Made by a program: the position numbers and the translations under genes
Shown: positions 1 through 64,000 of the stretch, piece by piece
How the letters are laid out: every line of letters starts with the position of its first letter
Numbering within the stretch: the stretch's first letter is position 1
Notes under the pieces: model-generated
What the model was told of the DNA's origin: nothing
Seen by the model: only the letters and a program-made list of their open reading frames with translations
The model's database searches: none
Assembly: GCF_000015205.1 (NCBI RefSeq)
Contig: NC_008701.1
Location: 124,001-188,000 of the forward strand
DNA from: Pyrobaculum islandicum DSM 4184
GTDB lineage: Archaea; Thermoproteota; Thermoprotei; Thermoproteales; Thermoproteaceae
Length of the DNA stretch: 64,000 nucleotides
Direction: 5' to 3'

Positions 1-432
1 GGCCTTAGCCCTGGCAGCCAGCGTCTCTACCTCTGCGGGGTTTACAGCCTTCTCTATTGTGCCGTCTGCAAGTGTTCTCTCGTCGACTTCAAATCTAAGC
101 TCTCTCGGCACAAGCTGACGTGGCTTGGCAAAGTAGAGGTCGTACAGCCTAGGCCTGTTCTGCCGCCCTATCTCTATGACGTCGCGGAAGCCCCTCGTAG
201 TAAACAGCGCCACCTTGGGAAGCTCAAGCCCCACTTGGCCAAGGAGGGCGTTTGTACCAATGGTAGATGCGTGTAGAACTTCGTTGAAGCCCATCTGCGA
301 GAGCCCCATAATCACGGCCTTCTCTGGCTCTCTGGGGGTGGAGAGTATTTTCAAAGTGATTATGTCTCCTCTCTCGTCTACTGCGACGAAGTCTGTAAAG
401 GTCCCTCCGACGTCCACAGCGACTATTTTCAT
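1..432 (-). CDS. hyuA: Hydantoinase A / oxoprolinase N-terminal part (cut by window edge)
   Basis: This reading frame runs off the left edge of the window, so only the first 144 codons are visible. It starts [20 protein letters not shown], the DxGGTxTD phosphate-binding start typical of the hydantoinase A/5-oxoprolinase family (ATP-dependent hydrolysis of hydantoins or oxoproline, cytoplasmic). The following [11 protein letters not shown] stretch is also a family signature. The ATG overlaps the stop of the upstream MFS transporter remnant in an ATGA arrangement, so the two were probably one operon and the transporter may have imported the substrate. Because that transporter is broken, expression of this gene may be changed. 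The exact substrate cannot be told from the N-terminus. Confidence 0.85.
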
Positions 433-1214
433 TTCTTTACACGGAGGGCGTATGTTAAAACTCCTACGAGGCCTAGAGTTGCCAATATGGCTAGGTAGAC
501 ACCAGCTAGAAGTCTATCGACGCCCATGATTACAGTCATCACATATGGCGCTGTCCCTGCAAATACTGTGTTGCCAATTTGATAAGCAGAGGAGACGTCG
601 GTGGTTCTAACTAGAGTGGGAAAGAGCTCGGCTAAGAAGGCGGCTTCTGGTGTATACACTATCCCATGGGCGAGACCGGTGAGTATTGCCACAGCAAAAA
701 ACATAGGCACGTTGGAAAGAGCTTGGTTTATAAGTAGCGCTCCGATGATAAATAAAATGATTCCCAGGGTAATAGGCACTACGTTTCCCACTTTTTCTGC
801 AACAAAGCCGCTGGCTATTATTCCCAGTAGGTCAAAAACTGCGAATAGTACAATTGCTAAAAACCTCGTCGGAGCGTCAACGAGCTTAAGCGCGCTTGCT
901 ATATTGGGAAGGAAGGTGTTCCCGTAGTAAAATACTGCCCCAGCTGCGCCGGCGAGTAGGATACCGACCAATAACTCCTTCCAGTATTTTGTAAACACCG
1001 CCGCCACAGGATTTTCAATTTGCATAACGGTTTTTCTAGCCTCTATATATTCTAGTGTTTCGCCAAATTTAAACCTGAAGAACAAGCCTATAACTACTAA
1101 CACCAGAGATAGGAGAAACGCAACTCTCCAACCCCACGCCGAGACTGCGGCGTCTCCAAGCACGTAAGTTAATATCAACATTACGCCTGCCGCCAGGAGG
1201 AGACCTAGGGGCAC
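429..1214 (-). pseudogene. MFS transporter, 3' fragment of an interrupted gene
   Basis: The 261 residues hold the last two-thirds of a metabolite:H+ symporter-type MFS permease: several hydrophobic helices and the motif VPLGLLLAAG that normally lies in transmembrane helix 4. The first codon here is a GTG that is really an internal codon; the preceding in-frame triplets run into a TAA two codons upstream. The N-terminal part of the same protein lies at 3164-3497 on the same strand. Roughly 40-45 residues expected between the two parts (the helix 4 entry) are absent, so the gene lost sequence as well as being split. Its stop overlaps the hyuA start. The fragment is unlikely to give a working transporter. 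Confidence 0.85.
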
Positions 1215-1621
1215 CCCGCTTTACGCCGCTTCCGACGGGGTTATGGGCAGGTATCTCGGCGGGGGCGTCTCCGAAGTGGCTTAGGCTTGAGTCTCGTGAT
1301 TGTTACTGTCGGTAATTAAAGGAGGTTATCCAAACTGGTAGTTGAAGATTTTACACACTTTTTACTGACTGCGCCTGACGTGTTGCATATTTTTCAACGG
1401 GGTCTATATCCTCCCGTTTGTACGTTGTACGTGGAGTCTATATGTGTTTCACTTGCCTGGCTTGTGAGACGCGGATTTGCGGGGTAAGGCTGTGGGATTA
1501 TGTAGCCGGTCTCCATTAGGTAAAGCGTGACGCGGACTGAAGTTCAAACTTTTGGAGAACTCCCCCTCCATATATCTTGTTATAAGGTGTTGTTTAAAAA
1601 GGTAGAGGATTGCAACGGCTT

Positions 1622-1771
1622 ATGATTTGTCCGTACTGTAGCTCTGGCAAAATAGTGTTGCAGAGCGGCGAGTATGTGTGTAGAGAGTGCGGCACGGTTG
1701 TGGGGTGGCGCCGCCCAGAGTTACGCCGCCGCGTTGCTGCCCTCTTAAGGGGGGCAGACAGACGAAGTTGA
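1622..1771 (+). CDS. Small TFIIB-type zinc-ribbon protein (49 aa)
   Basis: An ATG-started ORF of 49 codons encodes a zinc ribbon: MICPYCSSGKIVL, then YVCRECGTVVGW, giving CxxC-x15-CxxC as in the N-terminal ribbon of archaeal transcription factor B. A basic tail follows and then a stop; the cyclin folds of TFB are absent. A TATA-like GTTTAAAAAGG lies about 25-30 nt before the ATG, which fits a leaderless archaeal gene. It sits just upstream of tnpB inside the insertion. It may be a captured TFB ribbon or the remnant of another zinc-ribbon protein. Function is unknown. Confidence 0.55.
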   Translation: MICPYCSSGKIVLQSGEYVCRECGTVVGWRRPELRRRVAALLRGADRRS

Positions 1772-1778
1772 CAGCGAC

Positions 1779-3149
1779 GTGGTAAAGTTCTACTCGAACA
1801 GGAGTTTTCCTGAAAAACGCAGTGCGGCGAACCATATCTTATTATGGAAGACAGACAGTATAGAAGAGGGGAGCGGACGGAAGAAGCGTAGCCGGAGACG
1901 CAAGAAGAACAGTGCAGAGAGGAAAGACGTGAAGAAGGTGTATGTTGTAACACACACCGTCGCCGTCCCCAGCCCGCGGCTGAGTTGGAGGAAGTTCAAT
2001 ACGCTGAAGGAGCTTGTGGAGAAGTATAGGGAGCTGGTCGTCCACCTCGTCGACTACGGCTTTAAACACGGCGTGACGGGACAGATCTCGCTCCGCAAGG
2101 CCCTGTATGAAGAACTGCGCAGAAGGCACCCCGACCTCCCATCCCACTACGTCTACACGGCGGCGCAGGACGCGGCCGCCCGCGTAAAGAGCTTTATGGC
2201 GCTGAAGCGGGAGGGAAAGGCGAAGACGGAAAAGCCAGAGATACGAAGGATCAGCATTTGGCTTGACGACCACCTCTGGATCCGCGAGGGCTTCACGGCG
2301 GTAAGGGTGTCGACGCACAGGGGGTGGGTCACGATTCCGCTTTGGCCCACCAGGCAGTTCTGGCGCCACATCAACGAGGGGTGGAGACTGAAGACACAGC
2401 CGAGGCTAAAGCTGGACGAGAAGAGGCGCATCGCCTACGTCTACTTCGTCTTTGAGAAGGTTGTGGAGGAGAAGCCGGCGAAGGGCGTTGTCTCCGTCGA
2501 CCTAAACGAGAACAACGTGGCTGTGAAGGCCGGCGGCAGGGTGTACATCCTTGAGACTGGGATCAGGGACATAACGCTCGGCTACAACAGCAGGAGAGAG
2601 GTCATGCAGTCTCTGAAAGGAAATAGGTACGTGAGCCGGGCGCTGAAGAAAAACGAACTGAACAAAAAGAACGACATCCGCAGAAAGGTAGCCAATTTCG
2701 TAGTCAGAGAGGCGGAGAGATTAGGCGCCGCAATAGCCGTCGAAAATCTGCCAAGGGAAGTGCCAAAAAACATGATCAAAAATGTAGATGATCCAAAGCT
2801 CAGAGATAGAATCTACAAAGCTGGATTTAGAAGTATGTTAAGAGAAATTATACAAAAGGCAAGGGAACACGGCATCCCGGTGATAAAGGTCGACCCGAGG
2901 GGTACCTCCTCCACCTGCCCGCGGTGTGGGGGGAGGTTGGTGAGGGGCCCTGCCCCGAGGCTCCTCCTCTGCCCCCACTGCGGGTGGGAAGGGGGGAGGG
3001 ACGTCGCCGCCGTCATAAACATCGAAAGGAGGGCACTCGAGGAGGGCCGCGTGCCGCCCGGCCCCATGCCCAATGACCCCACGCCCGAGGTATCTTGGAT
3101 ACCCATGACGGCGTGGGCGAGGAGAAAGTCCCTAGGCGCAATAGCCTAG
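1779..3149 (+). CDS. tnpB: TnpB, RNA-guided nuclease of IS200/IS605 (IS1341 type)
   Basis: The protein has the TnpB layout: an N-terminal nucleic-acid-binding part, a split RuvC core with D241 (SVDLNENNVAV), E322 (AVENLPR) and D408 (GGRDVAAVIN), and a four-cysteine zinc finger (C380, C383, C398, C401). All three catalytic acids are present, so it may be active as an omega-RNA-guided DNA endonuclease. The longest frame starts with GTG at 1779, but residues 1-50 are not TnpB-like; GTG at 1929 (VKKVYVVTH) is a more probable start. The stop codon lies within the right-end hairpin, so the 3' part of the gene and the presumed guide scaffold overlap. No tnpA is nearby. Confidence 0.88.
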   Translation: MVKFYSNRSFPEKRSAANHILLWKTDSIEEGSGRKKRSRRRKKNSAERKDVKKVYVVTHTVAVPSPRLSWRKFNTLKELVEKYRELVVHLVDYGFKHGVTGQISLRKALYEELRRRHPDLPSHYVYTAAQDAAARVKSFMALKREGKAKTEKPEIRRISIWLDDHLWIREGFTAVRVSTHRGWVTIPLWPTRQFWRHINEGWRLKTQPRLKLDEKRRIAYVYFVFEKVVEEKPAKGVVSVDLNENNVAVKAGGRVYILETGIRDITLGYNSRREVMQSLKGNRYVSRALKKNELNKKNDIRRKVANFVVREAERLGAAIAVENLPREVPKNMIKNVDDPKLRDRIYKAGFRSMLREIIQKAREHGIPVIKVDPRGTSSTCPRCGGRLVRGPAPRLLLCPHCGWEGGRDVAAVINIERRALEEGRVPPGPMPNDPTPEVSWIPMTAWARRKSLGAIA

Positions 3150-3163
3150 GGACAGCGCGGTAT
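3131..3163 (+). repeat. Right-end hairpin of the TnpB element
   Basis: A 9-bp perfect stem TCCCTAGGC/GCCTAGGGA with a six-base loop overlaps the tnpB stop codon and is followed by CAGCGCGG. Related copies occur at 14743-14766, 17781-17796 (loop lost) and 49325-49358. Subterminal hairpins are what IS200/IS605 TnpA recognises. Confidence 0.75.
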
Positions 3164-3497
3164 TTGCCACAGCTACCCCCCACTCCTTATATGATGGGAC
3201 TAGGCCTATGAGAGCTGTGGCTAGACCTGCCGTTAGTAAAGTCCAAAAGATGGCCGTTCTTCTGCCAAAACGATCGCCGACCCACCCAAAAAACAAAGCA
3301 CCCAGAGGGCGTGCGAAAAATCCAAGCGCAAACGTTAGAAATACATTAGCAAGTTGCACTATAGGGTCTTTAGAGGGGAAGAAAGCAGCGCCTACATATG
3401 TCGCAGCTACGGCGAAAAGAAAGGCGTCATACCATTCTAACACTGTTCCTGAGGCTACGCCTATTATGAGACCGGGTCCGATACTTCTACTTGCCAT
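3164..3497 (-). pseudogene. MFS transporter, 5' fragment of an interrupted gene
   Basis: The fragment begins MASRSIGPGLIIGVASGTVL and carries the MFS loop motif GWVGDRFGRRTAIFW between helices 2 and 3, as in metabolite:H+ symporters. Homology fades around SYKEWGVAVANT, where the inserted element begins; the frame then reads into the element's right end and stops at 3132. The rest of the protein is at 429-1214. A TATA-like run (TACTTAAAAATAAG) lies just upstream on this strand, so a truncated product of about 120 residues could still be made. Confidence 0.8.
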
Positions 3498-3809
3498 GAC
3501 ATGAGATTTTACTTATTTTTAAGTACTACCACTATATAGATACCATAGTCACTATAGTGGGCATTTAATTTATCTATAGGTAATACTTATTGTACTGCAA
3601 AAAGATTTCAAAAATCTATCAATACGATATCTAGAATAGCTTTGGAATAGTGGTTTTGCTTTACTAGTGTGTTTATGATGCTTTTCCAGCGGCGCAAAAT
3701 ACAAAATATGGTCTCTTACTTTGTGCCTACGTTAGGGGTCAACTATTGGTAAAGTTGCTGACTGTTATGGCCGGCATGATTTTATTTATATGGGGGGTTT
3801 AGCCTAGGC
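3498..3809. promoter_or_regulatory. Divergent intergenic region with TATA box for the flippase gene
   Basis: This A/T-rich gap separates two divergent genes. TTTTATTTATATGG at about 3779-3792 lies roughly 25 nt before the GTG at 3810 and is the likely TATA element, giving an almost leaderless transcript. No gene or RNA was recognised in the remainder. Confidence 0.5.
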
Positions 3810-5072
3810 GTGGAGAGAGCTGTAAAAAGCGCCGCTTGGATTACGGCGGCTACAGTCGTTACGACAGTGTCTGGTCTTGTGTTTTGGAGCTTGGCGGCTA
3901 GGCTGGGCGGGAGGGCGGGCTTGGGGGCGGCGGCGTATGAGGTGGCGGCGGCTAATGTGGCTTCTGCGCTTTTAAATATCGGGCTTCAGAGTTACACGCT
4001 TAGGTTTGTGTCTGATAGAGGCGGGTCGGCGCTGGCCACTGCCTACACGGCAGCTGCTCTCCTCTCGCTGGCGGGAGGCGCAGCGCTGGCGGCGCTGGGC
4101 TTTGACTGGGCTCCTCTCCTTCTTGCATCTTCTCTTTTCTTCGCCGCATCTGCGGGAGCTCTCATAGCTTCTGGATTTTCCGCCGGCTATTTCTATTCGG
4201 CATTGACAGGGGCTGTGTTAAAACTAGCCCTGCCCTTTTTCGCCGCCCCGCTTTTTGCTTTTACAGTAGCTTCGATAGCTTCTGCGGCAGTCGCAGGAGT
4301 TTATGCAGCAAGGCGAGTTGGCTTATCTAAGCCGGGGGGCTGGGGGGACTTTCTCGCGGCCGGCCTTAGTAACTACGCTGTGAATTTCTCAGTGAGTTTC
4401 GCCGTGTCACTTGGCGTTGTTATAGCTGGGGCGTTGGGGAACACAGGACAGGCCGGCGTTTTGTATCTCCTTGCCATGGCTGTCCTCGCCGCTTCTTCAG
4501 TCGCCGGCGCTCTGGCCCAAGCTAGCGTTCCTGTGATGGTGGAGGGCGGCACGTCGCTGGCCGAGAGGGGGGTTCGCATCGCCGTTGGTATTAACGTTCC
4601 GCTGGCTATTGCGGCGGCCGGTGCGTCGTATGTGTTGATGTCTCTACTGGGGAGGGAGTATGTGGAGGATGCGCCTTCGCTTGCAGCTGCAATGCCGGCG
4701 GTGGTAGAATTGTCTGCTATTTCTATGGCGTCAGCTATATACAATGTAGAGAAGAGGTGGCTTGACTTAGCTATACTTGGCGTTGTCGGTTCGGCTTCTG
4801 TAGCTGTGTCCTCCGCCCTTCTGCCCCCGGGCGTTGCCCTAGCCGTAGGGTTTATACCGCCGTTTTTAATCTCGCTTAGGGCTGTGCCGCAGGCACCGCT
4901 ATTGATAGGCCTTGGCCTCACAGTTGTTTTTACGCCTGTCGCCTATATATCTGGCGTATTAGGCGGTCTTTTGGCGGCAGCGGGGGCGGCATCTGTATTA
5001 CACGTCCTGGGGGTGTTTAATGTCAAAGATTACATCCGCCTGGCGAAAATCGTACTGTCTAGAAGTCCGTGA
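3810..5072 (+). CDS. Wzx/MATE-like polysaccharide flippase
   Basis: A 420-residue, highly hydrophobic protein with about 12-14 predicted membrane spans and the N-terminal pattern WITAATVVTTVSGLVFWSLAAR, as in oligosaccharide flippases of the MVF superfamily. It would move lipid-linked sugars across the cell membrane for surface glycan or S-layer glycosylation. The start is a GTG at the distance from a TATA box expected for a leaderless gene. Its stop overlaps the GTG of the next membrane protein, and glycosyltransferases follow, which supports the role. Specificity is unknown. Confidence 0.7.
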   Translation: MERAVKSAAWITAATVVTTVSGLVFWSLAARLGGRAGLGAAAYEVAAANVASALLNIGLQSYTLRFVSDRGGSALATAYTAAALLSLAGGAALAALGFDWAPLLLASSLFFAASAGALIASGFSAGYFYSALTGAVLKLALPFFAAPLFAFTVASIASAAVAGVYAARRVGLSKPGGWGDFLAAGLSNYAVNFSVSFAVSLGVVIAGALGNTGQAGVLYLLAMAVLAASSVAGALAQASVPVMVEGGTSLAERGVRIAVGINVPLAIAAAGASYVLMSLLGREYVEDAPSLAAAMPAVVELSAISMASAIYNVEKRWLDLAILGVVGSASVAVSSALLPPGVALAVGFIPPFLISLRAVPQAPLLIGLGLTVVFTPVAYISGVLGGLLAAAGAASVLHVLGVFNVKDYIRLAKIVLSRSP

Positions 5073-6172
5073 TATTTTTTGCCCTTCTGGGCGGTCTCGC
5101 GGCTGGGGGGAGGTGGGGGGCGGCCTACGGAGTGCTTGCAACCTATATCCTCTATGTTTTGTACGGCTTGAGCCCCCCTCTGGGGGTCGTCGGAGCGCTT
5201 GTTGTTATCGCCGCGGCGCGCGGCCTGCGGCTTGACAAACTTACTCTCTACGCCCTTGCGACGGCTTTTGGCAAATTTCTCCTTCTGCCGCATCTGGCAA
5301 GCCGCCCCATCCCGTACTACGAGGCTCTGTGGTACGCGGCGCAAGTTTCGCCAGAGTGGAGGACCTACGCCCCGCTTACCTACCTCCCTCATATGCCGCC
5401 GCTTGAACTCGCGCTGGAGGGAACGCTCTTCGTCGTCGGCGCTGCTGCCCTAGCCTCAAGGGCGTTGGCCGAGGTGTGGGGACGTGGGGCTGTCTTCTGG
5501 CCTCTCTTGGCGCCTGAGCCGCTAGTGTTTGGACATTTTGCCATGGCGATGCCGCTGGCGTGGATTGCGGCATATTTCGCGCGACTGAGACGCTGGGAGT
5601 GGGCGCTTGTCTCTGTGGCGTTTGCCGCCGGCTTTCACATCTACGGCGGGGCGGTGGCTCTGCTCTTCGTGGCGTTGTATGGCACGCCTTGGGTGCTCCT
5701 ACTGGCGCCTTTGGCATTGCTGACCCCCCAGTCTTGGGTTCTCATCTCGCTCCTCTGGCGCATACCGGGGACAGACCTCCTCTCGGTTCTGGAAAAGGTG
5801 GCTTTTAGGGCGGAGTGGTTTTGGTACATAAAACTGGCGGTGGAGCTCGCCGTTGTTCTGGCGGCCGCAGTCTCCGCGGGGAGAGCAGGTGTCGTGGCTT
5901 TAGTAGGGATTTTGGGGGCTCTACTCACTGCGAGAGCGCCTCAAGAATACGCCGGGTTTGTATATAGGCACTTCGCCGTAGTACTCCCCTTCTCCAGGCC
6001 GAGGCCTCTGTGGGCTTTCGCACTCCTCGCCTTCGTGCCGTATCTTATGCAGGTATATTTCTTTGGCCTAGACTGGGGCTGGGCTGTGAGGTATGCCCAG
6101 TCTTTTGCTTGTGGCTGTCCAGTGGAGGGCCCTGTGGAGTCTGCATATAGGCTTATATACTTAAAAGACTAA
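5069..6172 (+). CDS. Polytopic membrane protein of the polysaccharide cluster
   Basis: A 367-residue protein with about ten hydrophobic segments. The GTG start overlaps the stop of the flippase gene (GTGA), showing translational coupling. No catalytic motif was recognised. Short soluble loops with acidic and aromatic residues and the overall size would fit a GT-C type glycosyltransferase or polymerase (for example PMT/ArnT-like or DUF2029-like). The same kind of protein recurs at 7845-9104. Function is inferred only from the neighbourhood. Confidence 0.6.
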   Translation: MIFFALLGGLAAGGRWGAAYGVLATYILYVLYGLSPPLGVVGALVVIAAARGLRLDKLTLYALATAFGKFLLLPHLASRPIPYYEALWYAAQVSPEWRTYAPLTYLPHMPPLELALEGTLFVVGAAALASRALAEVWGRGAVFWPLLAPEPLVFGHFAMAMPLAWIAAYFARLRRWEWALVSVAFAAGFHIYGGAVALLFVALYGTPWVLLLAPLALLTPQSWVLISLLWRIPGTDLLSVLEKVAFRAEWFWYIKLAVELAVVLAAAVSAGRAGVVALVGILGALLTARAPQEYAGFVYRHFAVVLPFSRPRPLWAFALLAFVPYLMQVYFFGLDWGWAVRYAQSFACGCPVEGPVESAYRLIYLKD

Positions 6173-6186
6173 GTTTTCGGCCTCTT

Positions 6187-7356
6187 GTGTGTATAACTGT
6201 TGTACTTCCAGTTTTAAACGAAGCTGAAGCGCTCCCAAAGGTAGTGGAGGAGCTTAGGGCGGCTGGCTTTAACAATATCTTAGTGGTAGACGGAGGCTCC
6301 ACAGACGGTAGCGTCGAGGTGGCGAAGAGACTCGGCGTTAGAGTCATCAGCCAGATGGGGAGGGGTAAGGGGATGGCGGTGAGGACGGCCCTTATGTACG
6401 TCGACACTCCCTATGTCGCTTTTCTAGACGCCGACTATACCTACCCGGCGGAGGACCTCAAAAAGCTGTTGCCCCTCCTCCGCCATTACGACGTCGTCCT
6501 CGGCGCGAGACGTGGAGAGATGCCCCTGATATATAGGCTGGGAAACAAGGCCTTGGGCTGGCTATTCCGGCTTCTCTTCGGCGTAGACATAAGAGATCCT
6601 CTCACCGGCATGTACGCCGCCAGGACAGAGGTACTTAGAGATGCCGCTCTTGAGGCCAGAGGCTTCGATCTAGAGGTGGACCTCTTGGCGAAGGCGCTTG
6701 CAAATGGCGCCAGAGTGGCCGAAGTGGAGATTGGGTACAGGAGGAGGGTTGGTAAGAAGAAGCTCAAGCCTTGGCACGGGCTTTCCATCGCGCTAAAATC
6801 CCTCTCGCTTGCCTACCGACTAAACCCCACCCTGTCCCTCTCCCTCCTCGGCTCGTTTCTTCTCGTACCTGGAGTTGCCCTGGGGTCGTGGGTGGCATAT
6901 AGGTTCTTCTACCAGGGAGTTCCCCACTACATGTTGGGTCTCTTCTCTCTAATCCTCATAATGCTTGGCGCTCTGTCTATTGCATTGCTCCCCCTAGCCA
7001 CAGCCGTGTTGAGACTTCAAGCCGCCGTGAGGAGGAGAGATCTGCGCCTCCCCACGGACTGTCTCCCGCCCTTGCCCGAGCCTACGCCGCTGGCGACGCC
7101 GGCCTTAGCTAAGTCGGAGGGGGGCGAGACAGAGACGCCGCTTCTCCACGTGGGCAGGGGGCTTGTTCTATCCTTCATGGCGCTTTTGGCAACAGCAGCC
7201 TATTACCTCGGGGTTGGAGACACCACGACTGCAAATAAGCTGGCTGAGTGGGCCTACTACGCCCTGGCGGGCGCCGTCGTTGCTCTGCTTATAGACGCCG
7301 CGGTGGTCAGCCGCCGTGAACAGCGAGAAAGTCAGACATTGGGAAGTCATGGATAA
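6187..7356 (+). CDS. Family 2 glycosyltransferase with C-terminal membrane anchor
   Basis: The first 220 residues form a GT2 GT-A domain of the dolichyl-phosphate mannose/glucose synthase type: VVLPVLNEAEALP, then VVDGGSTDGS for nucleotide-sugar binding and FLDADYTYP for the metal-binding acidic motif. Two hydrophobic segments (about 215-270) and a further pair near the C-terminus (about 335-375) would anchor it. It starts with GTG, 14 nt after the previous gene, so it is in the same operon. It probably loads a sugar onto a polyprenyl-phosphate carrier on the cytoplasmic face. The C-terminus overlaps a short gene on the other strand by 50 bp. Confidence 0.82.
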   Translation: MCITVVLPVLNEAEALPKVVEELRAAGFNNILVVDGGSTDGSVEVAKRLGVRVISQMGRGKGMAVRTALMYVDTPYVAFLDADYTYPAEDLKKLLPLLRHYDVVLGARRGEMPLIYRLGNKALGWLFRLLFGVDIRDPLTGMYAARTEVLRDAALEARGFDLEVDLLAKALANGARVAEVEIGYRRRVGKKKLKPWHGLSIALKSLSLAYRLNPTLSLSLLGSFLLVPGVALGSWVAYRFFYQGVPHYMLGLFSLILIMLGALSIALLPLATAVLRLQAAVRRRDLRLPTDCLPPLPEPTPLATPALAKSEGGETETPLLHVGRGLVLSFMALLATAAYYLGVGDTTTANKLAEWAYYALAGAVVALLIDAAVVSRREQRESQTLGSHG

Positions 7357-7834
7357 CGCGCTGGGGCGAGCCGGATATGTCAAGGGGGCGGCCGTCTATC
7401 TGAAGAACTCCAGACACCTCTCTCGGCGATCCGTCGGGGGCGAGACAAAGCTTCCCCTCGAAGGCGAGGGTTCTACTGGCGAGCTGTGTAGGCCTGAGGA
7501 CGACTCTGTAGCACCCCCCGCCGAGATCCTCTATGTTAAGTCTCCCCTCAGCTTTAAGCTTGAGGTAGAGCGATATGGCGTTGATCTCTTGTGAAGTGCA
7601 ACGGCCCCCCGGGTCGCATACGACTACTCGCCAGAGGTTTACTGCGAATTTGTAGCCATGGACTACGCCATAGGCGTGGCTCCCATCTGCTGCCACAAAG
7701 CCCCAGGGGAAGTAGGCAGTATAGATGCCGGCCCTCAGCCGCTCCAGTAGGTCTATGGGAGGGGCTAGGACCACAATCAGGGCGGTCGCAGTGAAGGCGA
7801 CTGCCGTGACGGCGGTGATTAAGTGGCCTCGCAT
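7307..7834 (-). CDS. Hypothetical secreted or membrane-anchored protein
   Basis: A 175-residue ORF with a single N-terminal hydrophobic stretch (LITAVTAVAFTATALIVVLA) that could be a signal anchor, followed by a soluble domain with four cysteines. No family was recognised. Its ATG lies 10 bp from the ATG of the oppositely oriented gene at 7845, and its 3' end overlaps the GT2 gene. It is the only minus-strand gene in this cluster, so it may be spurious, but the signal-anchor plus soluble-domain pattern favours a real gene. Confidence 0.45.
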   Translation of the reverse strand: MRGHLITAVTAVAFTATALIVVLAPPIDLLERLRAGIYTAYFPWGFVAADGSHAYGVVHGYKFAVNLWRVVVCDPGGRCTSQEINAISLYLKLKAEGRLNIEDLGGGCYRVVLRPTQLASRTLAFEGKLCLAPDGSPREVSGVLQIDGRPLDISGSPQRVIHDFPMSDFLAVHGG

Positions 7835-7844
7835 TGGCTATATA

Positions 7845-9104
7845 ATGCTTCTCCTATATATTCCTTACTTATATTTCTACCTCCAACAGCTATGGCTTAA
7901 CGCGTCGTGGCTCCCCCGGGGGGACGACTACCCTATACACGTCTACTTCGCCCTTCTGCTTAGGAGTGAGCTCGTCTCCCTCTTCACAAGCCCCGGGGAG
8001 TACCCCGGCATTCCCCACCTCCTGGGCCTCCTCTGGGGGGACCCCCTGGCGCTGGGGAGGGCCTTCGCCGTGTACGCCGCTGCACTAGCCGTCTTGGGGG
8101 TGGCGCTGTATGGACTCTACTTTAGAGCTGTTGGAATTCCGGCGCCTTTCCTCGCCTCGTTCTACCTCGTGACGGCGTCTGTGAGAACTCTAGCAGGGCT
8201 TATCGACGGCCAGATAGCAGATAAGACAGTCCTCCTGGTGTTCGTCCCACTGTCGCTCTACCTCTACGCCAGGGGGCGGCCGGCCGCCGCCGTCGCCGCC
8301 CTAGCGCCGTCTATATTCACAAATTATCTCGGCGTTGCTTACGGCGGGCTTCTCTTGGTGATGTACGCCATTTACGGCGGGAGGAGGGCCCGGCTGGCGC
8401 TCATGATCTACATAGCCCTTGTGGCAGTGTTCCTCTGGCATAAGGCCCTCTCCGTCCTAGAACTGGCGGGGCAGGCGGCCTCTGTGCCGCCGATGCCCTG
8501 GGACCCCGCGTGGGGTTTGGTCTACGCCTTCTACGGCCCCTCTCCCGCCATCCTAATACCGCTTGCCATCCTGGGGCTTAGGAAGAGGGCTGTGGCTCCC
8601 TTAGCCATCGCCTCCCTCCTGTTGCTCGTCATAGGGGCGGCGAGCTCCGCCTACGGAGAGAGACTATACAGAATAGCGGCGCTTCTATTACCGGCTTCGG
8701 CGGTTGCTTCTGGGTGGGCGGGCCTCGCTGTAGCGGCGTATTCCGCCCTCCCGGCCGCGGGGGGCTGGGCGTGGGCTCTCGGCGCTGTGCCGGGGCTCTA
8801 TCAGCTTGTGGATAGGATCACGCCGAGTCAGCTCGACGCCTATCACGCCGTGCTAGAGACGCTCCCGAGCAACTCGACCGTTGAGGTGCAGTGGAGCCTA
8901 GACCCATGGCTCCTCCCCTTGGCCTACGCATACAGACCAGACATCAAGGTGTACTTGACGGCTTGCCGGTGGACGCAAGCCGATTTCTACGTCTATACGC
9001 CTCCCGACCCCCGCCAGTGGTACATGCCGTGTATACGCGAGGTGGGCCCGCCGCCAGGCGTGAAGATAGCCAGTTGGGGCAACACCACCCTCTACAAGAG
9101 GTGA
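7845..9104 (+). CDS. Polytopic membrane protein, probable GT-C type or polysaccharide protein
   Basis: I chose the ATG at 7845 because a TATA-like stretch lies just upstream and the first hydrophobic helix (MLLLYIPYLYFYLQQLWLN) starts there; a longer frame from 7725 has a non-hydrophobic lead-in. The 419-residue protein has about ten helices and an extracellular loop after helix 1 with WLPRGDDYPIH, an acidic-pair motif often seen in GT-C glycosyltransferases. A soluble C-terminal part of about 80 residues follows. The stop overlaps the start of the GT4 gene (GTGA), so the two are translationally coupled. Confidence 0.6.
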   Translation: MLLLYIPYLYFYLQQLWLNASWLPRGDDYPIHVYFALLLRSELVSLFTSPGEYPGIPHLLGLLWGDPLALGRAFAVYAAALAVLGVALYGLYFRAVGIPAPFLASFYLVTASVRTLAGLIDGQIADKTVLLVFVPLSLYLYARGRPAAAVAALAPSIFTNYLGVAYGGLLLVMYAIYGGRRARLALMIYIALVAVFLWHKALSVLELAGQAASVPPMPWDPAWGLVYAFYGPSPAILIPLAILGLRKRAVAPLAIASLLLLVIGAASSAYGERLYRIAALLLPASAVASGWAGLAVAAYSALPAAGGWAWALGAVPGLYQLVDRITPSQLDAYHAVLETLPSNSTVEVQWSLDPWLLPLAYAYRPDIKVYLTACRWTQADFYVYTPPDPRQWYMPCIREVGPPPGVKIASWGNTTLYKR

Positions 9105-10225
9105 AAGTCGCCATATTCTCCGAGTCTCTCTGGCCGTTGGGGGAGGGCGGCGCGGAGCTCGCTACGTACCTCTACGCGAGGTTGCTCACCAAGTTGGGCG
9201 TCAAGATTAGGGTCTACGTGAGACGGGGAGGCGCGAGGTGGGAGGGGCTTGAGGTGGTGGAGTTGGGGGGCGCCGGGACAAGGAAGTTCCACGCCCCACC
9301 GCTGGGGGCGAGAAGGGCATTGGAGTGGTGTGACGTGGCCTACTTCGCCTCGGCCTACTGGGAGCTGGTGCCTCTGGCAAAAAGGATGGGAAAGAGGACA
9401 GTTGTCCATATACATAGCTACGATCCAGCATGTCCCGTGGGGACGCTTTTCAACACGCCGGCCGGCTCCGTCTGCCGCCCGGAGATGAGAAGGTGCTGGG
9501 GCTGTATATACCTCCAGGAGAGATCGTTAGGACGCCCCTTCTGGAGGGCTGTGGCCTCGCAGGTTTTAAACGGTTTGTCCAGCCCATTGTTCACAAAGGC
9601 TGTGAGGTCAACAGACGCGTTGGTGTTTGTATCTGAGGCGCAACGTAGACTCTTCGCCGAGCACTTCGGCGACATGCCTAAGAGCCACGTGGTGTACAAC
9701 CCGGCGCCTCCTCTACCGCACCTCCCGCCCGGCGGGAGGGCAGTGGGCTACTTCGGGGGGCTAAGCCCTTGGAAGGGGGTCTATGTGCTGTTACGCGCAT
9801 GGGCGCGCCTTGGCGGTAGGGCAAGACTGTATATGACGCGGGCCTCCGCCTTGAGGAACCGTCCTCCTGGCGTAGTGGTGCTCGGCGACCTAACGCCGGG
9901 GGAGCTGGAAGAGGTGCATAAGGCGGTGTCTGTGGTGGCCGTCCCCTCCCTCTGGTGGGAGCCCTTTGGCTATGCCGCTCTTGAGGGCTTGGTGAGGGGA
10001 CGCATAGTCGTGGCTTCAGACGTCGGAGGTCTTCCCGAGGTGGTGGGGGGCGCCCCTGGGGCTAGGCTCGTCCCGCCGGGCGACGTAGAGGCACTGGCGG
10101 AGGCTTTGGAGTGGGCTTTAGGAGTAGACGTGGCGGAGCTGGGGGTTAGAAATAGGGAATACGCCCTTAGGAAGTTTGACGGGGTTAGGCTTGCTGAACG
10201 GCTTCTAAAGGTTTTGGAGGGCTAG
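9101..10225 (+). CDS. Family 4 (GT-B) glycosyltransferase
   Basis: The GTG at 9101 overlaps the previous stop and begins VKVAIFSESLWPLGEGGAE, the usual start of GT4 enzymes, giving 374 residues. The N-terminal Rossmann domain has the glycine-rich GGAE loop; the C-terminal domain has GYFGGLSPWKGV and PSLWWEPFGYAALEGLVRG, the E-x7-E type motif that binds the nucleotide sugar. It would add a hexose to the growing surface glycan in the cytoplasm. Its 3' end overlaps the 3' end of the convergent GltB-like gene by 41 bp. Confidence 0.85.
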   Translation: MKVAIFSESLWPLGEGGAELATYLYARLLTKLGVKIRVYVRRGGARWEGLEVVELGGAGTRKFHAPPLGARRALEWCDVAYFASAYWELVPLAKRMGKRTVVHIHSYDPACPVGTLFNTPAGSVCRPEMRRCWGCIYLQERSLGRPFWRAVASQVLNGLSSPLFTKAVRSTDALVFVSEAQRRLFAEHFGDMPKSHVVYNPAPPLPHLPPGGRAVGYFGGLSPWKGVYVLLRAWARLGGRARLYMTRASALRNRPPGVVVLGDLTPGELEEVHKAVSVVAVPSLWWEPFGYAALEGLVRGRIVVASDVGGLPEVVGGAPGARLVPPGDVEALAEALEWALGVDVAELGVRNREYALRKFDGVRLAERLLKVLEG

Positions 10226-11570
10226 CGTATATATATGGGATTGATAACATCTCGGCCAGCTCTTTAGTTGCGGCGGCTACGTCCTCGGGGGCTAGGTCTC
10301 TGACGTCGTATTTGCCGAGGGCAGAGACGGCCATCTGTATTTCTAACTTTAGCGACTCTATGTACTTCGACACGCCCTCCTCTCCCTTTGTCAACGCCGC
10401 TATTAAGAAGGGTCTTGCCATGTAGACCGCCGTTGCGCCGAGGGCAACCGCCTTGACCACGTGTCCGCCGTTGTAGAGCCGGCCGGCGATGAGGAGGGAG
10501 GTCTTCACCCCCGCCTCTCTAGCCGCTTTTATGTACTTCAGCCCGACCACCGTGGGGTAGCCCAGGTCCTTTAGGGCGACGGTGGGGGCCATCCCCGTGC
10601 CGCCCTCCTTCCCGTCTATAACCACGGCGTCTGCCCCCTCTCTGCTCGCCACCTCTATCACCTCGGCGGCGTCTCTAAAGGGCCCTAGCTTGATCCAGAT
10701 CTTTGCCTTTGGATACGCCGTCTTCATAAACCTTATGGCGCCCGTCAGTATCTCCCTTGTGAATGTGCCCGGGACGGAGTAGCGCGTGGCGTACTTCCCA
10801 CCGTCGTAATCTATTAGATATTTCCGCCTCAGCTTCTCAGCCTGCTCCTTGGGGATCTTGATGACGCCGCCGAGGCCGGGCTTGGCCCCCTGCCCCACCT
10901 TTATCTCGAAGCCGATCCTACCCTCCTCCACGTACTGCTCCAGATCCTTATCGCTGTAGACTCTGTTCCACAGCTCGTCGTAGGCGTCCTCCACGCTCTC
11001 TTGGATAAACACCCCGCCGTGTTTTCCCATGTTGGTCAAATAGGCTAGGAGCCGCTCCTTGAAAGAGGGGTGGCCCCGCGTGATCCTCCTAGAGTACCCC
11101 CTCACCGTGGCCACGTTTTCCCCGATGCCGAGGGGGATGCCCGCCTTGGCGGCCGCCTTCGCTATAGCGATGGCGGTTTTACTGGCCACATCTGTAGAGC
11201 CCATGGACCCCACCACCACGGGCATCGACGCTGGGAAGCCCCCCACCAAAGTCTCGGTGTTGACGTCGGCGAAGGTGGGCTCCCGGAGCAACTCGGCGGC
11301 TTTCTTCAGCCTGAGGGGGGTGAAGGCGGGAGGCATCAGCAAGATGTCGTCGAGAGTGTAGAAGCGGGGGCATCCCCGCCTGTGTACCCCAGCGCCGAGT
11401 ACAGCGCTTCCATATGAGGCGAGGAGTCCAAAGGGGTATACGGCCTCTTTGCCTCTGAGCGCCCGGTAGGCTATCTCGTCCACTGGGTAGTCTTTGAAAA
11501 ACTCTCTGAAGCCCCTTATCCCAAAGTAGAGTCCCCTAAGCCTAAGGATGAGTTTGGCAAGTAGAAGCAT
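10185..11570 (-). CDS. Glutamate synthase FMN-binding (GltS) domain protein
   Basis: This protein is the isolated synthase (FMN barrel) domain of glutamate synthase large subunit: PVVVGSMGSTDVASKTAIAIAKAA, then IWIKLGPFRDAAEV, DAVVIDGKEGGTGMAP and the phosphate-binding LLIAGRLYNGGHV. It would make glutamate from 2-oxoglutarate and ammonia delivered by a partner amidotransferase. I chose the ATG at 11570 (461 aa), since TATTATAGAAAAAT lies about 25 nt upstream; a longer TTG start is less likely. Only one cysteine is visible (GCPRF), so the 3Fe-4S cysteine cluster of classical GltB appears to be missing. It follows the separate amidotransferase and glutamine synthetase genes on the same strand. 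Confidence 0.82.
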   Translation of the reverse strand: MLLLAKLILRLRGLYFGIRGFREFFKDYPVDEIAYRALRGKEAVYPFGLLASYGSAVLGAGVHRRGCPRFYTLDDILLMPPAFTPLRLKKAAELLREPTFADVNTETLVGGFPASMPVVVGSMGSTDVASKTAIAIAKAAAKAGIPLGIGENVATVRGYSRRITRGHPSFKERLLAYLTNMGKHGGVFIQESVEDAYDELWNRVYSDKDLEQYVEEGRIGFEIKVGQGAKPGLGGVIKIPKEQAEKLRRKYLIDYDGGKYATRYSVPGTFTREILTGAIRFMKTAYPKAKIWIKLGPFRDAAEVIEVASREGADAVVIDGKEGGTGMAPTVALKDLGYPTVVGLKYIKAAREAGVKTSLLIAGRLYNGGHVVKAVALGATAVYMARPFLIAALTKGEEGVSKYIESLKLEIQMAVSALGKYDVRDLAPEDVAAATKELAEMLSIPYIYASPPKPLEAVQQA

Positions 11571-11700
11571 ATGCGGCGGCGCGGCCACTATTTTTCTATA
11601 ATACGTGCACAAAATACAGACAGGCCGGGGACATAGAGGTATTTGTTATCTAGATACGCCGGGCGTGGCGGGACATTGTCTTGAAAAGCCGGTCTTTAGG

Positions 11701-12363
11701 CTAGAATTTTACCACTACTGTTTTCCCGTTTTCTAGAGGCTTCCAGCCTTCGCGTTGGCCTAGGGGCTCCGAGGCGATTATGCCGTCTTTCTCCACAGGC
11801 ACAAAGTGGGGGTGTTCGCTCCCTCTGTAGGTATAGAAGATGGCTAAGCCTGCGAGGTCTACAAAGACAAAGTTCAGGACGGGCTCCTGGGGGTCTAGGT
11901 AGGGCTTTGCTAACTTTGCGGCTTTCCTCACTGCGGTCTCGTCTCCGCCCAACGCTATTATTGCCTTGAGTAAAAGCTCGCTGTCTGTGGAGCCGTCTAG
12001 CTCTCCCACTTCAACTCCTTCTTCTCTAAGGGCGGCTTTGTACCGCTCTCTGTCTATAGTGCCATTGTGAGCTATGGCGTATCTCCCCCTCACGATGGGG
12101 TGGGTGTTCTCTAACGTCGGCTCACCTACCGATGCCAACCTGCTGTGTAGTATATACAGTATATATCCGTCTGGGGGCTCTACATAGTCTTCCCATATCG
12201 GCCTAATGGATTTATATAGTCCGTAGGACCCTGGGCGTGTCCAGAGCGCGCCCCAGCCCGACCCGTGGCTCCAGCCCATGGTTCGGTCTCTCCTGGAGAC
12301 TTGGACAAAATCGAGGAGGATGTCTCTGGGGGGTTTTCCAAGGGAAAAAAGAATTCTACACAT
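11701..12363 (-). CDS. Class II glutamine amidotransferase (stand-alone GltB N-domain)
   Basis: The start is fixed by the nucleophile: ATG at 12363 is followed at once by Cys (MCRILFSLG), and removal of Met exposes the catalytic Cys of Ntn-type amidotransferases. Further motifs are GWSHGSGWG, NTHPIVRGRYAIAHNGTID and DGSTDSELLLKAI. At 220 residues it is about half the length of a GltB amidotransferase domain and also resembles YafJ/GatII-like proteins. The ATG shares a base with the glutamine synthetase stop (TAATG), so the two are translationally coupled. It probably provides ammonia to the GltS-domain protein encoded downstream. Confidence 0.8.
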   Translation of the reverse strand: MCRILFSLGKPPRDILLDFVQVSRRDRTMGWSHGSGWGALWTRPGSYGLYKSIRPIWEDYVEPPDGYILYILHSRLASVGEPTLENTHPIVRGRYAIAHNGTIDRERYKAALREEGVEVGELDGSTDSELLLKAIIALGGDETAVRKAAKLAKPYLDPQEPVLNFVFVDLAGLAIFYTYRGSEHPHFVPVEKDGIIASEPLGQREGWKPLENGKTVVVKF

Positions 12364-13658
12364 TAAACAGTGGTTAGATACTGCTCGTACTCCCAAGGCG
12401 TGATGGTGTTCCAAGTCTTCTCCCACTGGTATTGTTGGACGTAGCTCTGCCACTCTGCTTGCTTCACACCGAGGTAGGCCTTTACGATCTCGCTTGGTAG
12501 TTCTCTCGCAATTTTGCCCTCCTCCATGTATTTCAGCGCGGCGCCGAGGTTAGGCGGCGTCTCTCTGACGCCCTGTAGGTCATAAGCCACCTCTTGGACG
12601 GGGGGCGGCGGCTCTATCTTGTTCTCTAGGCCTTCTAGTCCTGCCAACACCATGGCGGCGAAGGCTAGATATGGGTTCATGGAGGGGTCTGGGTGTCTGT
12701 ACTCAATCCTGTTTATCTTCCCGCCGTAGTACGGCACGCGCACCATGGCTGAACGGTTGCCGAGGCCCCACACGACGCGGGTAGGCGCCTCGTGGTGTGG
12801 CACTAGGCGTTTGTAAGAATTAACGGTTGGCGCCACGATCGCGGATATAGATATGGCGTTGTTTAATATCCCGCCGACGACCCACTTAAGCTCCTGGGTT
12901 GGCTCTTTCACCGAGGCCATTAGGTTCTTCCCGTCTTTCCACACAGATATGTGGGTGTGGGCGCCGCTTCCGTTCATGCCCCAGAAGGGCTTTGGCATAA
13001 AGGTGGCGATGTAGCCATATTTGGCGGCTATGGCTTTTGCCATAATTTTAAACACCAGTATTGAGTCTGCTACTTTTAACGGGTTGCCGTATGGGATATT
13101 TACCTCGAACTGGGAGGGCGCAACTTCGTGGTGGGTCTTAGTCTCGCCGAGCCCCGCCGCGGCGAAGTTCTCCATAATCTCCTCTACTACCTTTCTAGTT
13201 GCTCCCGGCGGTACGTCGAAGTAGCCAGCTCTCTCCGGTAACTCCGGCGGGTTGCCCCGCACGATGAAGTACTCTATCTCTACGCCGATTTTAAACTGAT
13301 AGCCGCGTTTCTCTGCCCTCTCGAGGGCCTGCTTAAGCACGTTACGTGGATCTAATGGAGATGGCGCATTGCCGTCTAGAGTGTTGGTGAAGACATAGGC
13401 GGCCTTCCCGCCGTTCCAACTCTCCACATATACGGCAGATGGGTCAACCACGGCAACAAAGTCGCTTCTGTTCACAGTGCTGTAGGCGGGGATAGAGGAG
13501 CCGTCGTAGGGAACGCCGTCGATAAACGCATCTCTAGCCATGTCGATTGGCATTATATCGACACGCGGTCTGCCGTAGATGTCTACAATTACAAAGTAGA
13601 TGTATTTAACGCCTGCGCCTTTTAACACCCTCCATATGTCTAATCCCTCTACCTGCAT
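12363..13658 (-). CDS. glnA: Glutamine synthetase type I
   Basis: The 431-residue protein has the GSI signatures: PYDGSSIPAYSTVNRSDF (beta-grasp), GVEIEYFIV and HHEVAPSQFEVN (metal-binding glutamates), MPKPFWGMNGSGAHTHISVW (ATP and glutamate sites) and NRSAMVRVPYYGGKINRIEYRH. I chose the ATG at 13658 (MQVEGLDIW) because ACATATATTC lies about 25 nt upstream and the 38 codons before it are not GS-like. It condenses ammonia and glutamate in the cytoplasm and leads an operon with the amidotransferase and, after a short gap, the GltS-domain protein. No adenylylation Tyr was confirmed. Confidence 0.93.
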   Translation of the reverse strand: MQVEGLDIWRVLKGAGVKYIYFVIVDIYGRPRVDIMPIDMARDAFIDGVPYDGSSIPAYSTVNRSDFVAVVDPSAVYVESWNGGKAAYVFTNTLDGNAPSPLDPRNVLKQALERAEKRGYQFKIGVEIEYFIVRGNPPELPERAGYFDVPPGATRKVVEEIMENFAAAGLGETKTHHEVAPSQFEVNIPYGNPLKVADSILVFKIMAKAIAAKYGYIATFMPKPFWGMNGSGAHTHISVWKDGKNLMASVKEPTQELKWVVGGILNNAISISAIVAPTVNSYKRLVPHHEAPTRVVWGLGNRSAMVRVPYYGGKINRIEYRHPDPSMNPYLAFAAMVLAGLEGLENKIEPPPPVQEVAYDLQGVRETPPNLGAALKYMEEGKIARELPSEIVKAYLGVKQAEWQSYVQQYQWEKTWNTITPWEYEQYLTTV

Positions 13659-13676
13659 AAACCGCGGAGATGTGGG

Positions 13677-13690
13677 GAATATATGTTTTT
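13677..13690 (-). promoter_or_regulatory. TATA box of the glnA operon
   Basis: On the minus strand AAAAACATATATTCC lies about 25 nt before the ATG at 13658, the spacing of leaderless Pyrobaculum genes. It supports the chosen glnA start. Confidence 0.5.
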
Positions 13691-13810
13691 CGGATAGGCT
13701 ATTTACATACGTCGGCGGAATATTTAGAATACAAAACCAAAAAACCAGGGGGATCAAAGTATGCCATACCATAAGCCCCTGTTGTACGTTGTAAAAATTC
13801 TAAGATTTTG

Positions 13811-14698
13811 CTAGACGATTTTAAGCTCAATAACGCGGTTATCTATCACAACGGCGCTTTTCTTAAGCTGAAATTTATACATGACGTGCGGTTTTGTAAT
13901 CACAATGTAGGAATGTATCAAAACGTCGTCAGGCGGCACTTCGTTTGTCACTAATATAACACGTAGGCCAAATTTTGCGCTTTCAAAAACAAGATGGCGT
14001 ACCACCTCCCCCCTCTTGAGGACGTTTTGAGCCTCGTCAACTATCAACAGTTTCCTCGGGCGATGCGACACGCCCTCTCTCTGCATTCTATCATAGAGCA
14101 GGGCGAGGACAAAAAGAGAAATCATCACTTTCTCTTCGTAGAGCCGGAGCTTAGAGAGGTCAATGACAACAGTTCTCTTTAGCTTAAGTAGGAGATCCAG
14201 GGGGATCTTCCCCCTTTCGAGAACTTCTACGATATACTCCAGTCTCCTGGCGATGGCGGCGCGCATCTCTACCTCCGCCCTAGACGTGACGAGAAAACTC
14301 TCTAACGCCTCAAGTACGTCGCCGATTTTTCTAATCTCGGCGTTTCTAATAGCTCTATAGAGAAAGTAGATAGAGGGTTCGTTAAGATTTAGAGAGAGGC
14401 CAATTATCTCTGTGAGAAGTTTCTTATCAAAATTTCTAAAGTCGTATTTTAGAAGTCTAGCATCTACCCTAAGCCCTACGTCATACTCCCCAACCCAGTC
14501 GAGAATAAGCGCGGGGAGGCCAGACCTCTTTACAATCTTCTTCGCCAAGCGGCTCTTGCCGCTACGTGTCGGGCCTAGAATAACCACATGTCTGTCAAGA
14601 GGTAGAAAAACGGGAAACCCCCACCTCAGCCCTACAAAAACCCCGTCTTGCGACAGGAGGAGAAATATAAAAAACGCAATAGCTACAACCTCCCACAC
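13811..14698 (-). CDS. HerA/VirB4-like membrane-anchored P-loop ATPase
   Basis: The protein opens with a transmembrane segment (VVAIAFFIFLLLS), then has Walker A GPTRSGKS at residues 42-49 and Walker B KLLIVDEAQN in the second half, with a sensor-like VILVTNEV after it. This is the layout of small HerA-FtsK type ATPases (DUF87-like), which pump or move DNA. At 295 residues it lacks the extra barrel domain of true HerA. No nuclease partner (NurA) is adjacent, so a role in DNA transfer or element mobilisation is a guess. It lies beside TnpB scars. Confidence 0.65.
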   Translation of the reverse strand: MWEVVAIAFFIFLLLSQDGVFVGLRWGFPVFLPLDRHVVILGPTRSGKSRLAKKIVKRSGLPALILDWVGEYDVGLRVDARLLKYDFRNFDKKLLTEIIGLSLNLNEPSIYFLYRAIRNAEIRKIGDVLEALESFLVTSRAEVEMRAAIARRLEYIVEVLERGKIPLDLLLKLKRTVVIDLSKLRLYEEKVMISLFVLALLYDRMQREGVSHRPRKLLIVDEAQNVLKRGEVVRHLVFESAKFGLRVILVTNEVPPDDVLIHSYIVITKPHVMYKFQLKKSAVVIDNRVIELKIV

Positions 14699-14742
14699 AT
14701 ATACCTTTAAAGATTATAAACAAATTACGACCGCGCCGTCTG

Positions 14743-14905
14743 TCCCTAGGCGCAACAGCCTAGGGACTTTCTCCTCGTCGTCATCGGCACCCACGGTACC
14801 TCAGGCGTGGTGCCGAGCGGCACGCGGCCCTCCGCGAATGCCCTCTTCTCGATGTTTACCACCGCGGCGATCCCCTCCCGCCTTAGGGTTTCAATCAGTT
14901 CCATG
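14743..14905 (-). pseudogene. TnpB 3'-end remnant (family of 1779-3149)
   Basis: The minus strand reads out a decayed tnpB end: frames with EGRVPLG, TPEV and a final RRKSLG, close to the C-terminus of the intact TnpB at 3149. It finishes in the same TCCCTAGGC/GCCTAGGGA right-end hairpin (14743-14766), preceded by CGCGCCGTCTG. The rest of the gene is missing. Confidence 0.7.
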
Positions 14906-15145
14906 AACTACTCCACCGTGAGGTATTGTTCTGTTTGGCCCATAGATATGTACGGCACGGGGAGAAAAGTCTGCACCTCGGCGGCTTATACACAAAGCCC
15001 AGACCGCGGCGCCGAAGCGTAAGACAATACGCCACACCGCCGGCCGAAGACGCCGATAACTATGGGCAGAGGTATCAAGAGCTAATAGAGAAGACAAACC
15101 CGCCCCGGCGACTACCTCACTTTTAACCCCCTAACTACTCCTCAT
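14906..15145 (+). pseudogene. TnpB C-terminal remnant of a second family
   Basis: The plus strand ends in a frame reading RYQELIEKTNPPRRLPHF and stop, matching the C-terminal RRYWELLEKAKQPTSP of other scars here (19870-19945, 26890, 17480). The preceding 150 bases (from GTGAGGTATT) are also shared with 19746 and 49548. Stops and frameshifts rule out function. The GC-rich right-end segment follows directly. Confidence 0.55.
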
Positions 15146-15307
15146 ACATGAACGACGTCTGGCCCCCGGGGCAGCAGACGGGGGTGCGAAGACAGATACA
15201 AAATAAACAACTAGCGGCCGGCCCCATATGACCCGCCCCCCGCCCCGGTGCACCCGAGGCGGGCCCTTAAGTCCCCCAGGGAGGGGCCAAGAAAAAGATA
15301 GGGGGAC
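15146..15307 (+). repeat. GC-rich structured right-end segment, copy A (candidate omega-RNA)
   Basis: This segment directly follows the TnpB C-terminal remnant and matches 49947-50110 closely along its length. It contains GC-rich inverted repeats, including GGGCCC ... GGGGCC around a CCCCC/GGGG core, and ends AAGATAGGGGGAC. Position and structure fit the right end and omega-RNA scaffold of an IS200/IS605 element, but transcription is not shown. Confidence 0.5.
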
Positions 15308-15628
15308 GTTAAGGATGTTTTCTCTTGACAAGCGGCGAGACTTCCCGACGTCTTGTGGCGTTGTAGTGCCGCTGGGAACCGGCGGCGTATAAGCAGCGCA
15401 GTCGGATACTTTAGTAACTTAATCCTAATCTGAAGGGCGAGGTTTCAAGCCCGAATAATCGGGTCGGATTATGATATACAAGCGCATTCTAATCTAGGGA
15501 CTTCACTTCTGTTGCTACACGCCGTTTGAGCTTGGGGCGGTTTTCTTCTTCGCGTTTATTGGGAAAGCTTCCGCGCTTTTATACACACGAAAGGCTTAAA
15601 TACGCATGGCACATCTGCGGTGGTGGTG
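15308..15628. other. Gene-free stretch with a solo hairpin motif
   Basis: No gene is seen. At 15431-15448 lies AAGGGCGAGGTTTCAAG, half of a motif that recurs as a full stem-loop at 19586 and elsewhere, followed by a segment (CGAATAATCGGG ... ATTATGA) also shared with 19612-19637. It is probably a left-end scar of a TnpB-type element. Confidence 0.4.
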
Positions 15629-17032
15629 CTAACAAGCGGGTACTCTGCCTTCTAGATATTTGACAAGCTTTTCTACAAGTCCCCCGTCGTATACCACACG
15701 AGCTATTTTACCGTTTTTTAACTCGAGGCGTTTTATAAACGCCGGGGAGAGGCCGCCGTGGGCTAGGAAATTTCTCGCAGTTCTCTGGTCGACTCCTCTC
15801 TCTGCCAGCCGCCTCCTCTCTTCTTCAACTTCTTTTTTCGCCTCGGCTAGGCTTTCGCTTAACACATCTACATAGCTTTTATCTTCAAGATGTTTCAAAA
15901 CCTCCTCTTTGTGTCTCCAGACGGCGAGCCACAGCTCTGGCCAAACTACTGCATCTAGGCCGTACATCGTGGCTACTACCTTCTGGAGGAGGGCGACTTC
16001 TTGTGTCGCAGTTTTTAAAACTTCAGAGATGTATATCGCGCCGCGTCTTTCATATTCTCTAGCCACTGCGGCGAGATAATCCACAAGCGATGCGGCCGCC
16101 TCGCCGCTGAATATATGGCCTAGCTCTTTCCACACTTGATACATCACCACGTCTACAACAACCTCCGCCCGCTGGTGTTCATATCTAACCACGTGGTTTT
16201 CTAAAACTGGCCTAGACTCCATAAGTCTCGGAGGTTGTTCAGGCAGGCCGAAGGTGGGCTCCCACCCGTCGTATATAGCGCCGGGGAAGCCCAAGGCCGC
16301 CGCGCCATTAGACATAAGCCATATCATCCTACCAAAACGTGTACACCTCGCCTTGCCCACCGCCGTTAAATTACGGAGGGCCGACACCTCTCTAACTCTT
16401 TGTAATACCGTCTGCAGCCCAGACACGTCTAGTATTTTTAACTCTGGCGTCGTCTCCACCCGCGGGGGGCGTACAGATGAGATACAAGTCTTCTCCTCTA
16501 CGTCAGCTGGATACGGCTCAGAGTTGACTAAGACAAGTCTATTCTCCATCCCCCGGCCAATTGCGGCTGCGACAACGGCGTAAAGCGCCGAGACTATGAC
16601 AAAATTTAGGCCGTGGGTTAGGTCTAGAAAGATAAACGAAGCGCCCTCGGCCCCCTCCCACACTGCTTTAAACACGTCTACAAATATGGCCTCGGGAGTC
16701 CCCTCAAATTTCCAGCCGTAGTACAGCCCCATCCCAGGGACAGATATAACTCTCGCCTTAACTCCCAGCTCCTCTGCCCACTTCATATACTGCTCCACGG
16801 CGCGTCTCCTCAAATCGCCGCCCTCCCTTGGGTTAACTACAGAGTCGGAGCCGACTACTAAAAGGTCGACGTCTAAACCAGTTAGGTATTTAAGTAGAGA
16901 CCCGGCGGAGGTACAGCCGACAAATCTAGCAGACCTCCCCCCAAATGCCCTCCCACCCAATTCCTCAGCTACATACCTCGCCCTCTTCCACGCAGGCGGG
17001 TACCCCCACACACTTACTACAAAAACCCTCAC
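15629..17032 (-). CDS. csx1: Csx1-family CARF-HEPN CRISPR-associated RNase
   Basis: The N-terminal half is a CARF domain: MRVFVVSVWGYP, then LDLTHGLNF at residues 136-144, the ligand-binding signature of Csx1/Csm6 proteins. The C-terminal half is helical and ends in a HEPN domain with the RNase motif RNFLAH (R420, H425). Such proteins are activated by cyclic oligoadenylate made by type III Cas10 and then cut RNA non-specifically in the cytoplasm. The length of 467 residues is usual. No cas10, csm/cmr genes or CRISPR array is in the window; a cas6 lies 10 kb away. The start is GTG, with TTTTTAATG about 25 nt upstream. Confidence 0.85.
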   Translation of the reverse strand: MRVFVVSVWGYPPAWKRARYVAEELGGRAFGGRSARFVGCTSAGSLLKYLTGLDVDLLVVGSDSVVNPREGGDLRRRAVEQYMKWAEELGVKARVISVPGMGLYYGWKFEGTPEAIFVDVFKAVWEGAEGASFIFLDLTHGLNFVIVSALYAVVAAAIGRGMENRLVLVNSEPYPADVEEKTCISSVRPPRVETTPELKILDVSGLQTVLQRVREVSALRNLTAVGKARCTRFGRMIWLMSNGAAALGFPGAIYDGWEPTFGLPEQPPRLMESRPVLENHVVRYEHQRAEVVVDVVMYQVWKELGHIFSGEAAASLVDYLAAVAREYERRGAIYISEVLKTATQEVALLQKVVATMYGLDAVVWPELWLAVWRHKEEVLKHLEDKSYVDVLSESLAEAKKEVEEERRRLAERGVDQRTARNFLAHGGLSPAFIKRLELKNGKIARVVYDGGLVEKLVKYLEGRVPAC

Positions 17033-17280
17033 ATCTAGAGAAACACAGTCATTAAAAACAATGCCCTCCCGCCAGATGTCGTTTCCAGGCTGGTTGAGGC
17101 CGTTTTCGCAACCTAGAGAAGTTTGTCTTCCCTTGGGTTATTTCGCGACAGAAGGTGAGAAGATGTTGGATATCCACATCTGTCGAGACGCCTGCCTAAG
17201 ACATCTTAGACATCTCACGACGGCGCCCGGGAGCAAACGGATATCGCCACATCATCTACACGTTTCTCAAACGTCCCTCT
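17033..17280. other. Gene-free stretch upstream of csx1
   Basis: The first 40 bases hold the csx1 promoter. No supported gene was seen in the rest, which borders transposon debris. Confidence 0.3.
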
Positions 17281-17450
17281 ATCTTTCTCTTGGCCCCTCA
17301 CCTGGGGGACTTGGGGGCCCGTCTCGGGTGTGCCGGGGCGAGGGGGCGGGTCACCCGGGGGACGTGGCGCCAAGTCGTTAACTTTCCCCATCTTCGCGCC
17401 CCCGTCAACCGCCCCGGGGGGCCAGGCGCCGTTAATGAAATAGAGAGAGT
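17281..17450 (-). repeat. GC-rich structured right-end segment, copy B (candidate omega-RNA)
   Basis: Read on the minus strand this is the same segment as 15146-15307 and 49947-50110, from CTCGTAACTCTCTC through the GGGCCC ... GGGGCC inverted repeat to GATAGAGGGACG. It lies immediately downstream of a TnpB C-terminal remnant on the same strand. Confidence 0.5.
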
Positions 17451-17775
17451 TACGAGGTTAAAAACACGACTGTCGCCGGAGTGGGGAAAGTTTGTTGTTT
17501 TGTCTTCTGGAGGAGTTCCCAATACCTCTTCTCTGTCTAAATCACGGACACATTGTCTCTATGCGCTCTGAAGCCGCAAGAGGGGCAACGCATGAAGCGG
17601 CCTTTCTCCTCTGCCATCTTAGCCCCGCGACGGGGGCGAACGATCGAATACAGCCGCTCCTCCAAGTACGGAATGCCATACCACTGGGATAACTCCTTCA
17701 ACCTCTTTCTCAGCTGGCCGAGGCCATCGAGGGGTGTATCAAGGCTTTGACGGAGAGATACAGAATGACCGCGCC
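17451..17775 (-). pseudogene. TnpB C-terminal remnant
   Basis: The minus strand encodes GLGQLRKRLKELSQWYGIPY, then LEERLYSIV, GAKMAEEKGRFMRCPSCGF and RAHRDNV, the RuvC-III/zinc-finger end of a TnpB, continuing in another frame to a KKRYWELL-like C-terminus. One zinc ligand pair has changed (VRPRRG where CPKCG is expected). The N-terminal two-thirds are absent. Confidence 0.75.
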
Positions 17776-17960
17776 GCCTGTCCCTACGCCTAGGGACTTT
17801 CTCCTCGCCCACGCCTTCACCGACAGCCCAGCTGTCTCGGGCGCGGGGTCGTGGGGCCCTTCTCTAACGCGGGCCTCATAACACAGCCCTCGTCGGGGTT
17901 AATGGGCGGCGAGATGTCTTCTGCCAGGACAATCTTCAAGTTGACCTGCCCCGTTCTTAT
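17776..17960 (-). pseudogene. TnpB 3'-end remnant (family of 1779-3149)
   Basis: On the minus strand a frame reads VKAWARRKSLG, the conserved end of the first TnpB family, ending in a shortened right-end hairpin TCCCTACGCCTAGGGA (17781-17796). It abuts the other TnpB remnant head to tail, so elements of two families were nested or inserted at one site. Confidence 0.6.
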
Positions 17961-18399
17961 AACACACGTCTCTATTTATTATTCTTCACCACTCTGCCAT
18001 GAAGATATAGACCGCCGGGCATCCCGCCCCAGAGGGCGAGACTTATTGTGGTTACCAAGGGTCACAGGTTCTGTGCCTGCTGTAAGTTCTGCCAATGCCG
18101 ATAGAAGATCACATATCTCGGTAGTGTAACGACTTGTATCTCACCTCGGCACCTCTTTTCAACAAGCCCAATACTCAGGATTTTCACGTCTCTTGACGTC
18201 CGACCTGCAGACTCTCAACGTCTTTTATTATTACTAACAAGCCATGCGTCAAGTTCGAAACAAGCTTAAAGGTCGTAGCTCCCAGAGCTACTACAGTATT
18301 TTTGCCCCACCTTCGTCAACAAACACACGTAGAGTGTAATAATTAATAGTAACGTCCACAGACATGTCTCCCTGAAGGGGGAGGGAATCCGCCGCTGAT
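17961..18399. other. Gene-free stretch with hairpins
   Basis: No gene is seen. CCGCCCCAGAGGGCGAGAC at about 18024-18042 is a variant of the solo hairpin motif found elsewhere, and GTAGCT/AGCTAC near 18275-18291 forms a small perfect stem. The remainder is unremarkable. Confidence 0.3.
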
Positions 18400-19323
18400 T
18401 TATATATAGCGTGTAAAACGGATTTTAAAGAGGTCTTGCATAAAGATCTTTTGATATATTTTCTTTGCCTCTATATAGCTTAGCCTATATGTAAATTTAG
18501 CCAGCGCCGCGTCGGCTAAAATAGCTCTGTCATATCTACCGCGTATGACCAGGGGGCCAACAACTCTAGGCCTTAGTAAGACATATAGCGTAGTTGCCGC
18601 CGCAAGTGCCTTCTCTTCTTCTGGCTTCAATCTCGCCTCTTTGAGATGGGCTAAAGTGAGGGCGAGGCCCGGCGGCTTTGGGATATCTACGCTTAATTTT
18701 CTCCCCACGGCCTTATGTAGATGAACTACGTTGACTCTACACCCCAACTTCTTGGCTAAGTACTCTGCTATTGTCTCGTGGTACCAGTCGCTGTGGATTA
18801 AGACATCTCCACTGGCGTATTTTAAAACTCTGGCGATCTCCCTAGCCCTCAGCTCGCTTCTAAACTTTATCCTCGACGCGTCTAGCCTGGCGTATTTAGC
18901 CGTATAGACTACGATGTTTTCAAAATCTTTCCTCAGGAGAGCCGCGTTGTAATTCTTAAAGACATTGCCTAGGGCTGACTCGATATAGGCAATGTACTTC
19001 TCAGTTGGGTCGTTCACATCTAGTCTACCCATCAACGCGGCCATCCTAATCTTCATCGCAATCGTGCCGTAGGGATCAGACGGAATTACCTGAACCCCCC
19101 TACTCTCTAGTCTCCTCAAGCTATTGTAGAACTCCCTGGTATATATTGGGTCGAAATATTCAATCTCGTAGAAGAGAGAGTCTAGATCTATCTCCCCCCT
19201 TAGAAACTTTCCAACCCCCTCTACATTGGGAACCTCGGCTATTACAACGTCGTACTGTTCTGCCAACTCGACGAAATACCCCACGTACTCTGTACGCTGT
19301 GGTGTAAAAACAACTGAAATCAT
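18400..19323 (-). CDS. Conserved-looking hypothetical protein (307 aa)
   Basis: I do not recognise a family. The protein is soluble, starts MISVVFTPQRTEYVGYFVEL and has alternating strands and helices suggesting an alpha/beta fold. Possibly informative motifs are GVQVIPSDPYGTIAMKIRMA and GDVLIHSDWYHETIAEYLA, where His and Asp clusters could be catalytic or metal ligands. The start has a good TATA box (GATTTATATAC) about 25 nt upstream, so the gene is probably expressed alone. Neighbours on both sides are transposon debris. Confidence 0.65.
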   Translation of the reverse strand: MISVVFTPQRTEYVGYFVELAEQYDVVIAEVPNVEGVGKFLRGEIDLDSLFYEIEYFDPIYTREFYNSLRRLESRGVQVIPSDPYGTIAMKIRMAALMGRLDVNDPTEKYIAYIESALGNVFKNYNAALLRKDFENIVVYTAKYARLDASRIKFRSELRAREIARVLKYASGDVLIHSDWYHETIAEYLAKKLGCRVNVVHLHKAVGRKLSVDIPKPPGLALTLAHLKEARLKPEEEKALAAATTLYVLLRPRVVGPLVIRGRYDRAILADAALAKFTYRLSYIEAKKIYQKIFMQDLFKIRFTRYI

Positions 19324-19585
19324 AATTAAAATGACTATTGTATATAAATCTATGATCGACTAGCCACATATCCCGTCGCCACATTTCTAGACTTCAGAAG
19401 TCTTGCCAAAAAGTCTAAGAAGGCTTTGTAATGAGATATGCGTCTTGTAGTTGCGTTGGCTACTGCGGCTATGGTAGCCACCATTTTAGCCGCTCTTCGG
19501 CGAGAAGGACTTTGAGACTAACTACAGTGTACGCCCCTTGTCACTAAAGGAGCTAAGTATTTGTCTACACAGCTTTAAAAATTCA
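19324..19585. other. Gene-poor stretch
   Basis: A 25-codon hydrophobic ORF (MRLVVALATAAMVATILAAL) starts at 19438, but there is no further support for it. Nothing else was recognised. Confidence 0.25.
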
Positions 19586-20110
19586 CCCCGCCCTAAAGGC
19601 AAGGTTTCAACCACGAACAATCGGGCTAGTTTATGATTGCCACCTCTCGCGTTAACTATAGTAATAATCTGAACATAATTAGCGCACAGTTTGAAACTCC
19701 CTCCTTCTGTCTCAGCGTCTCGATTAACTTCACAAGCTGATCAACTGTGAGGTATTATTCAGTTTCCATTTTATGTGTTTAACCCATGGACACATGTAAT
19801 ACGTGGGAGGAAAGCTTGTACCTCGGCGTCTGAATAACCGTAGAGACAGAATTCCGCTGTTGTAGACAAAGAGGAGGTACTGGGAGTTGTTGGAAAAAGC
19901 AAAACAACCCACTTCCCCCTCTCAGCAACCACCACACTCTTAAGCTCGTAAAACTATCTTACCTACGAGGGACCCGGCGGCTAGGGGACACAGCCAGCCC
20001 CCAATGACCCAAGCCCCCTTGCCCGTGGCCGCCCAAAAGGCGTCTCCGCGGGCGGGCCCCAAGCCCTCCGGAGAGGGCCGGGCGCCACAGGGGGCTCTGG
20101 TACCCCGCCC
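19586..20110 (+). mobile_element. Deleted TnpB element (left hairpin, C-terminal remnant, right-end segment copy C)
   Basis: In order on the plus strand: the stem-loop CCCCGCCCTAAAGGC with AAGGTTTCAA (19586-19610), a remnant that shares GTGAGGTATT with 14920 and 49548 and ends in the TnpB C-terminal frame RRYWELLEKAKQPTSP (about 19870-19945), and a GC-rich right-end segment (19945-20105) matching the copy at 26723-26870. This looks like a 0.5-kb internal deletion product of a TnpB element, similar to a MITE. Confidence 0.55.
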
Positions 20111-20130
20111 TATTCACATAAAGAGTCGGC

Positions 20131-20146
20131 TATAAATTTTTATATC
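20131..20146 (+). promoter_or_regulatory. TATA box of the wHTH gene
   Basis: TATAAATTTTTATATC ends 19 nt before the ATG at 20165, the spacing expected for a leaderless archaeal transcript. Confidence 0.5.
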
Positions 20147-20164
20147 TGCACATCTCTTTCTAAC

Positions 20165-20596
20165 ATGGAGTTTAAGCCGGTGTATTACATGGTGTTGGAG
20201 TCTCTGGCACGTGGGGCAAAGTCGGTAGATGAGCTTGCAGATGAGCTCGGCCTAGAGCCCCACGATGTGGAGGCTGTCTTAAATACGCTAATGGTAGCTG
20301 GGTTTGTAGAAAAGGGAGAGAGAGGCCTTTTGTTAAAGAGAGTTGTATATAGCCTAACGCCACAGGGGTGGAAGACGCTGGCGGAGTGGAGACAGAGGGC
20401 TAAGGCAGAGTTAGAGAAGGCCGCCGAGCTGAGAAAAGCGGGCAGAGAGGAGGAGGCGGAGCAGATCCTCCAGCTCTACGAGCCCGCCATACCCCTCATG
20501 TTCGCTGCCGGCATCCTAGACACAGCCCTACTCACAGCCCTCGCGTTGGAAGAGCTTGAGGCGGCAGACGGCTGGGATCAAGACGTGGCTTTTTAA
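20165..20596 (+). CDS. Winged-helix DNA-binding protein
   Basis: Residues 1-70 form a winged helix: MVLESLARGAKSVDELADEL, GLEPHDVEAVLNTLMVAGFV and a wing around KRVVYSLTPQG. A charged coiled-coil stretch (about 75-105) and a helical C-terminus follow, perhaps for dimerisation. The arrangement is that of small MarR/PadR-like archaeal regulators. The ATG has a TATA box at the correct distance. No target can be told; the next gene is a convergent ATPase. Confidence 0.72.
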   Translation: MEFKPVYYMVLESLARGAKSVDELADELGLEPHDVEAVLNTLMVAGFVEKGERGLLLKRVVYSLTPQGWKTLAEWRQRAKAELEKAAELRKAGREEEAEQILQLYEPAIPLMFAAGILDTALLTALALEELEAADGWDQDVAF

Positions 20597-20692
20597 ATCT
20601 GCTTTTTGAGCAGAACGCAGATAGGTTTACAGCTGAAAGCCCCGTTAGGACGGTGGTCAAAGTCGCGCATATGGAGCTGTCTTTAATTTAGC

Positions 20693-21775
20693 CTATTGAC
20701 AAGAGACAGCGGTTTTCGCCGCGTGTCTAAGTAATGGATCCGCCGGCTTGTATACGTCGTCTTCTTTCTCCAACCACCCCTCTTCTACCAGCGTCTTTAG
20801 GAGTCTAGACAACTCTGCGTCGTACACGGGGCCTTCTTTGATCTCCAGATATCTCTTTATCTCAGACCACGTGGCCCCTTCGGCCGCCGCCTGCATTATG
20901 TAGATGTACCTCCTGCTCTGCCTCAGCTGTACGAATCTGCAGAACTCGCCCCAGGCAAGACGCGCCGCCTTCTCCAGCACCTCAGCGATGAGAGACTCTG
21001 TGAGTCTCCCCGCCCTAACTGCCTCAAGGCCTAGATAGGCCAACCAGCCGATGACGCCGTCTAGCTTATCGACGGCTGTCTCCAGCGCCTCCTTGGTGTA
21101 TCTCACACCTGCCTCCTCTAGGCCTTTTGTGAGAAACTCCTTAGCTCTATCTCTGGGGAGCGGTCTCACTTGGATTGTGTATATATAGCGGCCGTACATC
21201 GGCGACGGGGGGTCGTCCGGCCTTAGGAGGCGGTGTATAAGCCCGACCTTGGAGCCGGTGAGGAGGAAGACGACGTTGGACAAGTTGTCGTATGCCCAAG
21301 CGAGAACCGGCGTGAAGGAGCCGCCCTTCAACTTATAGAGCTCCTGCGCCTCATCTATGACAAAGACGACGCGGACCCCCTCTGACTCAGCCCACTTGTC
21401 TAAGGCCTTCAACAGCTCGGCGGGCGGAGGCCTACGCTTGCCAACGGCAAAGCTTATCTCCAGGCCCGCCACGGAGACGCCGGAGATCCTAGACAGCGCC
21501 TCCAAAAGCCTTCTAGACCTCGGGAGAGCGGACTTCAAAACGCCGTAGAAGTCGTCCCAGGTGACATAGGTACGCCACTCGAACTCCCTCACGTCTACAT
21601 AGACCCTGGGCAAATCCCACGTCGTTGCTTTTGCAAGAGAGGTTTTCCCAACCCGCCTCACCCCCAGAAGTGCGACCACCCTCCTCTCCCTCAGCGCCCT
21701 CCTCAGCTCCTCCAACTCGGCCTCTCTATCGAAAAGCTCGTCAGGCCTCTCCACAGGCCCTTCCTTAAACAACAT
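20693..21775 (-). CDS. Archaeal AAA+ ATPase (arCOG ATPase_2 type)
   Basis: The 360-residue protein starts RPDELFDREAELEELRRALR, as archaeal ATPases of the ATPase_2 (PF01637) group do. Walker A is LGVRRVGKTSLAK and Walker B is VVFVIDEAQEL; the sensor VVFLLTGSKVGL is present. The C-terminal 100 residues look like a winged helix (SEIKRYLEIKEGPVYDAEL ... VEEGWLEKED). These STAND-like ATPases are of unclear function, often linked with mobile elements or defence. The start codon is embedded in a 27-nt perfect palindrome that lies between the TATA box and the start. Confidence 0.82.
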   Translation of the reverse strand: MLFKEGPVERPDELFDREAELEELRRALRERRVVALLGVRRVGKTSLAKATTWDLPRVYVDVREFEWRTYVTWDDFYGVLKSALPRSRRLLEALSRISGVSVAGLEISFAVGKRRPPPAELLKALDKWAESEGVRVVFVIDEAQELYKLKGGSFTPVLAWAYDNLSNVVFLLTGSKVGLIHRLLRPDDPPSPMYGRYIYTIQVRPLPRDRAKEFLTKGLEEAGVRYTKEALETAVDKLDGVIGWLAYLGLEAVRAGRLTESLIAEVLEKAARLAWGEFCRFVQLRQSRRYIYIMQAAAEGATWSEIKRYLEIKEGPVYDAELSRLLKTLVEEGWLEKEDDVYKPADPLLRHAAKTAVSCQ

Positions 21776-21800
21776 ACCTCCCTAGTAACTAGGGAGGTAT
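21774..21800. promoter_or_regulatory. Perfect palindrome at the ATPase start
   Basis: ATACCTCCCTAGT, one central base, ACTAGGGAGGTAT: 13-bp arms with no mismatch. It spans from the start codon (21773-21775) to the TATA box on the minus strand (about 21796-21804), exactly where a repressor would block transcription. Confidence 0.65.
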
Positions 21801-22081
21801 AAAGTTTTAATAACCGGCCACGCCGGCGGCAGGCGCCAGTAGCCGGCTTTAGAGCTTCCATAAGAAATTCGGCATATTTTTCGGCGTCTTTTGTTTCCTA
21901 TGGGAAACAAAGTAGATTTAGGAATAGTTAATTTAGCAACTATGTACGTATATGTAGATGGGCTGAAATCTCTGTTGGTTATGGGAGGCGCATGGAAGCA
22001 AGCCAAAAGTTTTACAAGACAAACCCACGGCGCCGTGCCCCGTCTCAGAGCCAGCGAAACCCGCCCCCTCCCCTGGCGCTG
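21801..22081. other. Gene-free stretch with second operator-like palindrome
   Basis: At 21890-21911 lies TTTGTTTCC, four bases, GGAAACAAA, preceded by TTTCGGCGTCTT. The same motif with its lead-in occurs at 50221-50253 before another ATPase gene. A plus-strand frame after it (VNLATMYVYVDGLKSLLVMG) may be a relic of a lost gene. No intact gene is seen. Confidence 0.4.
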
Positions 22082-22380
22082 GCTGAGACTGCGACATATG
22101 CGGCGCCCGCCGACGTGTTGACTACGGCGGCTGTCTGGGGGCTTCGTTGAGTTGAATCTACTCTTCGCCAACGCGTCTTGGCCCGCCGCGGTGGCGCTGA
22201 GCAGCGCCGCAAGGCGGCGTTGGGAGGCATGGCCATGACCTTCGCAGCCAGAGCCGTCGCTAGCAACTTGCCGACCTCGCCGGCGTCATACGCCGCCGTT
22301 GCCACCCCCAAGCCTTGTTCATACCGGCGATACCCACCGCGGCGTTGGCGGCGCTCGCGGTAAAACCGCCATAGAACAAA
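22082..22380. repeat. Duplicated Ala-rich segment, copy 1
   Basis: This segment aligns with 42036-42290. The core from about 22213 to 22310 is nearly identical (plus-strand translation TFAARAVASNLPTSPASY). Copy 1 has an extra insertion of about 60 bases. Neither strand has a clearly intact gene. It may be the remains of a small membrane-protein gene or a paREP-like family. Confidence 0.45.
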
Positions 22381-22624
22381 CCCGTTTTTTAACCAATCCA
22401 ATCACATTCTAAATTCTGCACTCACCAGCTATGAAGCAGTGAAAATGAAGGTAGTAAACCACAAACATGTGACCCGCCTTAAGGGAACCCTCGCCCTTTA
22501 GGGCGGAGAGGAGGTCAGATGGTTAAGCTAAACGGCAAAATCTCGCAGCAGAGAGAGTCTTCGTGGTAAACGTTAACACAAGGCCCAAGAAGCCGAGGAC
22601 AGCCGGATACACTAAAAGCGGCGG
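22381..22624. other. Gene-free stretch with solo hairpin
   Basis: CCTCGCCCTTTAGGGCGGAG at 22489-22508 is the solo hairpin motif in minus orientation. Otherwise nothing was recognised. Confidence 0.35.
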
Positions 22625-23122
22625 CTAAAGGCCAGTCAATGCCTTAGTCTCCGCCCCGTAGGGTAAACATGGGAGGATATATGGGCGGGCCAGCTTGATT
22701 GCCTCAACGAGCCAAGCGTCTTGTTGGTTGTATAGTTTTATACAGTAGCCGGCCTCTCCGGGGTCTAGCGGCCAGTTTTTCACACGGCAAAAAATCGGCA
22801 GAATCGCGCCAAGTTTTACATTGTCTTCTATCCAGACGCATCTTACCGCAAAGGCGCCTAGTTGTGTAAGTGTTGCTGGAGTCTCCGAGTCCCAGTCTCC
22901 GCTCCTCCCCACGGAGATTACGCCCAGCCTCCTAAGATCGTTGTATGCCATCGCCGGCAACACGCCGAATTTTTTCAAAAGAGGTTTTTCAACCTCCTCT
23001 AGCTCTCTCTTATGTACAACTCCCCGCGTCTTGGCTAGATATCTCAACAACACGCCATAGACAGCAAATCCGTCGGCGCCGGCCTTATCTAAGACTTGGA
23101 GCTTGTCGCCACTGTAGTGTGG
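22625..23122 (-). CDS. Hypothetical protein, possibly wHTH-containing
   Basis: I chose ATG 23122 (MPHYSGDKLQVLDKAGADGF) since a TATA-like TTTTTAATATAG lies upstream at a better distance than for the GTG at 23155. The 165-residue protein has helical segments (VYGVLLRYLAKTRGVVHKREL, AMAYNDLRRLGVISV) resembling a winged helix. The C-terminal half is not recognised. Function is unknown. Confidence 0.5.
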   Translation of the reverse strand, partial: PHYSGDKLQVLDKAGADGFAVYGVLLRYLAKTRGVVHKRELEEVEKPLLKKFGVLPAMAYNDLRRLGVISVGRSGDWDSETPATLTQLGAFAVRCVWIEDNVKLGAILPIFCRVKNWPLDPGEAGYCIKLYNQQDAWLVEAIKLARPYILPCLPYGAETKALTGL

Positions 23123-23205
23123 CATTAATCTAGTTAAAAATCTGAGTATAAACACATATTCACTATATTAAAAACCGACTGAAGCGCTTGACGTCTCTCG
23201 GATTT

Positions 23206-24096
23206 TTATGAGCTGTAGTATTTTAAAATTCCCTGTACTGCCATTTGGAAGAGGTGGTAATGCGCCTTTAGTTTTTTTAACTCTGGGTAGACGCGGCGGA
23301 GGTCTTGATCTCTCTCAGCTAAGATAGACTCTAGCTCTGCAGGCGTGAGTTTTTCTCTGGCGGCTTCTTCCGCAGATCTACTCCATGTCTCTAGTTGAGA
23401 TAGATGTCTATTTAAGAGGTCGACGGCGTTGTCTAAAAGATCGTGGTGGGTATATGCGACGTATCTAGGCCTTTTTGAAATCAGCTTCTTGACGCTTTCT
23501 ATATACATGTCGAGTCTAAGCGGCTCCATTGTAGTTGGAATAATGTAGTCAAGCGACTTTACGTATATGCCGGCGGCATCTCCCACCACAAGTATATCCC
23601 ACGGCTTTATGATAAAAGACTGGTGGTGGCTCGCATGTCCAGGGGTGTGGACAACCTCAACCTCTATGTCGCCTATGTTTACAATCTCACCGTCTTCTGT
23701 AATTTTGGCGTTTCTACTAGGCACTTCGAGAGGCCTTCCATACAACTCGCCGAGCCATCCCATGGCCTCTCTCGCAGGCACCCATATTATATCTGGGTTG
23801 GGAAGCACCTTAGCGCCTCTAGGGTGTACGTAGAATAAGGCCTCTGGATTTAACTCAGCCAAGGCCCCCGAGCCTCCGTAGTGGTCTATATGTACATGTG
23901 TAAGAAATATATGTGAAGGAGGTTTTCCAAGAGTTTTAACAGCAGTTACTAGATCTGCTTTTGAACACGCAGGCCCTCCCTCAAAAACGGCGAGATTTCT
24001 CCCGGCGTCTACCACATATACAGACACGAGATTGGAAAACCCCCCGGGCTCTAGATCTATCTTATAAACGCCCTCTAGAACTCTAACTATTTTCAT
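23206..24096 (-). CDS. Metallo-beta-lactamase-fold hydrolase
   Basis: The motif THVHIDHYGG (HxHxDH) and later HTPGHASHH, VVGDAAG and YTHHD supply the ligands of a dinuclear metal centre. At 296 residues it is a single-domain MBL enzyme with a C-terminal helical extension (about 225-290). It is likely a cytoplasmic hydrolase or thioesterase, but the substrate is unknown. A TATA-like GCTTATTAAAG lies upstream of the ATG. It precedes a thioesterase/CoA-transferase pair on the same strand, which hints at acyl-CoA or thioester chemistry. Confidence 0.85.
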   Translation of the reverse strand: MKIVRVLEGVYKIDLEPGGFSNLVSVYVVDAGRNLAVFEGGPACSKADLVTAVKTLGKPPSHIFLTHVHIDHYGGSGALAELNPEALFYVHPRGAKVLPNPDIIWVPAREAMGWLGELYGRPLEVPSRNAKITEDGEIVNIGDIEVEVVHTPGHASHHQSFIIKPWDILVVGDAAGIYVKSLDYIIPTTMEPLRLDMYIESVKKLISKRPRYVAYTHHDLLDNAVDLLNRHLSQLETWSRSAEEAAREKLTPAELESILAERDQDLRRVYPELKKLKAHYHLFQMAVQGILKYYSS

Positions 24097-24153
24097 ACTA
24101 AGACTTTAATAAGCACTTATAACAGTTACCTTCTCTATTCTAGGTTAAAAATA

Positions 24154-25079
24154 TCAAAGCTTGTCAAGAAGCTGGTTGTGTTCGCCTAACACAGGCGCGG
24201 ACCCCCCGGCTGGAGCTATGGAGCGAATTATCTCGCCTAGGTCTACCCCGTGGCAAACCTCTTGTATAGTTCTAACTGGCGAAAGCGGTATATCGAGTTC
24301 AGCCGCTTTTTTCAACAGCTCTATACAGTTAACTTTAGCAAACTCTCTCTGCACCTCTTCTACAGCCTCTCTATCATACATTCTACTTCCCAAATCTTCT
24401 CCAATTATTGAGACAAAACGCCGCCAGAACTTTTCCTCCACTGCGCCAAGCGCCACAGATCCGCCGGCGCATTTATACACATTGTAAAACGGGTAGCCCC
24501 CAGTAAGGTGTAGATCGCCTATATGTTTCAACTGTGCGAAGTTGAGCAGATTGAGCATATATGCCGTAGTCTCCATAGGCACTTCAAAATATCCAGCTCG
24601 GCCAGTCGCCACCGCAACAGCCGCTACAAACGCCGCCGCCAAGCCCGTGGCGACGTCTACACACTGGGGCACCGGCGGCCTATCGCCTAAGTGGCCTGCA
24701 ACGGCAGCGAAATTTATGTCATGCCCAGGCGCGTCTGAATTTTTATATCCAGAGACTGTGACGTATATAATATTGGGGTTAATCGATTTTAACACGTCAT
24801 ATGAAACTCCGCGGCAGCACGGCGAAAACTTGTCAACACTATATCTGCCTTTTCGATAAGTCTATAAAGACGGGCTCTATCCTCCCCCCTCTTCAAGTCC
24901 AATACCACGCTGTATTTACCAGCGTTAAGTATCTGGAAAAGTGGAGGTATGTAGACTCTCAGGGGGTCTCCCCCAGGGGGCTCCACTTTAAAAACCTCAA
25001 ACCCCCACCCCGCGAGCAGTCTGCCGGCAAGCGGCGCTGGGTATAATACGGCAAGCTCCACTACTCTATACTTCGCCAT
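24154..25079 (-). pseudogene. Class III CoA-transferase (CaiB/BaiF), frameshifted
   Basis: The N-terminal part (25079 to about 24800) reads VVELAVLYPAPLAGRLLAGW, FKVEPPGGDPLR and VVLDLKRGEDRARL, all CaiB/BaiF features. The frame then stops at AEFHMTC. In another frame the protein continues SYDVLKSINPNIIYVTVSGY down to 24154, with the active-site region VDVATGLAAAFVA. A single missing base in the GAGTTTCATATG stretch near 24795-24805 would explain this. Together the parts give about 305 residues, somewhat short for the family (usually near 380-400). A sequencing error, true decay or programmed frameshifting cannot be told apart here. Confidence 0.75.
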
Positions 25080-25456
25080 ACGTCAACTAGCTCCTGGGGA
25101 CATCTAGTAGATTTCAACCTTCCCCCCTCGTTTTCTACACACACAGCTACGATATGGCCTGTAGCAGACAACGCGCCGGTCGTCTCGTTGTAAATCTCAA
25201 AGCCGTATTTAACTGCCTTCTCCCTAATCTCCAACGGCTTTAAGACAACCCTCGCCACATCGCCTCTTCTTAACGGCGATTTAAATACGGCATAGGCCTC
25301 CACACGCGGCATACGGCTGTGTATTTCCAAAACGCCCCTGGCCCTATAGAACTCCTCCTCGGCATGTTCAACTAGGCTAAAGAACTCTGAAAAATGGACT
25401 ATTCCAGCCGCGTCAGTTTGAGACCAATAGATGTAAAATCGCACCTCAAAAGGCAT
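25061..25456 (-). CDS. Acyl-CoA thioesterase (4HBT hotdog)
   Basis: The 131-residue protein shows the 4-hydroxybenzoyl-CoA thioesterase signature YWSQTDAAGIVHFSEFFSLVEHAEEEF, where the Asp of TDAAG is the likely catalytic residue. It would hydrolyse acyl-CoA esters in the cytoplasm. It overlaps the start of the CoA-transferase gene by 19 bases, so they were one operon. TATA-like AAAGATAAAAAC precedes the ATG. Confidence 0.85.
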   Translation of the reverse strand: MPFEVRFYIYWSQTDAAGIVHFSEFFSLVEHAEEEFYRARGVLEIHSRMPRVEAYAVFKSPLRRGDVARVVLKPLEIREKAVKYGFEIYNETTGALSATGHIVAVCVENEGGRLKSTRCPQELVDVWRSIE

Positions 25457-25620
25457 AACTAATGTTTACCAGATGTTTTTATCTTTCTACATAGCAAAAA
25501 CGGGCGTCCTAAAGCTCTGCGCTACCTCTGCCTTTTCAACCTGAGCCGGCGACGTGTTTTACGCTTTAAATCCCCACAATCTTCTCCAAAACATTTATAA
25601 TGTCTAGGCCGATGTCTTTA

Positions 25621-26184
25621 ATGCCAAAGGTTGTCAAGCGTTCAAGCGCTGAGGAGGAGTATATAGAGGGCAAGGTATATAACTCTTTATTAAAAGCAGG
25701 CGCCACAGACGAAGTTACAAAAGAAATTGTTAAAGAACTCGGCGAATGGGTGAAGAAAAGGAGGAAGGTCTTCAGCGACGAAATCAGGAGGTCTGTCCTA
25801 ACTCGTTTAAGAAAGCTAGAACCCGAAGCCGCCGACGCGTGGGAGTTTTACGACAGAGTTTTCAAAGGCGGAGTCACATTTGACAACGGCAAGGTGGTAG
25901 TGGTGGAAAAAGGCCGCCTATACCTAGGTAGAAAGATTAAAGACGTGGGAGGCAAGGGGCTTAGCAACGCAGAAGAGGTGAGAGAAATCTTAGACGAGCT
26001 TAGAGAAGATATGGATTATGGGCTATCTCCCAAGGTGATAAACGCGAGGCTTTACGCTCTGTTTATGGGCGTCCTCCATAAGAAAGATATGCCAAAGGAG
26101 GAAAAAGAGAAGGCTATAGAGCTCATAAATGAGTTTAGGAAACAACTTGGCTGGAAGCCCTACGAGTTGAAGAAGCCCCTGTAG
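25621..26184 (+). CDS. ATP-cone domain protein
   Basis: I chose ATG 25621 because CATTTATAATG lies about 25 nt before it; upstream in-frame ATGs at 25600 and 25612 overlap the promoter. Residues 1-80 resemble an ATP-cone: VVKRSSAEEEYIEGKVYNSL, KEIVKELGEWVKKRR, FSDEIRRSVLTRLRKLEPEA and DAWEFYDRVFKGG. The C-terminal 90 residues are helical and charged with no known domain. Free-standing ATP-cone proteins in archaea are thought to be nucleotide-sensing regulators, as NrdR is in bacteria; here no ribonucleotide reductase gene is near. Confidence 0.6.
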   Translation: MPKVVKRSSAEEEYIEGKVYNSLLKAGATDEVTKEIVKELGEWVKKRRKVFSDEIRRSVLTRLRKLEPEAADAWEFYDRVFKGGVTFDNGKVVVVEKGRLYLGRKIKDVGGKGLSNAEEVREILDELREDMDYGLSPKVINARLYALFMGVLHKKDMPKEEKEKAIELINEFRKQLGWKPYELKKPL

Positions 26185-26497
26185 CATGTTACGCTTAATT
26201 ACCCTCATCTCCATATCTCTGGAACACCAGCTTTTTCATGCGCCCTATGTGCTGTCTTATGGCATTTACTCTCCAACACCCAGGGTATCTGCACTATATG
26301 TCTAAGCTTTCGCAACTTAACTATTCAGTGCTAGGGGACTCATCGTTTATAAGTGTGGCGTCCTACAGCTTTATAGATGTTACTACAGGCTTGTTTCCTG
26401 AAGACCCCTTGGAGAGTGTCAGAGAATACACCTTTGGATTACATATCACATGTTCATGTAGTACATCTTCAATGCGGCAGACGAGGGCTTTAAGAAG
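26185..26497. other. Gene-free stretch
   Basis: Only weak frames without family features or promoters are present. Nothing was recognised. Confidence 0.3.
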
Positions 26498-26722
26498 TTA
26501 AGACTCCAACTGGCGTAAGTAGCTGAATACTGCCTCGACAAGCCTTTCTATATCGTCAACCACTAGGTCGATGTGTGGATATCCGCCGAACCCGGATTTG
26601 TCAAGTCCGTTGTATTGAAATTTGTAGAGGTTGATGGACACGTTTGTAAGGTCGTAGAGCCTCATCCTGGCGGCGTCCTCTAACACCTTTGCCACGGCAA
26701 GCATATAGCCGGTAGGCATAAA
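26498..26722 (-). pseudogene. paREP1 C-terminal fragment
   Basis: The minus-strand frame reads MPTGYMLAVAKVLEDAARMR, YDLTNVSINLYKFQYNGLD and DDIERLVEAVFSYL to a stop. This matches the end of paREP1 proteins of Pyrobaculum, with the typical helical AVAKVLED and LYxFQYNGxD motifs. The N-terminal half is replaced by the right end of a TnpB element at about 26723, so the gene was cut by that insertion. Confidence 0.65.
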
Positions 26723-26870
26723 GCCCCCTTTGCGGCTCCCGGCCTTCCCGGGGGGCTCGGGGCCCGCCTGGAGTCGCTTGGAGCAACCCAGGGCGGGGTC
26801 ATGCCGGCGGCGCCCTAATCGCCGAGCCCCAGAGCAGGGGTGGCAACTCATGGGATAAATGGCTTTACGA
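26723..26870 (-). repeat. GC-rich structured right-end segment, copy F
   Basis: On the minus strand this segment (from GCTCGTAAAG to AAAGGGGGCT) matches 19945-20105, including GCGGGCCCC ... GGCCGGG. It directly follows a TnpB C-terminal remnant and marks the junction with the paREP1 fragment. Confidence 0.5.
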
Positions 26871-27230
26871 GCTTAAAAGTGTGATGGCTGCGGGGGTTGG
26901 AAAAACGGGTTTTATCTTCCTGAGGAGCTCCCAATAGCGTCTTTTGGCCCAGAGGAGCGGAATTCAATCTCTGTGATCTGAGAAGCCGCAGGCGCATTTC
27001 ATAACGCGGTTTTTCTCCTCTGCCATCTTGGCGCCACACTTCGGACAGACGGTTGAGTACAACCTCTCTTCCAGATACGGCAGTCCGTACCATTGCGCTA
27101 GCGCCTGTAGGCGTCTCCTCAGCTGGCCAAGCCCGTCGTAGAGGCGCTTCTTCTCTCCATTGCTCTCTGCATTCTGCCAAGGCTTGGCGAGTTCTACCAC
27201 ATAAGTTTACAAACTTTAAAAAGCTTATAC
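26871..27230 (-). pseudogene. TnpB C-terminal remnant
   Basis: The minus strand encodes LYDGLGQLRRRLQALAQWYG, LPYLEERLYSTVCPKCGAKM and AEEKNRVMKCACGFSDHRD, then, after a frameshift, RRYWELLRKIKPVFPTPAA and a stop. Zinc ligands are kept, but the N-terminal and RuvC-I/II parts are missing. Confidence 0.75.
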
Positions 27231-27236
27231 ACAGCT

Positions 27237-27977
27237 CTATATGAGAATTTCGACTTTTTCTATCCTGTATTTTCCAAGGCCGATGGCTCTTGAAATCCCG
27301 ACGCCAGTTAACTCGCCGAGCTTCAACAGAGATAGCCACATCCCCACATCGCCATATATAGCCAGACGGGCTCTGCCATAGAACACAGGTACCTTCCTCG
27401 CCTCACCGATGTTAAGCCACCCAGTCTTGATGCGCATGCCGACGAGCTCAAGCGCCGTGGGGGCCCGGTCCGCCAACTCCTTTAGGCTGACGCCATAGAG
27501 TTGGTAGTAGGTTTTGGCCAGGCTGTAGGCAAGTCTCTGGGGAGAGGGGTAAAGGACGTCTCTCCCGTGGAACATGAAGACGGTGGGGTAAAACACCAGC
27601 TCAACCACCGCCATGCCATGTCTCTCCTCCAGCTTCCCGTCGGCGGGGACTATGTCGATGCCCGAGACCTCAAGCACACAGCCCACCTCCACCCTCGGCT
27701 CGGCGGCTAGAGAGTCCAAGAGGAGCCGGGCGTCGTGTTCCAAGAGCAGAGCCCTGAGCTCAAAGGCGGCCCCCGGCTCGAAGGCCTTCTGCGACCCGTT
27801 CAGCCCCGAGAGGACGGGCGCGCCGCCGTGGTAGAGGGGGTGGGCGAAGACCCTCCCTTTAGGCTCTGCCACCCTCCGTAGAGCTGTGAGAAAAAAGTTG
27901 TACACCAGCGACCCCGACCAACCCGTGAGAAGACATGGGGTTGCCCCCCTTGCCCTCACCGAAACTAATACAACCAC
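27237..27977 (-). CDS. cas6: Cas6 CRISPR RNA-processing endoribonuclease
   Basis: The 246-residue protein ends in the Cas6 glycine-rich loop GVGISRAIGLGKYRIEKVE (GhGxxxxxGhG), and its middle part has the second-ferredoxin-fold pattern. The catalytic His is not firmly placed by eye; HG and YHGG occur in the N-terminal half. Cas6 cuts CRISPR precursor RNA within repeats. No CRISPR array or other cas gene is next to it, and TnpB debris lies on its 3' side, so it is an orphan that may work on arrays elsewhere. The start is GTG. Confidence 0.8.
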   Translation of the reverse strand: MVVLVSVRARGATPCLLTGWSGSLVYNFFLTALRRVAEPKGRVFAHPLYHGGAPVLSGLNGSQKAFEPGAAFELRALLLEHDARLLLDSLAAEPRVEVGCVLEVSGIDIVPADGKLEERHGMAVVELVFYPTVFMFHGRDVLYPSPQRLAYSLAKTYYQLYGVSLKELADRAPTALELVGMRIKTGWLNIGEARKVPVFYGRARLAIYGDVGMWLSLLKLGELTGVGISRAIGLGKYRIEKVEILI

Positions 27978-27986
27978 GGAAACTCT

Positions 27987-28166
27987 CTAGCCCATATTTA
28001 AAACAATCATTTCACCGACGATAAGGCTTCTCCACCTCTCCACCTCCTTCTTTGTTCTTTCCAATATGTCACCGTCCACAAAGTACTTAGGCCCTTGACC
28101 TCCAGTAGCCTTTGCCACATACCAGTCTCCGCGAGACTGATCGTTGATTTCGCCGACGGGACACAC
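27987..28166 (-). pseudogene. C-terminal remnant of an unidentified gene
   Basis: An open frame from a GTG at 28166 encodes about 59 residues with GDWYVAKATGGQGPKYFVDG and ERTKKEVERWRSLIVG. The composition looks like real protein, but there is no good start or promoter and a stop closes the frame just upstream. It may be the end of a truncated gene. Confidence 0.35.
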
Positions 28167-28301
28167 CTCTACAGTAGAACTTGCTTCACTCTGCTAATTC
28201 CGCGTGTTGATTAAATGAGCGATGTCTTAGAGAGGGCCGGCCGGAGCTCGGACGTGAAGTCGTGGAAGAGACTTGGCCCTCAATGAAGAGAGGCGTGAGG
28301 A

Positions 28302-28327
28302 GAAACCCCGCCTAAAAGGCGGGGCAC
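28302..28327. repeat. Perfect GC-rich stem-loop
   Basis: CCCCGCC, TAAAA, GGCGGGG flanked by GAAA/CACG. It belongs to the solo hairpin family (see 19586, 22489, 58709). It lies 30 bp beyond the stop of the cytochrome b gene and could also act in transcript termination. Confidence 0.6.
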
Positions 28328-28356
28328 GTTATTAAAACATAGGAAAAAGTGATTAT

Positions 28357-29064
28357 TTACACAGCGATTCCACGTCTTCTTAAGTAGTTTGGCATGTGTG
28401 TTTTTGCCCAGTCTAGTGGGATGGTTCCGTCGCTGAACATGGCGTTGAGTAGTGGTCTGTTTGTGGGGTGTAGTACGGCGAATATGTGAAGCGCTACGAA
28501 GAGTAGCCCTAGGGCGAAGCCGACGTCGTGTAGCAACAGCATAAGTCTCGCCTCCGCTAGAGATAGGCCTAGGGCGTCTCTATAGACAAGCGCCACGCCG
28601 CTAATAGAGAGGAGTACTACCGACGCGATAAGCACAAGCGCCATGTAGGCAACAAACACGTTGTGTCTCTCCATAGACGCCTTGACGTCCTCGGGAAGCG
28701 GCTTGCCGAAGAGGTAGTGCCCAGCCAACGCCTTAGCTTCCCTAATCTGTTGGCCAAGCGGCTTGCGGAAGGCGTCAAAAATCCTCACCTTCTTAAAGAG
28801 GAGTAGATTGACGGCGTACACCAAGAGCAACGCCCCCCATATATGCCCTAGAAATCTGTGGGCAATTCTAAACAACTGCACGCCGGCTGTAACGGCGTCT
28901 GTGCCCACCGCCGCCGCCAGAGGGGCGCCCACCGCGTACACCAGGGGGGCCAAAACCTCTATGGCAAATAGAGCGCCGCCAGTAATCGCCAACACAGTAA
29001 ACAACAACAAATTCCACTGGTGGGCAACCCTATACCCAATACTTACAACCTCCACTCTATCCAT
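28357..29064 (-). CDS. Cytochrome b-type membrane subunit of the molybdoenzyme
   Basis: I chose ATG 29064 (MDRVEVVSIGYRVAHQWNLL) over 29133 because a Fe-S subunit gene ends at 29100. The 235 residues form four to five helices with His residues in IAHRFLGHIWG, LHDVGFALGL and ALHIFAVLHP that can bind two b hemes, as in formate dehydrogenase gamma/PhsC subunits. It would exchange electrons between quinone and the Fe-S subunit. It is the last gene of the three-gene operon. Confidence 0.8.
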   Translation of the reverse strand: MDRVEVVSIGYRVAHQWNLLLFTVLAITGGALFAIEVLAPLVYAVGAPLAAAVGTDAVTAGVQLFRIAHRFLGHIWGALLLVYAVNLLLFKKVRIFDAFRKPLGQQIREAKALAGHYLFGKPLPEDVKASMERHNVFVAYMALVLIASVVLLSISGVALVYRDALGLSLAEARLMLLLHDVGFALGLLFVALHIFAVLHPTNRPLLNAMFSDGTIPLDWAKTHMPNYLRRRGIAV

Positions 29065-29099
29065 GTATAAAACTAAGTAGAAGTTTAAAAACTTTTCTA

Positions 29100-29762
29100 T
29101 TATTTTTTCTCTTCTACCCTCGCCCGACGCCAAGCAACAAAACCCAAAACAGCAAGAACGCCAGCAAGCGCAGCGCCTCCTGCTGTAGTTAATGATTTTA
29201 ACGTACTTCTCGTCTCTATAACGGCTTTTGTCCCCTCGTCTTCTGGCGGCTTAATGTATTCTCCCTTAGTAAATTTCTGTGATACCTCACTAGAGGGACT
29301 CTCTATATCTCCAAATACCAACGCGCCGGAGGGACAGACCTCTACACATACAGGTCTTAACCCCTCTGATACTCTTCTTAAACATTCAGACCCCATACAC
29401 TTCGCAGGTTTGTTATTTTTCTCATCCCACCACACCGCTCCATATGGACAAGCGGCTAAACAGTATCTACAGCCTATACAAGAGCTCTCCCGTAGTTTTA
29501 CTAAGCCATCTCTATCTTTATACAGAGCATTTGTAGGACATGTTGCAACGCAATACGGCTTATCGCAGTGTTGACAATAGACAAGATATAACGTTGGTTT
29601 AGGCCCTGATTTAACTTCGACCATTTTAATATCGCTTTTAAGCCACCCCCATACTTTATTCATTTCGCCGCTACTATTATAATTAGCTGCATTACATGCT
29701 GCAACACAAGCGCCACAAGCTACACATCTTGAGCGATCCCAGAGGAGGACTAGCCGCGTCAT
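29100..29762 (-). CDS. 4Fe-4S electron-transfer subunit (PhsB/FdhB type)
   Basis: Four cysteine clusters are visible: CVACGACVAAC, CQHCDKPYCVATC, CIGCRYCLAAC and the later CMGSEC/CVEVC groups, so it probably binds four 4Fe-4S clusters. A C-terminal helix (AGGAALAGVLAVLGFVAW) anchors it in the membrane. It links the molybdopterin subunit to the cytochrome b. Its ATG overlaps the stop of the catalytic subunit gene (ATGA). Confidence 0.88.
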   Translation of the reverse strand: MTRLVLLWDRSRCVACGACVAACNAANYNSSGEMNKVWGWLKSDIKMVEVKSGPKPTLYLVYCQHCDKPYCVATCPTNALYKDRDGLVKLRESSCIGCRYCLAACPYGAVWWDEKNNKPAKCMGSECLRRVSEGLRPVCVEVCPSGALVFGDIESPSSEVSQKFTKGEYIKPPEDEGTKAVIETRSTLKSLTTAGGAALAGVLAVLGFVAWRRARVEEKK

Positions 29763-32176
29763 AGCCTCCTCACCCTAACCGTGGCGTTGGTGGGGGCGGA
29801 CCCAACCACCGGCTCTATCTTCCCAGTGGCGAACCACTGCGGGTTAACGCCCTCCCTCAGCCAAGCGAAGTCGCCGTTAATAAAGCCAGATCTCCTGCCT
29901 CCTATGAAGGAATACGTGAAGAGAACCCCCTCCCTAACTCTATTTGTCACTTTGACTCTAGCCACAGCTTTAAAACCTGTGTCGATACCCTCGAGCTCTA
30001 CCACATCGCCGTCTCTTATACCCAGACGTTCCGCATCTTTTGGATTCATCCAGACAGATCTATCGGCGAGGAACCTGGCGTTTGGCGTAAAGGCGAAGTG
30101 TGCAGAAACCACCTGGTCCTTCCCGTTGACTAGGTAGAACTCGTTGGGAGCTTTCGGCGGGGTATACAGCGGAGGTCTATAGTCGGGGAGCGGGTCGAGG
30201 CCGTATTTAAGCGCAGTGAGAGAGTATATCTCCACCAAGCCAGTGGGCGTGCCGAGCTTCGTCTTGTAGGGCCTAACGCCGTACTCCTTGCGCTTCAGTA
30301 CCACGAACCCCTTCTCCTCTAGTTGCCGCTTGATCTCGTCCAGCGGCATCTTAAACGCGTCGGCCACCTTCTTCAGTGCGGCTTCCACCAGCTGTCTCTC
30401 CCACTCCTCAAAGGCGTGGGGGTCGGCATATCTCTCGTCGTAGCCAACAAGCTTAGCCCTCTCCGGGAAGGCCCTTCTCACGATCTCCATCAAGATCCAT
30501 GGAGCATGTCTGGCGTCTACGCCCGGCGGCGGGTCGAGAGCCTTATGTGACATCTGGATAGCAGCGTGGAGAGTCCACTTAACGACCGCCACCTCCTCCC
30601 TCTCTAGAAACATAAGATCGGGGAGGATGTAGTGGGCGTAGTCCACATGGTCATGCGGAAAGATGTCGATCGCAACTACCAGCTCCAATTTCTTTAACGC
30701 CTCCACCGCCCTCTGGTAGTTGGTATCTCTCTGTAGAGGGGCGGTCCCAACTATAAACAGCGCCTTTATATTCTCTCCAGCTAAAATTGCGTCATACACT
30801 GCGTTAAACGTCGAAACAGCTAGCGGGTATTTTGATGTATCTATTCTCTTGGCAGTCGGCCTAGGTATTTTCATGCCGGTAACTGTCACAATGTCAGGTC
30901 CCACGGGGTCACACACATTTGGGTACTTAGCTGACTCTTGGAAACAAAGGCCGCCTTGTTTATCTATGTTGCCAACTAAGGCGTTTAAGATGAGGACTAG
31001 GCGGTATGTATCAAATTCATTGCCATTTCTTGAGGTATACCATCCATCTTCAATAACGCCCTTGTTTTTTGCAAACTCTTCTGCAATTTTAGTAATTATC
31101 TCAGCCGACACTCCTGTAATTTCAGAAGCCTTCTCGGGCGGGTATTTAGAAACACGTTCTCTAAACAGCTCGAAGACGGTCTTAGCCCCGCCTAGCCTCT
31201 GTCTTACCTCGTCTGTAAGCTCAAGAGCGGGGTCCTTTGCTTTTCCAAGCGGCGCCAGTGCTTGTGTCGCGTTATCCCACACGACGTAGTCTGCCTCAAC
31301 ACCTATCTCCTTGCCTCCCAGAGGTTTGCCATCTGGCTTTATTAACATAGGCGCGTTCGTATAAAACTTAAGAAATTCTACATCATACAACTTCTTTGAA
31401 ATTATCACATAGGCCATAGAGGCTAGAAAAACAGCATCGGTCCCAGGAATAATCGGCACCCATTCCACAGCGCCAAAGGCAATGTTAGGAGCTCTAGGAT
31501 CTATAACAACGATCTTTGCCCCCCTCTCTCTAGCCTTGGCTAAACTCCTCACATGTCCCATAGCTGCATCTAAAACACGGCCTAGCAACACTAGATATTT
31601 TACATTTCCATAATCGGGATCTACCGTCGGAGGCCCGCTCGCACCTAACACAGCCCTTCTCGCCGCCGTCGAGGCGGAGTGACACGTCCCCTCGTGGCCT
31701 ATGAGATTCGGCGTTCCGATCAACGCGGCGAAGAGTGGGAGGAACCAGGAGTGGACGTCGTGTCTCGTGATGACCACGCTCTCGGGGCCGTACTTCGAAA
31801 CGATGTCCTTAAGCTTCGCCGCGATTTCGTTCAAGGCCGTGTCCCAGTCGACCTCCACGAAGCCGCTCTCGACACGTTTCAAAGGCCTCTTGAGACGGAG
31901 GGGGTGGTTCCACATCTGAAGTGCCGAAGCCGCTCTTGCGCATAGGCCAGGCGATGGGTGTCCAGAGTTGGGTAATAAATAACGGCGGCCCCCCCGCTCT
32001 ATATATAAGAGACCACAACCTGCGCCACATGCCCCACACATAACGGGAACCACTTTTTCAAAAGTCAACGAGCTAGTTGTCTCATGTATACTTCCATATG
32101 TAAATACGCCAAGTGTAGAAGTTGTAATTAAAGTTGTCGCAGAGAGTTTTATAAAGTCGCGCCTATTAGTCGACAT
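29759..32176 (-). CDS. Molybdopterin oxidoreductase catalytic subunit, thiosulfate/polysulfide reductase-like
   Basis: The 805-residue protein begins with a twin-arginine signal (NRRDFIKLSATTLI), so it is exported. C47, C50, C54 and C79 bind the first 4Fe-4S cluster, and C165 in HEGTCHSAS is the likely molybdenum or tungsten ligand. C-terminal bis-MGD binding features (FTPNARFLADRSVWMNPKDA) follow. With a four-cluster subunit and a cytochrome b in the operon it resembles PhsABC thiosulfate reductase or formate dehydrogenase; the dsr context favours thiosulfate or polysulfide. Substrate cannot be fixed by sequence alone. Confidence 0.85.
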   Translation of the reverse strand: MSTNRRDFIKLSATTLITTSTLGVFTYGSIHETTSSLTFEKVVPVMCGACGAGCGLLYIERGGRRYLLPNSGHPSPGLCARAASALQMWNHPLRLKRPLKRVESGFVEVDWDTALNEIAAKLKDIVSKYGPESVVITRHDVHSWFLPLFAALIGTPNLIGHEGTCHSASTAARRAVLGASGPPTVDPDYGNVKYLVLLGRVLDAAMGHVRSLAKARERGAKIVVIDPRAPNIAFGAVEWVPIIPGTDAVFLASMAYVIISKKLYDVEFLKFYTNAPMLIKPDGKPLGGKEIGVEADYVVWDNATQALAPLGKAKDPALELTDEVRQRLGGAKTVFELFRERVSKYPPEKASEITGVSAEIITKIAEEFAKNKGVIEDGWYTSRNGNEFDTYRLVLILNALVGNIDKQGGLCFQESAKYPNVCDPVGPDIVTVTGMKIPRPTAKRIDTSKYPLAVSTFNAVYDAILAGENIKALFIVGTAPLQRDTNYQRAVEALKKLELVVAIDIFPHDHVDYAHYILPDLMFLEREEVAVVKWTLHAAIQMSHKALDPPPGVDARHAPWILMEIVRRAFPERAKLVGYDERYADPHAFEEWERQLVEAALKKVADAFKMPLDEIKRQLEEKGFVVLKRKEYGVRPYKTKLGTPTGLVEIYSLTALKYGLDPLPDYRPPLYTPPKAPNEFYLVNGKDQVVSAHFAFTPNARFLADRSVWMNPKDAERLGIRDGDVVELEGIDTGFKAVARVKVTNRVREGVLFTYSFIGGRRSGFINGDFAWLREGVNPQWFATGKIEPVVGSAPTNATVRVRRL

Positions 32177-32346
32177 TGGAAAAGAGGGTTGTCATAGTTT
32201 TAAAAAATTTATTACTTTTATATCCGAAAGAATATTGTACATAAGTTATACATCAATTACAAAATATAAATAAAGAGTACAAGAGATATAAAAACTGTAC
32301 AATACGTATAAACGAAAAGAATTTATATAAAGAGCTAAATTAACCT
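32177..32346. promoter_or_regulatory. Divergent promoter region with TGTACA motifs
   Basis: Between the molybdoenzyme operon and a wHTH gene lies an A/T-rich region. A TATA box ATTTATATAA (32321-32330) serves the plus-strand gene; on the minus strand AATAAATTTTTTAAAAC serves the other. TTGTACA occurs at 32235 and CTGTACAAT at 32295, candidate operator sites. Confidence 0.45.
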
Positions 32347-32874
32347 ATGCTTGGACTTATTAGATATTTTTGGCAAGACCTCATGCCCCCTCTGCCGGAT
32401 GGGTGGCGCCCCGTGCTGAAGAGATACGTAGAGCGTTGGCCCAAGCCGCTTACCCCATACGCCGTGGCAAAAGAGGTGGAGTTAAGCACTTCTGCCGTCT
32501 ACCGCGCCGTCTATGCCCTCGCCAAAAATCGCTTGATCCTCCCGGCAGGCAGAGGCTACCAAGCCACAGTGAAGGGAGCCATAGCTCTCCTTGTAGAAGA
32601 GGAAGACCCCCGCTGGCTTGACGCAGTTAGAAAGATCTGGGGGATAGGGATAGACGACACAACCGCAACGTTTTACCTAGCCGCGCTTGGGGCCGCAATA
32701 CGGAAGCTGGGCTTTACTATAAGAGAAGCATATATATGCAACTGGGTTGCCAGCCAAGCCTATATAATAACTCAGCTCGACCGTCTGAGGCTACCTTCCG
32801 CGGTAGAAGAGACGATAAAACCGCTACTAAAGTTTCCAGAAGGGACACACCACAGCTGTAGTAGATATAAATAA
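32347..32874 (+). CDS. Winged-helix regulator next to the molybdoenzyme operon
   Basis: Residues 20-80 are a winged helix (KRYVERWPKPLTPYAVAKEV, ELSTSAVYRAVYALAKNRLI, PAGRGYQATVKG). The C-terminal 90 residues resemble the same region of the regulator at 44063 (shared layout, with ATFYLAALGAAIRKLGF here). Divergence from the molybdoenzyme operon and TGTACA repeats in the shared promoter suggest local control. Start and TATA box agree. Confidence 0.65.
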   Translation: MLGLIRYFWQDLMPPLPDGWRPVLKRYVERWPKPLTPYAVAKEVELSTSAVYRAVYALAKNRLILPAGRGYQATVKGAIALLVEEEDPRWLDAVRKIWGIGIDDTTATFYLAALGAAIRKLGFTIREAYICNWVASQAYIITQLDRLRLPSAVEETIKPLLKFPEGTHHSCSRYK

Positions 32875-32890
32875 TAACTTTTTCCTAATT

Positions 32891-33457
32891 GTGTCTAGAT
32901 CTACAGTACCAGTAGAGGGAGATGTAGCTAGAGAAGTGGCGTCTCTAGCAAAAAGCCACGGATTTTCGGTTGTTAGACTAGCTACAGACTCTCTTAAATT
33001 AGCTATAGAGTTGATGAAACGAGGTGTAACACCGGTAAACGCTCTTGAGATGTATAAACTACTTGAAAAAATAATAGCATTTGACGTAGTGCCAGTCCCC
33101 CTTTCCTTCCTCGAACTTCTAGCTAAAAAGTGGGATATCTGTAACAACCCTGAGATAGAACACTATCTGAAAGAAATTGGGGAGAAATTTGGCAAAACTC
33201 TCCTCTCCGAGTTTAAAAACTTTAACGAATTTGTAAGAGTAGCGTCTCTTCTCTTTGCACAATTTCCCACCACTCGTTTTACAATTAATAAAACAGGCAA
33301 TGTTTGGAGAATATATTTTGCACCAGCCGGCCCCCTTTCAGCTAGGTGTCTCGCCCGCTTCGCCGAAGAGGTAATCAAGCAGTTTGGATGTGTAACAAAG
33401 ACACAATATAATCCAGTAATTGCTGCAGAAGTAGAATGTCCGGGAAAAACATTATAA
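32891..33457 (+). CDS. Uncharacterised protein, RHH-like N-terminus (paralog 1)
   Basis: A GTG-started protein of 188 residues. The first 60 residues (VPVEGDVAREVASLAKSHGF, RLATDSLKLAIELMKRGVTP) look like a strand-helix-helix fold of ribbon-helix-helix type. The C-terminal part has FTINKTGNVWRIYFAPAGPL and several cysteines. It shares its architecture and the ending-domain pattern with the next gene, so the two are paralogs. I do not recognise a named family. The context suggests a regulator tied to sulfur respiration. Confidence 0.55.
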   Translation: MSRSTVPVEGDVAREVASLAKSHGFSVVRLATDSLKLAIELMKRGVTPVNALEMYKLLEKIIAFDVVPVPLSFLELLAKKWDICNNPEIEHYLKEIGEKFGKTLLSEFKNFNEFVRVASLLFAQFPTTRFTINKTGNVWRIYFAPAGPLSARCLARFAEEVIKQFGCVTKTQYNPVIAAEVECPGKTL

Positions 33458-33476
33458 CCTCTGTACAATTTCTGAC

Positions 33477-33929
33477 ATGGTTAGAGAATATTCACGTCTT
33501 GCACTCAGGAAAGACTTAGCCGAAGAATTCTACCGCGCAGTGAAAAACTTGGGGAGAAAACCTAGCGAAGTATTGGAGTTTATAATACAAGCCGCAGTAG
33601 ATTCAATAAACCACGGCGTAGACCCCATAGATATGGTTCACATATGTCGCCTAGCGAGAAGCCTAGGCCTTGGCCGAGGCGGCTATGAAGTTGGCAAAGA
33701 GGCTGGAGTCCTCCTAAGAGCCTACTACAGCCCAGAGGAGTTTCTCGAAATACTAACAAGAGTCGGGCCTAAGGTATTTCATGCAAATAGAGTAGGGCCG
33801 AACGCCTTCCGTGTTAACAATGCAACAATTAGAGAAACATTAAGGGGTGTACTAGAGGGCATTGGATACAAAGTTAGAGTAGAGGGAGATATGGTTTTCT
33901 TAGACAACGTTCCCGAATATACCAAGTAA
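33477..33929 (+). CDS. Uncharacterised protein, RHH-like N-terminus (paralog 2)
   Basis: The 150-residue protein starts MVREYSRLALRKDLAEEFYR, with RKPSEVLEFIIQAAVDSINH and GVDPIDMVHICRLARSLGL, parallel to the same section of the preceding gene (RGVTPVNALEMYKLLEKI). A C-terminal domain with NAFRVNNATIRETLRGVLEG follows. A TGTACA motif lies 10 nt upstream of the ATG, so it may be regulated separately. Function is unknown. Confidence 0.55.
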   Translation: MVREYSRLALRKDLAEEFYRAVKNLGRKPSEVLEFIIQAAVDSINHGVDPIDMVHICRLARSLGLGRGGYEVGKEAGVLLRAYYSPEEFLEILTRVGPKVFHANRVGPNAFRVNNATIRETLRGVLEGIGYKVRVEGDMVFLDNVPEYTK

Positions 33930-34161
33930 ATGACGCTAAAGAATTTAAGACAATCCAAAGAACCCTTTGGGGAGTCGGTAAAAACAACAGAGACTTAAAA
34001 AGAACTATATAGTTGATAGCGCCAATATCTCTATCCCGCTACTGCTTCTCGCCCCTCCATCCATAAAATATAATTTCAGCCGTAGAATTGTTCTGAAAAC
34101 TTTCATAACTTAAAAAGTCGTTAAAACGTAAAAACTCTTCCTATAGTCGTGAAGTAGAAAA
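33930..34161. other. Gene-free stretch
   Basis: A 230-bp A/T-rich gap between convergent genes. No RNA gene or terminator was recognised. Confidence 0.3.
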
Positions 34162-34815
34162 CTATCCCACTACTTCTTCATACTTCTTCGTACAGAACCA
34201 CCAGGTCTTGCACTCAATTCCGGTCTCCTTTAGTCTCTTCTCAGCGCCCTCGTATCTTTGAGGCGGTGGGACTATTACTGGGTCGCCTGGCCTCCAATCG
34301 ACAGGCGCCAGATAGCCATGTTTATAGTTAAATTGTATTGCGTCAATTACACGTAATATTTCGTCGACGCCTCTACCAACTGCAAGTGGATATAGGGCGA
34401 ACCAAACTAGCTTTAGCTCTGGGTCTATTAACGCCACCATTCTTACGGTGGCTGTTGTGCCTGGTGGAATTGAGTTAAACAAATTTGCTACTTGGAAATC
34501 TGGCACGTCGGAGATTATTGGAAATGGAATCTCGACACCCCACAGCTGTTTTATCTGTCTCTTCCACTCTACATGGCTATAGACGGTGTCTACACTAAGG
34601 CCAAGTAGCTCGACCCCCCTCTTCTTAAACTCCTCATATTTCTTTGCAAAGGCAATAAACTCTGTCGTACAGACCGGTCTGAAGTCGCCGGGGTGGCTAA
34701 ACAACAACAGCCACCTGCCCTTGTAGTCACGGAAACACCTCCTCCCGGCGTCTGTATCGAAACATAGATCCTCCGGAATTTTCATCCCCAGATACGGGCC
34801 TTTTACTTCTGGCAT
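34162..34815 (-). CDS. Peroxiredoxin (archaeal Prx6/AhpC type)
   Basis: The peroxidatic cysteine is C49 in HPGDFRPVCTTEF. C-terminal C202 and C208 in ECKTWWFCTKK match the extra pair of archaeal Prx6-type enzymes, where they can form the resolving disulfide. The 217-residue length is usual. It would reduce peroxides in the cytoplasm, useful when sulfite or oxygen causes oxidative stress. It lies downstream of a YeiH-like gene on the same strand. Confidence 0.92.
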   Translation of the reverse strand: MPEVKGPYLGMKIPEDLCFDTDAGRRCFRDYKGRWLLLFSHPGDFRPVCTTEFIAFAKKYEEFKKRGVELLGLSVDTVYSHVEWKRQIKQLWGVEIPFPIISDVPDFQVANLFNSIPPGTTATVRMVALIDPELKLVWFALYPLAVGRGVDEILRVIDAIQFNYKHGYLAPVDWRPGDPVIVPPPQRYEGAEKRLKETGIECKTWWFCTKKYEEVVG

Positions 34816-34893
34816 AGCTAGTTTCTTTTAACATATTTTAACATAACTTACTTGTTTATGTGTAATTGGAAAAAGGTATTGAAAAAAGTGGGG

Positions 34894-36297
34894 TTATTTG
34901 GGGAAGAAGGCGGTGGCTAGGAGGTAGGCAACGCCTATTATTACAAGTAACGCTATGCCGTAGGCTATGAAGAGGTTCCACACCTTATACTGCTTCATCA
35001 GCGAGAAGCGTGTGTTTATTCCAATAGCTACAAATGTGAGGCCGAAGAGCAGAACTCTAAACGGGTCGGTGCCGCCGCCTACCAATATGGGGACAACAGC
35101 TTTTGTGGCCTCATCGACGGGATTCGCCGCTTTTGCATATACAGAGCCCGCAAGGCTTAAGATAAGCGCTGAGGCCACGAGGCTAGTGAAGAAGTACCCC
35201 AGGACGAACTTGGGGAATCTAAACCACAGCTCCAGCGGCGACGGCTTCCTCTGTGTTGCCGCTGCGGCGCGTCTAGGCTCGACTAGGAATACCCAAATTA
35301 GCGCAAGCACAAAGGCTATCACGCCGATCCAGATGTCGATAAGCACTTTGCTCATTACGCCTATTTTAAGCGGCGTGTCTGAGCCTATACCTCTTGCGAT
35401 AATTTCTGCCGAAGCGGCCGCCGCACCGTCAGTCTTCACAGATAGGCCCATCCAAGCGCCTGCGGCAGCTTCCGATATTACACCAGATTTAACAAGACTT
35501 ATCGCAACCCAGGGCAGTATTATCAACTCGACGGCAGCGTAGATAAGTATGGCAGCGGAGACCATCGTGGGGTATATGGCAGGCGCCCCTATGGCGCCCG
35601 CCGCTGCTATTGAGGCAGAGACTCCACAGACGCCAACGCCGACAGCTGAAACAACGCTTAAGTCTGTGTTCTTTGTGAAGAGTCTAAATATGGGGAAGGC
35701 CAATAACATAAACAGGGGGAACCCTATTAGGACCATTGTAAGAACTGAGCCGCCGTATCTAATCCAGTCTGTGAAAAGGATCTTAGCACCCAGGAGGACA
35801 ATTGCAGTTTTTATAAACCACTCGCCCCTCGCCGACCCTAACAGCCACTGTGGTAACTTGGGCAAGTTGCCAATTAAGATGCCTATAAACAACGCCAGTG
35901 TAAAAGCGAATTCAGTAGTCACTACGCTGGCGATAGGTTTGTAACCTGTAATTATTGCACATATCCACCACAGCCAGTAAATCACAGTGAAGCCCCTTAC
36001 CCAGTCCGAGGGCTTTATGCCAATTAGCTTGGCAGGGCCCATTAATAACAACATCAACACTATCCAAGCCACTATGAGGTTTACCCACGGCGAGCCAAAC
36101 ACCATCTTGGGGTTAGGCACAGCCACAGGCGACGAGATATCTGTCCAGACTTTCCACATCGGCACCCAACCCAGGGCGTCTCTATACGCGTAGAAACCTA
36201 TAAACGCATAGAAAAAGAGCGCCAGCCCTAGCCACAACGCCCACCAATCCTCCTTCTTATATAGAGAGGACCAGTCTATCTTTCTTGGTTGCGACAT
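34894..36297 (-). CDS. YeiH/YadS-type putative sulfate (sulfite) exporter family protein
   Basis: The 467-residue protein has about 11-12 helices and the family motif VGVGVCGVSASIAAAGAIGA, plus GAWMGLSVKTDGAAAASAEI, of the Cons_hypoth698/YeiH group. An N-terminal extension of about 100 residues makes it longer than the usual 340. Its position next to dsrC suggests export of sulfur anions, but transport by this family is not well proved. It probably shares a transcript with the peroxiredoxin gene downstream. Confidence 0.7.
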   Translation of the reverse strand: MSQPRKIDWSSLYKKEDWWALWLGLALFFYAFIGFYAYRDALGWVPMWKVWTDISSPVAVPNPKMVFGSPWVNLIVAWIVLMLLLMGPAKLIGIKPSDWVRGFTVIYWLWWICAIITGYKPIASVVTTEFAFTLALFIGILIGNLPKLPQWLLGSARGEWFIKTAIVLLGAKILFTDWIRYGGSVLTMVLIGFPLFMLLAFPIFRLFTKNTDLSVVSAVGVGVCGVSASIAAAGAIGAPAIYPTMVSAAILIYAAVELIILPWVAISLVKSGVISEAAAGAWMGLSVKTDGAAAASAEIIARGIGSDTPLKIGVMSKVLIDIWIGVIAFVLALIWVFLVEPRRAAAATQRKPSPLELWFRFPKFVLGYFFTSLVASALILSLAGSVYAKAANPVDEATKAVVPILVGGGTDPFRVLLFGLTFVAIGINTRFSLMKQYKVWNLFIAYGIALLVIIGVAYLLATAFFPK

Positions 36298-36480
36298 GAA
36301 TCAAACCTAAATGATAAAATTAAGTAATTTATTATCCAACTCTCTGTAATAGATAAATGAACTTTACAAATACAAATTGTACACACCATATACATGTTGA
36401 ACAGAGTAGAGTACATATTACATTATATAGGTTATATCTTCAAAAACCGTTCTAGTTAACGGTTGTAAGAGAAGTTTTGA
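36298..36480. promoter_or_regulatory. Intergenic region between dsrC and the YeiH-like gene
   Basis: On the minus strand an AATAAATTACTTAATTTT stretch is a likely TATA region for the YeiH-like gene. TTGTACAC lies at 36377-36384. The region is otherwise A/T-rich without a gene. Confidence 0.4.
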
Positions 36481-36828
36481 TTAGACGCAGCCTGTTGGCT
36501 TTGGCGCTCCTGCTACTTTACAAGCGCCGTTGGCAGGCCCCGAGGGAAATAGCTGGTAGATCTGCTCAAGGGTAAATCCCGTCTCTTTTAGCAACATCTT
36601 TATAGGTGGACACACGCCGTAGGTCTCCCAATACTCTCTAAGGTACTTAACTACCTTCCAGTGGTCCTCGGTCATCTTCTGTATGCCCTCAAGCTCCCGC
36701 GCCATCCACTCGGCAACTTTTTCATTCCACACCTCGGGATTTGATAGGAAACATTCTTCGTCTAATATTATTGTTACGTCGTCTACTTTATACTCCCCTG
36801 GACATTTTACTGGCATGTCGTTTATCAC
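36481..36828 (-). CDS. dsrC: DsrC, sulfur-carrier protein of dissimilatory sulfite reductase
   Basis: The 115-residue protein carries the DsrC/TusE core and the flexible C-terminal arm with C103 and penultimate C114 (GACKVAGAPKPTGC-V), spaced 11 residues as in true DsrC. These cysteines take the sulfur from DsrAB as a trisulfide that the DsrK/M membrane complex can reduce. It closes the dsrA-dsrB-orf-dsrC operon. Both cysteines are present, so full function is expected. Confidence 0.95.
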   Translation of the reverse strand: MINDMPVKCPGEYKVDDVTIILDEECFLSNPEVWNEKVAEWMARELEGIQKMTEDHWKVVKYLREYWETYGVCPPIKMLLKETGFTLEQIYQLFPSGPANGACKVAGAPKPTGCV

Positions 36829-36853
36829 TATACGAAATAAAAAATTTAGTTAC

Positions 36854-37249
36854 TTAAATCTGAGAAACTATATAGCCGTCGCCTAAGAGATCGTGTAGTC
36901 TCTCCTGTAGTATTGCATAAGCTATGCGGTCCCAGTGAAACATGGCATCTCCCGGTGGTATTTCAACACGGAGAAGCGGTAGGTAACCCCCCTCTGTGGG
37001 GAAGAGCACAAGTACAAACTTAGTCTTTCTACCAACCCACGGTATATTATCTACAGTAAACTCTATAGCGGTCTCTTTCTCTCCCTGTATCTTCACTCCG
37101 TACCATATAAAACTGAGCGTGTACGAGGAGGGGGAAAGGTCTGAAATTATATACATCTTGAATTGGGGAATGTGAAAAAACTCTCTATTTTCTGTCTGGT
37201 AGGCAAGGAAAAAGGGTAGTGTTCCAGGTGGTATCTCCCTATGGCGCAT
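36854..37249 (-). CDS. Uncharacterised protein encoded between dsrB and dsrC
   Basis: The 131-residue soluble protein starts MRHREIPPGTLPFFLAYQTE and looks mostly beta (YIISDLSPSSYTLSFIWYGV, KFVLVLFPTEGGYLPLLRVE). I recognise no family and no cofactor motif; it has no cysteine. The ATG overlaps the dsrB stop by 11 bases, so it is translationally coupled to dsrB and likely part of Dsr function, such as assembly or cofactor loading. This is an inference from position. Confidence 0.7.
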   Translation of the reverse strand: MRHREIPPGTLPFFLAYQTENREFFHIPQFKMYIISDLSPSSYTLSFIWYGVKIQGEKETAIEFTVDNIPWVGRKTKFVLVLFPTEGGYLPLLRVEIPPGDAMFHWDRIAYAILQERLHDLLGDGYIVSQI

Positions 37250-38375
37250 CTCTGAATCCTTTGAATATAACCTCGCCCCTGGCCCTGTATGTCAAATAGG
37301 TTCTTGCGGCGTCTGGCCACCATAGATACTGCGCCGCCATTTTCGGCGCACCCACTAACTCGACGAACTTTGCCCAGCCTATTCTCTCGACAAAGTCTGC
37401 AAGTCTCTCTCCAGGTTTGCCATGCGTCTTCCACACATCGATAACCTTTTTCACCACTGCGACTATTTCCTCATATCTCGGCGGATTTGCAGGAATCCAC
37501 GGTATAAGTACTCTAGCGAGTCTAGGCCCGACGCCTGTGTTCGCCATCTTGCCGCCTATCAATATGGCCGCGCCTACGTCCTTCGGGTCGTAGTCAAACG
37601 CGTCGCAGTTGTCCTTACAACGGCCGCAGTTGATACACTTCTCGCCCACTAATACAAGCTTTATCTTTTCCCCCTCTCTCCTTAGCGTTAACGCGCCGGT
37701 TGGACATACTTGCACTAGGAAGACTTGGCTCTCTGGTATTTTAGCAAGGGCTTTGGGAGGCGGCATACACAGCGGTAGTACCTCCTCTCTTATCTTGGGC
37801 GGGGCGCCCCACATGCCGACAATTGCTATGTCAATAGCGGTGCCTCCTGCACAACCCGAAGGACAGCCAGATATGAAGACCCTCAGCTTTGCGGGAAGCT
37901 TCTCCTCGCCCGTGAAGTAGGGCTTGAGGGCGTCTCCAAGCGCCTTGCCAATACTCGGCGCATCTATCACCGCAATTTGACATGTGAGAAACGCAGTACA
38001 TGTATTGATGCCCCACAGCGCCCCTCCCCAGCCTCCCACTGGGAAGCCCAACTTCTCCAGCTCTTCCTTAATCTTCAGCGCTTTATCAAGCGAGTCTGTG
38101 ATAAACTCGACGTTACCCGCAATAGTTATACGCAGGGCGCCCACGCCCAGTTTGTCGGCGATATCAGCAAACTTCTCCAACGTATCCACGCTAACTCTGG
38201 CGTTAGGCGGCAGAGCCGCTTTCACAGTGAATACTCTCTCGCCTGTCTCGGAGATGTGCTCTATAATGCCGGGGCCGTGGAACTTCCTCTCTTTCCACTT
38301 GCCGTAGTTCCGCTTGACTATATCTGGCAAGAACTTGTCAAGCTCGTTGGGTATGTTTAACTGTATCGCGCTCAT
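37239..38375 (-). CDS. dsrB: Dissimilatory sulfite reductase beta subunit
   Basis: Siroheme/4Fe-4S ligands are C126 and C132 (NTCTAFLTCQ) and C171 and C175 (SGCPSGCAGG). A ferredoxin insert follows with C224 (VCPTGAL) and C247, C250, C253, C257 (EKCINCGRCKDNC). The 378 residues match the family. With DsrA it forms an alpha2-beta2 enzyme reducing sulfite in the cytoplasm. The start overlaps the dsrA stop by 4 bases (ATGA). Confidence 0.95.
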   Translation of the reverse strand: MSAIQLNIPNELDKFLPDIVKRNYGKWKERKFHGPGIIEHISETGERVFTVKAALPPNARVSVDTLEKFADIADKLGVGALRITIAGNVEFITDSLDKALKIKEELEKLGFPVGGWGGALWGINTCTAFLTCQIAVIDAPSIGKALGDALKPYFTGEEKLPAKLRVFISGCPSGCAGGTAIDIAIVGMWGAPPKIREEVLPLCMPPPKALAKIPESQVFLVQVCPTGALTLRREGEKIKLVLVGEKCINCGRCKDNCDAFDYDPKDVGAAILIGGKMANTGVGPRLARVLIPWIPANPPRYEEIVAVVKKVIDVWKTHGKPGERLADFVERIGWAKFVELVGAPKMAAQYLWWPDAARTYLTYRARGEVIFKGFRDAP

Positions 38376-39610
38376 ATCCCCACCGCCCGTCTTAGTTCTT
38401 CTGCAAACTGGGCATATTTCTTACGCTCCTCCTCCGGCAAGACGCGGTACGGCACATTGTCTGGCAACTTTTCGACAAGCTTCGGAGTGTCCTCTAGCTG
38501 TATACCTGCCTTCTCTATGAATTGGTAGAGCCCCGTCATGAGGATGTAGTCGCCTATACGTACCTTGGCCTGCGCCTCCTTATCCCACGGCTCAATAACT
38601 TTAAACACCAACTCGATGCCTTTCTGCACCTCGTCTGGCTTCAAGTACCCCACAAACCAGCCGAGCTTAGGACCATACCTCCCCTTTGAACCTCCGCCGA
38701 CTAACACAGCCACCCGTCTCTCTTTTCCGGGCTTGATGGCTGGATATGCCTTCCTAATACAGTACATACACTTCTTACACCTAGAGCCGTCTATCTTAAG
38801 CTCTTTCTTTTCGGCATCCCAACTTATCGCCCCGCCGGCGCATTTAGAGACGAGGTCGTTGGGGTCCGCCTCGCCCGCCTCTATCTTCTTCCTTAGAAGC
38901 TCTTGGTCTACCTCGGGGGCGCCCTTCCAAGTCCCAATGAAGCCGAGGTCTGCTCTGTTTGCTCTACCGCAGTCCATGGGGCACCCCGAGAATTTAATCT
39001 TGAACTTGTAGGGGAACCCCGGCACTGCAATTGCGTCGTGGATCTTCTTGTCTTTTCTAAACTCTGTAAACCACTTCAGAGTGTCGTAGAGCGCAAACTC
39101 ACAGAGGGCGGGGCCTACGCATGTATTCAGCTCTCTAATGGCGTCGCCGCTACCGCCTACGTCTGTACCAACCTGCCTCAACGCCTCAATCATGGCGTCT
39201 CCCACCTCTTTGCTCTTCACATTAATCACCATGGCGCCCGTCTGACCTACCACCTCCACAAGGCCGATTCCATACTCCCTGGCCACTTTTATAATTCCCC
39301 TTAGGTAGCTCGTTGGTAGAAACCTCCCCGGTGTGTGGAAGACTCTGAAGTGTACCTCCTCTCCGCCCTTCGGCACCCAATCTCTAGCAATTCTCGCCAA
39401 TACTCCCGTTAGACGCTTTGCCTTTACCGCGCTAGGCCCCCACGGGCTTTTTCTAGCGACTAGACCAACGCCATATACGTGGAGTGGGTAGCCTGTTTTC
39501 CTCATCTCCGCCACGTGGCTTGGCCACGGCCCCTTCTCTAGCTCTTTGAGGTATTGCTCAGCCATCTCGAGCAATTTGTCTGGCGGCGGTAGATTTGGGG
39601 GTGCGGCCAT
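38372..39610 (-). CDS. dsrA: Dissimilatory sulfite reductase alpha subunit
   Basis: C164/C170 (NTCVGPALCE) and C210/C214 (SGCPMDCGR) are the ligands of the 4Fe-4S cluster bridged to siroheme. The ferredoxin insert has C257 (KCAGG) and C278, C281, C284 (RCKKCMYC). The 412-residue length is typical. This is the first reductase gene of the operon and is followed by dsrB with an ATGA overlap. Function in sulfite reduction is well supported; direction (reduction or oxidation) is not shown, but the setting suggests reduction. Confidence 0.95.
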   Translation of the reverse strand: MAAPPNLPPPDKLLEMAEQYLKELEKGPWPSHVAEMRKTGYPLHVYGVGLVARKSPWGPSAVKAKRLTGVLARIARDWVPKGGEEVHFRVFHTPGRFLPTSYLRGIIKVAREYGIGLVEVVGQTGAMVINVKSKEVGDAMIEALRQVGTDVGGSGDAIRELNTCVGPALCEFALYDTLKWFTEFRKDKKIHDAIAVPGFPYKFKIKFSGCPMDCGRANRADLGFIGTWKGAPEVDQELLRKKIEAGEADPNDLVSKCAGGAISWDAEKKELKIDGSRCKKCMYCIRKAYPAIKPGKERRVAVLVGGGSKGRYGPKLGWFVGYLKPDEVQKGIELVFKVIEPWDKEAQAKVRIGDYILMTGLYQFIEKAGIQLEDTPKLVEKLPDNVPYRVLPEEERKKYAQFAEELRRAVGI

Positions 39611-39647
39611 GAGAAAAAATGTTCTAGTATTAAATAAGCCTTATTAC

Positions 39648-40415
39648 TTACTTTAAAATAACTTCGCTTCCAGATACTTTATATGGTGGGGATGTAATTG
39701 TAGGTTCAAAGAATATTGTAAATGGGTGTATCATTTTTCCAAATGGGACGTATATCATTAACACTTCTGCGAGGAATATGTGTAATTTAACCAGCGGCTC
39801 CGCCTTAGTTATGGCCTCTAACGCCGCGGCTACATTGCCTGTCAGTAGATTTTGTAGCCACGGCGTAACTGTTTTGTCATAATGTGGATGTATGACGGCG
39901 GTGTTGACTAGGCCTACGAGTACTATCGCCGTTATTAAGACTAGTGCAAACCAATCGTCGGCGAAGGTAAAGCTTTTTACCTCAGGCTTTGTCAGCCGCC
40001 TAGCCCAGAGCAAGATTAATCCTATAATTACCACAATGCCGAATAGCGTCCCTAGGCCTATAGCTATTATTTTTCTAGTGGCTGGGTCTATGCCCATTGC
40101 CGCAAGTTGCTCAGGGGAGAAGAAGAGAGCTGTGTGGCCTAGGAAGAGAGTTAGAAATATACCCCAGTGGAAGAGGAGCGCACCCCAGTAGAGCAACTTG
40201 TCGTTGGTGTATTTCAGCGTGTAGAATGTCAATATCCGTTTTAACACCTCTCCAGCTCTAGCTCCTGCGCTCCAGTTGTAGGAAACTACAGCTACGGAGG
40301 CTAGAGAGGTTAGTCCACGTGGCGAAATCCAGGCGCCTATCTTGGCTAGAACTCCTACAATAAGTATTACTAGGGCGAGATATGGGACGCCTATGAACAA
40401 CACGGCGTCTAGCAT
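39648..40415 (-). CDS. dsrM: DsrM-like cytochrome b membrane protein (first copy)
   Basis: A 255-residue protein of five or six helices with His residues in LLFHWGIFLTLFLGH, NTAVIHPHYD and VKLHIFLAEV, suited to bind b hemes like NarI/DsrM. It lies 37 bp upstream of dsrA on the same strand, with a TATA-like GATAATAAAAG about 25 nt before its ATG, so it probably opens the dsr operon. It would take electrons from menaquinol and pass them to a DsrK-like partner; the nearest unpaired one is at 42556. Confidence 0.75.
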   Translation of the reverse strand: MLDAVLFIGVPYLALVILIVGVLAKIGAWISPRGLTSLASVAVVSYNWSAGARAGEVLKRILTFYTLKYTNDKLLYWGALLFHWGIFLTLFLGHTALFFSPEQLAAMGIDPATRKIIAIGLGTLFGIVVIIGLILLWARRLTKPEVKSFTFADDWFALVLITAIVLVGLVNTAVIHPHYDKTVTPWLQNLLTGNVAAALEAITKAEPLVKLHIFLAEVLMIYVPFGKMIHPFTIFFEPTITSPPYKVSGSEVILK

Positions 40416-40498
40416 ACTATATCTTTACACACCTCTTTTATTATCTTGTTTTCCACTTTTGAGTAACAAAATGGATATTGTAGCTGATGTAGTATGTT

Positions 40499-41506
40499 GT
40501 GTATAAACCTCGTATATACCAGGTTGAGGTCTCTACGGCATGTAACGCCAACTGTGTATATTGCCCAGTCTCCTACTTTAGGCAGAGGGGCCTCTGGCCT
40601 GTGAAGCTCATGGATTTTGACCTCTACAAGAGGTTTCTCGCCGAGGTAGAAGAGGCTGAATATATCCATCTGCAGGGGTGGGGCGAGCCGCTTTTACATC
40701 CGCGTCTTGTAGAAATGGCGGCTTCTGCAAAAAAGATAGCTAATGTCGGAATTACGACAAACGGAACGCTTCTGAGAGAGGAGGTGACTCGCGCTCTTGT
40801 AGAAATCCCCATAGATATCCTCGCCGTTACCTTCGCCGGGGCTAGAGCCGAAACTCACAACAGATATAGAGAGGGAAACGACTTCAACGTAGTCTTTAGG
40901 AATGTAGAATATTTGCTAAGGATCAGGCGTGGGAAGCCAGAGGTGGTGGCCATATATATGCTACTTGGCGATAACTACAGGGAGCTTCCTGGGTTTGTAA
41001 GAATGGCGGCTAGGCTCGGGGTAGACCGGGTAAAAGTAAGTAATTTAAATTATTTATTCAACACCGAGGGGGCGTCGTTAAAAGCTTTTTCAGACACGTG
41101 GGAGAAGCCTAGAGAAGTCGAGAGAGCTATTGTAGAGGCGCAACAGATCGCAAGAGAGGTGGGGGTTGGCTTTGTGACAGATAACATAGCGCCATTTGAA
41201 CTCGCAGAGTGTCCCGAAACGCCGACTAAAGCCGTTTTTATAACTGTCGACGGCGATGTATGTCCATGTGTCTACCTTGGGCTTCCCTGGCCTGAGATTC
41301 CCCGGTTGTTTAACATACGTCTTTTTAAAATCCCTAGGACCTGTTGGGGAAATTTAAAAATGGAGAGCTTAAGAAAAGTCTTGAACTCGGAAAAGGCAAG
41401 GGAGTTTAGGTCGAGGTTTGAATATAGGAAGTACAACATGGACGTCGGCGCCATAGGCGAGCCTCCAGATGTCTGTAAGACTTGCTATAGGCTGTTTGGA
41501 GTGTGA
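40499..41506 (+). CDS. Radical SAM protein with SPASM-like C-terminus
   Basis: The radical SAM cluster ligands are C15, C19 and C22 (ACNANCVYC). Later residues (WGEPLLHPRLVEM, GITTNGTLL) match the SAM-binding barrel. The C-terminus has cysteine groups ECPETP, CPCVYLG, TCWGNL and CKTC, which fit a SPASM or related auxiliary-cluster domain. The start is GTG and the gene diverges from dsrM, suggesting a role in cofactor or peptide maturation for the Dsr system. It could also be a heme d1/AhbC-like enzyme. The substrate is not known. Confidence 0.72.
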   Translation: MYKPRIYQVEVSTACNANCVYCPVSYFRQRGLWPVKLMDFDLYKRFLAEVEEAEYIHLQGWGEPLLHPRLVEMAASAKKIANVGITTNGTLLREEVTRALVEIPIDILAVTFAGARAETHNRYREGNDFNVVFRNVEYLLRIRRGKPEVVAIYMLLGDNYRELPGFVRMAARLGVDRVKVSNLNYLFNTEGASLKAFSDTWEKPREVERAIVEAQQIAREVGVGFVTDNIAPFELAECPETPTKAVFITVDGDVCPCVYLGLPWPEIPRLFNIRLFKIPRTCWGNLKMESLRKVLNSEKAREFRSRFEYRKYNMDVGAIGEPPDVCKTCYRLFGV

Positions 41507-41513
41507 CCCGCCC

Positions 41514-41690
41514 ACCTCGTCCCCCTTAACTCTTTCTTGGTCTCTCCCTGGGGGGCTTGGGGGTCTGTTTTGGGTGTGTTGGGGTGGGGGTGGGTCTTAT
41601 GTGGCTGTGGGTTGTTGATTTTCTTTGTCTGCCGCCGGGGGGCCGGCGTTGTTCATGTGTAGTTGGGGGGTTAGGTGGTGGTCGCCGGGG
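41514..41690 (-). repeat. GC-rich right-end segment, copy D, rich in G-to-A changes
   Basis: Read on the minus strand it follows the same order as copies A, B and E (ACATGAACAACGCC..., ...CCAGGGAGAGACCAAG), but most differences are G in the other copies replaced by A. It lies downstream of a TnpB remnant on the same strand. Confidence 0.5.
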
Positions 41691-42040
41691 GGTTGTTTCT
41701 AGCCCCCAGTACCTCTTCTCCACCATGTCATGGGGGCGTTGTCTCTGTTGTCTGAGAAGCCGCAGGTGGGGCAACGCATTACGCGGCCCCTCTCCTCCGC
41801 CATCTTAGCTCCACAACGGGGCAGACCGTGCTGTAGAGTCGCACCTCTACATATGGAATGCCGTACCACTGCGCCTCTTCAGCTGGCCGAGGCCGTCTAG
41901 GAGGTGTTTCTTCTCTCCGCTCCCCTCCTTCAGCTCCCGGTAGCTCTCCTCCACTGCATCAACTACGACGGCGGCTTGGCGCTCTCTGGCCAGTTTTATG
42001 ATCTCGCGGGCGGCGTTGCCCCTTCCAGTACGAGCCAACT
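41691..42040 (-). pseudogene. TnpB C-terminal and middle remnant
   Basis: The minus strand encodes REIIKLARERQAAVVVDAVE, ESYRELKEGSGEKKHLLDGL and GQLKRR, the stretch around the RuvC-II glutamate and bridge helix of TnpB, then after a frameshift a KRYWGLE-like C-terminus. Stops and frameshifts show decay. Confidence 0.7.
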
Positions 42041-42290
42041 AGAGACGGCCATATACGCGACGCCCGCCGTGTTGGCCACGGCAGCGGTGGCACTGAGCGG
42101 CGCCGTCGTAAAGGCGGCGTTGGGAGGCATGTTGTTGACCTTCGCAGCCAGAGCCGTCGCTAGCAACTTGCCGACCTCGCCGGCGTCATACGCCGCCGTT
42201 GCCACCCCAAGTCTTGTTCAATTGACAATACCCATCGTGGCGTTGGCGGCGACGCCGTGAGAACCGCCGTAAACCCGTTTTTAACTCACT
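42036..42290. repeat. Duplicated Ala-rich segment, copy 2
   Basis: This matches 22082-22360. On the plus strand it reads ETAIYATPAVLATAAVALSG, then TFAARAVASNLPTSPASY, then PIVALAATP and a stop; if coding it would be a small hydrophobic protein, but there is no clear start. It abuts the TnpB remnant, as a similar block does near 22 kb. Confidence 0.45.
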
Positions 42291-42555
42291 TCCCCTAGGT
42301 CTGTACAAATCAAAACGCCTCACCTGAGTTTCACGTTGAAACCCAGGTGTGTCGCACCGTTTCACCTTTCACACACCGTCAACACAACACTGGCTTTTCT
42401 CTCCCACGCCACATACGCCTATGAACACATACAGACTTCTGTACCAAGGTGCCGAGGGGCGAGGTTTTCAATTGTAATCTGCCCCCGTCCTGATGGGCGG
42501 TAAATTTCTCATAGTTGAATAAGAAGAGAGAAATAATAAATAAGTAGCTTCAGTT
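42291..42555. other. Gene-free stretch with a long hairpin
   Basis: CACCTG-A-GTTTCA ... TTGAAAC-C-CAGGTG at 42321-42349 forms a nearly perfect stem. GAGGGGCGAGGTTTTCAA at 42454-42471 is a variant of the solo hairpin motif. A TATA-like AAATAATAAATAAG precedes the dsrK-like ATG at 42556. Confidence 0.45.
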
Positions 42556-43971
42556 ATGCATGCGGCAGAGTTTAAGTTGGGAGATACTTCGGCTATTAAG
42601 CCTCTTAAAGCCCCGGAGTCTTTAGTTAAGAAGCTTCACGAGCGTATCGGGCTTAAAATCCCTGAGGACAAGTATAAATACTTCCTAGATAGACTTAGAG
42701 AGGAGTATAAGAAAAATAGAAATATCAAAATCGCAGTAGATACATGTGTACACTGTGGTGCATGTATAGACGCCTGCCCAACCTATCTGACTACTAAAGA
42801 TCTAAAGAACTCACCTGTGGGACGTGCTGAGCTTATTAGACGTGTATTGAAGAAAGGCTCTGTTACAGACGCCGAGCTTGAAGAGATATACACCTACTAC
42901 TGGCAGTGTCTCACCTGTAGGAGGTGCGGTTATGTCTGTCCCTTCGGCATCGATCAAGCGGATATTACTAGGTTTGTCCGTGGCGTGTTGTATGAAATTG
43001 GGATGGTAAACAGATTTGCGGCTATGACAATAGACGCTCACGAGACTACTGGTAATGCTATGAGGATAACGCCGGCGGCTGCAATAAATATATTAAACTA
43101 CTTTGCAGAAGAGATAAAGTCTGAGAAAGGCGTCGAGGTTACTTACTATGTATACCGCCATGACCAGAAGAAGATGATTAAGTTTGTTGGTAAAAATGCA
43201 GTTGGCGAAATAGCTAGAGACAGCCCTGAGTGGCCTGAAGCAATTCTCTTCCTTTCTTCTGCAGATCTTTTCCTCAACACAGAGACTCTCAAAGGTTATC
43301 TCACATTTCTAAACGCTGTAAAAATAAGATTTGCCGTCCACACTGGATGTAGCGAGGTGGCGAACTTCGGATTGTGGACTCACGAAAAACATATGGAGTA
43401 TATTGGGAACATATATTACAACGCTGCGAAAGAGCTCGGAGTAAAATATGCGATATTTGGTGAATGTGGACACGGCTGGAGGGCGTTTAAAAACGTGGTA
43501 GCTCCAAGACTTGAAAAAGAGGGTATCAAAGTCTACCACATACACCACCTTGTGGTCAAGGCAATTAAAGAGGGTAAAATAAAGCTGAATCCTGAGGCTA
43601 ATGGAGATAAGGTATATATGTATCAAGACCCGTGTCAATACAGTAGAGGCGGCGATCTTTACGAAGAGCCACGGTTTATTATGAACCACGTAGTAAAGAA
43701 GTGGGTTGAATGTCCACAAAACCGTCAGCTCAACTGGTGTTGTGGCGGCCAAGCAGGCATGCTTGCAGATGAAATGAAGCCTTTGAGACTTCAGTACGCA
43801 AAGCTATGGTATGAATGCGCCATTAACGCAGGCGCACAACACGTCGTAAGACCGTGTTCAAAGTGTAAAGGTACTCTAAATGGTATAATTGGCGATCTTA
43901 ACAAAATATATGGACGTAATATAACATACGGCGGGCTGATGGATCTGGTATATAGAGCACTTGTAATTTAG
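42556..43971 (+). CDS. dsrK: DsrK/HdrD-like Fe-S protein (first copy)
   Basis: Two ferredoxin-like clusters (CVHCGACIDACP and CLTCRRCGYVCP) are followed by two CCG domains, with CCGG in NWCCGGQAGM and the final RPCSKCKGTLNG. This is the layout of HdrD/DsrK, which reduces disulfides (here probably the DsrC trisulfide) with a noncubane 4Fe-4S site. At 471 residues it is near the DsrK norm. The gene stands alone on the plus strand and could pair with DsrM1 at 39648 or with DsrM2. Confidence 0.85.
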   Translation: MHAAEFKLGDTSAIKPLKAPESLVKKLHERIGLKIPEDKYKYFLDRLREEYKKNRNIKIAVDTCVHCGACIDACPTYLTTKDLKNSPVGRAELIRRVLKKGSVTDAELEEIYTYYWQCLTCRRCGYVCPFGIDQADITRFVRGVLYEIGMVNRFAAMTIDAHETTGNAMRITPAAAINILNYFAEEIKSEKGVEVTYYVYRHDQKKMIKFVGKNAVGEIARDSPEWPEAILFLSSADLFLNTETLKGYLTFLNAVKIRFAVHTGCSEVANFGLWTHEKHMEYIGNIYYNAAKELGVKYAIFGECGHGWRAFKNVVAPRLEKEGIKVYHIHHLVVKAIKEGKIKLNPEANGDKVYMYQDPCQYSRGGDLYEEPRFIMNHVVKKWVECPQNRQLNWCCGGQAGMLADEMKPLRLQYAKLWYECAINAGAQHVVRPCSKCKGTLNGIIGDLNKIYGRNITYGGLMDLVYRALVI

Positions 43972-44062
43972 TATACATTTTGTACACAACAAATACTTTT
44001 TTATCTTTCTCAACAAGCAATATAAGAATAAGATATTTACAGCTCAATTATTTAACGACATT

Positions 44063-44665
44063 ATGGCATATGAAACTCTCGACCATTTTACAATTAAAAT
44101 TTTAGACACTGTACTTAGCGAGGAGCTTAGGGGAGAGCCGGGTTTAACGCCATATCAAATAATGCGGAAACTTGGAGTGTACCCCTCCTTCCTCTATAAA
44201 AATATCAAAGTCTTAGAAAGACGTAACTATCTAGTCTGTAAAGAGGCGGGGAGAGGTAAAATATGTTCAACAACAGTTGGCGGGTTGTTAGCTTTTCTAA
44301 AAGTTGTAAAAGACTACGACAAGTATGTGTATCTATTCTTTAGAAAGCTGGGTTTTGGCTCTCCTCCTATGGATTTGAGAGATGCAAAAACACTCCTCTC
44401 ACTTATTATAGACGGTGGTACAACTCCAAAAGATATTTACGATTTGTTTGTATGGAGTCTTCTACATTGTGAAAATAGTGTTGTAGCTAAATTTTTAAAA
44501 GCGCTCTCGGGCGTTTTGGGTATTACGTTAGTAATGACGCCGCATATGGTGTATGTAAAAAGGAATGGCACGGAGATTTGTACATGTAGGTATAGTAACT
44601 GTGGACTTGAAATGTGTAAGTTAAAATTGGCGGTGAGAGAATTTTTGGAGATTCAAAAAAGCTAA
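44063..44665 (+). CDS. Winged-helix regulator
   Basis: Residues 1-80 form a winged helix (PGLTPYQIMRKLGVYPSFLY, NIKVLERRNYLVCKEAG). The rest is helical and ends with cysteines in CTCRYSNCGLEMCKL, which may bind a metal or sense redox state. TTGTACAC at 43980-43987 lies in the promoter. The 3' end overlaps the convergent dsrK2 by 4 bases. It is similar in layout to the regulator at 32347, so both may control sulfur genes. Confidence 0.65.
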   Translation: MAYETLDHFTIKILDTVLSEELRGEPGLTPYQIMRKLGVYPSFLYKNIKVLERRNYLVCKEAGRGKICSTTVGGLLAFLKVVKDYDKYVYLFFRKLGFGSPPMDLRDAKTLLSLIIDGGTTPKDIYDLFVWSLLHCENSVVAKFLKALSGVLGITLVMTPHMVYVKRNGTEICTCRYSNCGLEMCKLKLAVREFLEIQKS

Positions 44666-46266
44666 GATTTCTTTTCTTTAAGAAAGTCTAGATAGGGCTC
44701 TTTTAAGTCAACCATGGCGTTTACTATTAGTTCTACTAAGCCTCCGTAATGGATATTATAGAGCTCGGTGGCTCTGTAGTGAGCTAATACGTCTCTGATA
44801 GCGCCTTTACAATTGGAACAAGGCGCACATACATACTTCGGTATTTTTGGATCTAATACATCTTTGAATGCTTCTAGTATCTGTTTAAACTTCATCCTGC
44901 TGGCAACTTTATTTCTCCATTCGGGGAAGTTTAACGACTGCATTATCGCAAACCCACTTCCACCGCCACAACAATAGTTATACACGCCATGTGGCACCAT
45001 CTCTCTAAACATAGGTGCTATTTTCCTTAAGATCTCTCTCTGCGGCTCTACAATACCTGAAAGCCTCACTATGTTACATGGGTCGTGTAGAGTCACAGGA
45101 AAGTTGTTTTTCGAGGGGTCTAAGTTCAGCTTGTTGCTCATGACGATATCTCTCAACAGTGGCAGAGCGCTTTCCCGCGGTATTCTGTTCTCGTCTGTGA
45201 GTATTCTGTCTGCAACCACAACGAGAGCTTTAGTGGCGTGTCCACACTCTCCTACTACTATCTTCTTAACTTCAAGCTTGCGGGCGATTTCTATATGTTT
45301 TAGAGCTATTCTAGCTAACTGTACGTCGTCGTACCATGCGCCGTAGTTAACTACGTCGTATCCCAGAGGCTCGCTACTTAACGTCCAGCTTAAGCCCGCC
45401 TCTTCGAATATTATGGCGAAGGCAGCGACGTTCTCAGGCCAGGATAGAAATTCGCCGGCGTTGTGGATTAATAATATGTCTGCACCTTTCTGGTCGACGG
45501 GTATTTTTATCCTCTTGCCGGTTTTTTCGTATATGAAGTCTTCTATGTATTTCACCATTTTTAACAACGCCTTGGGTGTCATTCCTGTTGATGAGCCTAC
45601 TTTTAGGTGTTGTACTGTGCCTTTTTCGTGGAGATTTTTCGGAGCTATGCCAAGTTCTTGGGAGAATAATTTTCTTATCTCTCTTGCGATCAAGCCGTTG
45701 TCTATGCCAAGCGGACACACTTGGACACAACGTCTACATAAGGTACATCTATATGCCAGTTCAGCAAGTCTCATCAAGGTGAATATATTTAGTTCTATAT
45801 CTCCTCCGGGTTTTTTAGCTATGTACTTATTGTATATCCTCCGCAGAACCTCTGCTCTATATGTCGGCCTATAGATATCTTTCCTGCCGCTGGCTATATA
45901 TATGGGGCATGCCTCTGCACAGTTTTGACATTTTGCACAGTATTCTAGTGATAGGAGTAGCGGTTGGAGAAACGTCCAGTTGCTCTCTCTAGAAGTCAGC
46001 TTTTTCAGCCCTTCGAGAAACTTCTGTATAAGTCTCTCCTCTTCTTCTTTAGTCTTCGGCTTCCACGGCAGATCTATAGCAATATAGCCGTCAAGCTCTG
46101 TTACATAGGTTTCTTCCCACTCTGGCTTTGGCGTTGTTAAGGGGGGCTCTGAGCCTGACTTGTCGTAGGGCGGCGGGAGGGGCATTAAATCTTCTAGCTT
46201 TAGTTGAACTAGCCTTTTGACCGGTTTGCTTATATCGTTGATCTTAACTACTTCCTTACGGCTCAT
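44662..46266 (-). CDS. dsrK: DsrK/HdrD-like Fe-S protein (second copy)
   Basis: The ATG at 46266 overlaps the dsrM2 stop (ATGA), fixing the start; the product has 534 residues. It contains CAKCQNCAEACP and CTLCRRCVQVCP, then CCG domains with YNCCGGGSGF and a final APCSNCKGAIRD. It is longer than DsrK1 by an N-terminal extension of about 90 residues with PLPPPYDKSGSEPP. With DsrM2 it forms a classical DsrMK pair that would reduce DsrC trisulfide using quinol. Confidence 0.9.
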   Translation of the reverse strand: MSRKEVVKINDISKPVKRLVQLKLEDLMPLPPPYDKSGSEPPLTTPKPEWEETYVTELDGYIAIDLPWKPKTKEEEERLIQKFLEGLKKLTSRESNWTFLQPLLLSLEYCAKCQNCAEACPIYIASGRKDIYRPTYRAEVLRRIYNKYIAKKPGGDIELNIFTLMRLAELAYRCTLCRRCVQVCPLGIDNGLIAREIRKLFSQELGIAPKNLHEKGTVQHLKVGSSTGMTPKALLKMVKYIEDFIYEKTGKRIKIPVDQKGADILLIHNAGEFLSWPENVAAFAIIFEEAGLSWTLSSEPLGYDVVNYGAWYDDVQLARIALKHIEIARKLEVKKIVVGECGHATKALVVVADRILTDENRIPRESALPLLRDIVMSNKLNLDPSKNNFPVTLHDPCNIVRLSGIVEPQREILRKIAPMFREMVPHGVYNYCCGGGSGFAIMQSLNFPEWRNKVASRMKFKQILEAFKDVLDPKIPKYVCAPCSNCKGAIRDVLAHYRATELYNIHYGGLVELIVNAMVDLKEPYLDFLKEKKS

Positions 46267-47171
46267 AGCCCTGCTGCGTTTTTCTCCCATGTTTCTCCTG
46301 ACCTTATGTGAGGCGCCGACCACCTCAATGGGAGTTTTAAAAGTTCACTTACTCTGCCGTCTAACTGGCCTGTGTTAGGCTCATCGTCCCAAAGAATTTT
46401 GTGATATGTGAAGTATTTTCCTATGAAGTGTGTTATTTTAGAGAACGGTATATATACGAGAAGTAGTTGTATTAGTGCTATATTCACCGTTGTTATAGTG
46501 GGTAGGGGCGGGGGTTGTGAAAATGTAACTAGGCTTAGCATAAACTTTCTAGCTAAGTCAAAGGCAGGGTCGTAAATCCAAGCGGCTAGGCCTGTGGCTA
46601 CAGTTATTAACACTAGGACTGTGTTTAAATAATCGGGCCAAGTTGTATAGTCTCTCAGCACGGGATCTGACAGTCTTCTAATGAGAAGCCCTATGCCACC
46701 TATTATTGTCATTATGGCGCCTAGACCGCCGGTTATCAACGTGACATAGTATAAGAAGTACGCCCAGGGGTTGCTTGAAGGTATTTGCACACCTAGTGAC
46801 ATAATTATCGCACTGAGGAAAAGCGCAAGGAACCACACTAATATTAAGTATATTCCGAAATGGAAAAACCATGATAAAAACCATAGTCTCTTATTCATTA
46901 GGTATATTCTTTTTATAAAGAGCATTTCTTCTAACATTTCTTTTAGCTCTCCTATTTTTGTAACTTCGCGTGTTTTTTTAGCCCAGTCGACTTCTTCTAG
47001 GTAGCTACCGCCGTATTCAGCTTTTTTCTCATGTGGAACTGGATATAGCTCCCATCTGAGATGGATAGGCATAGAGGCCCAACGACTCCATTTATATATG
47101 ATGCCTATTATAAATATTGTAAATGTTATATATGATGTGTAAAATATTATTGATTCTATATTATATGACAT
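46263..47171 (-). CDS. dsrM: DsrM/NarI-like cytochrome b membrane protein (second copy)
   Basis: A 302-residue protein with about six helices: FYTSYITFTIFIIGIIY, FLSWFFHFGIYLILVWFLAL, GGLGAIMTIIGGIGLL and IALIQLLLVYIPFSKITHF. Histidines in FFHFG and KITHFIG are likely heme ligands. It is the first gene of the dsrM2-dsrK2 operon. A 54-bp piece of this gene (46429-46482) occurs exactly at 49469-49522 within a TnpB scar. Confidence 0.85.
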   Translation of the reverse strand: MSYNIESIIFYTSYITFTIFIIGIIYKWSRWASMPIHLRWELYPVPHEKKAEYGGSYLEEVDWAKKTREVTKIGELKEMLEEMLFIKRIYLMNKRLWFLSWFFHFGIYLILVWFLALFLSAIIMSLGVQIPSSNPWAYFLYYVTLITGGLGAIMTIIGGIGLLIRRLSDPVLRDYTTWPDYLNTVLVLITVATGLAAWIYDPAFDLARKFMLSLVTFSQPPPLPTITTVNIALIQLLLVYIPFSKITHFIGKYFTYHKILWDDEPNTGQLDGRVSELLKLPLRWSAPHIRSGETWEKNAAGL

Positions 47172-47279
47172 TACGGACTCTCTTTATTTAAAGATAAAAA
47201 TATTATTACACAAATTTATGAAACTGTTGTTACTGCAGTCAGTGTAACAAATTCTTATAATAGAAGACTCGAAGTTTAT

Positions 47280-48623
47280 GTGATCCCGCGTGTAGTTATC
47301 TCATCTTTCAGAGGTATGTCTGGGAAGACTATTATCTCTCTTGCATTGATATATGGTCTCTTTAGGCAGGGGCTTAGAGTTGCCCCCTTTAAGGTTGGGC
47401 CTGACTATATCGACCCGAGCTACCACACAGCGGCGGCGGGGAGGCCCAGCAGAAACCTCGACGTGGTGTTGATGGGAGAGAGGGGGGTGGTGGAGCGTTT
47501 TGTAAAATTTTCAAGAGGCGCAGACATTGCCGTTGTGGAGGGCGTGTTAGGCCTCTACGACTCCTTCGACGGCGTTTCTGAGCTCGGCTCCACGGCGCAG
47601 GTGGCTAAGCTGTTGAAAGCTCCTGTTTTGTTAGTGTTAAACGGGGAGAGAGTAAATAGAACTCTTAGGGCTATCGTTAGGGGGTTAAGGCAGTTTGACC
47701 CCGAGATTAAAATCCCGGGAGTAGTTTTAACAAACGTCACTAGGAGTCAGGCGGAGAAGCTGAAGAAGTCCCTCCCCGAGGAGGGGGTGGAGGTGTTGGG
47801 CGCAGTGCCTAAGAGTGAGAAGTTGGCAGAGGTATTTTCCTATAGACATCTCGGCCTTACGCCAGTGGGCGAAAGAGGGGATGTCCCCCGTATTTTTGAA
47901 GTTGTTGAAAAATATGTGTTGCCGTATATAGATTTAGATGGCGTTATTGCTATTGCCAAATCTGCCGGCGATTTTGCAGTAGATATTAAAGAAGAAGATC
48001 CTGGGGGCTTGGGCGGGTGTAGAATTGGGATTGTGTTTGATAGAGCTTTTACCTTCTACTACCCCGAGGTCTTCGAGGAGGCTAAGTCGCTGGGAGAGGT
48101 GGTGTTTTTAGACTCGCTGAAGATGCAAGAGTTGCCTCAAGTAGACGTGGTTTTTATAGGCGGGGGCTTTCCTGAATCTCTAGCAGAAGAGTTAGAACGT
48201 AACAAACCGTTTAAATCCTCGTTGTTGAAATTTATAGAGCGGGGGGGCAAGGTATATGCCGAATGCGGTGGCCTTATGTATCTTACCTCTTCTATAGTGG
48301 TAGAGGGCTCGGAGTACGAGATGGTTGGCGCGATAGACGGCATAACAGTTATGATGAAGAGACCGGTAGGGAAGGGATACGCTTGGGGCGTGGTGGAGAG
48401 GAGGACGCCTATAGCCCCTCCGGGGACTAGGCTTGTGGGACACGAGTTTCATTACTCCAAGATTATCCTCAGGGAGGAGGTAGAGACCGCTATAAGGCTG
48501 GAGAGGGGGGTTGGAATCGGCGGCGGTAGAGACGGCATTGTAAAGGGCAATATGCACGCACAATATCTCCATATACATCCCTACACCTACAGCGTGTTGA
48601 GGACGCTATGCCGCTCTACGTAG
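47280..48623 (+). CDS. dsrN: CbiA-type a,c-diamide synthase; likely DsrN (siroheme amidase)
   Basis: The 447-residue protein has the CbiA/CobB form: an N-terminal P-loop (SSFRGMSGKTIISL), KVGPDYIDPSYHTAA and a class I glutamine amidotransferase domain with the nucleophile in KVYAECGGLMYL and the partner VGHEFHYS. In sulfur bacteria the homolog DsrN makes siroamide for DsrAB, which fits the dsr neighbourhood here; a cobalamin role is also possible, but no other cobalamin gene is visible. The start is GTG with an upstream TTCTTATAATAG box. It overlaps the methyltransferase gene by 16 bases. Confidence 0.8.
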   Translation: MIPRVVISSFRGMSGKTIISLALIYGLFRQGLRVAPFKVGPDYIDPSYHTAAAGRPSRNLDVVLMGERGVVERFVKFSRGADIAVVEGVLGLYDSFDGVSELGSTAQVAKLLKAPVLLVLNGERVNRTLRAIVRGLRQFDPEIKIPGVVLTNVTRSQAEKLKKSLPEEGVEVLGAVPKSEKLAEVFSYRHLGLTPVGERGDVPRIFEVVEKYVLPYIDLDGVIAIAKSAGDFAVDIKEEDPGGLGGCRIGIVFDRAFTFYYPEVFEEAKSLGEVVFLDSLKMQELPQVDVVFIGGGFPESLAEELERNKPFKSSLLKFIERGGKVYAECGGLMYLTSSIVVEGSEYEMVGAIDGITVMMKRPVGKGYAWGVVERRTPIAPPGTRLVGHEFHYSKIILREEVETAIRLERGVGIGGGRDGIVKGNMHAQYLHIHPYTYSVLRTLCRST

Positions 48624-49276
48624 TGGGGGCAGGCCCTGGCGACCCTAAGTTATTGACTATTAGAGCTAGAGAGCTACTTGAGGAAGCCGACGTGGTGGCA
48701 TATGGCGACCTCGTGCCAGAGGAGGTGGTGAAAATCGCCAAGAAGGCGCGTGTTGTAAAAATTGGCCATAGGAGAGTGGAACACGACGCCGCTATAGAAG
48801 CTCTAATTGAAGAAGCGCGGTGGAGAAACGTAGTGATTTTAAAAAACGGCGATCCCACAATATTTGGGAGGGGGGTCAAGGTGTGTAAAATGGCAAGAGA
48901 GAGGGGGGTGCCCTGCGAAATTGTGCCTGGCGTCAGCTCTTTTACAGCCGCGGCCGCCCTCTTCCAGATAGAGCTTACAGACGGCGAAAATCTTAGACAT
49001 ATAGCTCTGTTGTCATATCCACATTTCTCAGCTGACATACTTAGAGAAATAAAGGCAGACACTCTGGTTATATTTATGATGGGAGATAAACTACAAGAGG
49101 TGAGCCAGGTGTTAGCTCAGGTCTGTAACCCAGAGAGAGTATACCTCTGCGTCGGAGTGTCCCTAGGCGGCTATTGCGAAGAAGTCTCCCCTGAGGTTTT
49201 AGGAGAAAAGAAAGGCCTACGACCAACTCTTGTCATAGTACAGAGATGTACATCTTCAAAGAGTATAAAAATGTAA
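48608..49276 (+). CDS. Uroporphyrinogen-III/precorrin methyltransferase-family protein (SUMT-like)
   Basis: The 222-residue protein has the SUMT/CobA family start YVVGAGPGDPKLLTIRAREL and the P-GV motif (IVPGVSSFTAAAAL), with LKNGDPTIFGRG where SUMT has GGDPFIFGRG. It could be the siroheme uroporphyrinogen-III methyltransferase or a cobalamin-type precorrin methyltransferase; coupling to DsrN favours siroheme. ATG lies inside the preceding gene. Confidence 0.75.
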   Translation: MPLYVVGAGPGDPKLLTIRARELLEEADVVAYGDLVPEEVVKIAKKARVVKIGHRRVEHDAAIEALIEEARWRNVVILKNGDPTIFGRGVKVCKMARERGVPCEIVPGVSSFTAAAALFQIELTDGENLRHIALLSYPHFSADILREIKADTLVIFMMGDKLQEVSQVLAQVCNPERVYLCVGVSLGGYCEEVSPEVLGEKKGLRPTLVIVQRCTSSKSIKM

Positions 49277-49468
49277 CCCTCACAGAGTTAGGCAAATTGC
49301 CTAGAGACGGTCTATAGCCCTCTGTCCCTAGGTGCTTATCGCCAATGACACGCCTAGGAACTTCCTCCTCGCTCACGCAGTCATGAGCACCCAGGGTGTC
49401 TTGGGCGTGGGGCCGGGCGGCACACTGCCCTCCGCGGGCGCCCTCTTTTTGATGATTATCATGGCGGC
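49277..49468 (-). pseudogene. TnpB 3'-end remnant (family of 1779-3149)
   Basis: A decayed tnpB end on the minus strand with the right-end sequence TCCCTAGG ... CGCCTAGGAA (49325-49358) and a frame like EGSVPPGPTPKTPWVLMTA. A longer loop separates the stem arms than in other copies. Confidence 0.6.
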
Positions 49469-49522
49469 TGTGTTATTTTAGAGAACGGTATATATACGAG
49501 AAGTAGTTGTATTAGTGCTATA
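49469..49522 (+). repeat. 54-bp exact copy of part of dsrM2
   Basis: Every base equals 46429-46482, an internal part of the dsrM2 gene on the same window strand. It sits between TnpB remnants, where copies at 14870-14920 and 19710-19745 have unrelated sequence. Being identical, it is likely recent. Confidence 0.9.
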
Positions 49523-49669
49523 AACTTTACAAACTGTTTCACAGTGAGGTATTGGGTTTGGCCCATGTCCACACGTGACGCGGAGGAGAAAAGTTAGAAA
49601 CATACTTTCAACTACTTCGGTTCACCTGCCTGACAGCGACGACGTGAGACAGGTGAGTCGAAAGAGTGG
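49523..49669. other. TnpB-element scar
   Basis: ACAGTGAGGTATTGGGTTTGG and the following bases are shared with 14920-14945 and 19746. No coding potential is visible. Confidence 0.45.
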
Positions 49670-49933
49670 ATGGCGCTGACTCTATCATACTCTCCGCCAA
49701 ACTTGGCTGAATTCGGTGAATTCGAGACTGTTTTGTGTCTGCTACCGCTTTTCATTTCGCCTTTTGTGCCCATCGTTGCGTTCGATATACTTGCGCTACC
49801 CTTTGCCACAATTTTAGAAATTGACCAAACCAACGACGCTAGAGTGGCAATCATGGGTCTGATGGCCATCACAAGCGTCTCTGTGGTCAGCAACCTCAGA
49901 GCGCATAGAGACATCACATTTTTAACCTCGTAA
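49670..49933 (+). CDS. Small two-helix membrane ORF, fused at its end to TnpB debris
   Basis: The 87-codon frame has hydrophobic stretches ETVLCLLPLFISPFVPIVAF and ARVAIMGLMAITSVSVVS. The end NLRAHRDITFL resembles the TnpB end FRAHRDNVSV in its frame, so the natural C-terminus was probably lost. No promoter is obvious. It may be a degraded gene. Confidence 0.3.
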   Translation: MALTLSYSPPNLAEFGEFETVLCLLPLFISPFVPIVAFDILALPFATILEIDQTNDARVAIMGLMAITSVSVVSNLRAHRDITFLTS

Positions 49934-49946
49934 GTACTTCTCACCC

Positions 49947-50110
49947 ATGAACGGCATCTACTTGGCCCCTGGGGCGGCTGACGGGGCGCGCAAAGTGATA
50001 CGGAACAAACGACCAGCGGCCGGCCCCCGGTGAGCCGCCCCCTCGCCCCGGTGTACCGGGGGCGGGCCCTTAAGTCCCCCGGGGAGGGGCCAAGAGAGAG
50101 ATAGGGGGAC
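49947..50110 (+). repeat. GC-rich structured right-end segment, copy E (candidate omega-RNA)
   Basis: Nearly the same as copy A at 15146-15307: CATGAACGGCATCT, the GCGGCCGGCCCC region, GGGCGGGCCCTTAAGTCCCC and AAGAGAGAGATAGGGGGAC. It follows TnpB C-terminal debris. Confidence 0.5.
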
Positions 50111-50220
50111 AACCTACTCCACCCGCACCACAGGCAAGTGGTGTAGTTTGCCGCCAGTTAACCATGTCAAGATAGCGCCGAGACGGAGTTAAACCTTATA
50201 TGTTGCAAGACTTGTGGTAT

Positions 50221-50313
50221 GTTTCGGCGTCTTTTTGTTTCCTATAGGAAACAGTTTCTGCAGAATGTTGTTTCTCGCGAGAAACAAATTTTAATTAGAG
50301 TATATACTACTTT
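50221..50313 (+). promoter_or_regulatory. Promoter of the DUF4143 ATPase with two perfect palindromes
   Basis: TGTTTCCTATAGGAAACA (50236-50253) and TTGTTTCTCGCGAGAAACAA (50268-50287) share the half-site TGTTTC; their centres lie 33 bp apart, about three helical turns. The second abuts AAATTTTAATT (about 50285-50295), a likely TATA box 20-25 nt before the GTG at 50314. Confidence 0.65.
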
Positions 50314-51555
50314 GTGGAGCGCGTCTTTAGAGAGGTTATTGAAGAGTGGCTTAGCTGGAAGCCTCCTCCCATGGTAGAGAGGGAGCTGGAGGTACCTCTG
50401 GAGACCGGCTTGGCTACAGCCGTAATTGGGCCGAGACGCGCGGGGAAGACGTACCTCTTGTATCAACTGGCAGTGAGACACGGAAGGTCGCTCTATATTA
50501 ACTTCGAGGATGTGAGATTTGTAGGCTTGAGACCAAGGGACTTCAGTGTGTTTTTAAAGACGTTGGCAGAGCATGGGGACTTCAATTTATTGCTCTTAGA
50601 CGAGGTACAGAACGTCCCTCACTGGGGGAGGTGGATTAGATCTCTGCTGGACAGAGGCTACCTGGTGGCTGTGGCCGGCTCGACGTCGAAACTAGGCGCT
50701 AGGGAGGTGCCGACGGAACTGAGGGGGAGGTATCTATCCCGCCTCCTCCTGCCCTTCTCCTTCAGGGAGTATCTAAAGGCCGTGGGGATCCCGGCGTTGG
50801 CGGGACACGCCCCGGCCTCCCGAGGCAGACTGCTGGGCGCGCTGAGGGAGTACCTGGAACGGGGTGGCTACCCCGAGGCCGTCCTAAGGCCTCAGCTGGC
50901 GCGGGAGCTCTTGAGGACATACCGCGACACCGTGGTCTACCGCGACGTCGTGGAGAGACACAGGGTCAGAGACGCCAGGGGGTTCGAGGTCTTTCTCTCC
51001 ATGGTGGAGTCCAGCTTCTGCAACGTCTTCTCCATATCCTCAGCCCACAGGAGGCTGGCCTCCCTGGGGCTGGAGAAGAGCAAGAAGACACTGGCCAACT
51101 ACCTAAAGTACCTCGAGGAGGCCTTCTACGTGGTGGCCGTCCCTAAGTGGGGGCCCGGCAAGACGCCGCTGACGCAACCCCACAAGATCTACCCAGTGGA
51201 TCCCGGCTACATACCCGAGGGGCAGATCGGCAGAAAGATGGAAGCGGCGGTGGCTGTGGAGCTCCTCCGGAGGGGCGCGAAGTTCTACTACTACAGGGGG
51301 AGGAGGGAGGTGGACTTCGTGGTGGAGGGCGAGCCGCCCCTCTTGATTCAGGTGACCTACGCCTCGGCGCCCGACGAGGTCGACAGAAGAGAGCTTGACG
51401 CGCTCTCGGAGGCCGCGGCCGCCGTTGGGGGAAGGCCGCTGTTGATCACCTGGGACCTAGAGGGCCAGATCGCGCGGAGCGGCCTTAGAGTCGACGCGGT
51501 GCCGCTCTGGCAGTGGCTGTTAGGCGGCTGGGCCAAGTCGCCGGCCTCTACCTAG
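50314..51555 (+). CDS. AAA_14/DUF4143 ATPase
   Basis: The 413-residue protein has Walker A IGPRRAGKTYLLYQL, Walker B NLLLLDEVQNVPHW and sensor VAVAGSTSKLG. The C-terminal DUF4143 domain carries a PD-(D/E)XK-like motif, REVDFVV ... LIQVTYA. Such proteins are common in archaea, often variable between strains, and of unknown role. Two palindromes just upstream suggest autoregulation. It starts with GTG and lies between TnpB scars and an ABC transporter. Confidence 0.85.
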   Translation: MERVFREVIEEWLSWKPPPMVERELEVPLETGLATAVIGPRRAGKTYLLYQLAVRHGRSLYINFEDVRFVGLRPRDFSVFLKTLAEHGDFNLLLLDEVQNVPHWGRWIRSLLDRGYLVAVAGSTSKLGAREVPTELRGRYLSRLLLPFSFREYLKAVGIPALAGHAPASRGRLLGALREYLERGGYPEAVLRPQLARELLRTYRDTVVYRDVVERHRVRDARGFEVFLSMVESSFCNVFSISSAHRRLASLGLEKSKKTLANYLKYLEEAFYVVAVPKWGPGKTPLTQPHKIYPVDPGYIPEGQIGRKMEAAVAVELLRRGAKFYYYRGRREVDFVVEGEPPLLIQVTYASAPDEVDRRELDALSEAAAAVGGRPLLITWDLEGQIARSGLRVDAVPLWQWLLGGWAKSPAST

Positions 51556-51581
51556 CGACTAGGCCGCCAGGCGGCGGAGGG

Positions 51582-52430
51582 TCAGATCCCTTCTCTCAAC
51601 AGCTCGGGAGGGGCGTATCTCACCTTCGAGACCAAAAGCGCCGCGGCTAGGCTCAACGCGGCGGCCCACCCCGAGATGCTTGTCGCCAGCGCCCAGGCGG
51701 GCACATCCAGGGTGTTTGAACTCGCAATGGCGGCGTACGGCCTTTCTAGCCCGGCGTATGCCGTGATAATAAGGGCCTGGGCCGCCGTGAATGGGTTGGC
51801 CGCAAGAGATAGAGGACTCTGCTCCACATAGAGGTAGCTGAAGTAGAAGAGCATGTTGAAGATCAGCGGGGTGAAGGGGAGCCAGCTGGCCGCCTTAACA
51901 GCCTTCAACGCGAGGAGAGATAGGAGGAACAGAAGAGCCGCCGCAAACGCGGTAAACACAGCCACCGCCCCGGCCGTATGGAGCAGAGCCAGCGCGTCCT
52001 TTGGAGCGGCGTCGGCTAGAGAGACCGAGATCCCGCTGTCGTTTAAGCCGCGCCACATGAGCAACCAGTTGGCCGCCCCAACCGCCGCCACTAAGATGAG
52101 GCTTGTGGTAAACATCGCGCCGTAGTATGAGGCAACGTATTTCAAAGGCCTCAGTCTCCCGAAGCGGAGCAGATAGGGCACAGCCGCAGTGCTGTAGATC
52201 ATGGAGTACAACAGGGCTACGGACACAGCGGCGACCACCGTGATCACAACGCCGTCGAGCCAGCCTGCGACATAGGACCTGGCGTACTGAGCGGCGTAGG
52301 GCGACTTGGCGAAGCCCTTGGTGAAGATAAACGCGCCCATCGCCACCCAGAACAGAGGCCAGAGACCTCCCCACAGCAACACCCACCTGTTCTTCAACGT
52401 CCTGACCACTAGATATCTGGCGAGGCCCAT
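51582..52430 (-). CDS. ABC transporter permease
   Basis: The 282-residue protein shows about six hydrophobic helices and no other domain. Its ATG lies 2 bp from the end of the ABC ATPase gene, so it is its membrane partner. The pair resembles small ABC-2-type exporters. The substrate is unknown. Confidence 0.75.
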   Translation of the reverse strand: MGLARYLVVRTLKNRWVLLWGGLWPLFWVAMGAFIFTKGFAKSPYAAQYARSYVAGWLDGVVITVVAAVSVALLYSMIYSTAAVPYLLRFGRLRPLKYVASYYGAMFTTSLILVAAVGAANWLLMWRGLNDSGISVSLADAAPKDALALLHTAGAVAVFTAFAAALLFLLSLLALKAVKAASWLPFTPLIFNMLFYFSYLYVEQSPLSLAANPFTAAQALIITAYAGLERPYAAIASSNTLDVPAWALATSISGWAAALSLAAALLVSKVRYAPPELLREGI

Positions 52431-52432
52431 GG

Positions 52433-53200
52433 CTATTCCACCAGGCCGTAGATCTTGTTCACCGTGCCCATCTCGCTGAACTTAACCCCGGCGCCCTTGA
52501 CTACCGAGTACTCCACGCCGCCGACCTTAAGCGTTAGAAGAGCGCCGCCGGCCCTCCCTCTGACCAGCCCCGAGGCCAGCAGATCGTCGACTAGGACGGG
52601 GCCGTAGAGTCTGCCCTCCAGCATGAAGTAGGCGTCCCAGCCCCTCATGGCCTTGAGGGCGTCGAGGTCGTGGGTGGCGACGATTCCAGACTCCCCGCGC
52701 TCCACTAGAAGCTTCAACACAGCGCCTCTCCTTGCGGGATCCACGTTCTCGAAGGGCTCGTCCACCAAGATGGTCTTCGGCCTAGAGGACAGGGCGAGGG
52801 CGAGCCTCACAAGAGACCACTGGCCGGCCGAGAGGGCGTGCACCGGCCTCCTCATGACCTCGCGCCCCAGCCCCAACCGCCCCATGAGGGCCTCGAACTC
52901 GCCCCGGTCAACGCCCTTCAAGTCCTCAAACACCTCCAGGAGCCCTGCCACGTCGTAGGCAATACGGTATATCTCGGGGAGATTCGACGAAACTGTGAGG
53001 AGCCCCCTGGCGGAGTCCACCTCAACGCCGTCGATCTTGATGCTACCCTCGTAGGGGATCACCCCGCTTACAGCCCTCAACAAGGTGGTTTTCCCAGAGC
53101 CGTTGGGCCCCAGAAGCACCGCCTTTCCCACCACCTCAGCCCCATCCGCGAGGACCTCGAAGGTCCCCGCCCTCACCTTCACACCCCTAATCTCAATCAT
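52433..53200 (-). CDS. ABC transporter ATP-binding protein
   Basis: I chose ATG 53200 (MIEIRGVKVRAGTFEVLADG) because TGTTTATATCG lies about 25 nt upstream. Walker A is LLGPNGSGKTTLL, the signature is LSAGQWSLVRLAL, and Walker B is TILVDEPFENV. The 255 residues are the usual single-domain size. It energises the permease and is divergent from a membrane protein/wHTH gene pair. Confidence 0.88.
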   Translation of the reverse strand: MIEIRGVKVRAGTFEVLADGAEVVGKAVLLGPNGSGKTTLLRAVSGVIPYEGSIKIDGVEVDSARGLLTVSSNLPEIYRIAYDVAGLLEVFEDLKGVDRGEFEALMGRLGLGREVMRRPVHALSAGQWSLVRLALALSSRPKTILVDEPFENVDPARRGAVLKLLVERGESGIVATHDLDALKAMRGWDAYFMLEGRLYGPVLVDDLLASGLVRGRAGGALLTLKVGGVEYSVVKGAGVKFSEMGTVNKIYGLVE

Positions 53201-53237
53201 GTGTGGTGAGAACAAGGCGATATAAACAGCTCTCGGA

Positions 53238-53255
53238 AGTTCAGAATTATGAACT
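53238..53255. promoter_or_regulatory. Inverted repeat between divergent promoters
   Basis: AGTTCA, six bases, TGAACT: a perfect dyad lying between the ABC promoter and the membrane-protein promoter (TTATAAATAG at about 53271-53280). It is a likely operator for the wHTH protein encoded at 53858. Confidence 0.5.
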
Positions 53256-53291
53256 GGCGAGACGCTTATAAATAGAGCTCTACCTGGAGAG

Positions 53292-53861
53292 GTGGATGCC
53301 ACAAGAGCAATTCTGGAGGAGAGCCTGGCGGTGTCGAGGGAGATCCTCAGAAGGGAGCTGAGGAAGGCGTTGGGGCTTTACTATGCGGCGTGGGGCACCT
53401 ACCCAATGGCCGCAGTGGTCCTCTACTACGTCGTGGAGAATCTAGTCGCTGGAGCTCCCAAATCCGCAGTTGCGCTCTCCGCCGCCGTCCCCTACATTGT
53501 CCTCACGGGGAGGATCTTTGCGTCCTTTTTCAAGGCCATGAGACTCCCATCGAGACGCCGCAAGGGGGGGATCGCGTGGTCGATCATGATCCTAGCCTAC
53601 TTCGCCGTCCTGCTCTTCGCCATGGCGTTCATAAAAACGCTGGCCTTCGCAACCACAGCCGCATACGCCGCCAGCGTAACCCTCCTCACGTATCTCCTCT
53701 TCCGGAGCAACGCCACGGAGCCCAGGTGGTACGACCACCTAGCCCTCATATCCTTCTCGGTGCTTCTCCCACTCGGCGTATACGTCGTGGCGCTCTACTA
53801 CGTCATCGGAATTATTTGGGTCTACGCCGGCATTAAGTCCCTCCTCGACGCGATGGAATGA
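53292..53861 (+). CDS. Membrane protein of the wHTH-linked pair
   Basis: The 189-residue protein has about five hydrophobic helices. The GTG at 53292 lies close to the TATA box, so a GTG at 53331 is an alternative start. Its stop overlaps the wHTH start (ATGA). Half of a related gene is at 56518-56808. Such membrane/wHTH pairs often belong to ABC-export or stress modules. Function is unknown. Confidence 0.65.
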   Translation: MDATRAILEESLAVSREILRRELRKALGLYYAAWGTYPMAAVVLYYVVENLVAGAPKSAVALSAAVPYIVLTGRIFASFFKAMRLPSRRRKGGIAWSIMILAYFAVLLFAMAFIKTLAFATTAAYAASVTLLTYLLFRSNATEPRWYDHLALISFSVLLPLGVYVVALYYVIGIIWVYAGIKSLLDAME

Positions 53862-54181
53862 CCGAGTTCGACGAGCTGATGAGGCTCCTGGGGACAAGGG
53901 CGCTCTCCAGCGGCGTGAGGCTGGGAATACTGATCGCTCTGTACGTGGTAGACGGCTACATAACCTTCGCCGACTTCCAGAGGGCGCTTGACATCCCCAA
54001 GAGCACTCTCCACGAACACCTCCAGATCCTCGCCAGAGAGGGCTACATAGAGTACAAGAGGGCGATCACCGAGAGGGGAGTTAGAGCCGTAGCGAAGATC
54101 ACCGACAAGGGGAGGGGCATCGTAAGGCGCTACCTAGACCTACTAAGGCGCATATACCAGAAGCAGGGGGAGCCCCCATAG
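53858..54181 (+). CDS. Winged-helix transcription regulator
   Basis: The 107-residue protein resembles ArsR/PadR-like regulators: VRLGILIALYVVDGYITFAD, DIPKSTLHEHLQILAREGYI and a wing with ITERGVRAVAKITDKGRG. It is coupled to the membrane protein gene before it. Residues 19-95 are nearly identical to the product at 56860, so duplication was recent. The AGTTCA dyad at 53238 is its probable target. Confidence 0.82.
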   Translation: MTEFDELMRLLGTRALSSGVRLGILIALYVVDGYITFADFQRALDIPKSTLHEHLQILAREGYIEYKRAITERGVRAVAKITDKGRGIVRRYLDLLRRIYQKQGEPP

Positions 54182-54671
54182 CAGTATGTACCTCGCCACC
54201 GCGCCCAAGCCCCCCTCGCACACGTCCCCACAGCAAGATACCCCAGTCGGGGTTTTGGCCGGCGGCACACGGCCCGCCTCTAACCATGCCGAGGTGCCTC
54301 GTGAGGCGCCCCCACCACGTCGGTAAATGCGCACATCTACATCTAAACCGCCTGCGTCGAAAGCGCAGGGCTTTGCTCGCCGAGTACGCCCCACCGACCG
54401 CCCCCGGCGGCTCTCTACACGCTGGAGACGCCCTTGCTGAGGGCAGAGGGAGCCCCTTGAGATCTGACTTTCCGCCGTGTATCTCCGCAATCCGGCGCAA
54501 TACCCCTACACCACAATTCACTCGCCGCCACCGCCTACACTACTCTTCTAGGAGTTGGGGGCGAAGCCAGCCGTCTGGGGCCAGGAGCTTGACCTGGGCG
54601 CCTCGGGCAAGCTGCCCCCAAGGGCGCCTTTGGGCACAATGCCGTAGAGGGTAGGGAAAACAATTTATTTA
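54182..54671. other. GC-rich gene-free stretch
   Basis: Several frames are open on both strands because of high GC, but none shows a family motif or a promoter. No hairpin family matches. It might be decayed paREP-type sequence. Confidence 0.3.
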
Positions 54672-54692
54672 GTGAACCAACACCAAAGTGTG

Positions 54693-55454
54693 ATGTCCGT
54701 TGACCGCGACGCCTTGAAGAGAGTGGTGTTAGATCTGCTGAGGAGCGATGAGGAGTTTAGGCTAGCTGTCGCCGGCTTGATCGGGCTAGGCGCAGTCCTT
54801 GAAGAGCTTAGGAAGCTGAGGGAGGACTTCAATAGGTTTGCCAAAGAGCAAGCAACGAGGTGGGAAGAAAACGACAGAAGATGGGAGGAGAACAACAAAA
54901 GGTGGGAAGAAAACAACAAGCGGTGGGAAGAGACATATAGAAGGTTCGAGACGATCGAACTAGAACTAAAGAAACTAAGAGAAGACTTCAACAAGTTCGT
55001 AAAAATAGAAGAGAAAAGGTGGGAGGAGGCTGAAAATAAGTTTAGGTGGCTCATAAGCGCCCTTGACGACATCCGGAGGGCTTTGGGCGGCGGCTTTGAG
55101 TACTACACGGCGAGGGTCGTCAGCCTACTGCTTAGGGAGAGGGGGATTGAGTGCGACGTCAGAGTCAACGTGACGTTGCCTATCGACGGCTTTAAGGAGG
55201 TGGATCTGATATGCTACGACCCGTTGGTGGTCGGCGAGGTGACCATCGCGGTGAGGAACATCGAAGAGGCAGATAGGGAGATTGGAAAACTGCTCGAGGC
55301 AGAGAGGGCGGCAGAGAGGTTCACCGGCAGAAAGACCTACATGAGGGTCTTAGCAGTTGAGTTCGCGAGCCAAGACGTCGCTGAGTACCTACGCAAAAAG
55401 GCCCAGGAGATGGGCATACTGTTGCTCCTGGGTAGAGAGTACGAAAAGCTCTAA
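54693..55454 (+). CDS. Coiled-coil protein of the DUF3782 type
   Basis: I chose ATG 54693 since CAATTTATTT lies about 25-30 nt upstream; a GTG at 54672 is the alternative. Residues 35-110 are a charged coiled coil with tandem heptads (RWEENDR, RWEENNK, RWEENNK, RWEETYR) encoded by 21-bp repeats. The C-terminal 120 residues (EVDLICYDPLVVGEVTIAVR) look like a PD-(D/E)XK nuclease fold: D in EVDL, E in GEV. The family occurs in archaea with unclear role. Confidence 0.7.
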   Translation: MSVDRDALKRVVLDLLRSDEEFRLAVAGLIGLGAVLEELRKLREDFNRFAKEQATRWEENDRRWEENNKRWEENNKRWEETYRRFETIELELKKLREDFNKFVKIEEKRWEEAENKFRWLISALDDIRRALGGGFEYYTARVVSLLLRERGIECDVRVNVTLPIDGFKEVDLICYDPLVVGEVTIAVRNIEEADREIGKLLEAERAAERFTGRKTYMRVLAVEFASQDVAEYLRKKAQEMGILLLLGREYEKL

Positions 55455-55461
55455 GACATTA

Positions 55462-55824
55462 TCACACGAGGCTGGAGTTTTTTATCTGCATCCTCAATAA
55501 ACATAAACACATTCTCAGATTATATAATTTTTTAAACTCCACAACCTTCGCGCCTCTCGAGACGATCGAGACCCCTATAGTGAATTCTCTCACATCGAGA
55601 CAGAGGAAGAAGTAGGGAAGTAAGATCAACTTATAAGTGATTGAGACAATTACGTTATTGTAAGTGAGCGCCTCAACTACAGCTAGCAATAAGTAGTAGG
55701 CTGAGACGAGTGACAAGTTGCATAAGAGATCCGCCTTAACTCTAGGCAGGAGAATAAAACCAAGTAGCTCGACGATGCTTAATATTAGCGTGAGCGAGCC
55801 GAGCACAGAACTTATGCTGAACAT
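55462..55824 (-). CDS. Small membrane protein, hypothetical
   Basis: The 120-residue frame has three to four hydrophobic stretches (LGSLTLILSIVELLGFILLP, LSLVSAYYLLLAVVEALTY, LILLPYFFLCL). No family was recognised. It converges on the gene before it and its start region borders TnpB debris. Confidence 0.45.
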   Translation of the reverse strand: MFSISSVLGSLTLILSIVELLGFILLPRVKADLLCNLSLVSAYYLLLAVVEALTYNNVIVSITYKLILLPYFFLCLDVREFTIGVSIVSRGAKVVEFKKLYNLRMCLCLLRMQIKNSSLV

Positions 55825-55839
55825 GGCATTAGCAGCGCC

Positions 55840-56340
55840 TCAGTTGTCCGAGGCCGTCTAGGAGGTGTTTCCTCATGCCGTTTCCGTTACACTCTTTCAG
55901 TTCTCTGTGACTCTCGTCCTCCACCGTGTCTACGACTATGGCGGCTTGATGCTCTCTGGCCAGCTTTATGATTTCGCGGCGGCGTTTATAACGATGTCGC
56001 AGATACGAGGCCGACCTTTATGTAGTGGTCAAGGCGGTTCACGTCGACGACGGTGGCCTTGGGCTCCGTTGGCTTGACTTCTCTAGCGAACACCAGGGCG
56101 ATATATAGGCCGCCGTAGGTAGGATCCTCCTTATCGTCTCTCTTCTCTACGCCAAAAAACGCCAACTTCAATTTGGCTCCCTCCTATAGTCTCTCTCTTA
56201 TCCAAGAGATACCGCCCTTTTTCAACTCGACGGCAAAAGGCGGTATGCCCAACTTCCACACTCTGACAATTCCGCTCTTTAAAAAGCGGCCCTACTCACG
56301 TCTCTCTCATTTTCCACTCTCAATCGAGCGTTTAACGGAA
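55840..56340 (-). pseudogene. TnpB remnant (N-terminal and central part)
   Basis: In three frames the minus strand reads KSGIVRVWKLGIPPFAVELK and GISWIRERL, then MKLAFFGVEKRDDKEDPTYG and PKATVVDVNRLDHYIK (RuvC-I Asp), then REHQAAIVVDTVEDESHREL and HLLDGLGQL. Frameshifts and a stop divide it. The C-terminus and right end are absent. It is of the family seen at 41691 and 17451. Confidence 0.75.
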
Positions 56341-56517
56341 CCGCCCTGTAGAACACTGCGTCGCGCTAAAACACCTTAGCTTGCTTTACGAAGTACCTCC
56401 CCAACCCGACTTGGGGAACACCTCATCTCGAGGGCTGTGCCAATGACCGCCACTGCGATACCCACGGCATAGATCAACAAGTTCTGCACAGGCCATACAA
56501 GCTTCTCTCTCCCTACA
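56341..56517. other. Scar between TnpB debris and a duplicated gene
   Basis: No gene is seen; a minus-strand frame (QNLLIYAVGIAVAVIGTALE) is hydrophobic and may be a relic of a membrane gene. Confidence 0.3.
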
Positions 56518-56808
56518 CCACGCCGAGACACGAGACTATGGCTCTTGCCTCTTCTTTACTTCGTAGTCGTGATAGTGCTGATATCTCTCCTTAGGAATCT
56601 ATTGCTTATTTTGGCAGCTACCTACGCCGCCGGTGTGGCCTACTTCACCTACCAGTTCTTTAGAATTGCTGAGGCAAAGGCCAAGTGGTTCGACCACCTA
56701 GCTCTAATCTCCTTCTCCCCGGCCCTCCTCGCCGAGGTGCTTTTCTACGTCCTCTCGCTGATTTGGATATACGCCGGAGTCAAATCCCTCCTAGAGGTCG
56801 TCTCATGA
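56518..56808 (+). pseudogene. Truncated duplicate of the membrane protein at 53292
   Basis: The frame TRLWLLPLLYFVVVIVLISL to LISFSPALLAEVLFYVLSLI and YAGVKSLLEVVS parallels the C-terminal half of the protein at 53292 (FDHLALISFS and WYDHLALISFS, IYAGVKSLL and VYAGIKSLL). The N-terminal half is missing, apparently replaced by the scar upstream. Confidence 0.6.
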
Positions 56809-57120
56809 CAGACCTCGACAGACTAGGAGATCCTTAGAGATAGAGCTCTTTCAAACGGCGTGAGACTCGGTATCTTAATCGCTCTGTACGTGGTAGACGG
56901 CTACATAACCTTCGCCGACTTCCAGAGGGCGTTTGACATCCCCAAGAGCACTCTCCACGAACACCTCCAGATCCTAGCCGAGGAGGGCTACATAGAGTAC
57001 AAGAGGGCGATCACCGAGAGGGGAGTTAGAGCCGTAGCGAAGATCACCGACAAAGGAAAAGGCATCATAAGACAATACATAGTAAAATGTATATATCAGC
57101 CGCAGGAAGAGTTGTCATAG
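56805..57120 (+). pseudogene. Duplicate wHTH gene with 5' frameshift
   Basis: The ATG at 56805 overlaps the preceding stop as in the first copy, but the frame MTDLDRLGDP hits a stop. A one-base change brings back the frame LRDRALSNGVRLGILIALYV, which then matches the regulator at 53858 almost residue by residue. A GTG at 56860 could start an N-truncated 86-residue protein that still contains the wHTH. Confidence 0.65.
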
Positions 57121-57189
57121 TTCTGAACGACCAAAACTCATCATCTTTTAATTTAACTGGCTGGATATATTTGTGATGAGGTGACCCGT

Positions 57190-58251
57190 TTACGACAGAT
57201 GACGTGCTTTCCCCTGGCTGACCACCGGCACTCTGAGGGCTTGTTCCAGGAAGATCTTATCCCCCCGCTTCAGCCTTACCTTAACCACGACCCGCCGGCC
57301 GTCGAAGTGGGGGTCGGCCCCCCTGTAGCCCCGGTACTCTAGGAAGTCTCGCACGTCTTCCACGTCTACCTCTGGGACGCCGCCGCATGGGCCCCAGCTA
57401 CAGAGGGCGCATTTCTGGCCATGGGCGAGGATGTTGGAGGCGCAAGAGGCGGGAAGCACCTCGAAGCCCCACTTCCTCGCTGTCTCCACCAGTCTCTCCT
57501 TCGGGTACTTTATTGGGACCTGCCTCCCCTCCTCTAGCCTGCGTATATACGGCGTGATATCTACGCCGAAGGATCTAAGTCTGGCGGCAATAGCCGGTGT
57601 AGCCCGTAGCGTGCCGAACACCACACGCCTAATGCCTGCGTCCCATGCCAAGGCCAGAAGCCGCTCTAGGTCGCGGTCGGTCACCCCCGGCACTATCGGC
57701 CTCACGAAGAGAGTGGCCGAGCCGCCCCTTTTGACGAGCTCCCCGGCGCCTCTGATCCTCTCCACAGGCTTAGGCGCCTTCGGCTCCAGCCTCCCCTCCA
57801 CGTCTGTCACGCTGATTAAGACATCTGCCCTATACTTGGCGAGCTCCAGTGGAGGGGGGTACTTCGTCGCCACCTGGACGGGGTTGCCTAGATGTTCCAC
57901 GACGGCTGCGATGTAGCCCAGGGCCAGCTCCCTGGTCTCGGGGAGGAAGGGCTCTGTGACGGAGCCCACAGCCACTAGAGTGCCCCGCTCCCCCACGGCG
58001 ACATGGGGGTTTGCGGCTATGGCGTAGGCCATCTCCAGCGGCGTGAGGGGGTATGGCCTCACGGAGCCGGGGAAGCCCATGTCGTAGATGTAGCAGTAGG
58101 CGCAGGCCAAGGGACAGCCCACCCCCGTGTGGATGGTGATCCCGCAAGGCCTGGGCAGCCTTTTGGCATGGTGATCACGCTCTACCCTCTTTATATCTAC
58201 CATTGTCCTCAGCTTCTCGACAACCCCTAGCTTCCTACGCCACGCCTCCAT
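57190..58251 (-). CDS. Radical SAM protein of spore photoproduct lyase-like type
   Basis: The 353-residue protein carries C46, C50 and C53 in GCPLACAYCYIYDMG, plus VAVGSVTEPFLPETR and VATKYPPPLEL, which match the SPL-like radical SAM group. C-terminal cysteines (SCASNIL, CALCSWGPCGG) may bind an extra cluster. A DNA-repair role is possible but unproven. It starts with ATG and stands alone on the minus strand. Confidence 0.75.
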   Translation of the reverse strand: MEAWRRKLGVVEKLRTMVDIKRVERDHHAKRLPRPCGITIHTGVGCPLACAYCYIYDMGFPGSVRPYPLTPLEMAYAIAANPHVAVGERGTLVAVGSVTEPFLPETRELALGYIAAVVEHLGNPVQVATKYPPPLELAKYRADVLISVTDVEGRLEPKAPKPVERIRGAGELVKRGGSATLFVRPIVPGVTDRDLERLLALAWDAGIRRVVFGTLRATPAIAARLRSFGVDITPYIRRLEEGRQVPIKYPKERLVETARKWGFEVLPASCASNILAHGQKCALCSWGPCGGVPEVDVEDVRDFLEYRGYRGADPHFDGRRVVVKVRLKRGDKIFLEQALRVPVVSQGKARHLS

Positions 58252-58833
58252 AAAAAGACCCTACATAAGTCTTTAAGTAGTTTTGAAAGTAAATATGATG
58301 TCTGCGGAGGTTCTCGAGAGACCTCTCCCAAAGCACACCAACGAAGGCTATATCACATGCCGCGTTGATGAGACTTGAGCTAGAGAGACTCAATGCCGTC
58401 GCCAGAAGGAGTAGCTTGCGCCAAGGGCCGTGCCTAGGGTGCCGACAGAGAGTATGAAGAGACTTTTACAGATGCTTGAGGACGTAGGGCTGGTCTCTCT
58501 TTGCGATAGCTCTGGATCTCTACGACTATTAGTACCACGGGCCTGACCCTTGCGGCAAGTATTCAAAAATATCAAGAGAAAGAAGCGGCGAGAGACATGG
58601 CGATGTTATTCGCCGAGTTGGCTAAGCTGGTTTTAAAACAGCGTATCAAGGTCAGACGAACTTGAGGAGGCTCTATAAGAGGTTAGAAAGGCGTCGAATT
58701 TTTGATGAAAAGTCTCGCCATTTAGGGCGGGGTGTCATACTCCGGCTGAAAGAAAGGCTAAGATATAGACATAGCTACGCGCCGCTTGGCCTTGGATATC
58801 GGTGGGGTGTGGACGGAGAAAAGACGTGGGTTA
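58252..58833. other. Stretch without an intact gene
   Basis: A plus-strand frame ends QKYQEKEAARDMAMLFAELA and LVLKQRIKVRRT and may be the tail of a lost gene. CTCGCCATTTAGGGCGGGG at 58713-58731 is the solo hairpin motif. No start or promoter for a complete gene was found. Confidence 0.35.
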
Positions 58834-59430
58834 TTAATTACATGATGTGAAAAAGTGTATGGCGCCGTTGATAATATCTCCTATTCTTTTTGCATACGTC
58901 ACGACGTAGCTCCAGCTTCCGCCTACAATTATATAGGCTATATATCTTCCGCCTCCTGTAGGTGTGATAGCTATATAAATCCCCTCTCCTCCCTGTGGTT
59001 GGCCAGTCGTAAGTATATAGCCGTCTACCGCCATTTCCACATCGCCAATTTTTACAGTTTGTCTTCTACAATTTTCAGCTTTTAGCCCTATGGATGTGTG
59101 AAACTCCGCCCTGGGAGGCTCTGGAAAAGACAGCTCTATAAAAGCCCTGGAGATATCGGCAACGCCTCTCATAGTGAGTTGGTAATTATCGCCAGACGTG
59201 CCCACAGCCCACCTCGCCGTGTCTATATAAATTTTGACCTCCCCCTCTTCATATACTCTCCGGGCCGCATAGCCGCCGGGCAACGGCTCCACTTGGATAG
59301 AACCAGATCTATAATACGCCTTCCCCACCTCGTATCCAAGCCCCACAAGCTTGTTTAAAAAAGCCGGTATGTCTACCTCAGAGCCGTATATAGCCCAGAA
59401 GAGATACGACGAACTATATACAAGGCTCAT
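58834..59430 (-). CDS. Uncharacterised protein at the end of the hydrogenase operon
   Basis: The 198-residue protein shows alternating strands and aromatic residues (YSSSYLFWAIYGSEVDIPAF, YEVGKAYYRSGSIQVE, EGIYIAITPTGGGRYIAYII). No family or cofactor motif is recognised. Its ATG overlaps the stop of the Mrp/MinD ATPase (ATGA), so it is co-translated with hydrogenase maturation genes. A helper role in nickel insertion or hydrogenase assembly is an inference. Confidence 0.65.
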   Translation of the reverse strand: MSLVYSSSYLFWAIYGSEVDIPAFLNKLVGLGYEVGKAYYRSGSIQVEPLPGGYAARRVYEEGEVKIYIDTARWAVGTSGDNYQLTMRGVADISRAFIELSFPEPPRAEFHTSIGLKAENCRRQTVKIGDVEMAVDGYILTTGQPQGGEGIYIAITPTGGGRYIAYIIVGGSWSYVVTYAKRIGDIINGAIHFFTSCN

Positions 59431-60152
59431 AGCCTAACTTTCTGAAGCTCTCTATATATGGGCCCTCTATACTCATGTATTTTTCCAACATAATTTTCGA
59501 AGTCGGGGTCTATTGGTAGTTCCACTATGGTAGAGCCGAGGCGCTCTGCGAGTTGTCTAGCCTCCTCTCCCCGGCCAAATGGGTAGACCTTGACCCCGCC
59601 ACATTCGACATATGCCATATTTAAAACAAAGAGGGGGGGCTTGACCCCTCTTTCAGATAGATAATCTGCGAGGTGTCCGACGACTTTTATAGACATTTTT
59701 GAAGGCGTCGACACAAGGACAGGCTTAAACTTGGCGACTCTCTCTAGGGCTAGGAGAGCCTCCCCCATGCCCGGCGGCATATCTATAACGACTCTCTTCA
59801 CGCCGTCTAAGTCGGCAAAGGCGAGGAGAGCCTCTACAACCCCTCCCTCATTGGCGCCGGGGAGCACTACATATCTATCGCCTACTATGCCGCCGAGACT
59901 AAACAGTTTTACACCGCCTATTTCAAAAGGCTTAATACCCTCTTTCTCAACCTCGTGTAATCTACCCACAACGCCGAAGAGCCTTGGGATAGACATGCCA
60001 AATATGTCTAGGTCTATCAAGGCGGTGTCCTTATGGAGGAACGCTAGGAGTGTAGCTACTGTAGACTTCCCAACGCCCCCCTTCCCACTCATTACAGCTA
60101 CTACCTCTTTGTCACGTAGATTGTCCCTGGCCCTCTCCAAAAGAGGCCTCAT
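59427..60152 (-). CDS. Mrp/MinD-type ATPase, likely HypB_AT
   Basis: The deviant Walker A is SGKGGVGKST at residues 22-31, with LIDLDIFGMS and VVIDMPPGMG as further ParA/Mrp motifs. A single cysteine appears in YVECGGVKVYP, so it lacks the CxxC of typical Fe-S carriers. In Thermococcus a Mrp/MinD-type ATPase (HypB_AT) replaces HypB and works with HypA; the direct coupling to hypA here (overlap of 4 bases) supports the same role in nickel delivery to the hydrogenase. Confidence 0.78.
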   Translation of the reverse strand: MRPLLERARDNLRDKEVVAVMSGKGGVGKSTVATLLAFLHKDTALIDLDIFGMSIPRLFGVVGRLHEVEKEGIKPFEIGGVKLFSLGGIVGDRYVVLPGANEGGVVEALLAFADLDGVKRVVIDMPPGMGEALLALERVAKFKPVLVSTPSKMSIKVVGHLADYLSERGVKPPLFVLNMAYVECGGVKVYPFGRGEEARQLAERLGSTIVELPIDPDFENYVGKIHEYRGPIYRELQKVRL

Positions 60153-60559
60153 ACCGTCTCAATCTGTTCTACTTGTATTGAGAGGTCTGCCTCAATATCA
60201 TGCGAGCCGCATTTTGGGCATTTTACAAACGCGGGGAGCAACTCGGGCACGAGATGTAGGGGGTACTCCTCGCCATATTTCCCAACTAAAGCCTCTATCT
60301 GAGAGGCCACCTCCTCATGACCAAACATATAGCCACATGCCCTACATCTATATCTGGGAGTCCTAACTTTTACCTCCAGCTCTGCTTTTTCAAGTCTAGA
60401 CTCTTTCTTAAGCATGTCAAAAGCCTCTCTCAATATGGAGATGTCTAGTTGTGACACTATGGGCACAGAAAGAGAGATCTTTCTAACCTCTACATTGTGT
60501 TCTCTCGCCCATTTATCTACAGTTTGAATTACAGAAAGCGCAAGTGACCATTCGTGCAT
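60149..60559 (-). CDS. hypA: HypA, nickel metallochaperone
   Basis: The protein starts MHEWSLALSVI, with His2 as nickel ligand. The zinc site is C72/C75 and C114/C117; a 38-residue insert between the two pairs is typical of archaeal HypA. It hands nickel to the hydrogenase large subunit together with the ATPase encoded downstream. Length is 136 residues. Confidence 0.93.
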   Translation of the reverse strand: MHEWSLALSVIQTVDKWAREHNVEVRKISLSVPIVSQLDISILREAFDMLKKESRLEKAELEVKVRTPRYRCRACGYMFGHEEVASQIEALVGKYGEEYPLHLVPELLPAFVKCPKCGSHDIEADLSIQVEQIETV

Positions 60560-60588
60560 GGGAAAGAGACGTTTCCTATATTAAAGTA

Positions 60589-60987
60589 TTATAGAGCCTC
60601 CCTCGGGATATTTACCACTTTGAGATAGCGAATCCCCCTGCCGATTCTAGAGATTCTCGAGGTGAGCTCTCTGATTCTCTGCGCATCTCCAACGGCGTGT
60701 ATCACCTCTAGACAATTTCTCTCGTCTAGGTGAACGTGCGTCGCTACTCTAATAATATCGTTAAAGTCGTGCTGAACCTCAGTTAAGTGCTTCGCCACAT
60801 CTCCAACTTCATGGTCGTAGACAATAGCTATAAGCGAGGCGACAGGCGTTTTAGCCGCCTCCCCCACCTTCTCGGCTATGAGCGAAGCTATAAAACGGGA
60901 GCGGTTCACTTCGCCAATTTCAGTCATATATCTCTCCATCTCTTTATAAAGCTCGTCGTCTAAAACTATCGAAATTCTCCTAACCAT
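60589..60987 (-). CDS. nikR: NikR nickel-responsive regulator
   Basis: An N-terminal ribbon-helix-helix (RRISIVLDDELYKEMERYM) precedes an ACT-type metal domain. The nickel ligands H73, H84, H86 and C92 are in place, offset by three from E. coli NikR (H76, H87, H89, C95). It would regulate nickel uptake or this operon in response to Ni. Its start overlaps the stop of the preceding ORF. Confidence 0.92.
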   Translation of the reverse strand: MVRRISIVLDDELYKEMERYMTEIGEVNRSRFIASLIAEKVGEAAKTPVASLIAIVYDHEVGDVAKHLTEVQHDFNDIIRVATHVHLDERNCLEVIHAVGDAQRIRELTSRISRIGRGIRYLKVVNIPREAL

Positions 60988-61300
60988 ACTTCAACAACAC
61001 TTGGACGGCTTTCCCAATTTCCAAAGTGACATATTTACCAGTTTCTGCGTCATAGGCAAGTAAAACGCCGTCTGTCCCCCTCAAGACGAAATACCTAAGC
61101 TCTTGGTCGTGCCAAACGTTTGGAAGTAGAGAGCCAAACATAGATATTAATTCGCCAGCCGCCTTGGCGTAACATATCCCAGGCTTACTCCGTGAAATAC
61201 ATTCAACATACATCTTTCTAATCTCCCTAAGGCCCTCTGTAATAATGTCAATTTTTAAATCCCGAGGCGCAACGCCGTCGTCCATTTTAAACACAGTCAT
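60980..61300 (-). CDS. Small uncharacterised protein of the hydrogenase operon (106 aa)
   Basis: A soluble protein, MTVFKMDDGVAPRDLKIDII, with YVECISRSKPGICYAKAAGE carrying two cysteines, and FVLRGTDGVLLAYDAETGKY. No family is recognised. Its ATG overlaps the preceding stop by 4 bases and it overlaps nikR by 8. The conserved-looking position among hydrogenase genes suggests an accessory role. Confidence 0.7.
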   Translation of the reverse strand: MTVFKMDDGVAPRDLKIDIITEGLREIRKMYVECISRSKPGICYAKAAGELISMFGSLLPNVWHDQELRYFVLRGTDGVLLAYDAETGKYVTLEIGKAVQVLLKYG

Positions 61301-61551
61301 ACCCTCAACTGGCGTTTTACAGTCTCAAGCAATTTAGCCGGGTCGACATTTGAATCAAGTTTATGAGCCTCGCCGAAGGTAGTTAACTGTCTATATACCA
61401 CTTCGCCTATTGTGTCTCTAAGGGCGTCTTCCAAAGGCTTTGTAAATATAGAAAACAGTTCTTGGGCAGGCTTGAGGATTTCTTCTACAGGGCCTAAGAG
61501 ATCTTTCTTCAAGACGCCAAGAGCCTTGCCAATTTCTTTAAACTCGCTCAT
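61297..61551 (-). CDS. Small uncharacterised helical protein of the hydrogenase operon (84 aa)
   Basis: An all-helical protein, MSEFKEIGKALGVLKKDLLG, with EILKPAQELFSIFTKPLEDA. No motif is known. It overlaps the protease gene by 14 bases and the next ORF by 4, so it is transcribed with them. Confidence 0.65.
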   Translation of the reverse strand: MSEFKEIGKALGVLKKDLLGPVEEILKPAQELFSIFTKPLEDALRDTIGEVVYRQLTTFGEAHKLDSNVDPAKLLETVKRQLRV

Positions 61552-62053
61552 ACCTCAATGCTCTGCGGTAGCAGTTTTTAAACTCTTCTACCACATTCTC
61601 TCCAATTTTAAGTTCGACGCCAAATTGAGCAAGCAATTTTTTTAACTCCTCTACTGCAATAGGTACAGCCTTTATAACCTCTTGCGACGGCGGAGAAAAC
61701 GGCTCGAGTGTCTTAGGCCCCACCGCGATTATATAGGCCTTGGGATCTCGCCCCATCGCCCTGAGATAACCGACAAGTAAAGAAGGCGGCGTCCTGTGGG
61801 CATCTATAAGCCTAGTCTCTTGGAGAGTAAGAGAGCCCTCGACTCTCTCTATAGCTACAGCACCAGGGGGCAATCTAACGTCTATGTCTAGAAAAACTAA
61901 GATGTCGTAATCCGCTAAGGTTCCTAAAACGCCTATGCCGTGGGCATTTCCATCAAAAACAAAATCGTTGTAATGTGAGAGGACTTGAGCTAGACAACTA
62001 CCAAAACCGTCGTCTCCGTAGACTACGTTGCCCAGCCCGACGACTAGTAGCAT
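61538..62053 (-). CDS. NiFe hydrogenase maturation protease
   Basis: I chose ATG 62053 (MLLVVGLGNVVYGDDGFG), which shares a base with the hydrogenase stop (TAATG). The family motif GLGNxxxGDDGxG includes the Asp that senses nickel; a second metal ligand lies in LVFLDID and a His in LIDAHRTPP. It cleaves the C-terminal tail of the large subunit after nickel insertion. It has 171 residues. Confidence 0.92.
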   Translation of the reverse strand: MLLVVGLGNVVYGDDGFGSCLAQVLSHYNDFVFDGNAHGIGVLGTLADYDILVFLDIDVRLPPGAVAIERVEGSLTLQETRLIDAHRTPPSLLVGYLRAMGRDPKAYIIAVGPKTLEPFSPPSQEVIKAVPIAVEELKKLLAQFGVELKIGENVVEEFKNCYRRALRYERV

Positions 62054-63969
62054 TAAATGGCGCAAGCATTCCAGATCACCTTCTCGATTACGTTCATAAC
62101 TCTGCCCCCTTCGCCCTTGGCCTCAAAATGTACAGCACACGCCAGACAGGGGTCGAAGCTCCTGATCGCCCTCACTTGGTCAAGGCCAGTCCACTGGTCA
62201 GGCGGGAGCTCCTCCGTCACTACGCTGTTCCGTACAGACATTTCGAACGGCCCGGCGCACTGGCCCTTCCACGGGTCGGTACAACGGTTGTTAGACGGGC
62301 TGACGTTGGGCGTCGTCGGAGCCTCGTACTGGTAGTTCACGATCCTCCCGCCCTTCTGCACGAGCCAGTGCATACAATTGCCGCGCGGCACTTGCCACCA
62401 GCCGAAGCTATAGCTAAAGTCGGGCCACTTGCCGTAGCTCCACGGCCTAGAGGTCTGCACCTTCCCGGCGTTTACCAACTGGAGGCCATACAGCAGGTTG
62501 GCCCAGGCTATGGCGTTCACCACGGCGAGGTGAACCGCGCGGGCCAGCAGACGTTCAAACGTCGTCGAGTACTTGGGCAAATTCCACGTAATGACAAGCT
62601 CGTCCTTTGTGCCAGGCGGCAAGTCAGGCGCCACAGTCCCGCCGGGGAGATAGATCTTCATCTGACTGCCGTTGGACTCCCAGGCCTTAAAGCCAGCTAG
62701 CTCAAACTTTGTGGCGTGTAGCGTGTCAAGCCACAGTTGCGATATGGGGCCGGTCTCGATAGGCGCGATGCGGCCGTCCTTAAGCACAAGCCTAGGCTCA
62801 GCCGCCCAGCTGTACTTCTCGGCGAAGTTAATGGCGCCAGGCTTCGGGATAGTGGTCCTATTCCACATGTGGTACTTGAAGAGCTCTGTTCCATTTACCA
62901 ACGGCCGGCCGATGGGATCTTCCTTTATCCAGCCGGTGGGCGGCGCCACGTTGCTCTTCACCCAGTCCTCATAGAAAGAGGAGTCTGCAAACTCCACATA
63001 GCCGAGCTGGATCTCCGTCGGGTTCTTGCTGTATATATCGTGGCCGATGGCAAAGCCCGGCTTCTCGCCCCTCGCGTTGTAGGCCTGGTCAAGCCTCGCA
63101 TAGAGCTCTCTCCAGTTGCCCCTCGCCTCGTCGGTGATGTTGCTGTATACCTCGGGATCGTCTGCGAAACCACCGGCGAGCATCACCGGTGGGTCGTGGG
63201 TCTTGCCTTGGGTAGTGGCGTAGGGCTTCCCGTCCGGCGTAGTTACGTGGTCACGGTAGAACTCATAAAGGTCTTGCCAGACGGCCCAGACGAACTTAAC
63301 CCAGGCAGTCAGTTGTGAAAGTCTGGCGTAGTACTCCTGTAGCAGGGAGGGCAAGTTAGTAATATCTGTAGAGATTCCGCCGGGGATAAGGGTAGATGGG
63401 TGGGCATGTCTGCCGTAAATTAATGCGCCAGCTTCTCTCGCAATTCTTTGATATTTTACCGTTAATTGCCAAATTTTGCCTGTGATAGGGTTGAGATCTT
63501 TCATTATGTCAGCAATTGTGCGGTAACCGTGAATCGCCGTGTAATTGGCCGGCGTTTCCTGGGCAACCTTCCACACAGATGGAGTAAGCTTGCTTATAAT
63601 CACCTCGCTGTAGTCCGGCCCCTCCAACATGTTTAAAATCAATGGGTGGTCATAGATGTAGTCTGTCATGGAATAGGCAAGAGTCCTCAATACACTCCCC
63701 ATTGGATACGGTGTCATACCTGCGGCGATATCACAGGCAATCACAGAGGCGTTAGCATGAGCTGCGCCACAGACTCCACATGTACGAGAAACTATGTGGG
63801 GGGCGTCCTCGGGAGGTCTACCCCTTAGGAATACCTCAAAGCCACGGAATGCCATCACTGTGGTTCTAGCAGTTTTCACAGCTCTGGTGCCGGTATCTAT
63901 TTCTGCATACAAAGCTAGATGTCCCTCAATACGCGTAATGGGGTCAATCCAGATCTTTACCGTAGACAT
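62053..63969 (-). CDS. NiFe hydrogenase large (catalytic) subunit
   Basis: The NiFe site ligands are C64 and C67 (RTCGVCGAAH) and C608 and C611 (DPCLACAVH). After H614 a 24-residue tail (beginning FEAKGEGG, ending IWNACAI) would be removed by the maturation protease. The 638-residue length fits group 1 uptake-type enzymes. ATTTTTTAAAG about 20-27 nt upstream of the ATG suggests that transcription starts here, which leaves the small subunit elsewhere or in a separate transcript upstream. Confidence 0.95.
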   Translation of the reverse strand: MSTVKIWIDPITRIEGHLALYAEIDTGTRAVKTARTTVMAFRGFEVFLRGRPPEDAPHIVSRTCGVCGAAHANASVIACDIAAGMTPYPMGSVLRTLAYSMTDYIYDHPLILNMLEGPDYSEVIISKLTPSVWKVAQETPANYTAIHGYRTIADIMKDLNPITGKIWQLTVKYQRIAREAGALIYGRHAHPSTLIPGGISTDITNLPSLLQEYYARLSQLTAWVKFVWAVWQDLYEFYRDHVTTPDGKPYATTQGKTHDPPVMLAGGFADDPEVYSNITDEARGNWRELYARLDQAYNARGEKPGFAIGHDIYSKNPTEIQLGYVEFADSSFYEDWVKSNVAPPTGWIKEDPIGRPLVNGTELFKYHMWNRTTIPKPGAINFAEKYSWAAEPRLVLKDGRIAPIETGPISQLWLDTLHATKFELAGFKAWESNGSQMKIYLPGGTVAPDLPPGTKDELVITWNLPKYSTTFERLLARAVHLAVVNAIAWANLLYGLQLVNAGKVQTSRPWSYGKWPDFSYSFGWWQVPRGNCMHWLVQKGGRIVNYQYEAPTTPNVSPSNNRCTDPWKGQCAGPFEMSVRNSVVTEELPPDQWTGLDQVRAIRSFDPCLACAVHFEAKGEGGRVMNVIEKVIWNACAI

Positions 63970-64000
63970 AGGACAATCCAGAGGGGGCTTTAAAAAATCT

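Follow-up and report, generated by a model that had tools for sequence, protein, structure and literature searches.

The TnpB right end found at positions 41514-41690 of a genomic window of Pyrobaculum islandicum, here called copy D, belongs to a relic subfamily of eight copies whose one-strand bias is genuine, strong and old. On the strand in tnpB sense, G has been replaced by A at many columns, and C by T at very few. For D, the most fitting reading of this strong bias is that mutation was biased on the plus strand, which is antisense to the element.

Copies of the TnpB right end

The window is the whole stretch of DNA analysed, 64,000 bases in length, and corresponds to bases 124001-188000 of the single-contig genome of P. 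islandicum DSM 4184 (1,826,402 bases, completeness 99.95%, G000 in locus names). Right ends D, E and B used as queries matched the genome at 21, 38 and 40 places, respectively. Forty right-end copies have been aligned, and 36 were kept: D, seven relatives and 28 copies denominated ordinary. Copies c1296, c976, c1032 and c1253, each only partly right end, were left out before counting; the set never included short fragments or the copy at window 19880-20110. The latter, on the plus strand, is a more divergent right-end-like stretch following a tnpB-like 3' remnant. The copies compared in the preliminary description, in which both their positions and the sequences quoted for B and D were correct, are listed below.

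15126-15307, plus strand: copy A, ordinary right end without adjacent tnpB, identified by alignment
17273-17458, minus strand: copy B, ordinary right end, identified by alignment
41514-41690 (aligned core 41519-41671), minus strand: copy D, TnpB right end (omega-RNA scaffold region), A+C content 0.78 on the sense strand, identified by alignment with 35 other copies and by composition
49925-50110, plus strand: copy E, ordinary right end, identified by alignment

A Csx1 CARF-domain gene (15629-17032, minus strand; PF22230, E 8.6e-27) sits between right ends A and B (window 15126-17458). A tnpB 3' remnant, alignable with the tnpB ends of 24 other copies, precedes D in the same sense. Like the right ends and omega-RNAs (reRNAs) of IS200/IS605 and IS1341-type elements, the copies either follow the 3' end of tnpB or stand alone, are rich in GC, can fold in the sense orientation and terminate at a conserved motif. 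The eight copies of the subfamily depart from this type, being A+C-rich on the sense strand (0.70-0.78, versus 0.50-0.61 in ordinary copies) and having a predicted fold that is broken. By the criterion of the conserved sense fold, D is probably a non-working relic of the family. The ORF found in this end (41526-41771, minus strand) has no Pfam match, and a coding explanation has been discarded on this ground. No Rfam family was found within the window at the gathering score.

Strand bias in D and in ordinary copies

Read in tnpB sense, 26 columns at which A, B and E agree with one another have a different state in D: 16 changes are G>A, none is C>T, two are T>C and eight are of other kinds. 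Seven of the 16 G>A columns have A in all five nearest sisters of D also, and four have A in D alone. Pairwise, 39 differences separate A from D (19 G>A, no C>T), 49 separate B from D (22 G>A, no C>T) and 57 separate E from D (28 G>A, one C>T); T>C ranks second in frequency, with 8-10 changes per pair. The one-sidedness originally noticed is therefore genuine, but G>A makes up only about half to three fifths of the differences, not almost all of them. Where at least 70% of the ordinary copies agree, 21 of the 47 G columns read A in D, and none of the 45 C columns reads T (p 6e-8). As had been stated, sense G>A in D is C>T on the plus strand, and the pattern is unlike symmetric drift. The asymmetry is beyond chance. 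It is also visible when D is compared with its five sisters where these are unanimous (G>A 7/29, C>T 0/58, T>C 1/6; p 3e-4). Strand skew is stronger in the D end than in any other 150-base stretch of the window: G+T reaches 0.85 on the plus strand, the next most extreme value being 0.27.

The 28 ordinary copies, each scored versus the rest, are balanced, summing to 78/1482 G>A and 62/1446 C>T, and none reaches p 0.05 for strand bias. The full alignment and count of substitutions per strand, proposed at the outset as a check, thus confirms the excess of G>A for the eight copies and finds balance in the ordinary ones.

The eight-copy subfamily

The bias had been described as a mark of D alone; seven further copies, at other loci, show the same pattern. 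The clade is made up of D, S904, S943, S758, S773, S723, c787 and c258, the first six being D and its five nearest sisters. The eight lie at separate loci, six on the plus and two on the minus strand. Relative to the ordinary consensus, G>A and C>T are respectively 17/47 and 0/45 in S904, 17/47 and 0/44 in S943, 12/47 and 0/45 in S758, 11/47 and 0/45 in S773, 13/47 and 1/45 in S723, 20/46 and 2/44 in c258, and 20/47 and 3/44 in c787. Counted by column, 35 of 53 G columns have A in one or more of the eight copies, and 4 of 52 C columns have T (p 3e-10).

In the tree, support (SH-aLRT/bootstrap) is 91/97 for the split between the eight and the 28 ordinary copies, and 97/99 for the group of D and its five nearest sisters. 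Shared base composition could draw c787 and c258 towards the six, but an overlapping stretch of alignment columns (65-77) is also missing in all eight. Searching the genome with c787 gave no further full member of the subfamily. A degenerate 25-base A-rich pattern had no match in the genome contigs searched, a set from which the P. islandicum genome itself may be left out, and no A-rich version was found with D as query in 18 other genomes of the family. An old A-rich subfamily, which had been anticipated as evidence against the original reading if carried by related genomes, does exist, but was found only inside the P. islandicum genome.

S723 and S773 have identical tnpB remnants, in which G>A is seen at 6/96 and C>T at 0/73 positions (p 0.04), in the same direction as in the right ends. 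The tnpB remnants of the other clade members have no G>A bias (p 0.18-1).

Polarity and distribution of the changes

As outgroup, four ordinary-looking right ends from another Pyrobaculum species (G009) were used. Of the 35 columns, 33, 27, 29 and 26 respectively have G in these ends, so that A is the derived state. Among the same columns, six have A in all eight copies, four in the six nearest only, nine in c787 and c258 only, and four in D only; by this pattern of sharing, several branches of the subfamily were subject to the bias. The latest changes of c787 and c258 are unbiased, amounting together to one G>A and three C>T. The positions in D are the following.

41624, 41600, 41571, 41568, 41566, 41564 (within 41564-41624, minus strand): G>A common to all eight copies
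41608, 41591, 41577, 41569 (within 41564-41624, minus strand): G>A common to the six nearest copies
41585, 41580, 41579, 41541 (within 41541-41585, minus strand): G>A in D only, with G in 27-28 of 28 ordinary copies
41616, 41613, 41606 (G>A) and 41609 (T>C) (within 41606-41616, minus strand): D versus all sisters, weaker polarity

Changes private to D are hence four to seven, and four are secure. Only four of the seven G>A that set D apart from its sisters are securely its own, because A is found at 41616 in 27 of 28 ordinary copies and at 41613 also in c787; at 41606 ordinary copies have G or C.

Mosaic history of D

D shares with the S758 region (G000:C1:758373) a long segment, interrupted by a patch of probably different origin.

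41530-42423, minus strand: segment of about 900 bases common to D and S758, tnpB 3' remnant and flank
41747-41755, minus strand: patch of the tnpB remnant matching c1253 and unlike S758, a sign of recombination or gene conversion

Over 336 bases upstream of the right end (42091-41756) D and S758 differ by one substitution and one deletion; inside the right end they differ by 13 G>A. The bias in D is confined to the right end. A hypervariable patch at 42201-42129 (minus strand), with several indels versus S758 and GC-richer on the D side, is located inside the otherwise near-identical duplication.

The last 17 aligned bases of D are identical to those of S904, and the A's at 41650, 41626 and 41625 are common to D and S904/S943, though upstream D is closest to S758. 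D thus appears to be a recombinant, its end at least partly assembled from other copies. Given the c1253 patch and the S904-like terminus, its A's may have arisen elsewhere. The same observations would fit an import, in which the whole end was gene-converted from an A-rich copy since lost from the genome, and D was not mutated in place. We regard this as unlikely: no donor carrying the A's proper to D is found in the genome, and the question would merely be shifted to the donor.

RNA folding and selection on structure

In folds predicted at 37 C, the sense-strand consensus of ordinary copies has 28 pairs (27 present in three copies), and each of the 28 copies keeps 25-28 of them. By the same prediction the fold is lost to various extents in the subfamily, where the consensus pairs kept are 11/25 in D, 14/24 in S904, 15/24 in S943, 18/24 in each of S723, S773 and S758, 7/17 in c787 and 7/16 in c258. 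Read in antisense, the pairs able to form, mostly G.U, are 24/25 in D, 24/24 in the five sisters, 15/17 in c787 and 14/16 in c258.

The contrast between antisense and sense pairs in D, together with the full retention in the five sisters, would be accounted for by selection for an antisense RNA structure, since C>U changes keep G.U pairs there, and sense-strand C>T would break them. But the persistence of antisense pairs follows by simple arithmetic when G>A occurs and C>T does not. Antisense folds do not exceed shuffled sequences in stability (z -0.1 to -1.8), and G>A changes placed at random yield antisense energies no worse at conventional cut-offs, the real ones falling inside the random range in four of four comparisons (fractions 0.086, 0.23, 0.098 and 0.83). 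Such selection is quite improbable.

Alternatively, selection may have silenced the sense omega-RNA by unfolding it. Sense pairs are disrupted by G>A and T>C but are mostly left intact by C>T and A>G, and the observed spectrum would then arise without any mutation bias. Both favoured classes are indeed pair-breaking, and the predicted sense folds are broken. Structure also shapes the spectrum of ordinary copies, which have the opposite tendency at paired columns (C>T 26, G>A 12) versus G>A 66 and C>T 36 at unpaired ones, counts that are non-independent. In the clade, however, G>A is equally common at columns unpaired (17/27) and paired (18/26) in the consensus fold, and C>T is rare at unpaired columns (3/27); with a stricter definition of unpaired columns the figures are 5/8 G>A versus 1/9 C>T (p 0.05). 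None of the predicted-unpaired C's was turned to T in D, either from S904 (0/33) or from S758 (0/22). Real G>A sites are no more disruptive than random ones, sense energies falling inside the random range in four of four comparisons (fractions 0.12-0.80). The unfolding of the sense RNA by selection is accordingly not a likely cause. Random placement and the comparison of paired with unpaired columns disfavour both forms of selection, and the placement of sites, neutral with respect to folding, favours a one-strand mutation bias on ends freed from RNA structure.

Sequence context of the changes

One-strand-only C>T, as expected for cytosine deamination of single-stranded DNA, was found on the antisense strand, in the column counts given above. 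The context of the changed cytosines, a check suggested from the start, gave a divided answer: changes proper to D are enriched at CpG (5/9 versus 3/25, p 0.017), but no enrichment was found at the level of the clade (p 0.5). From S904 to D, CpG sites changed at the G side in 5/9 cases and at the C side in 0/9. Deamination driven by CpG methylation was rejected for the clade, only one side being changed and the clade-level enrichment being absent. Dense one-strand C>T is produced in mobile DNA by deaminases in APOBEC-like hypermutation. The eight copies resemble such products in density and strandedness, and differ from them in lacking a fixed clade-level context and in having changes spread over many branches.

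The single-stranded transposition intermediate

The preliminary description suggested cytosine deamination of an exposed strand, for instance in the single-stranded intermediate of IS200/IS605 transposition. Deamination is faster in single-stranded DNA, and these elements move as single strands, according to passages of PMC8612924 and PMC2806898. The same passages describe, for ISDra2 and IS608, excision of the strand having the target motif 5' of LE, which bears 5'-TTGAT, LE, RE and the guide-encoding flank. By analogy the excised strand would be the tnpB/omega-RNA sense strand, from which the guide RNA reads out of RE the same way. Deamination of the moving strand would then give sense C>T, found at 0/45 columns in D. 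The strand exposed in D would be the antisense one, which contradicts this intermediate as the source. In addition, Y1 TnpA (PF01797) has no match in the genome; the same family was matched in 5 of 14 control genomes. The intermediate is hence a most improbable source of the bias. The TnpB zinc-ribbon family has 57 matches in the whole genome. An IS607-type affiliation is not indicated either: one resolvase was found (G000:C1:718980), and no tnpB is among the ORFs listed beside it.

Neighbouring genes and possible exposure of the antisense strand

A gene convergent with D adjoins its right end (delimited at 41510-41700), the stop codon being 3 bases away from it, so that read-through would be antisense to D.

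40499-41506, plus strand: radical SAM/SPASM gene, convergent with D (PF04055, E 1.6e-20)

Convergent genes adjoin also S904 (TrmB-like, distance -12), c787 (Cys/Met PLP enzyme, distance 34) and c258 (CoA transferase, distance 15), which makes antisense read-through plausible for these four copies. S943, S773 and S723 have no adjoining convergent gene, and the same A's are carried by S904, which has a convergent neighbour, and by S943, which has a codirectional one.

No dependable dependence of the bias on neighbour direction was found in ordinary copies. Their singletons are balanced overall (11 G>A, 14 C>T). The C>T:G>A ratio is 11:4 with codirectional and 3:7 with convergent neighbours (p 0.049), but the signal comes mostly from c1300, and without it p is 0.63. 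A hand tally of trio counts gave 33:21 for 13 copies with a convergent neighbour within 100 bases versus 26:22 for 11 codirectional ones. Copy c1300 (G000:C1:1300018-1300204, minus strand) is an ordinary copy of opposite tendency, with seven singleton C>T, no G>A, and 28/28 consensus sense pairs. In ORF calls, some of them doubtful, 13 of 38 right-end copies end at most 40 bases from the stop of a convergent ORF, as if the 3' ends of genes were favoured for right-end insertion or survival.

Strands enriched in G+T through C>T, accompanied by A>G, are reported as a mark of exposed leading and non-template strands in passages of PMC10030826. The asymmetries associated with transcription and replication are similar to the present one in that a single strand gains G and T by these same changes; they are known mostly as weak genome-wide skews, whereas here the asymmetry is near-total (35 versus 4 columns) over about 150 bases. 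A leading/lagging replication asymmetry at the source locus would agree with the statement, in the same source, that the leading strand is G/T-rich in most bacteria, as is the antisense strand of D. It is nonetheless highly unlikely, as the eight copies are found in both orientations, and the flanks of D and its tnpB remnant lack such a bias.

Proposed origin of the bias

The events may be ordered as follows. The subfamily would first have been no longer held to the sense omega-RNA fold. G>A, with some T>C, would then have accumulated on the tnpB-sense strand, which corresponds to C>T, with some A>G, on the antisense strand. The cause may be damage, cytosine deamination in the first place, to an antisense strand open more often than its partner. 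Exposure would be obtained most simply if this were the non-template strand of transcription entering the end from the 3' side. Strand opening may be assisted by antisense G-runs: G3 quadruplex motifs are found in antisense in 28 of 36 copies, and in sense in none of 36. D would be the most advanced copy, a mosaic of several relatives, with some A's perhaps acquired via gene conversion. We lend roughly even credence to release from the sense fold followed by a one-strand transition bias, probably from damage to the more open antisense strand.

Exposure by antisense transcription is the likeliest of several mechanisms, and agrees with the strand. An R-loop, the other source of exposure first proposed, would fit if its RNA were antisense to the element; a loop formed by the sense omega-RNA would expose the sense strand instead. 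In these data antisense damage is indistinguishable from a sense-strand lesion, such as alkylation, turning G to A and T to C. It is possible, though doubtful, that the antisense strand was repeatedly opened by a process specific to TnpB right ends, either antisense transcription with R-loop or quadruplex, or a strand-opening step of the element itself, and that dead ends record which strand was exposed.

A literature search gave no paper combining Pyrobaculum, TnpB, right end and copies, and TnpB was not mentioned among the matches listed for strand-specific hypermutation. A strand-biased spectrum in the end of a transposon need not reflect a single-stranded intermediate; here the strand is the wrong one. 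The sense-strand A+C content is a simple mark for right ends whose predicted omega-RNA fold has been lost. If the bias is mutational, the about 40 copies hosted by one genome would allow damage specific to one strand to be studied in a hyperthermophile-like archaeon, as a natural experiment in which working, balanced ends would serve as control for dead, biased ones.

What the first reader, a model, noticed from the sequence alone, without database searches (positions are those of the whole stretch)
49469..49522. 54-bp exact copy of dsrM2 inside a TnpB scar
Bases 49469-49522 equal 46429-46482 of dsrM2 without a mismatch, in the same window orientation. In other scars of this type the site holds unrelated sequence. 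Perfect identity implies a recent event such as templated filler DNA during repair of a TnpB-type break. If the scar is transcribed on the plus strand it would give an RNA perfectly complementary to the dsrM2 message; this is a speculation.
Basis: partly seen in the sequence, partly recalled or inferred. Interest (0 to 1): 0.6.

Follow-up and report, generated by a model that had tools for sequence, protein, structure and literature searches.

The report
Copied gene snippet at transposon break
A 54-base piece of a nearby respiratory gene has been copied, letter for letter, into the broken edge of a dead tnpB transposon piece in a hyperthermophilic archaeon, and a second, independent 71-base example elsewhere in the same genome suggests that broken DNA here is sometimes patched by copying whatever lies close by.

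Summary
The match ends sharply on both sides, and these are the only two copies in the 1.83-Mb genome. The source is in-frame in a DsrM-like gene and is conserved in the nearest relative (52/54), so copying went from gene to scar. The copy sits flush between the 5' break of a truncated tnpB 3' end (49350-49468, minus strand) and the first 14-16 codons of a small repeat-family gene (from about 49520).

I screened the 5' edges of 40 tnpB remnants against 6.5 kb on each side. Thirty-eight gave no exact match of 15 nt or more. The other positive is a 71-bp exact, direct copy of an ATPase gene 510 bp away, flush with the break of another tnpB remnant; the nearest relative has a near-empty site there. 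Best reading: templated filler, local copying while a broken tnpB end was joined.

A TnpB-made break is not shown: the join lies inside the tnpB coding end. The antisense-RNA idea has no support, since both remnants flanking the copy read on the minus strand and would give a sense copy. "Recent" means only that less than about 5.4% divergence has accumulated.

The parts
46429..46482 (-). Donor: 54 bp inside the DsrM-like gene (ORF 46263-47171, minus strand)
   Evidence: Exact match to 49469-49522; ORF; Pfam Nitrate_red_gam; conserved 52/54 in relative G004
49350..49468 (-). Remnant A: 3' coding end plus right-end hairpin of a 5'-truncated tnpB; homology to other copies stops at 49468
   Evidence: Alignment to the intact tnpB at 1779-3149 (+) and to many truncated copies; intact copy is guided_TnpB
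49469..49522 (.). Templated copy of the DsrM-like gene (filler); the last 3 bases could also belong to remnant B
49520..49680 (-). Remnant B: start (ATG at 49566-49564) and upstream palindromic region of a small repeat-family gene
   Evidence: 88% identical to longer copies in L009 and L015; the L009 ORF has a DUF1122 domain
49459..49566 (-). Chimeric 35-residue ORF: 16 codons of remnant B, then the DsrM-like segment in its own frame; probably accidental
49912..50112 (+). Remnant C: 3' end of a second tnpB family, about 30 copies in the genome
14740..15307 (.). Sister scar with the same A, B and C parts, A and B joined directly without the 54 bp

Best explanation
The 54 bp are templated filler DNA. 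When the broken 5' end of a truncated tnpB piece was joined to neighbouring DNA, a DNA 3' end or a stalled fork switched to the nearby DsrM-like gene, copied 54 bases, and switched back or was ligated. Shown: exact one-way copying from a single-copy gene 3 kb away, same orientation, flush at a tnpB break, and a second independent case of the same layout. Inferred: that the copying happened during the joining itself, by end joining or replicative template switching. Candidate machinery, by analogy only, is the crenarchaeal replicative primase PriSL, which anneals strands across a few G:C pairs, extends them and supports microhomology end joining in Saccharolobus (PMC12019639). The insert most likely has no function.
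For: Exact, sharply bounded, two copies in the genome. Donor direction fixed by the conserved gene in G004. Flush with the point where remnant A stops matching its paralogues and with the start of remnant B. The donor is local: 3,040 bp away in a 1.83-Mb genome, about 0.3% by chance (donor search genome-wide). Second case: 71 bp, 510 bp away, flush with the break of a tnpB-C remnant, with remnant and patch absent from G004. Zero exact matches of 15 nt or more at the other 38 remnant edges. Shared TTTTC and a 12-bp stutter at the host-side join of the second case. Crenarchaeal precedent for error-prone microhomology repair.
Against: Element-side joins look blunt in both cases, with no clear microhomology, and in ours the donor flank shares nothing with remnant A. 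Ancestral junctions are known only from diverged paralogues. Two positives in 40 is a small number. No archaeal experiment known to me shows 50-70 bp templated inserts. Raw reads not checked.
Confidence: 0.72

Rival explanations
1. Stub of a larger tandem duplication: 46429-49468 (3,040 bp) was duplicated in tandem, so that the second copy began exactly at 49469, and all but its first 54 bp was later deleted up to remnant B.
For: The copy starts at the base right after 49468, as a tandem duplication would give; exact identity; same orientation.
Against: Needs two events, with the second ending exactly at remnant B. Any local direct patch shows this arithmetic. The second case sits upstream of its donor, so the same arithmetic does not apply there.
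Confidence: 0.12
2. Capture of a free DNA fragment of the DsrM-like gene (breakdown product or incoming DNA from a relative) at a break, by double illegitimate recombination.
For: Joins without clear microhomology. The dsrK/dsrM block is unusually similar between the two species (third-position divergence 2-4% against 35-40% in the next genes), which could mean recent DNA import near this site.
Against: The copy carries this genome's allele at both positions that differ from G004; the second case involves an unrelated gene; both donors are local.
Confidence: 0.1
3. A selected antisense or sense RNA against the DsrM-like message.
For: Perfect complementarity if the plus strand is transcribed; a TATA-like TATAAAAA at 49264-49271 (+).
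Against: Both remnants flanking the copy read on the minus strand; no conservation (the scar is absent from G004); flush at a break like a second, unrelated patch.
Confidence: 0.03
4. Assembly or cloning artefact.
For: Reads were not available.
Against: Single-contig genome, 99.95% complete; the insert is flush at a meaningful junction, and a second similar case exists.
Confidence: 0.03

Closest known systems
Templated insertions (filler DNA) at end-joining junctions, polymerase-theta-type, in plants and animals (e.g. PMC5217109)
   Same: Short exact copy of nearby DNA at a junction that also lost sequence
   Different: Archaeon, thought to lack polymerase theta and Ku (my knowledge); patches of 54 and 71 bp at transposon breaks; element-side joins look blunt
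Crenarchaeal primase PriSL-mediated microhomology end joining (PMC12019639)
   Same: Hyperthermophilic crenarchaeon; error-prone joining with annealing, terminal transfer and strand extension
   Different: Reported products there are mostly 1-2 bp indels; long local copies are not described in the passages read
Double illegitimate recombination of DNA fragments in Acinetobacter (cited in PMC4437187)
   Same: Short DNA segment inserted without homology at the ends
   Different: There incoming DNA during transformation; here the donor is the local chromosome
IS200/IS605- and IS607-associated TnpB elements and their truncated remnants
   Same: Both tnpB families at the locus belong to guided TnpB / Cas12f-like proteins
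   Different: The 54 bp are not part of the element and do not lie at the omega-RNA guide side; they lie at the 5' break

Membership tests
Templated insertion (filler DNA) at a rearrangement junction | Inserted sequence matches a donor elsewhere, donor left intact | tested here: met
   54/54 match, donor gene intact and conserved in G004
Templated insertion (filler DNA) at a rearrangement junction | Insert lies exactly at a junction between two sequences not adjacent before | tested here: met
   Between the 5' break of tnpB remnant A and the start of gene remnant B
Templated insertion (filler DNA) at a rearrangement junction | Microhomology at the template-switch points | tested here: inconclusive
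   Element side blunt; host side 0-4 nt in ours (ancestor uncertain) and TTTTC in the second case
TnpB-induced break repair | Junction at an element end, empty donor site or omega-RNA target | tested here: not met
   Junction lies inside the tnpB 3' coding end
Part of the tnpB element | Same sequence at other copies of the element | tested here: not met
   Two genomic copies only
Antisense RNA gene | Plus-strand transcription across the copy | not testable with these tools
   No RNA-seq; remnants flanking the copy read on the minus strand

The most novel reading that the evidence does not exclude
The many 5'-truncated, right-end-retaining tnpB pieces in this archaeon arise, at least partly, by one-ended insertion (as with 5'-truncated LINE elements): the right end is placed in the target and the free 5' end is closed by copying nearby DNA. 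The 54- and 71-bp patches are the youngest traces of this. Support: in the second case the truncated piece plus patch is absent from the relative and both flanking genes are kept, so it looks inserted already truncated; two other remnants also have near-empty sites there.
Probability: 0.2. Interest if true: 0.65.

Novelty: new member of a known kind. Interest (0 to 1): 0.42.

Why it matters
Templated insertions are a signature of alternative end joining in eukaryotes. Crenarchaea are thought to lack the bacterial Ku/LigD and eukaryotic polymerase theta machineries (my own knowledge), and a 2025 paper calls archaeal break repair unclear (PMC12019639). Two natural, exact, local patches at transposon breaks in a hyperthermophile give examples of such repair and a testable link to how truncated tnpB pieces form. 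The effect on the host is probably nil.

Tried and rejected
(1) 54 bp as part of the element or a shared repeat: rejected, two copies genome-wide. (2) 54 bp as an omega-RNA guide: rejected, guides lie beyond the right end (left of 49350), while the copy lies at the opposite, 5' side. (3) Virus-borne or widespread sequence: no exact match in viral contigs (21-mer) or GTDB genomes (35-mer) (own and near genomes may be left out there); no plasmid match to the scar. (4) Off-target CRISPR spacer integration: no duplicated target flanks seen on inspection; not pursued further. (5) Copies at other scar junctions from anywhere in the genome: two pooled searches found only repeat-family matches, but only 40 candidates were scored each time, so small copies could be missed. 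(6) Decayed local copies at other remnants: blastn gave only weak or element-derived matches. (7) The 103-bp pair 528908/532079 is an element-derived duplication, not a host-gene patch.

Full report
OBSERVATION. Window 49469-49522 and 46429-46482 are identical over 54 bp, in direct orientation, and the match does not extend by a single base on either side. In the whole genome (one contig, 1,826,402 bp; window = 124001-188000) only these two places match. A chance match of this length is out of the question (BLAST E = 3.6e-21 in the genome).

DIRECTION. The segment at 46429-46482 is in-frame coding sequence of a membrane subunit (Pfam Nitrate_red_gam; DsrM-like but below the NCBIfam equivalog cut-off) next to a DsrK-like gene. 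G004 has the same gene with 52 of 54 bases identical. The scar copy carries this genome's allele at both differing bases. So the gene is the donor, and the copy was most likely made in this lineage.

ANATOMY OF THE SCAR. 49350-49468 (minus strand) is the 3' end of a tnpB gene plus its right-end hairpin, homologous to the intact tnpB at 1779-3149. Homology to other copies stops at 49468. From about 49520 rightwards lies the start (minus strand) of a small repeat-family gene and its upstream palindromic region, 88% identical to longer copies (L009, L015). Further right is the 3' end of a second tnpB family on the plus strand (49912-50112), present about 30 times in the genome. The 54 bp fill the gap between the first two exactly. 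A sister scar at 14740-15307 has the same three parts, with the first two joined directly. On the minus strand the insert continues the small gene's reading frame, giving a 35-residue chimeric ORF; with a one-in-six chance for strand and frame, no weight is put on this. In G004 the interval between the two flanking genes holds a MntR-like regulator and an NRAMP-type transporter ORF instead (judged by eye), so no clean empty site exists there.

HOW OFTEN. I collected 40 edges of 5'-truncated tnpB remnants (26 of family A, 14 of family C) and compared about 100 bases beyond each 5' break with about 6.5 kb on each side. Thirty-eight gave no exact match of 15 bases or more. Two gave long exact matches: ours (54 bp, 3,040 bp away) and genome 1032575-1032645 (71 bp, 510 bp away), both direct and both flush with the break. 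A scan of 515.6 kb for exact repeats of 28 bp or more with unrelated flanks found the same two as the only host-gene patches at tnpB breaks. That sample is centred on remnants, so it does not measure how common such patches are elsewhere.

THE SECOND CASE. A 140-bp remnant of a family-C tnpB (genome 1032437-1032576, minus strand) is followed without a gap by 71 bases copied from an ATPase-like gene whose source starts at 1033085. In G004 the two conserved flanks are only 43 bp apart (81406 to 81450) where this genome has 268 bp; remnant and patch are absent and both flanking genes are kept. So remnant and patch look like one insertion. At the host-side join there is a shared TTTTC and a 12-bp stutter (TTTTCAGTGATA twice), as expected from template switching.

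MECHANISM. Best reading: copying of nearby DNA while a broken tnpB end was joined. Shown: one-way exact copying, local donor, flush position at a tnpB break, two independent examples. Inferred: that copying occurred during joining, and by which enzymes. A plausible machinery in Crenarchaeota is replicative primase PriSL, which anneals strands over a few G:C pairs, extends across discontinuous templates and promotes error-prone break repair in Saccharolobus islandicus (PMC12019639); this is an analogy, not a test. Joins on the element side look blunt in both cases, which argues against a strict microhomology rule, but the ancestral junctions are known only from diverged paralogues.

WHAT IS NOT SUPPORTED. 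The junction lies within the tnpB coding end, so there is no evidence that TnpB made the break. The copy is on the opposite side from where an omega-RNA guide would be. The antisense suggestion lacks support: remnants A and B, which flank the copy, both read on the minus strand and would give sense RNA; the only plus-strand hint is TATAAAAA at 49264-49271. Identity over 54 bases bounds neutral divergence to below about 5.4% (95%); it does not prove a very recent event. The local clock is unreliable, because third-position divergence from G004 runs from 2-4% (dsrK/dsrM block) to 35-40% (next genes).

VERDICT. A real, small, well-resolved mutational fossil of a known kind (templated insertion), now with a second example in the same genome and the same position relative to a tnpB break. 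Of moderate interest for archaeal break repair and for the origin of truncated tnpB pieces; there is little reason to expect a function.

Noticed in passing
genome C1 1032437-1032645 (L026 1501-1709; L136): Second templated patch: 71-bp exact direct copy of an ATPase-like gene (source 1033085-1033155), flush with the break of a tnpB-C remnant; near-empty site in G004.
   Followed up: yes
L063 1500-1793, L095, L002 1230-1471; G004 L070, L066: Several tnpB-A 3' ends stand alone (no tnpB) behind a shared upstream stretch with a TTAAATA-type box, like stand-alone omega-RNA genes. L063 scores 25 bits over the full length of Rfam HgcC (gathering 50, E 0.02).
   Followed up: partly
L063 1804-1867 (-): Rfam PyrR209 H/ACA-type sRNA directly beside a stand-alone tnpB-A remnant.
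   Followed up: no
window 29762-33926 and 44063-47171 against 47280-49276: Divergence from G004 is mosaic: third-position differences 2-7% in some blocks (including dsrK/dsrM), 35-40% in the cobB/cbi genes next door. Suggests recombination between lineages.
   Followed up: partly
window 49277-50223; G004 L056: Where this genome has the tnpB scars, G004 has a MntR-like regulator and an NRAMP-type transporter ORF.
   Followed up: no
genome C1 1792179-1792769 and 1793819-1794409 (L139): 591-bp perfect inverted repeat, 1.64 kb apart, within two long coiled-coil-type ORFs.
   Followed up: no
genome C1 528908-529010 and 532079-532181 (L089, L106): 103-bp exact direct copy, 3,171 bp apart, of a tnpB-A 3' end; the family is otherwise 70-95% identical, so a young local duplication.
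   Followed up: partly
genome C1 707837-707977 (L117): A 71-bp exact repeat at a spacing of 70 bp (tandem duplication) within a gene-like stretch.
   Followed up: no
genome C1 973206-973417 (L097): A tnpB-A remnant whose last 55 bp are 98% identical to the reference tnpB and 54 bp exact to the copy at 1722794, while its upstream part is only 81% identical: a patch from a distant paralogue.
   Followed up: no
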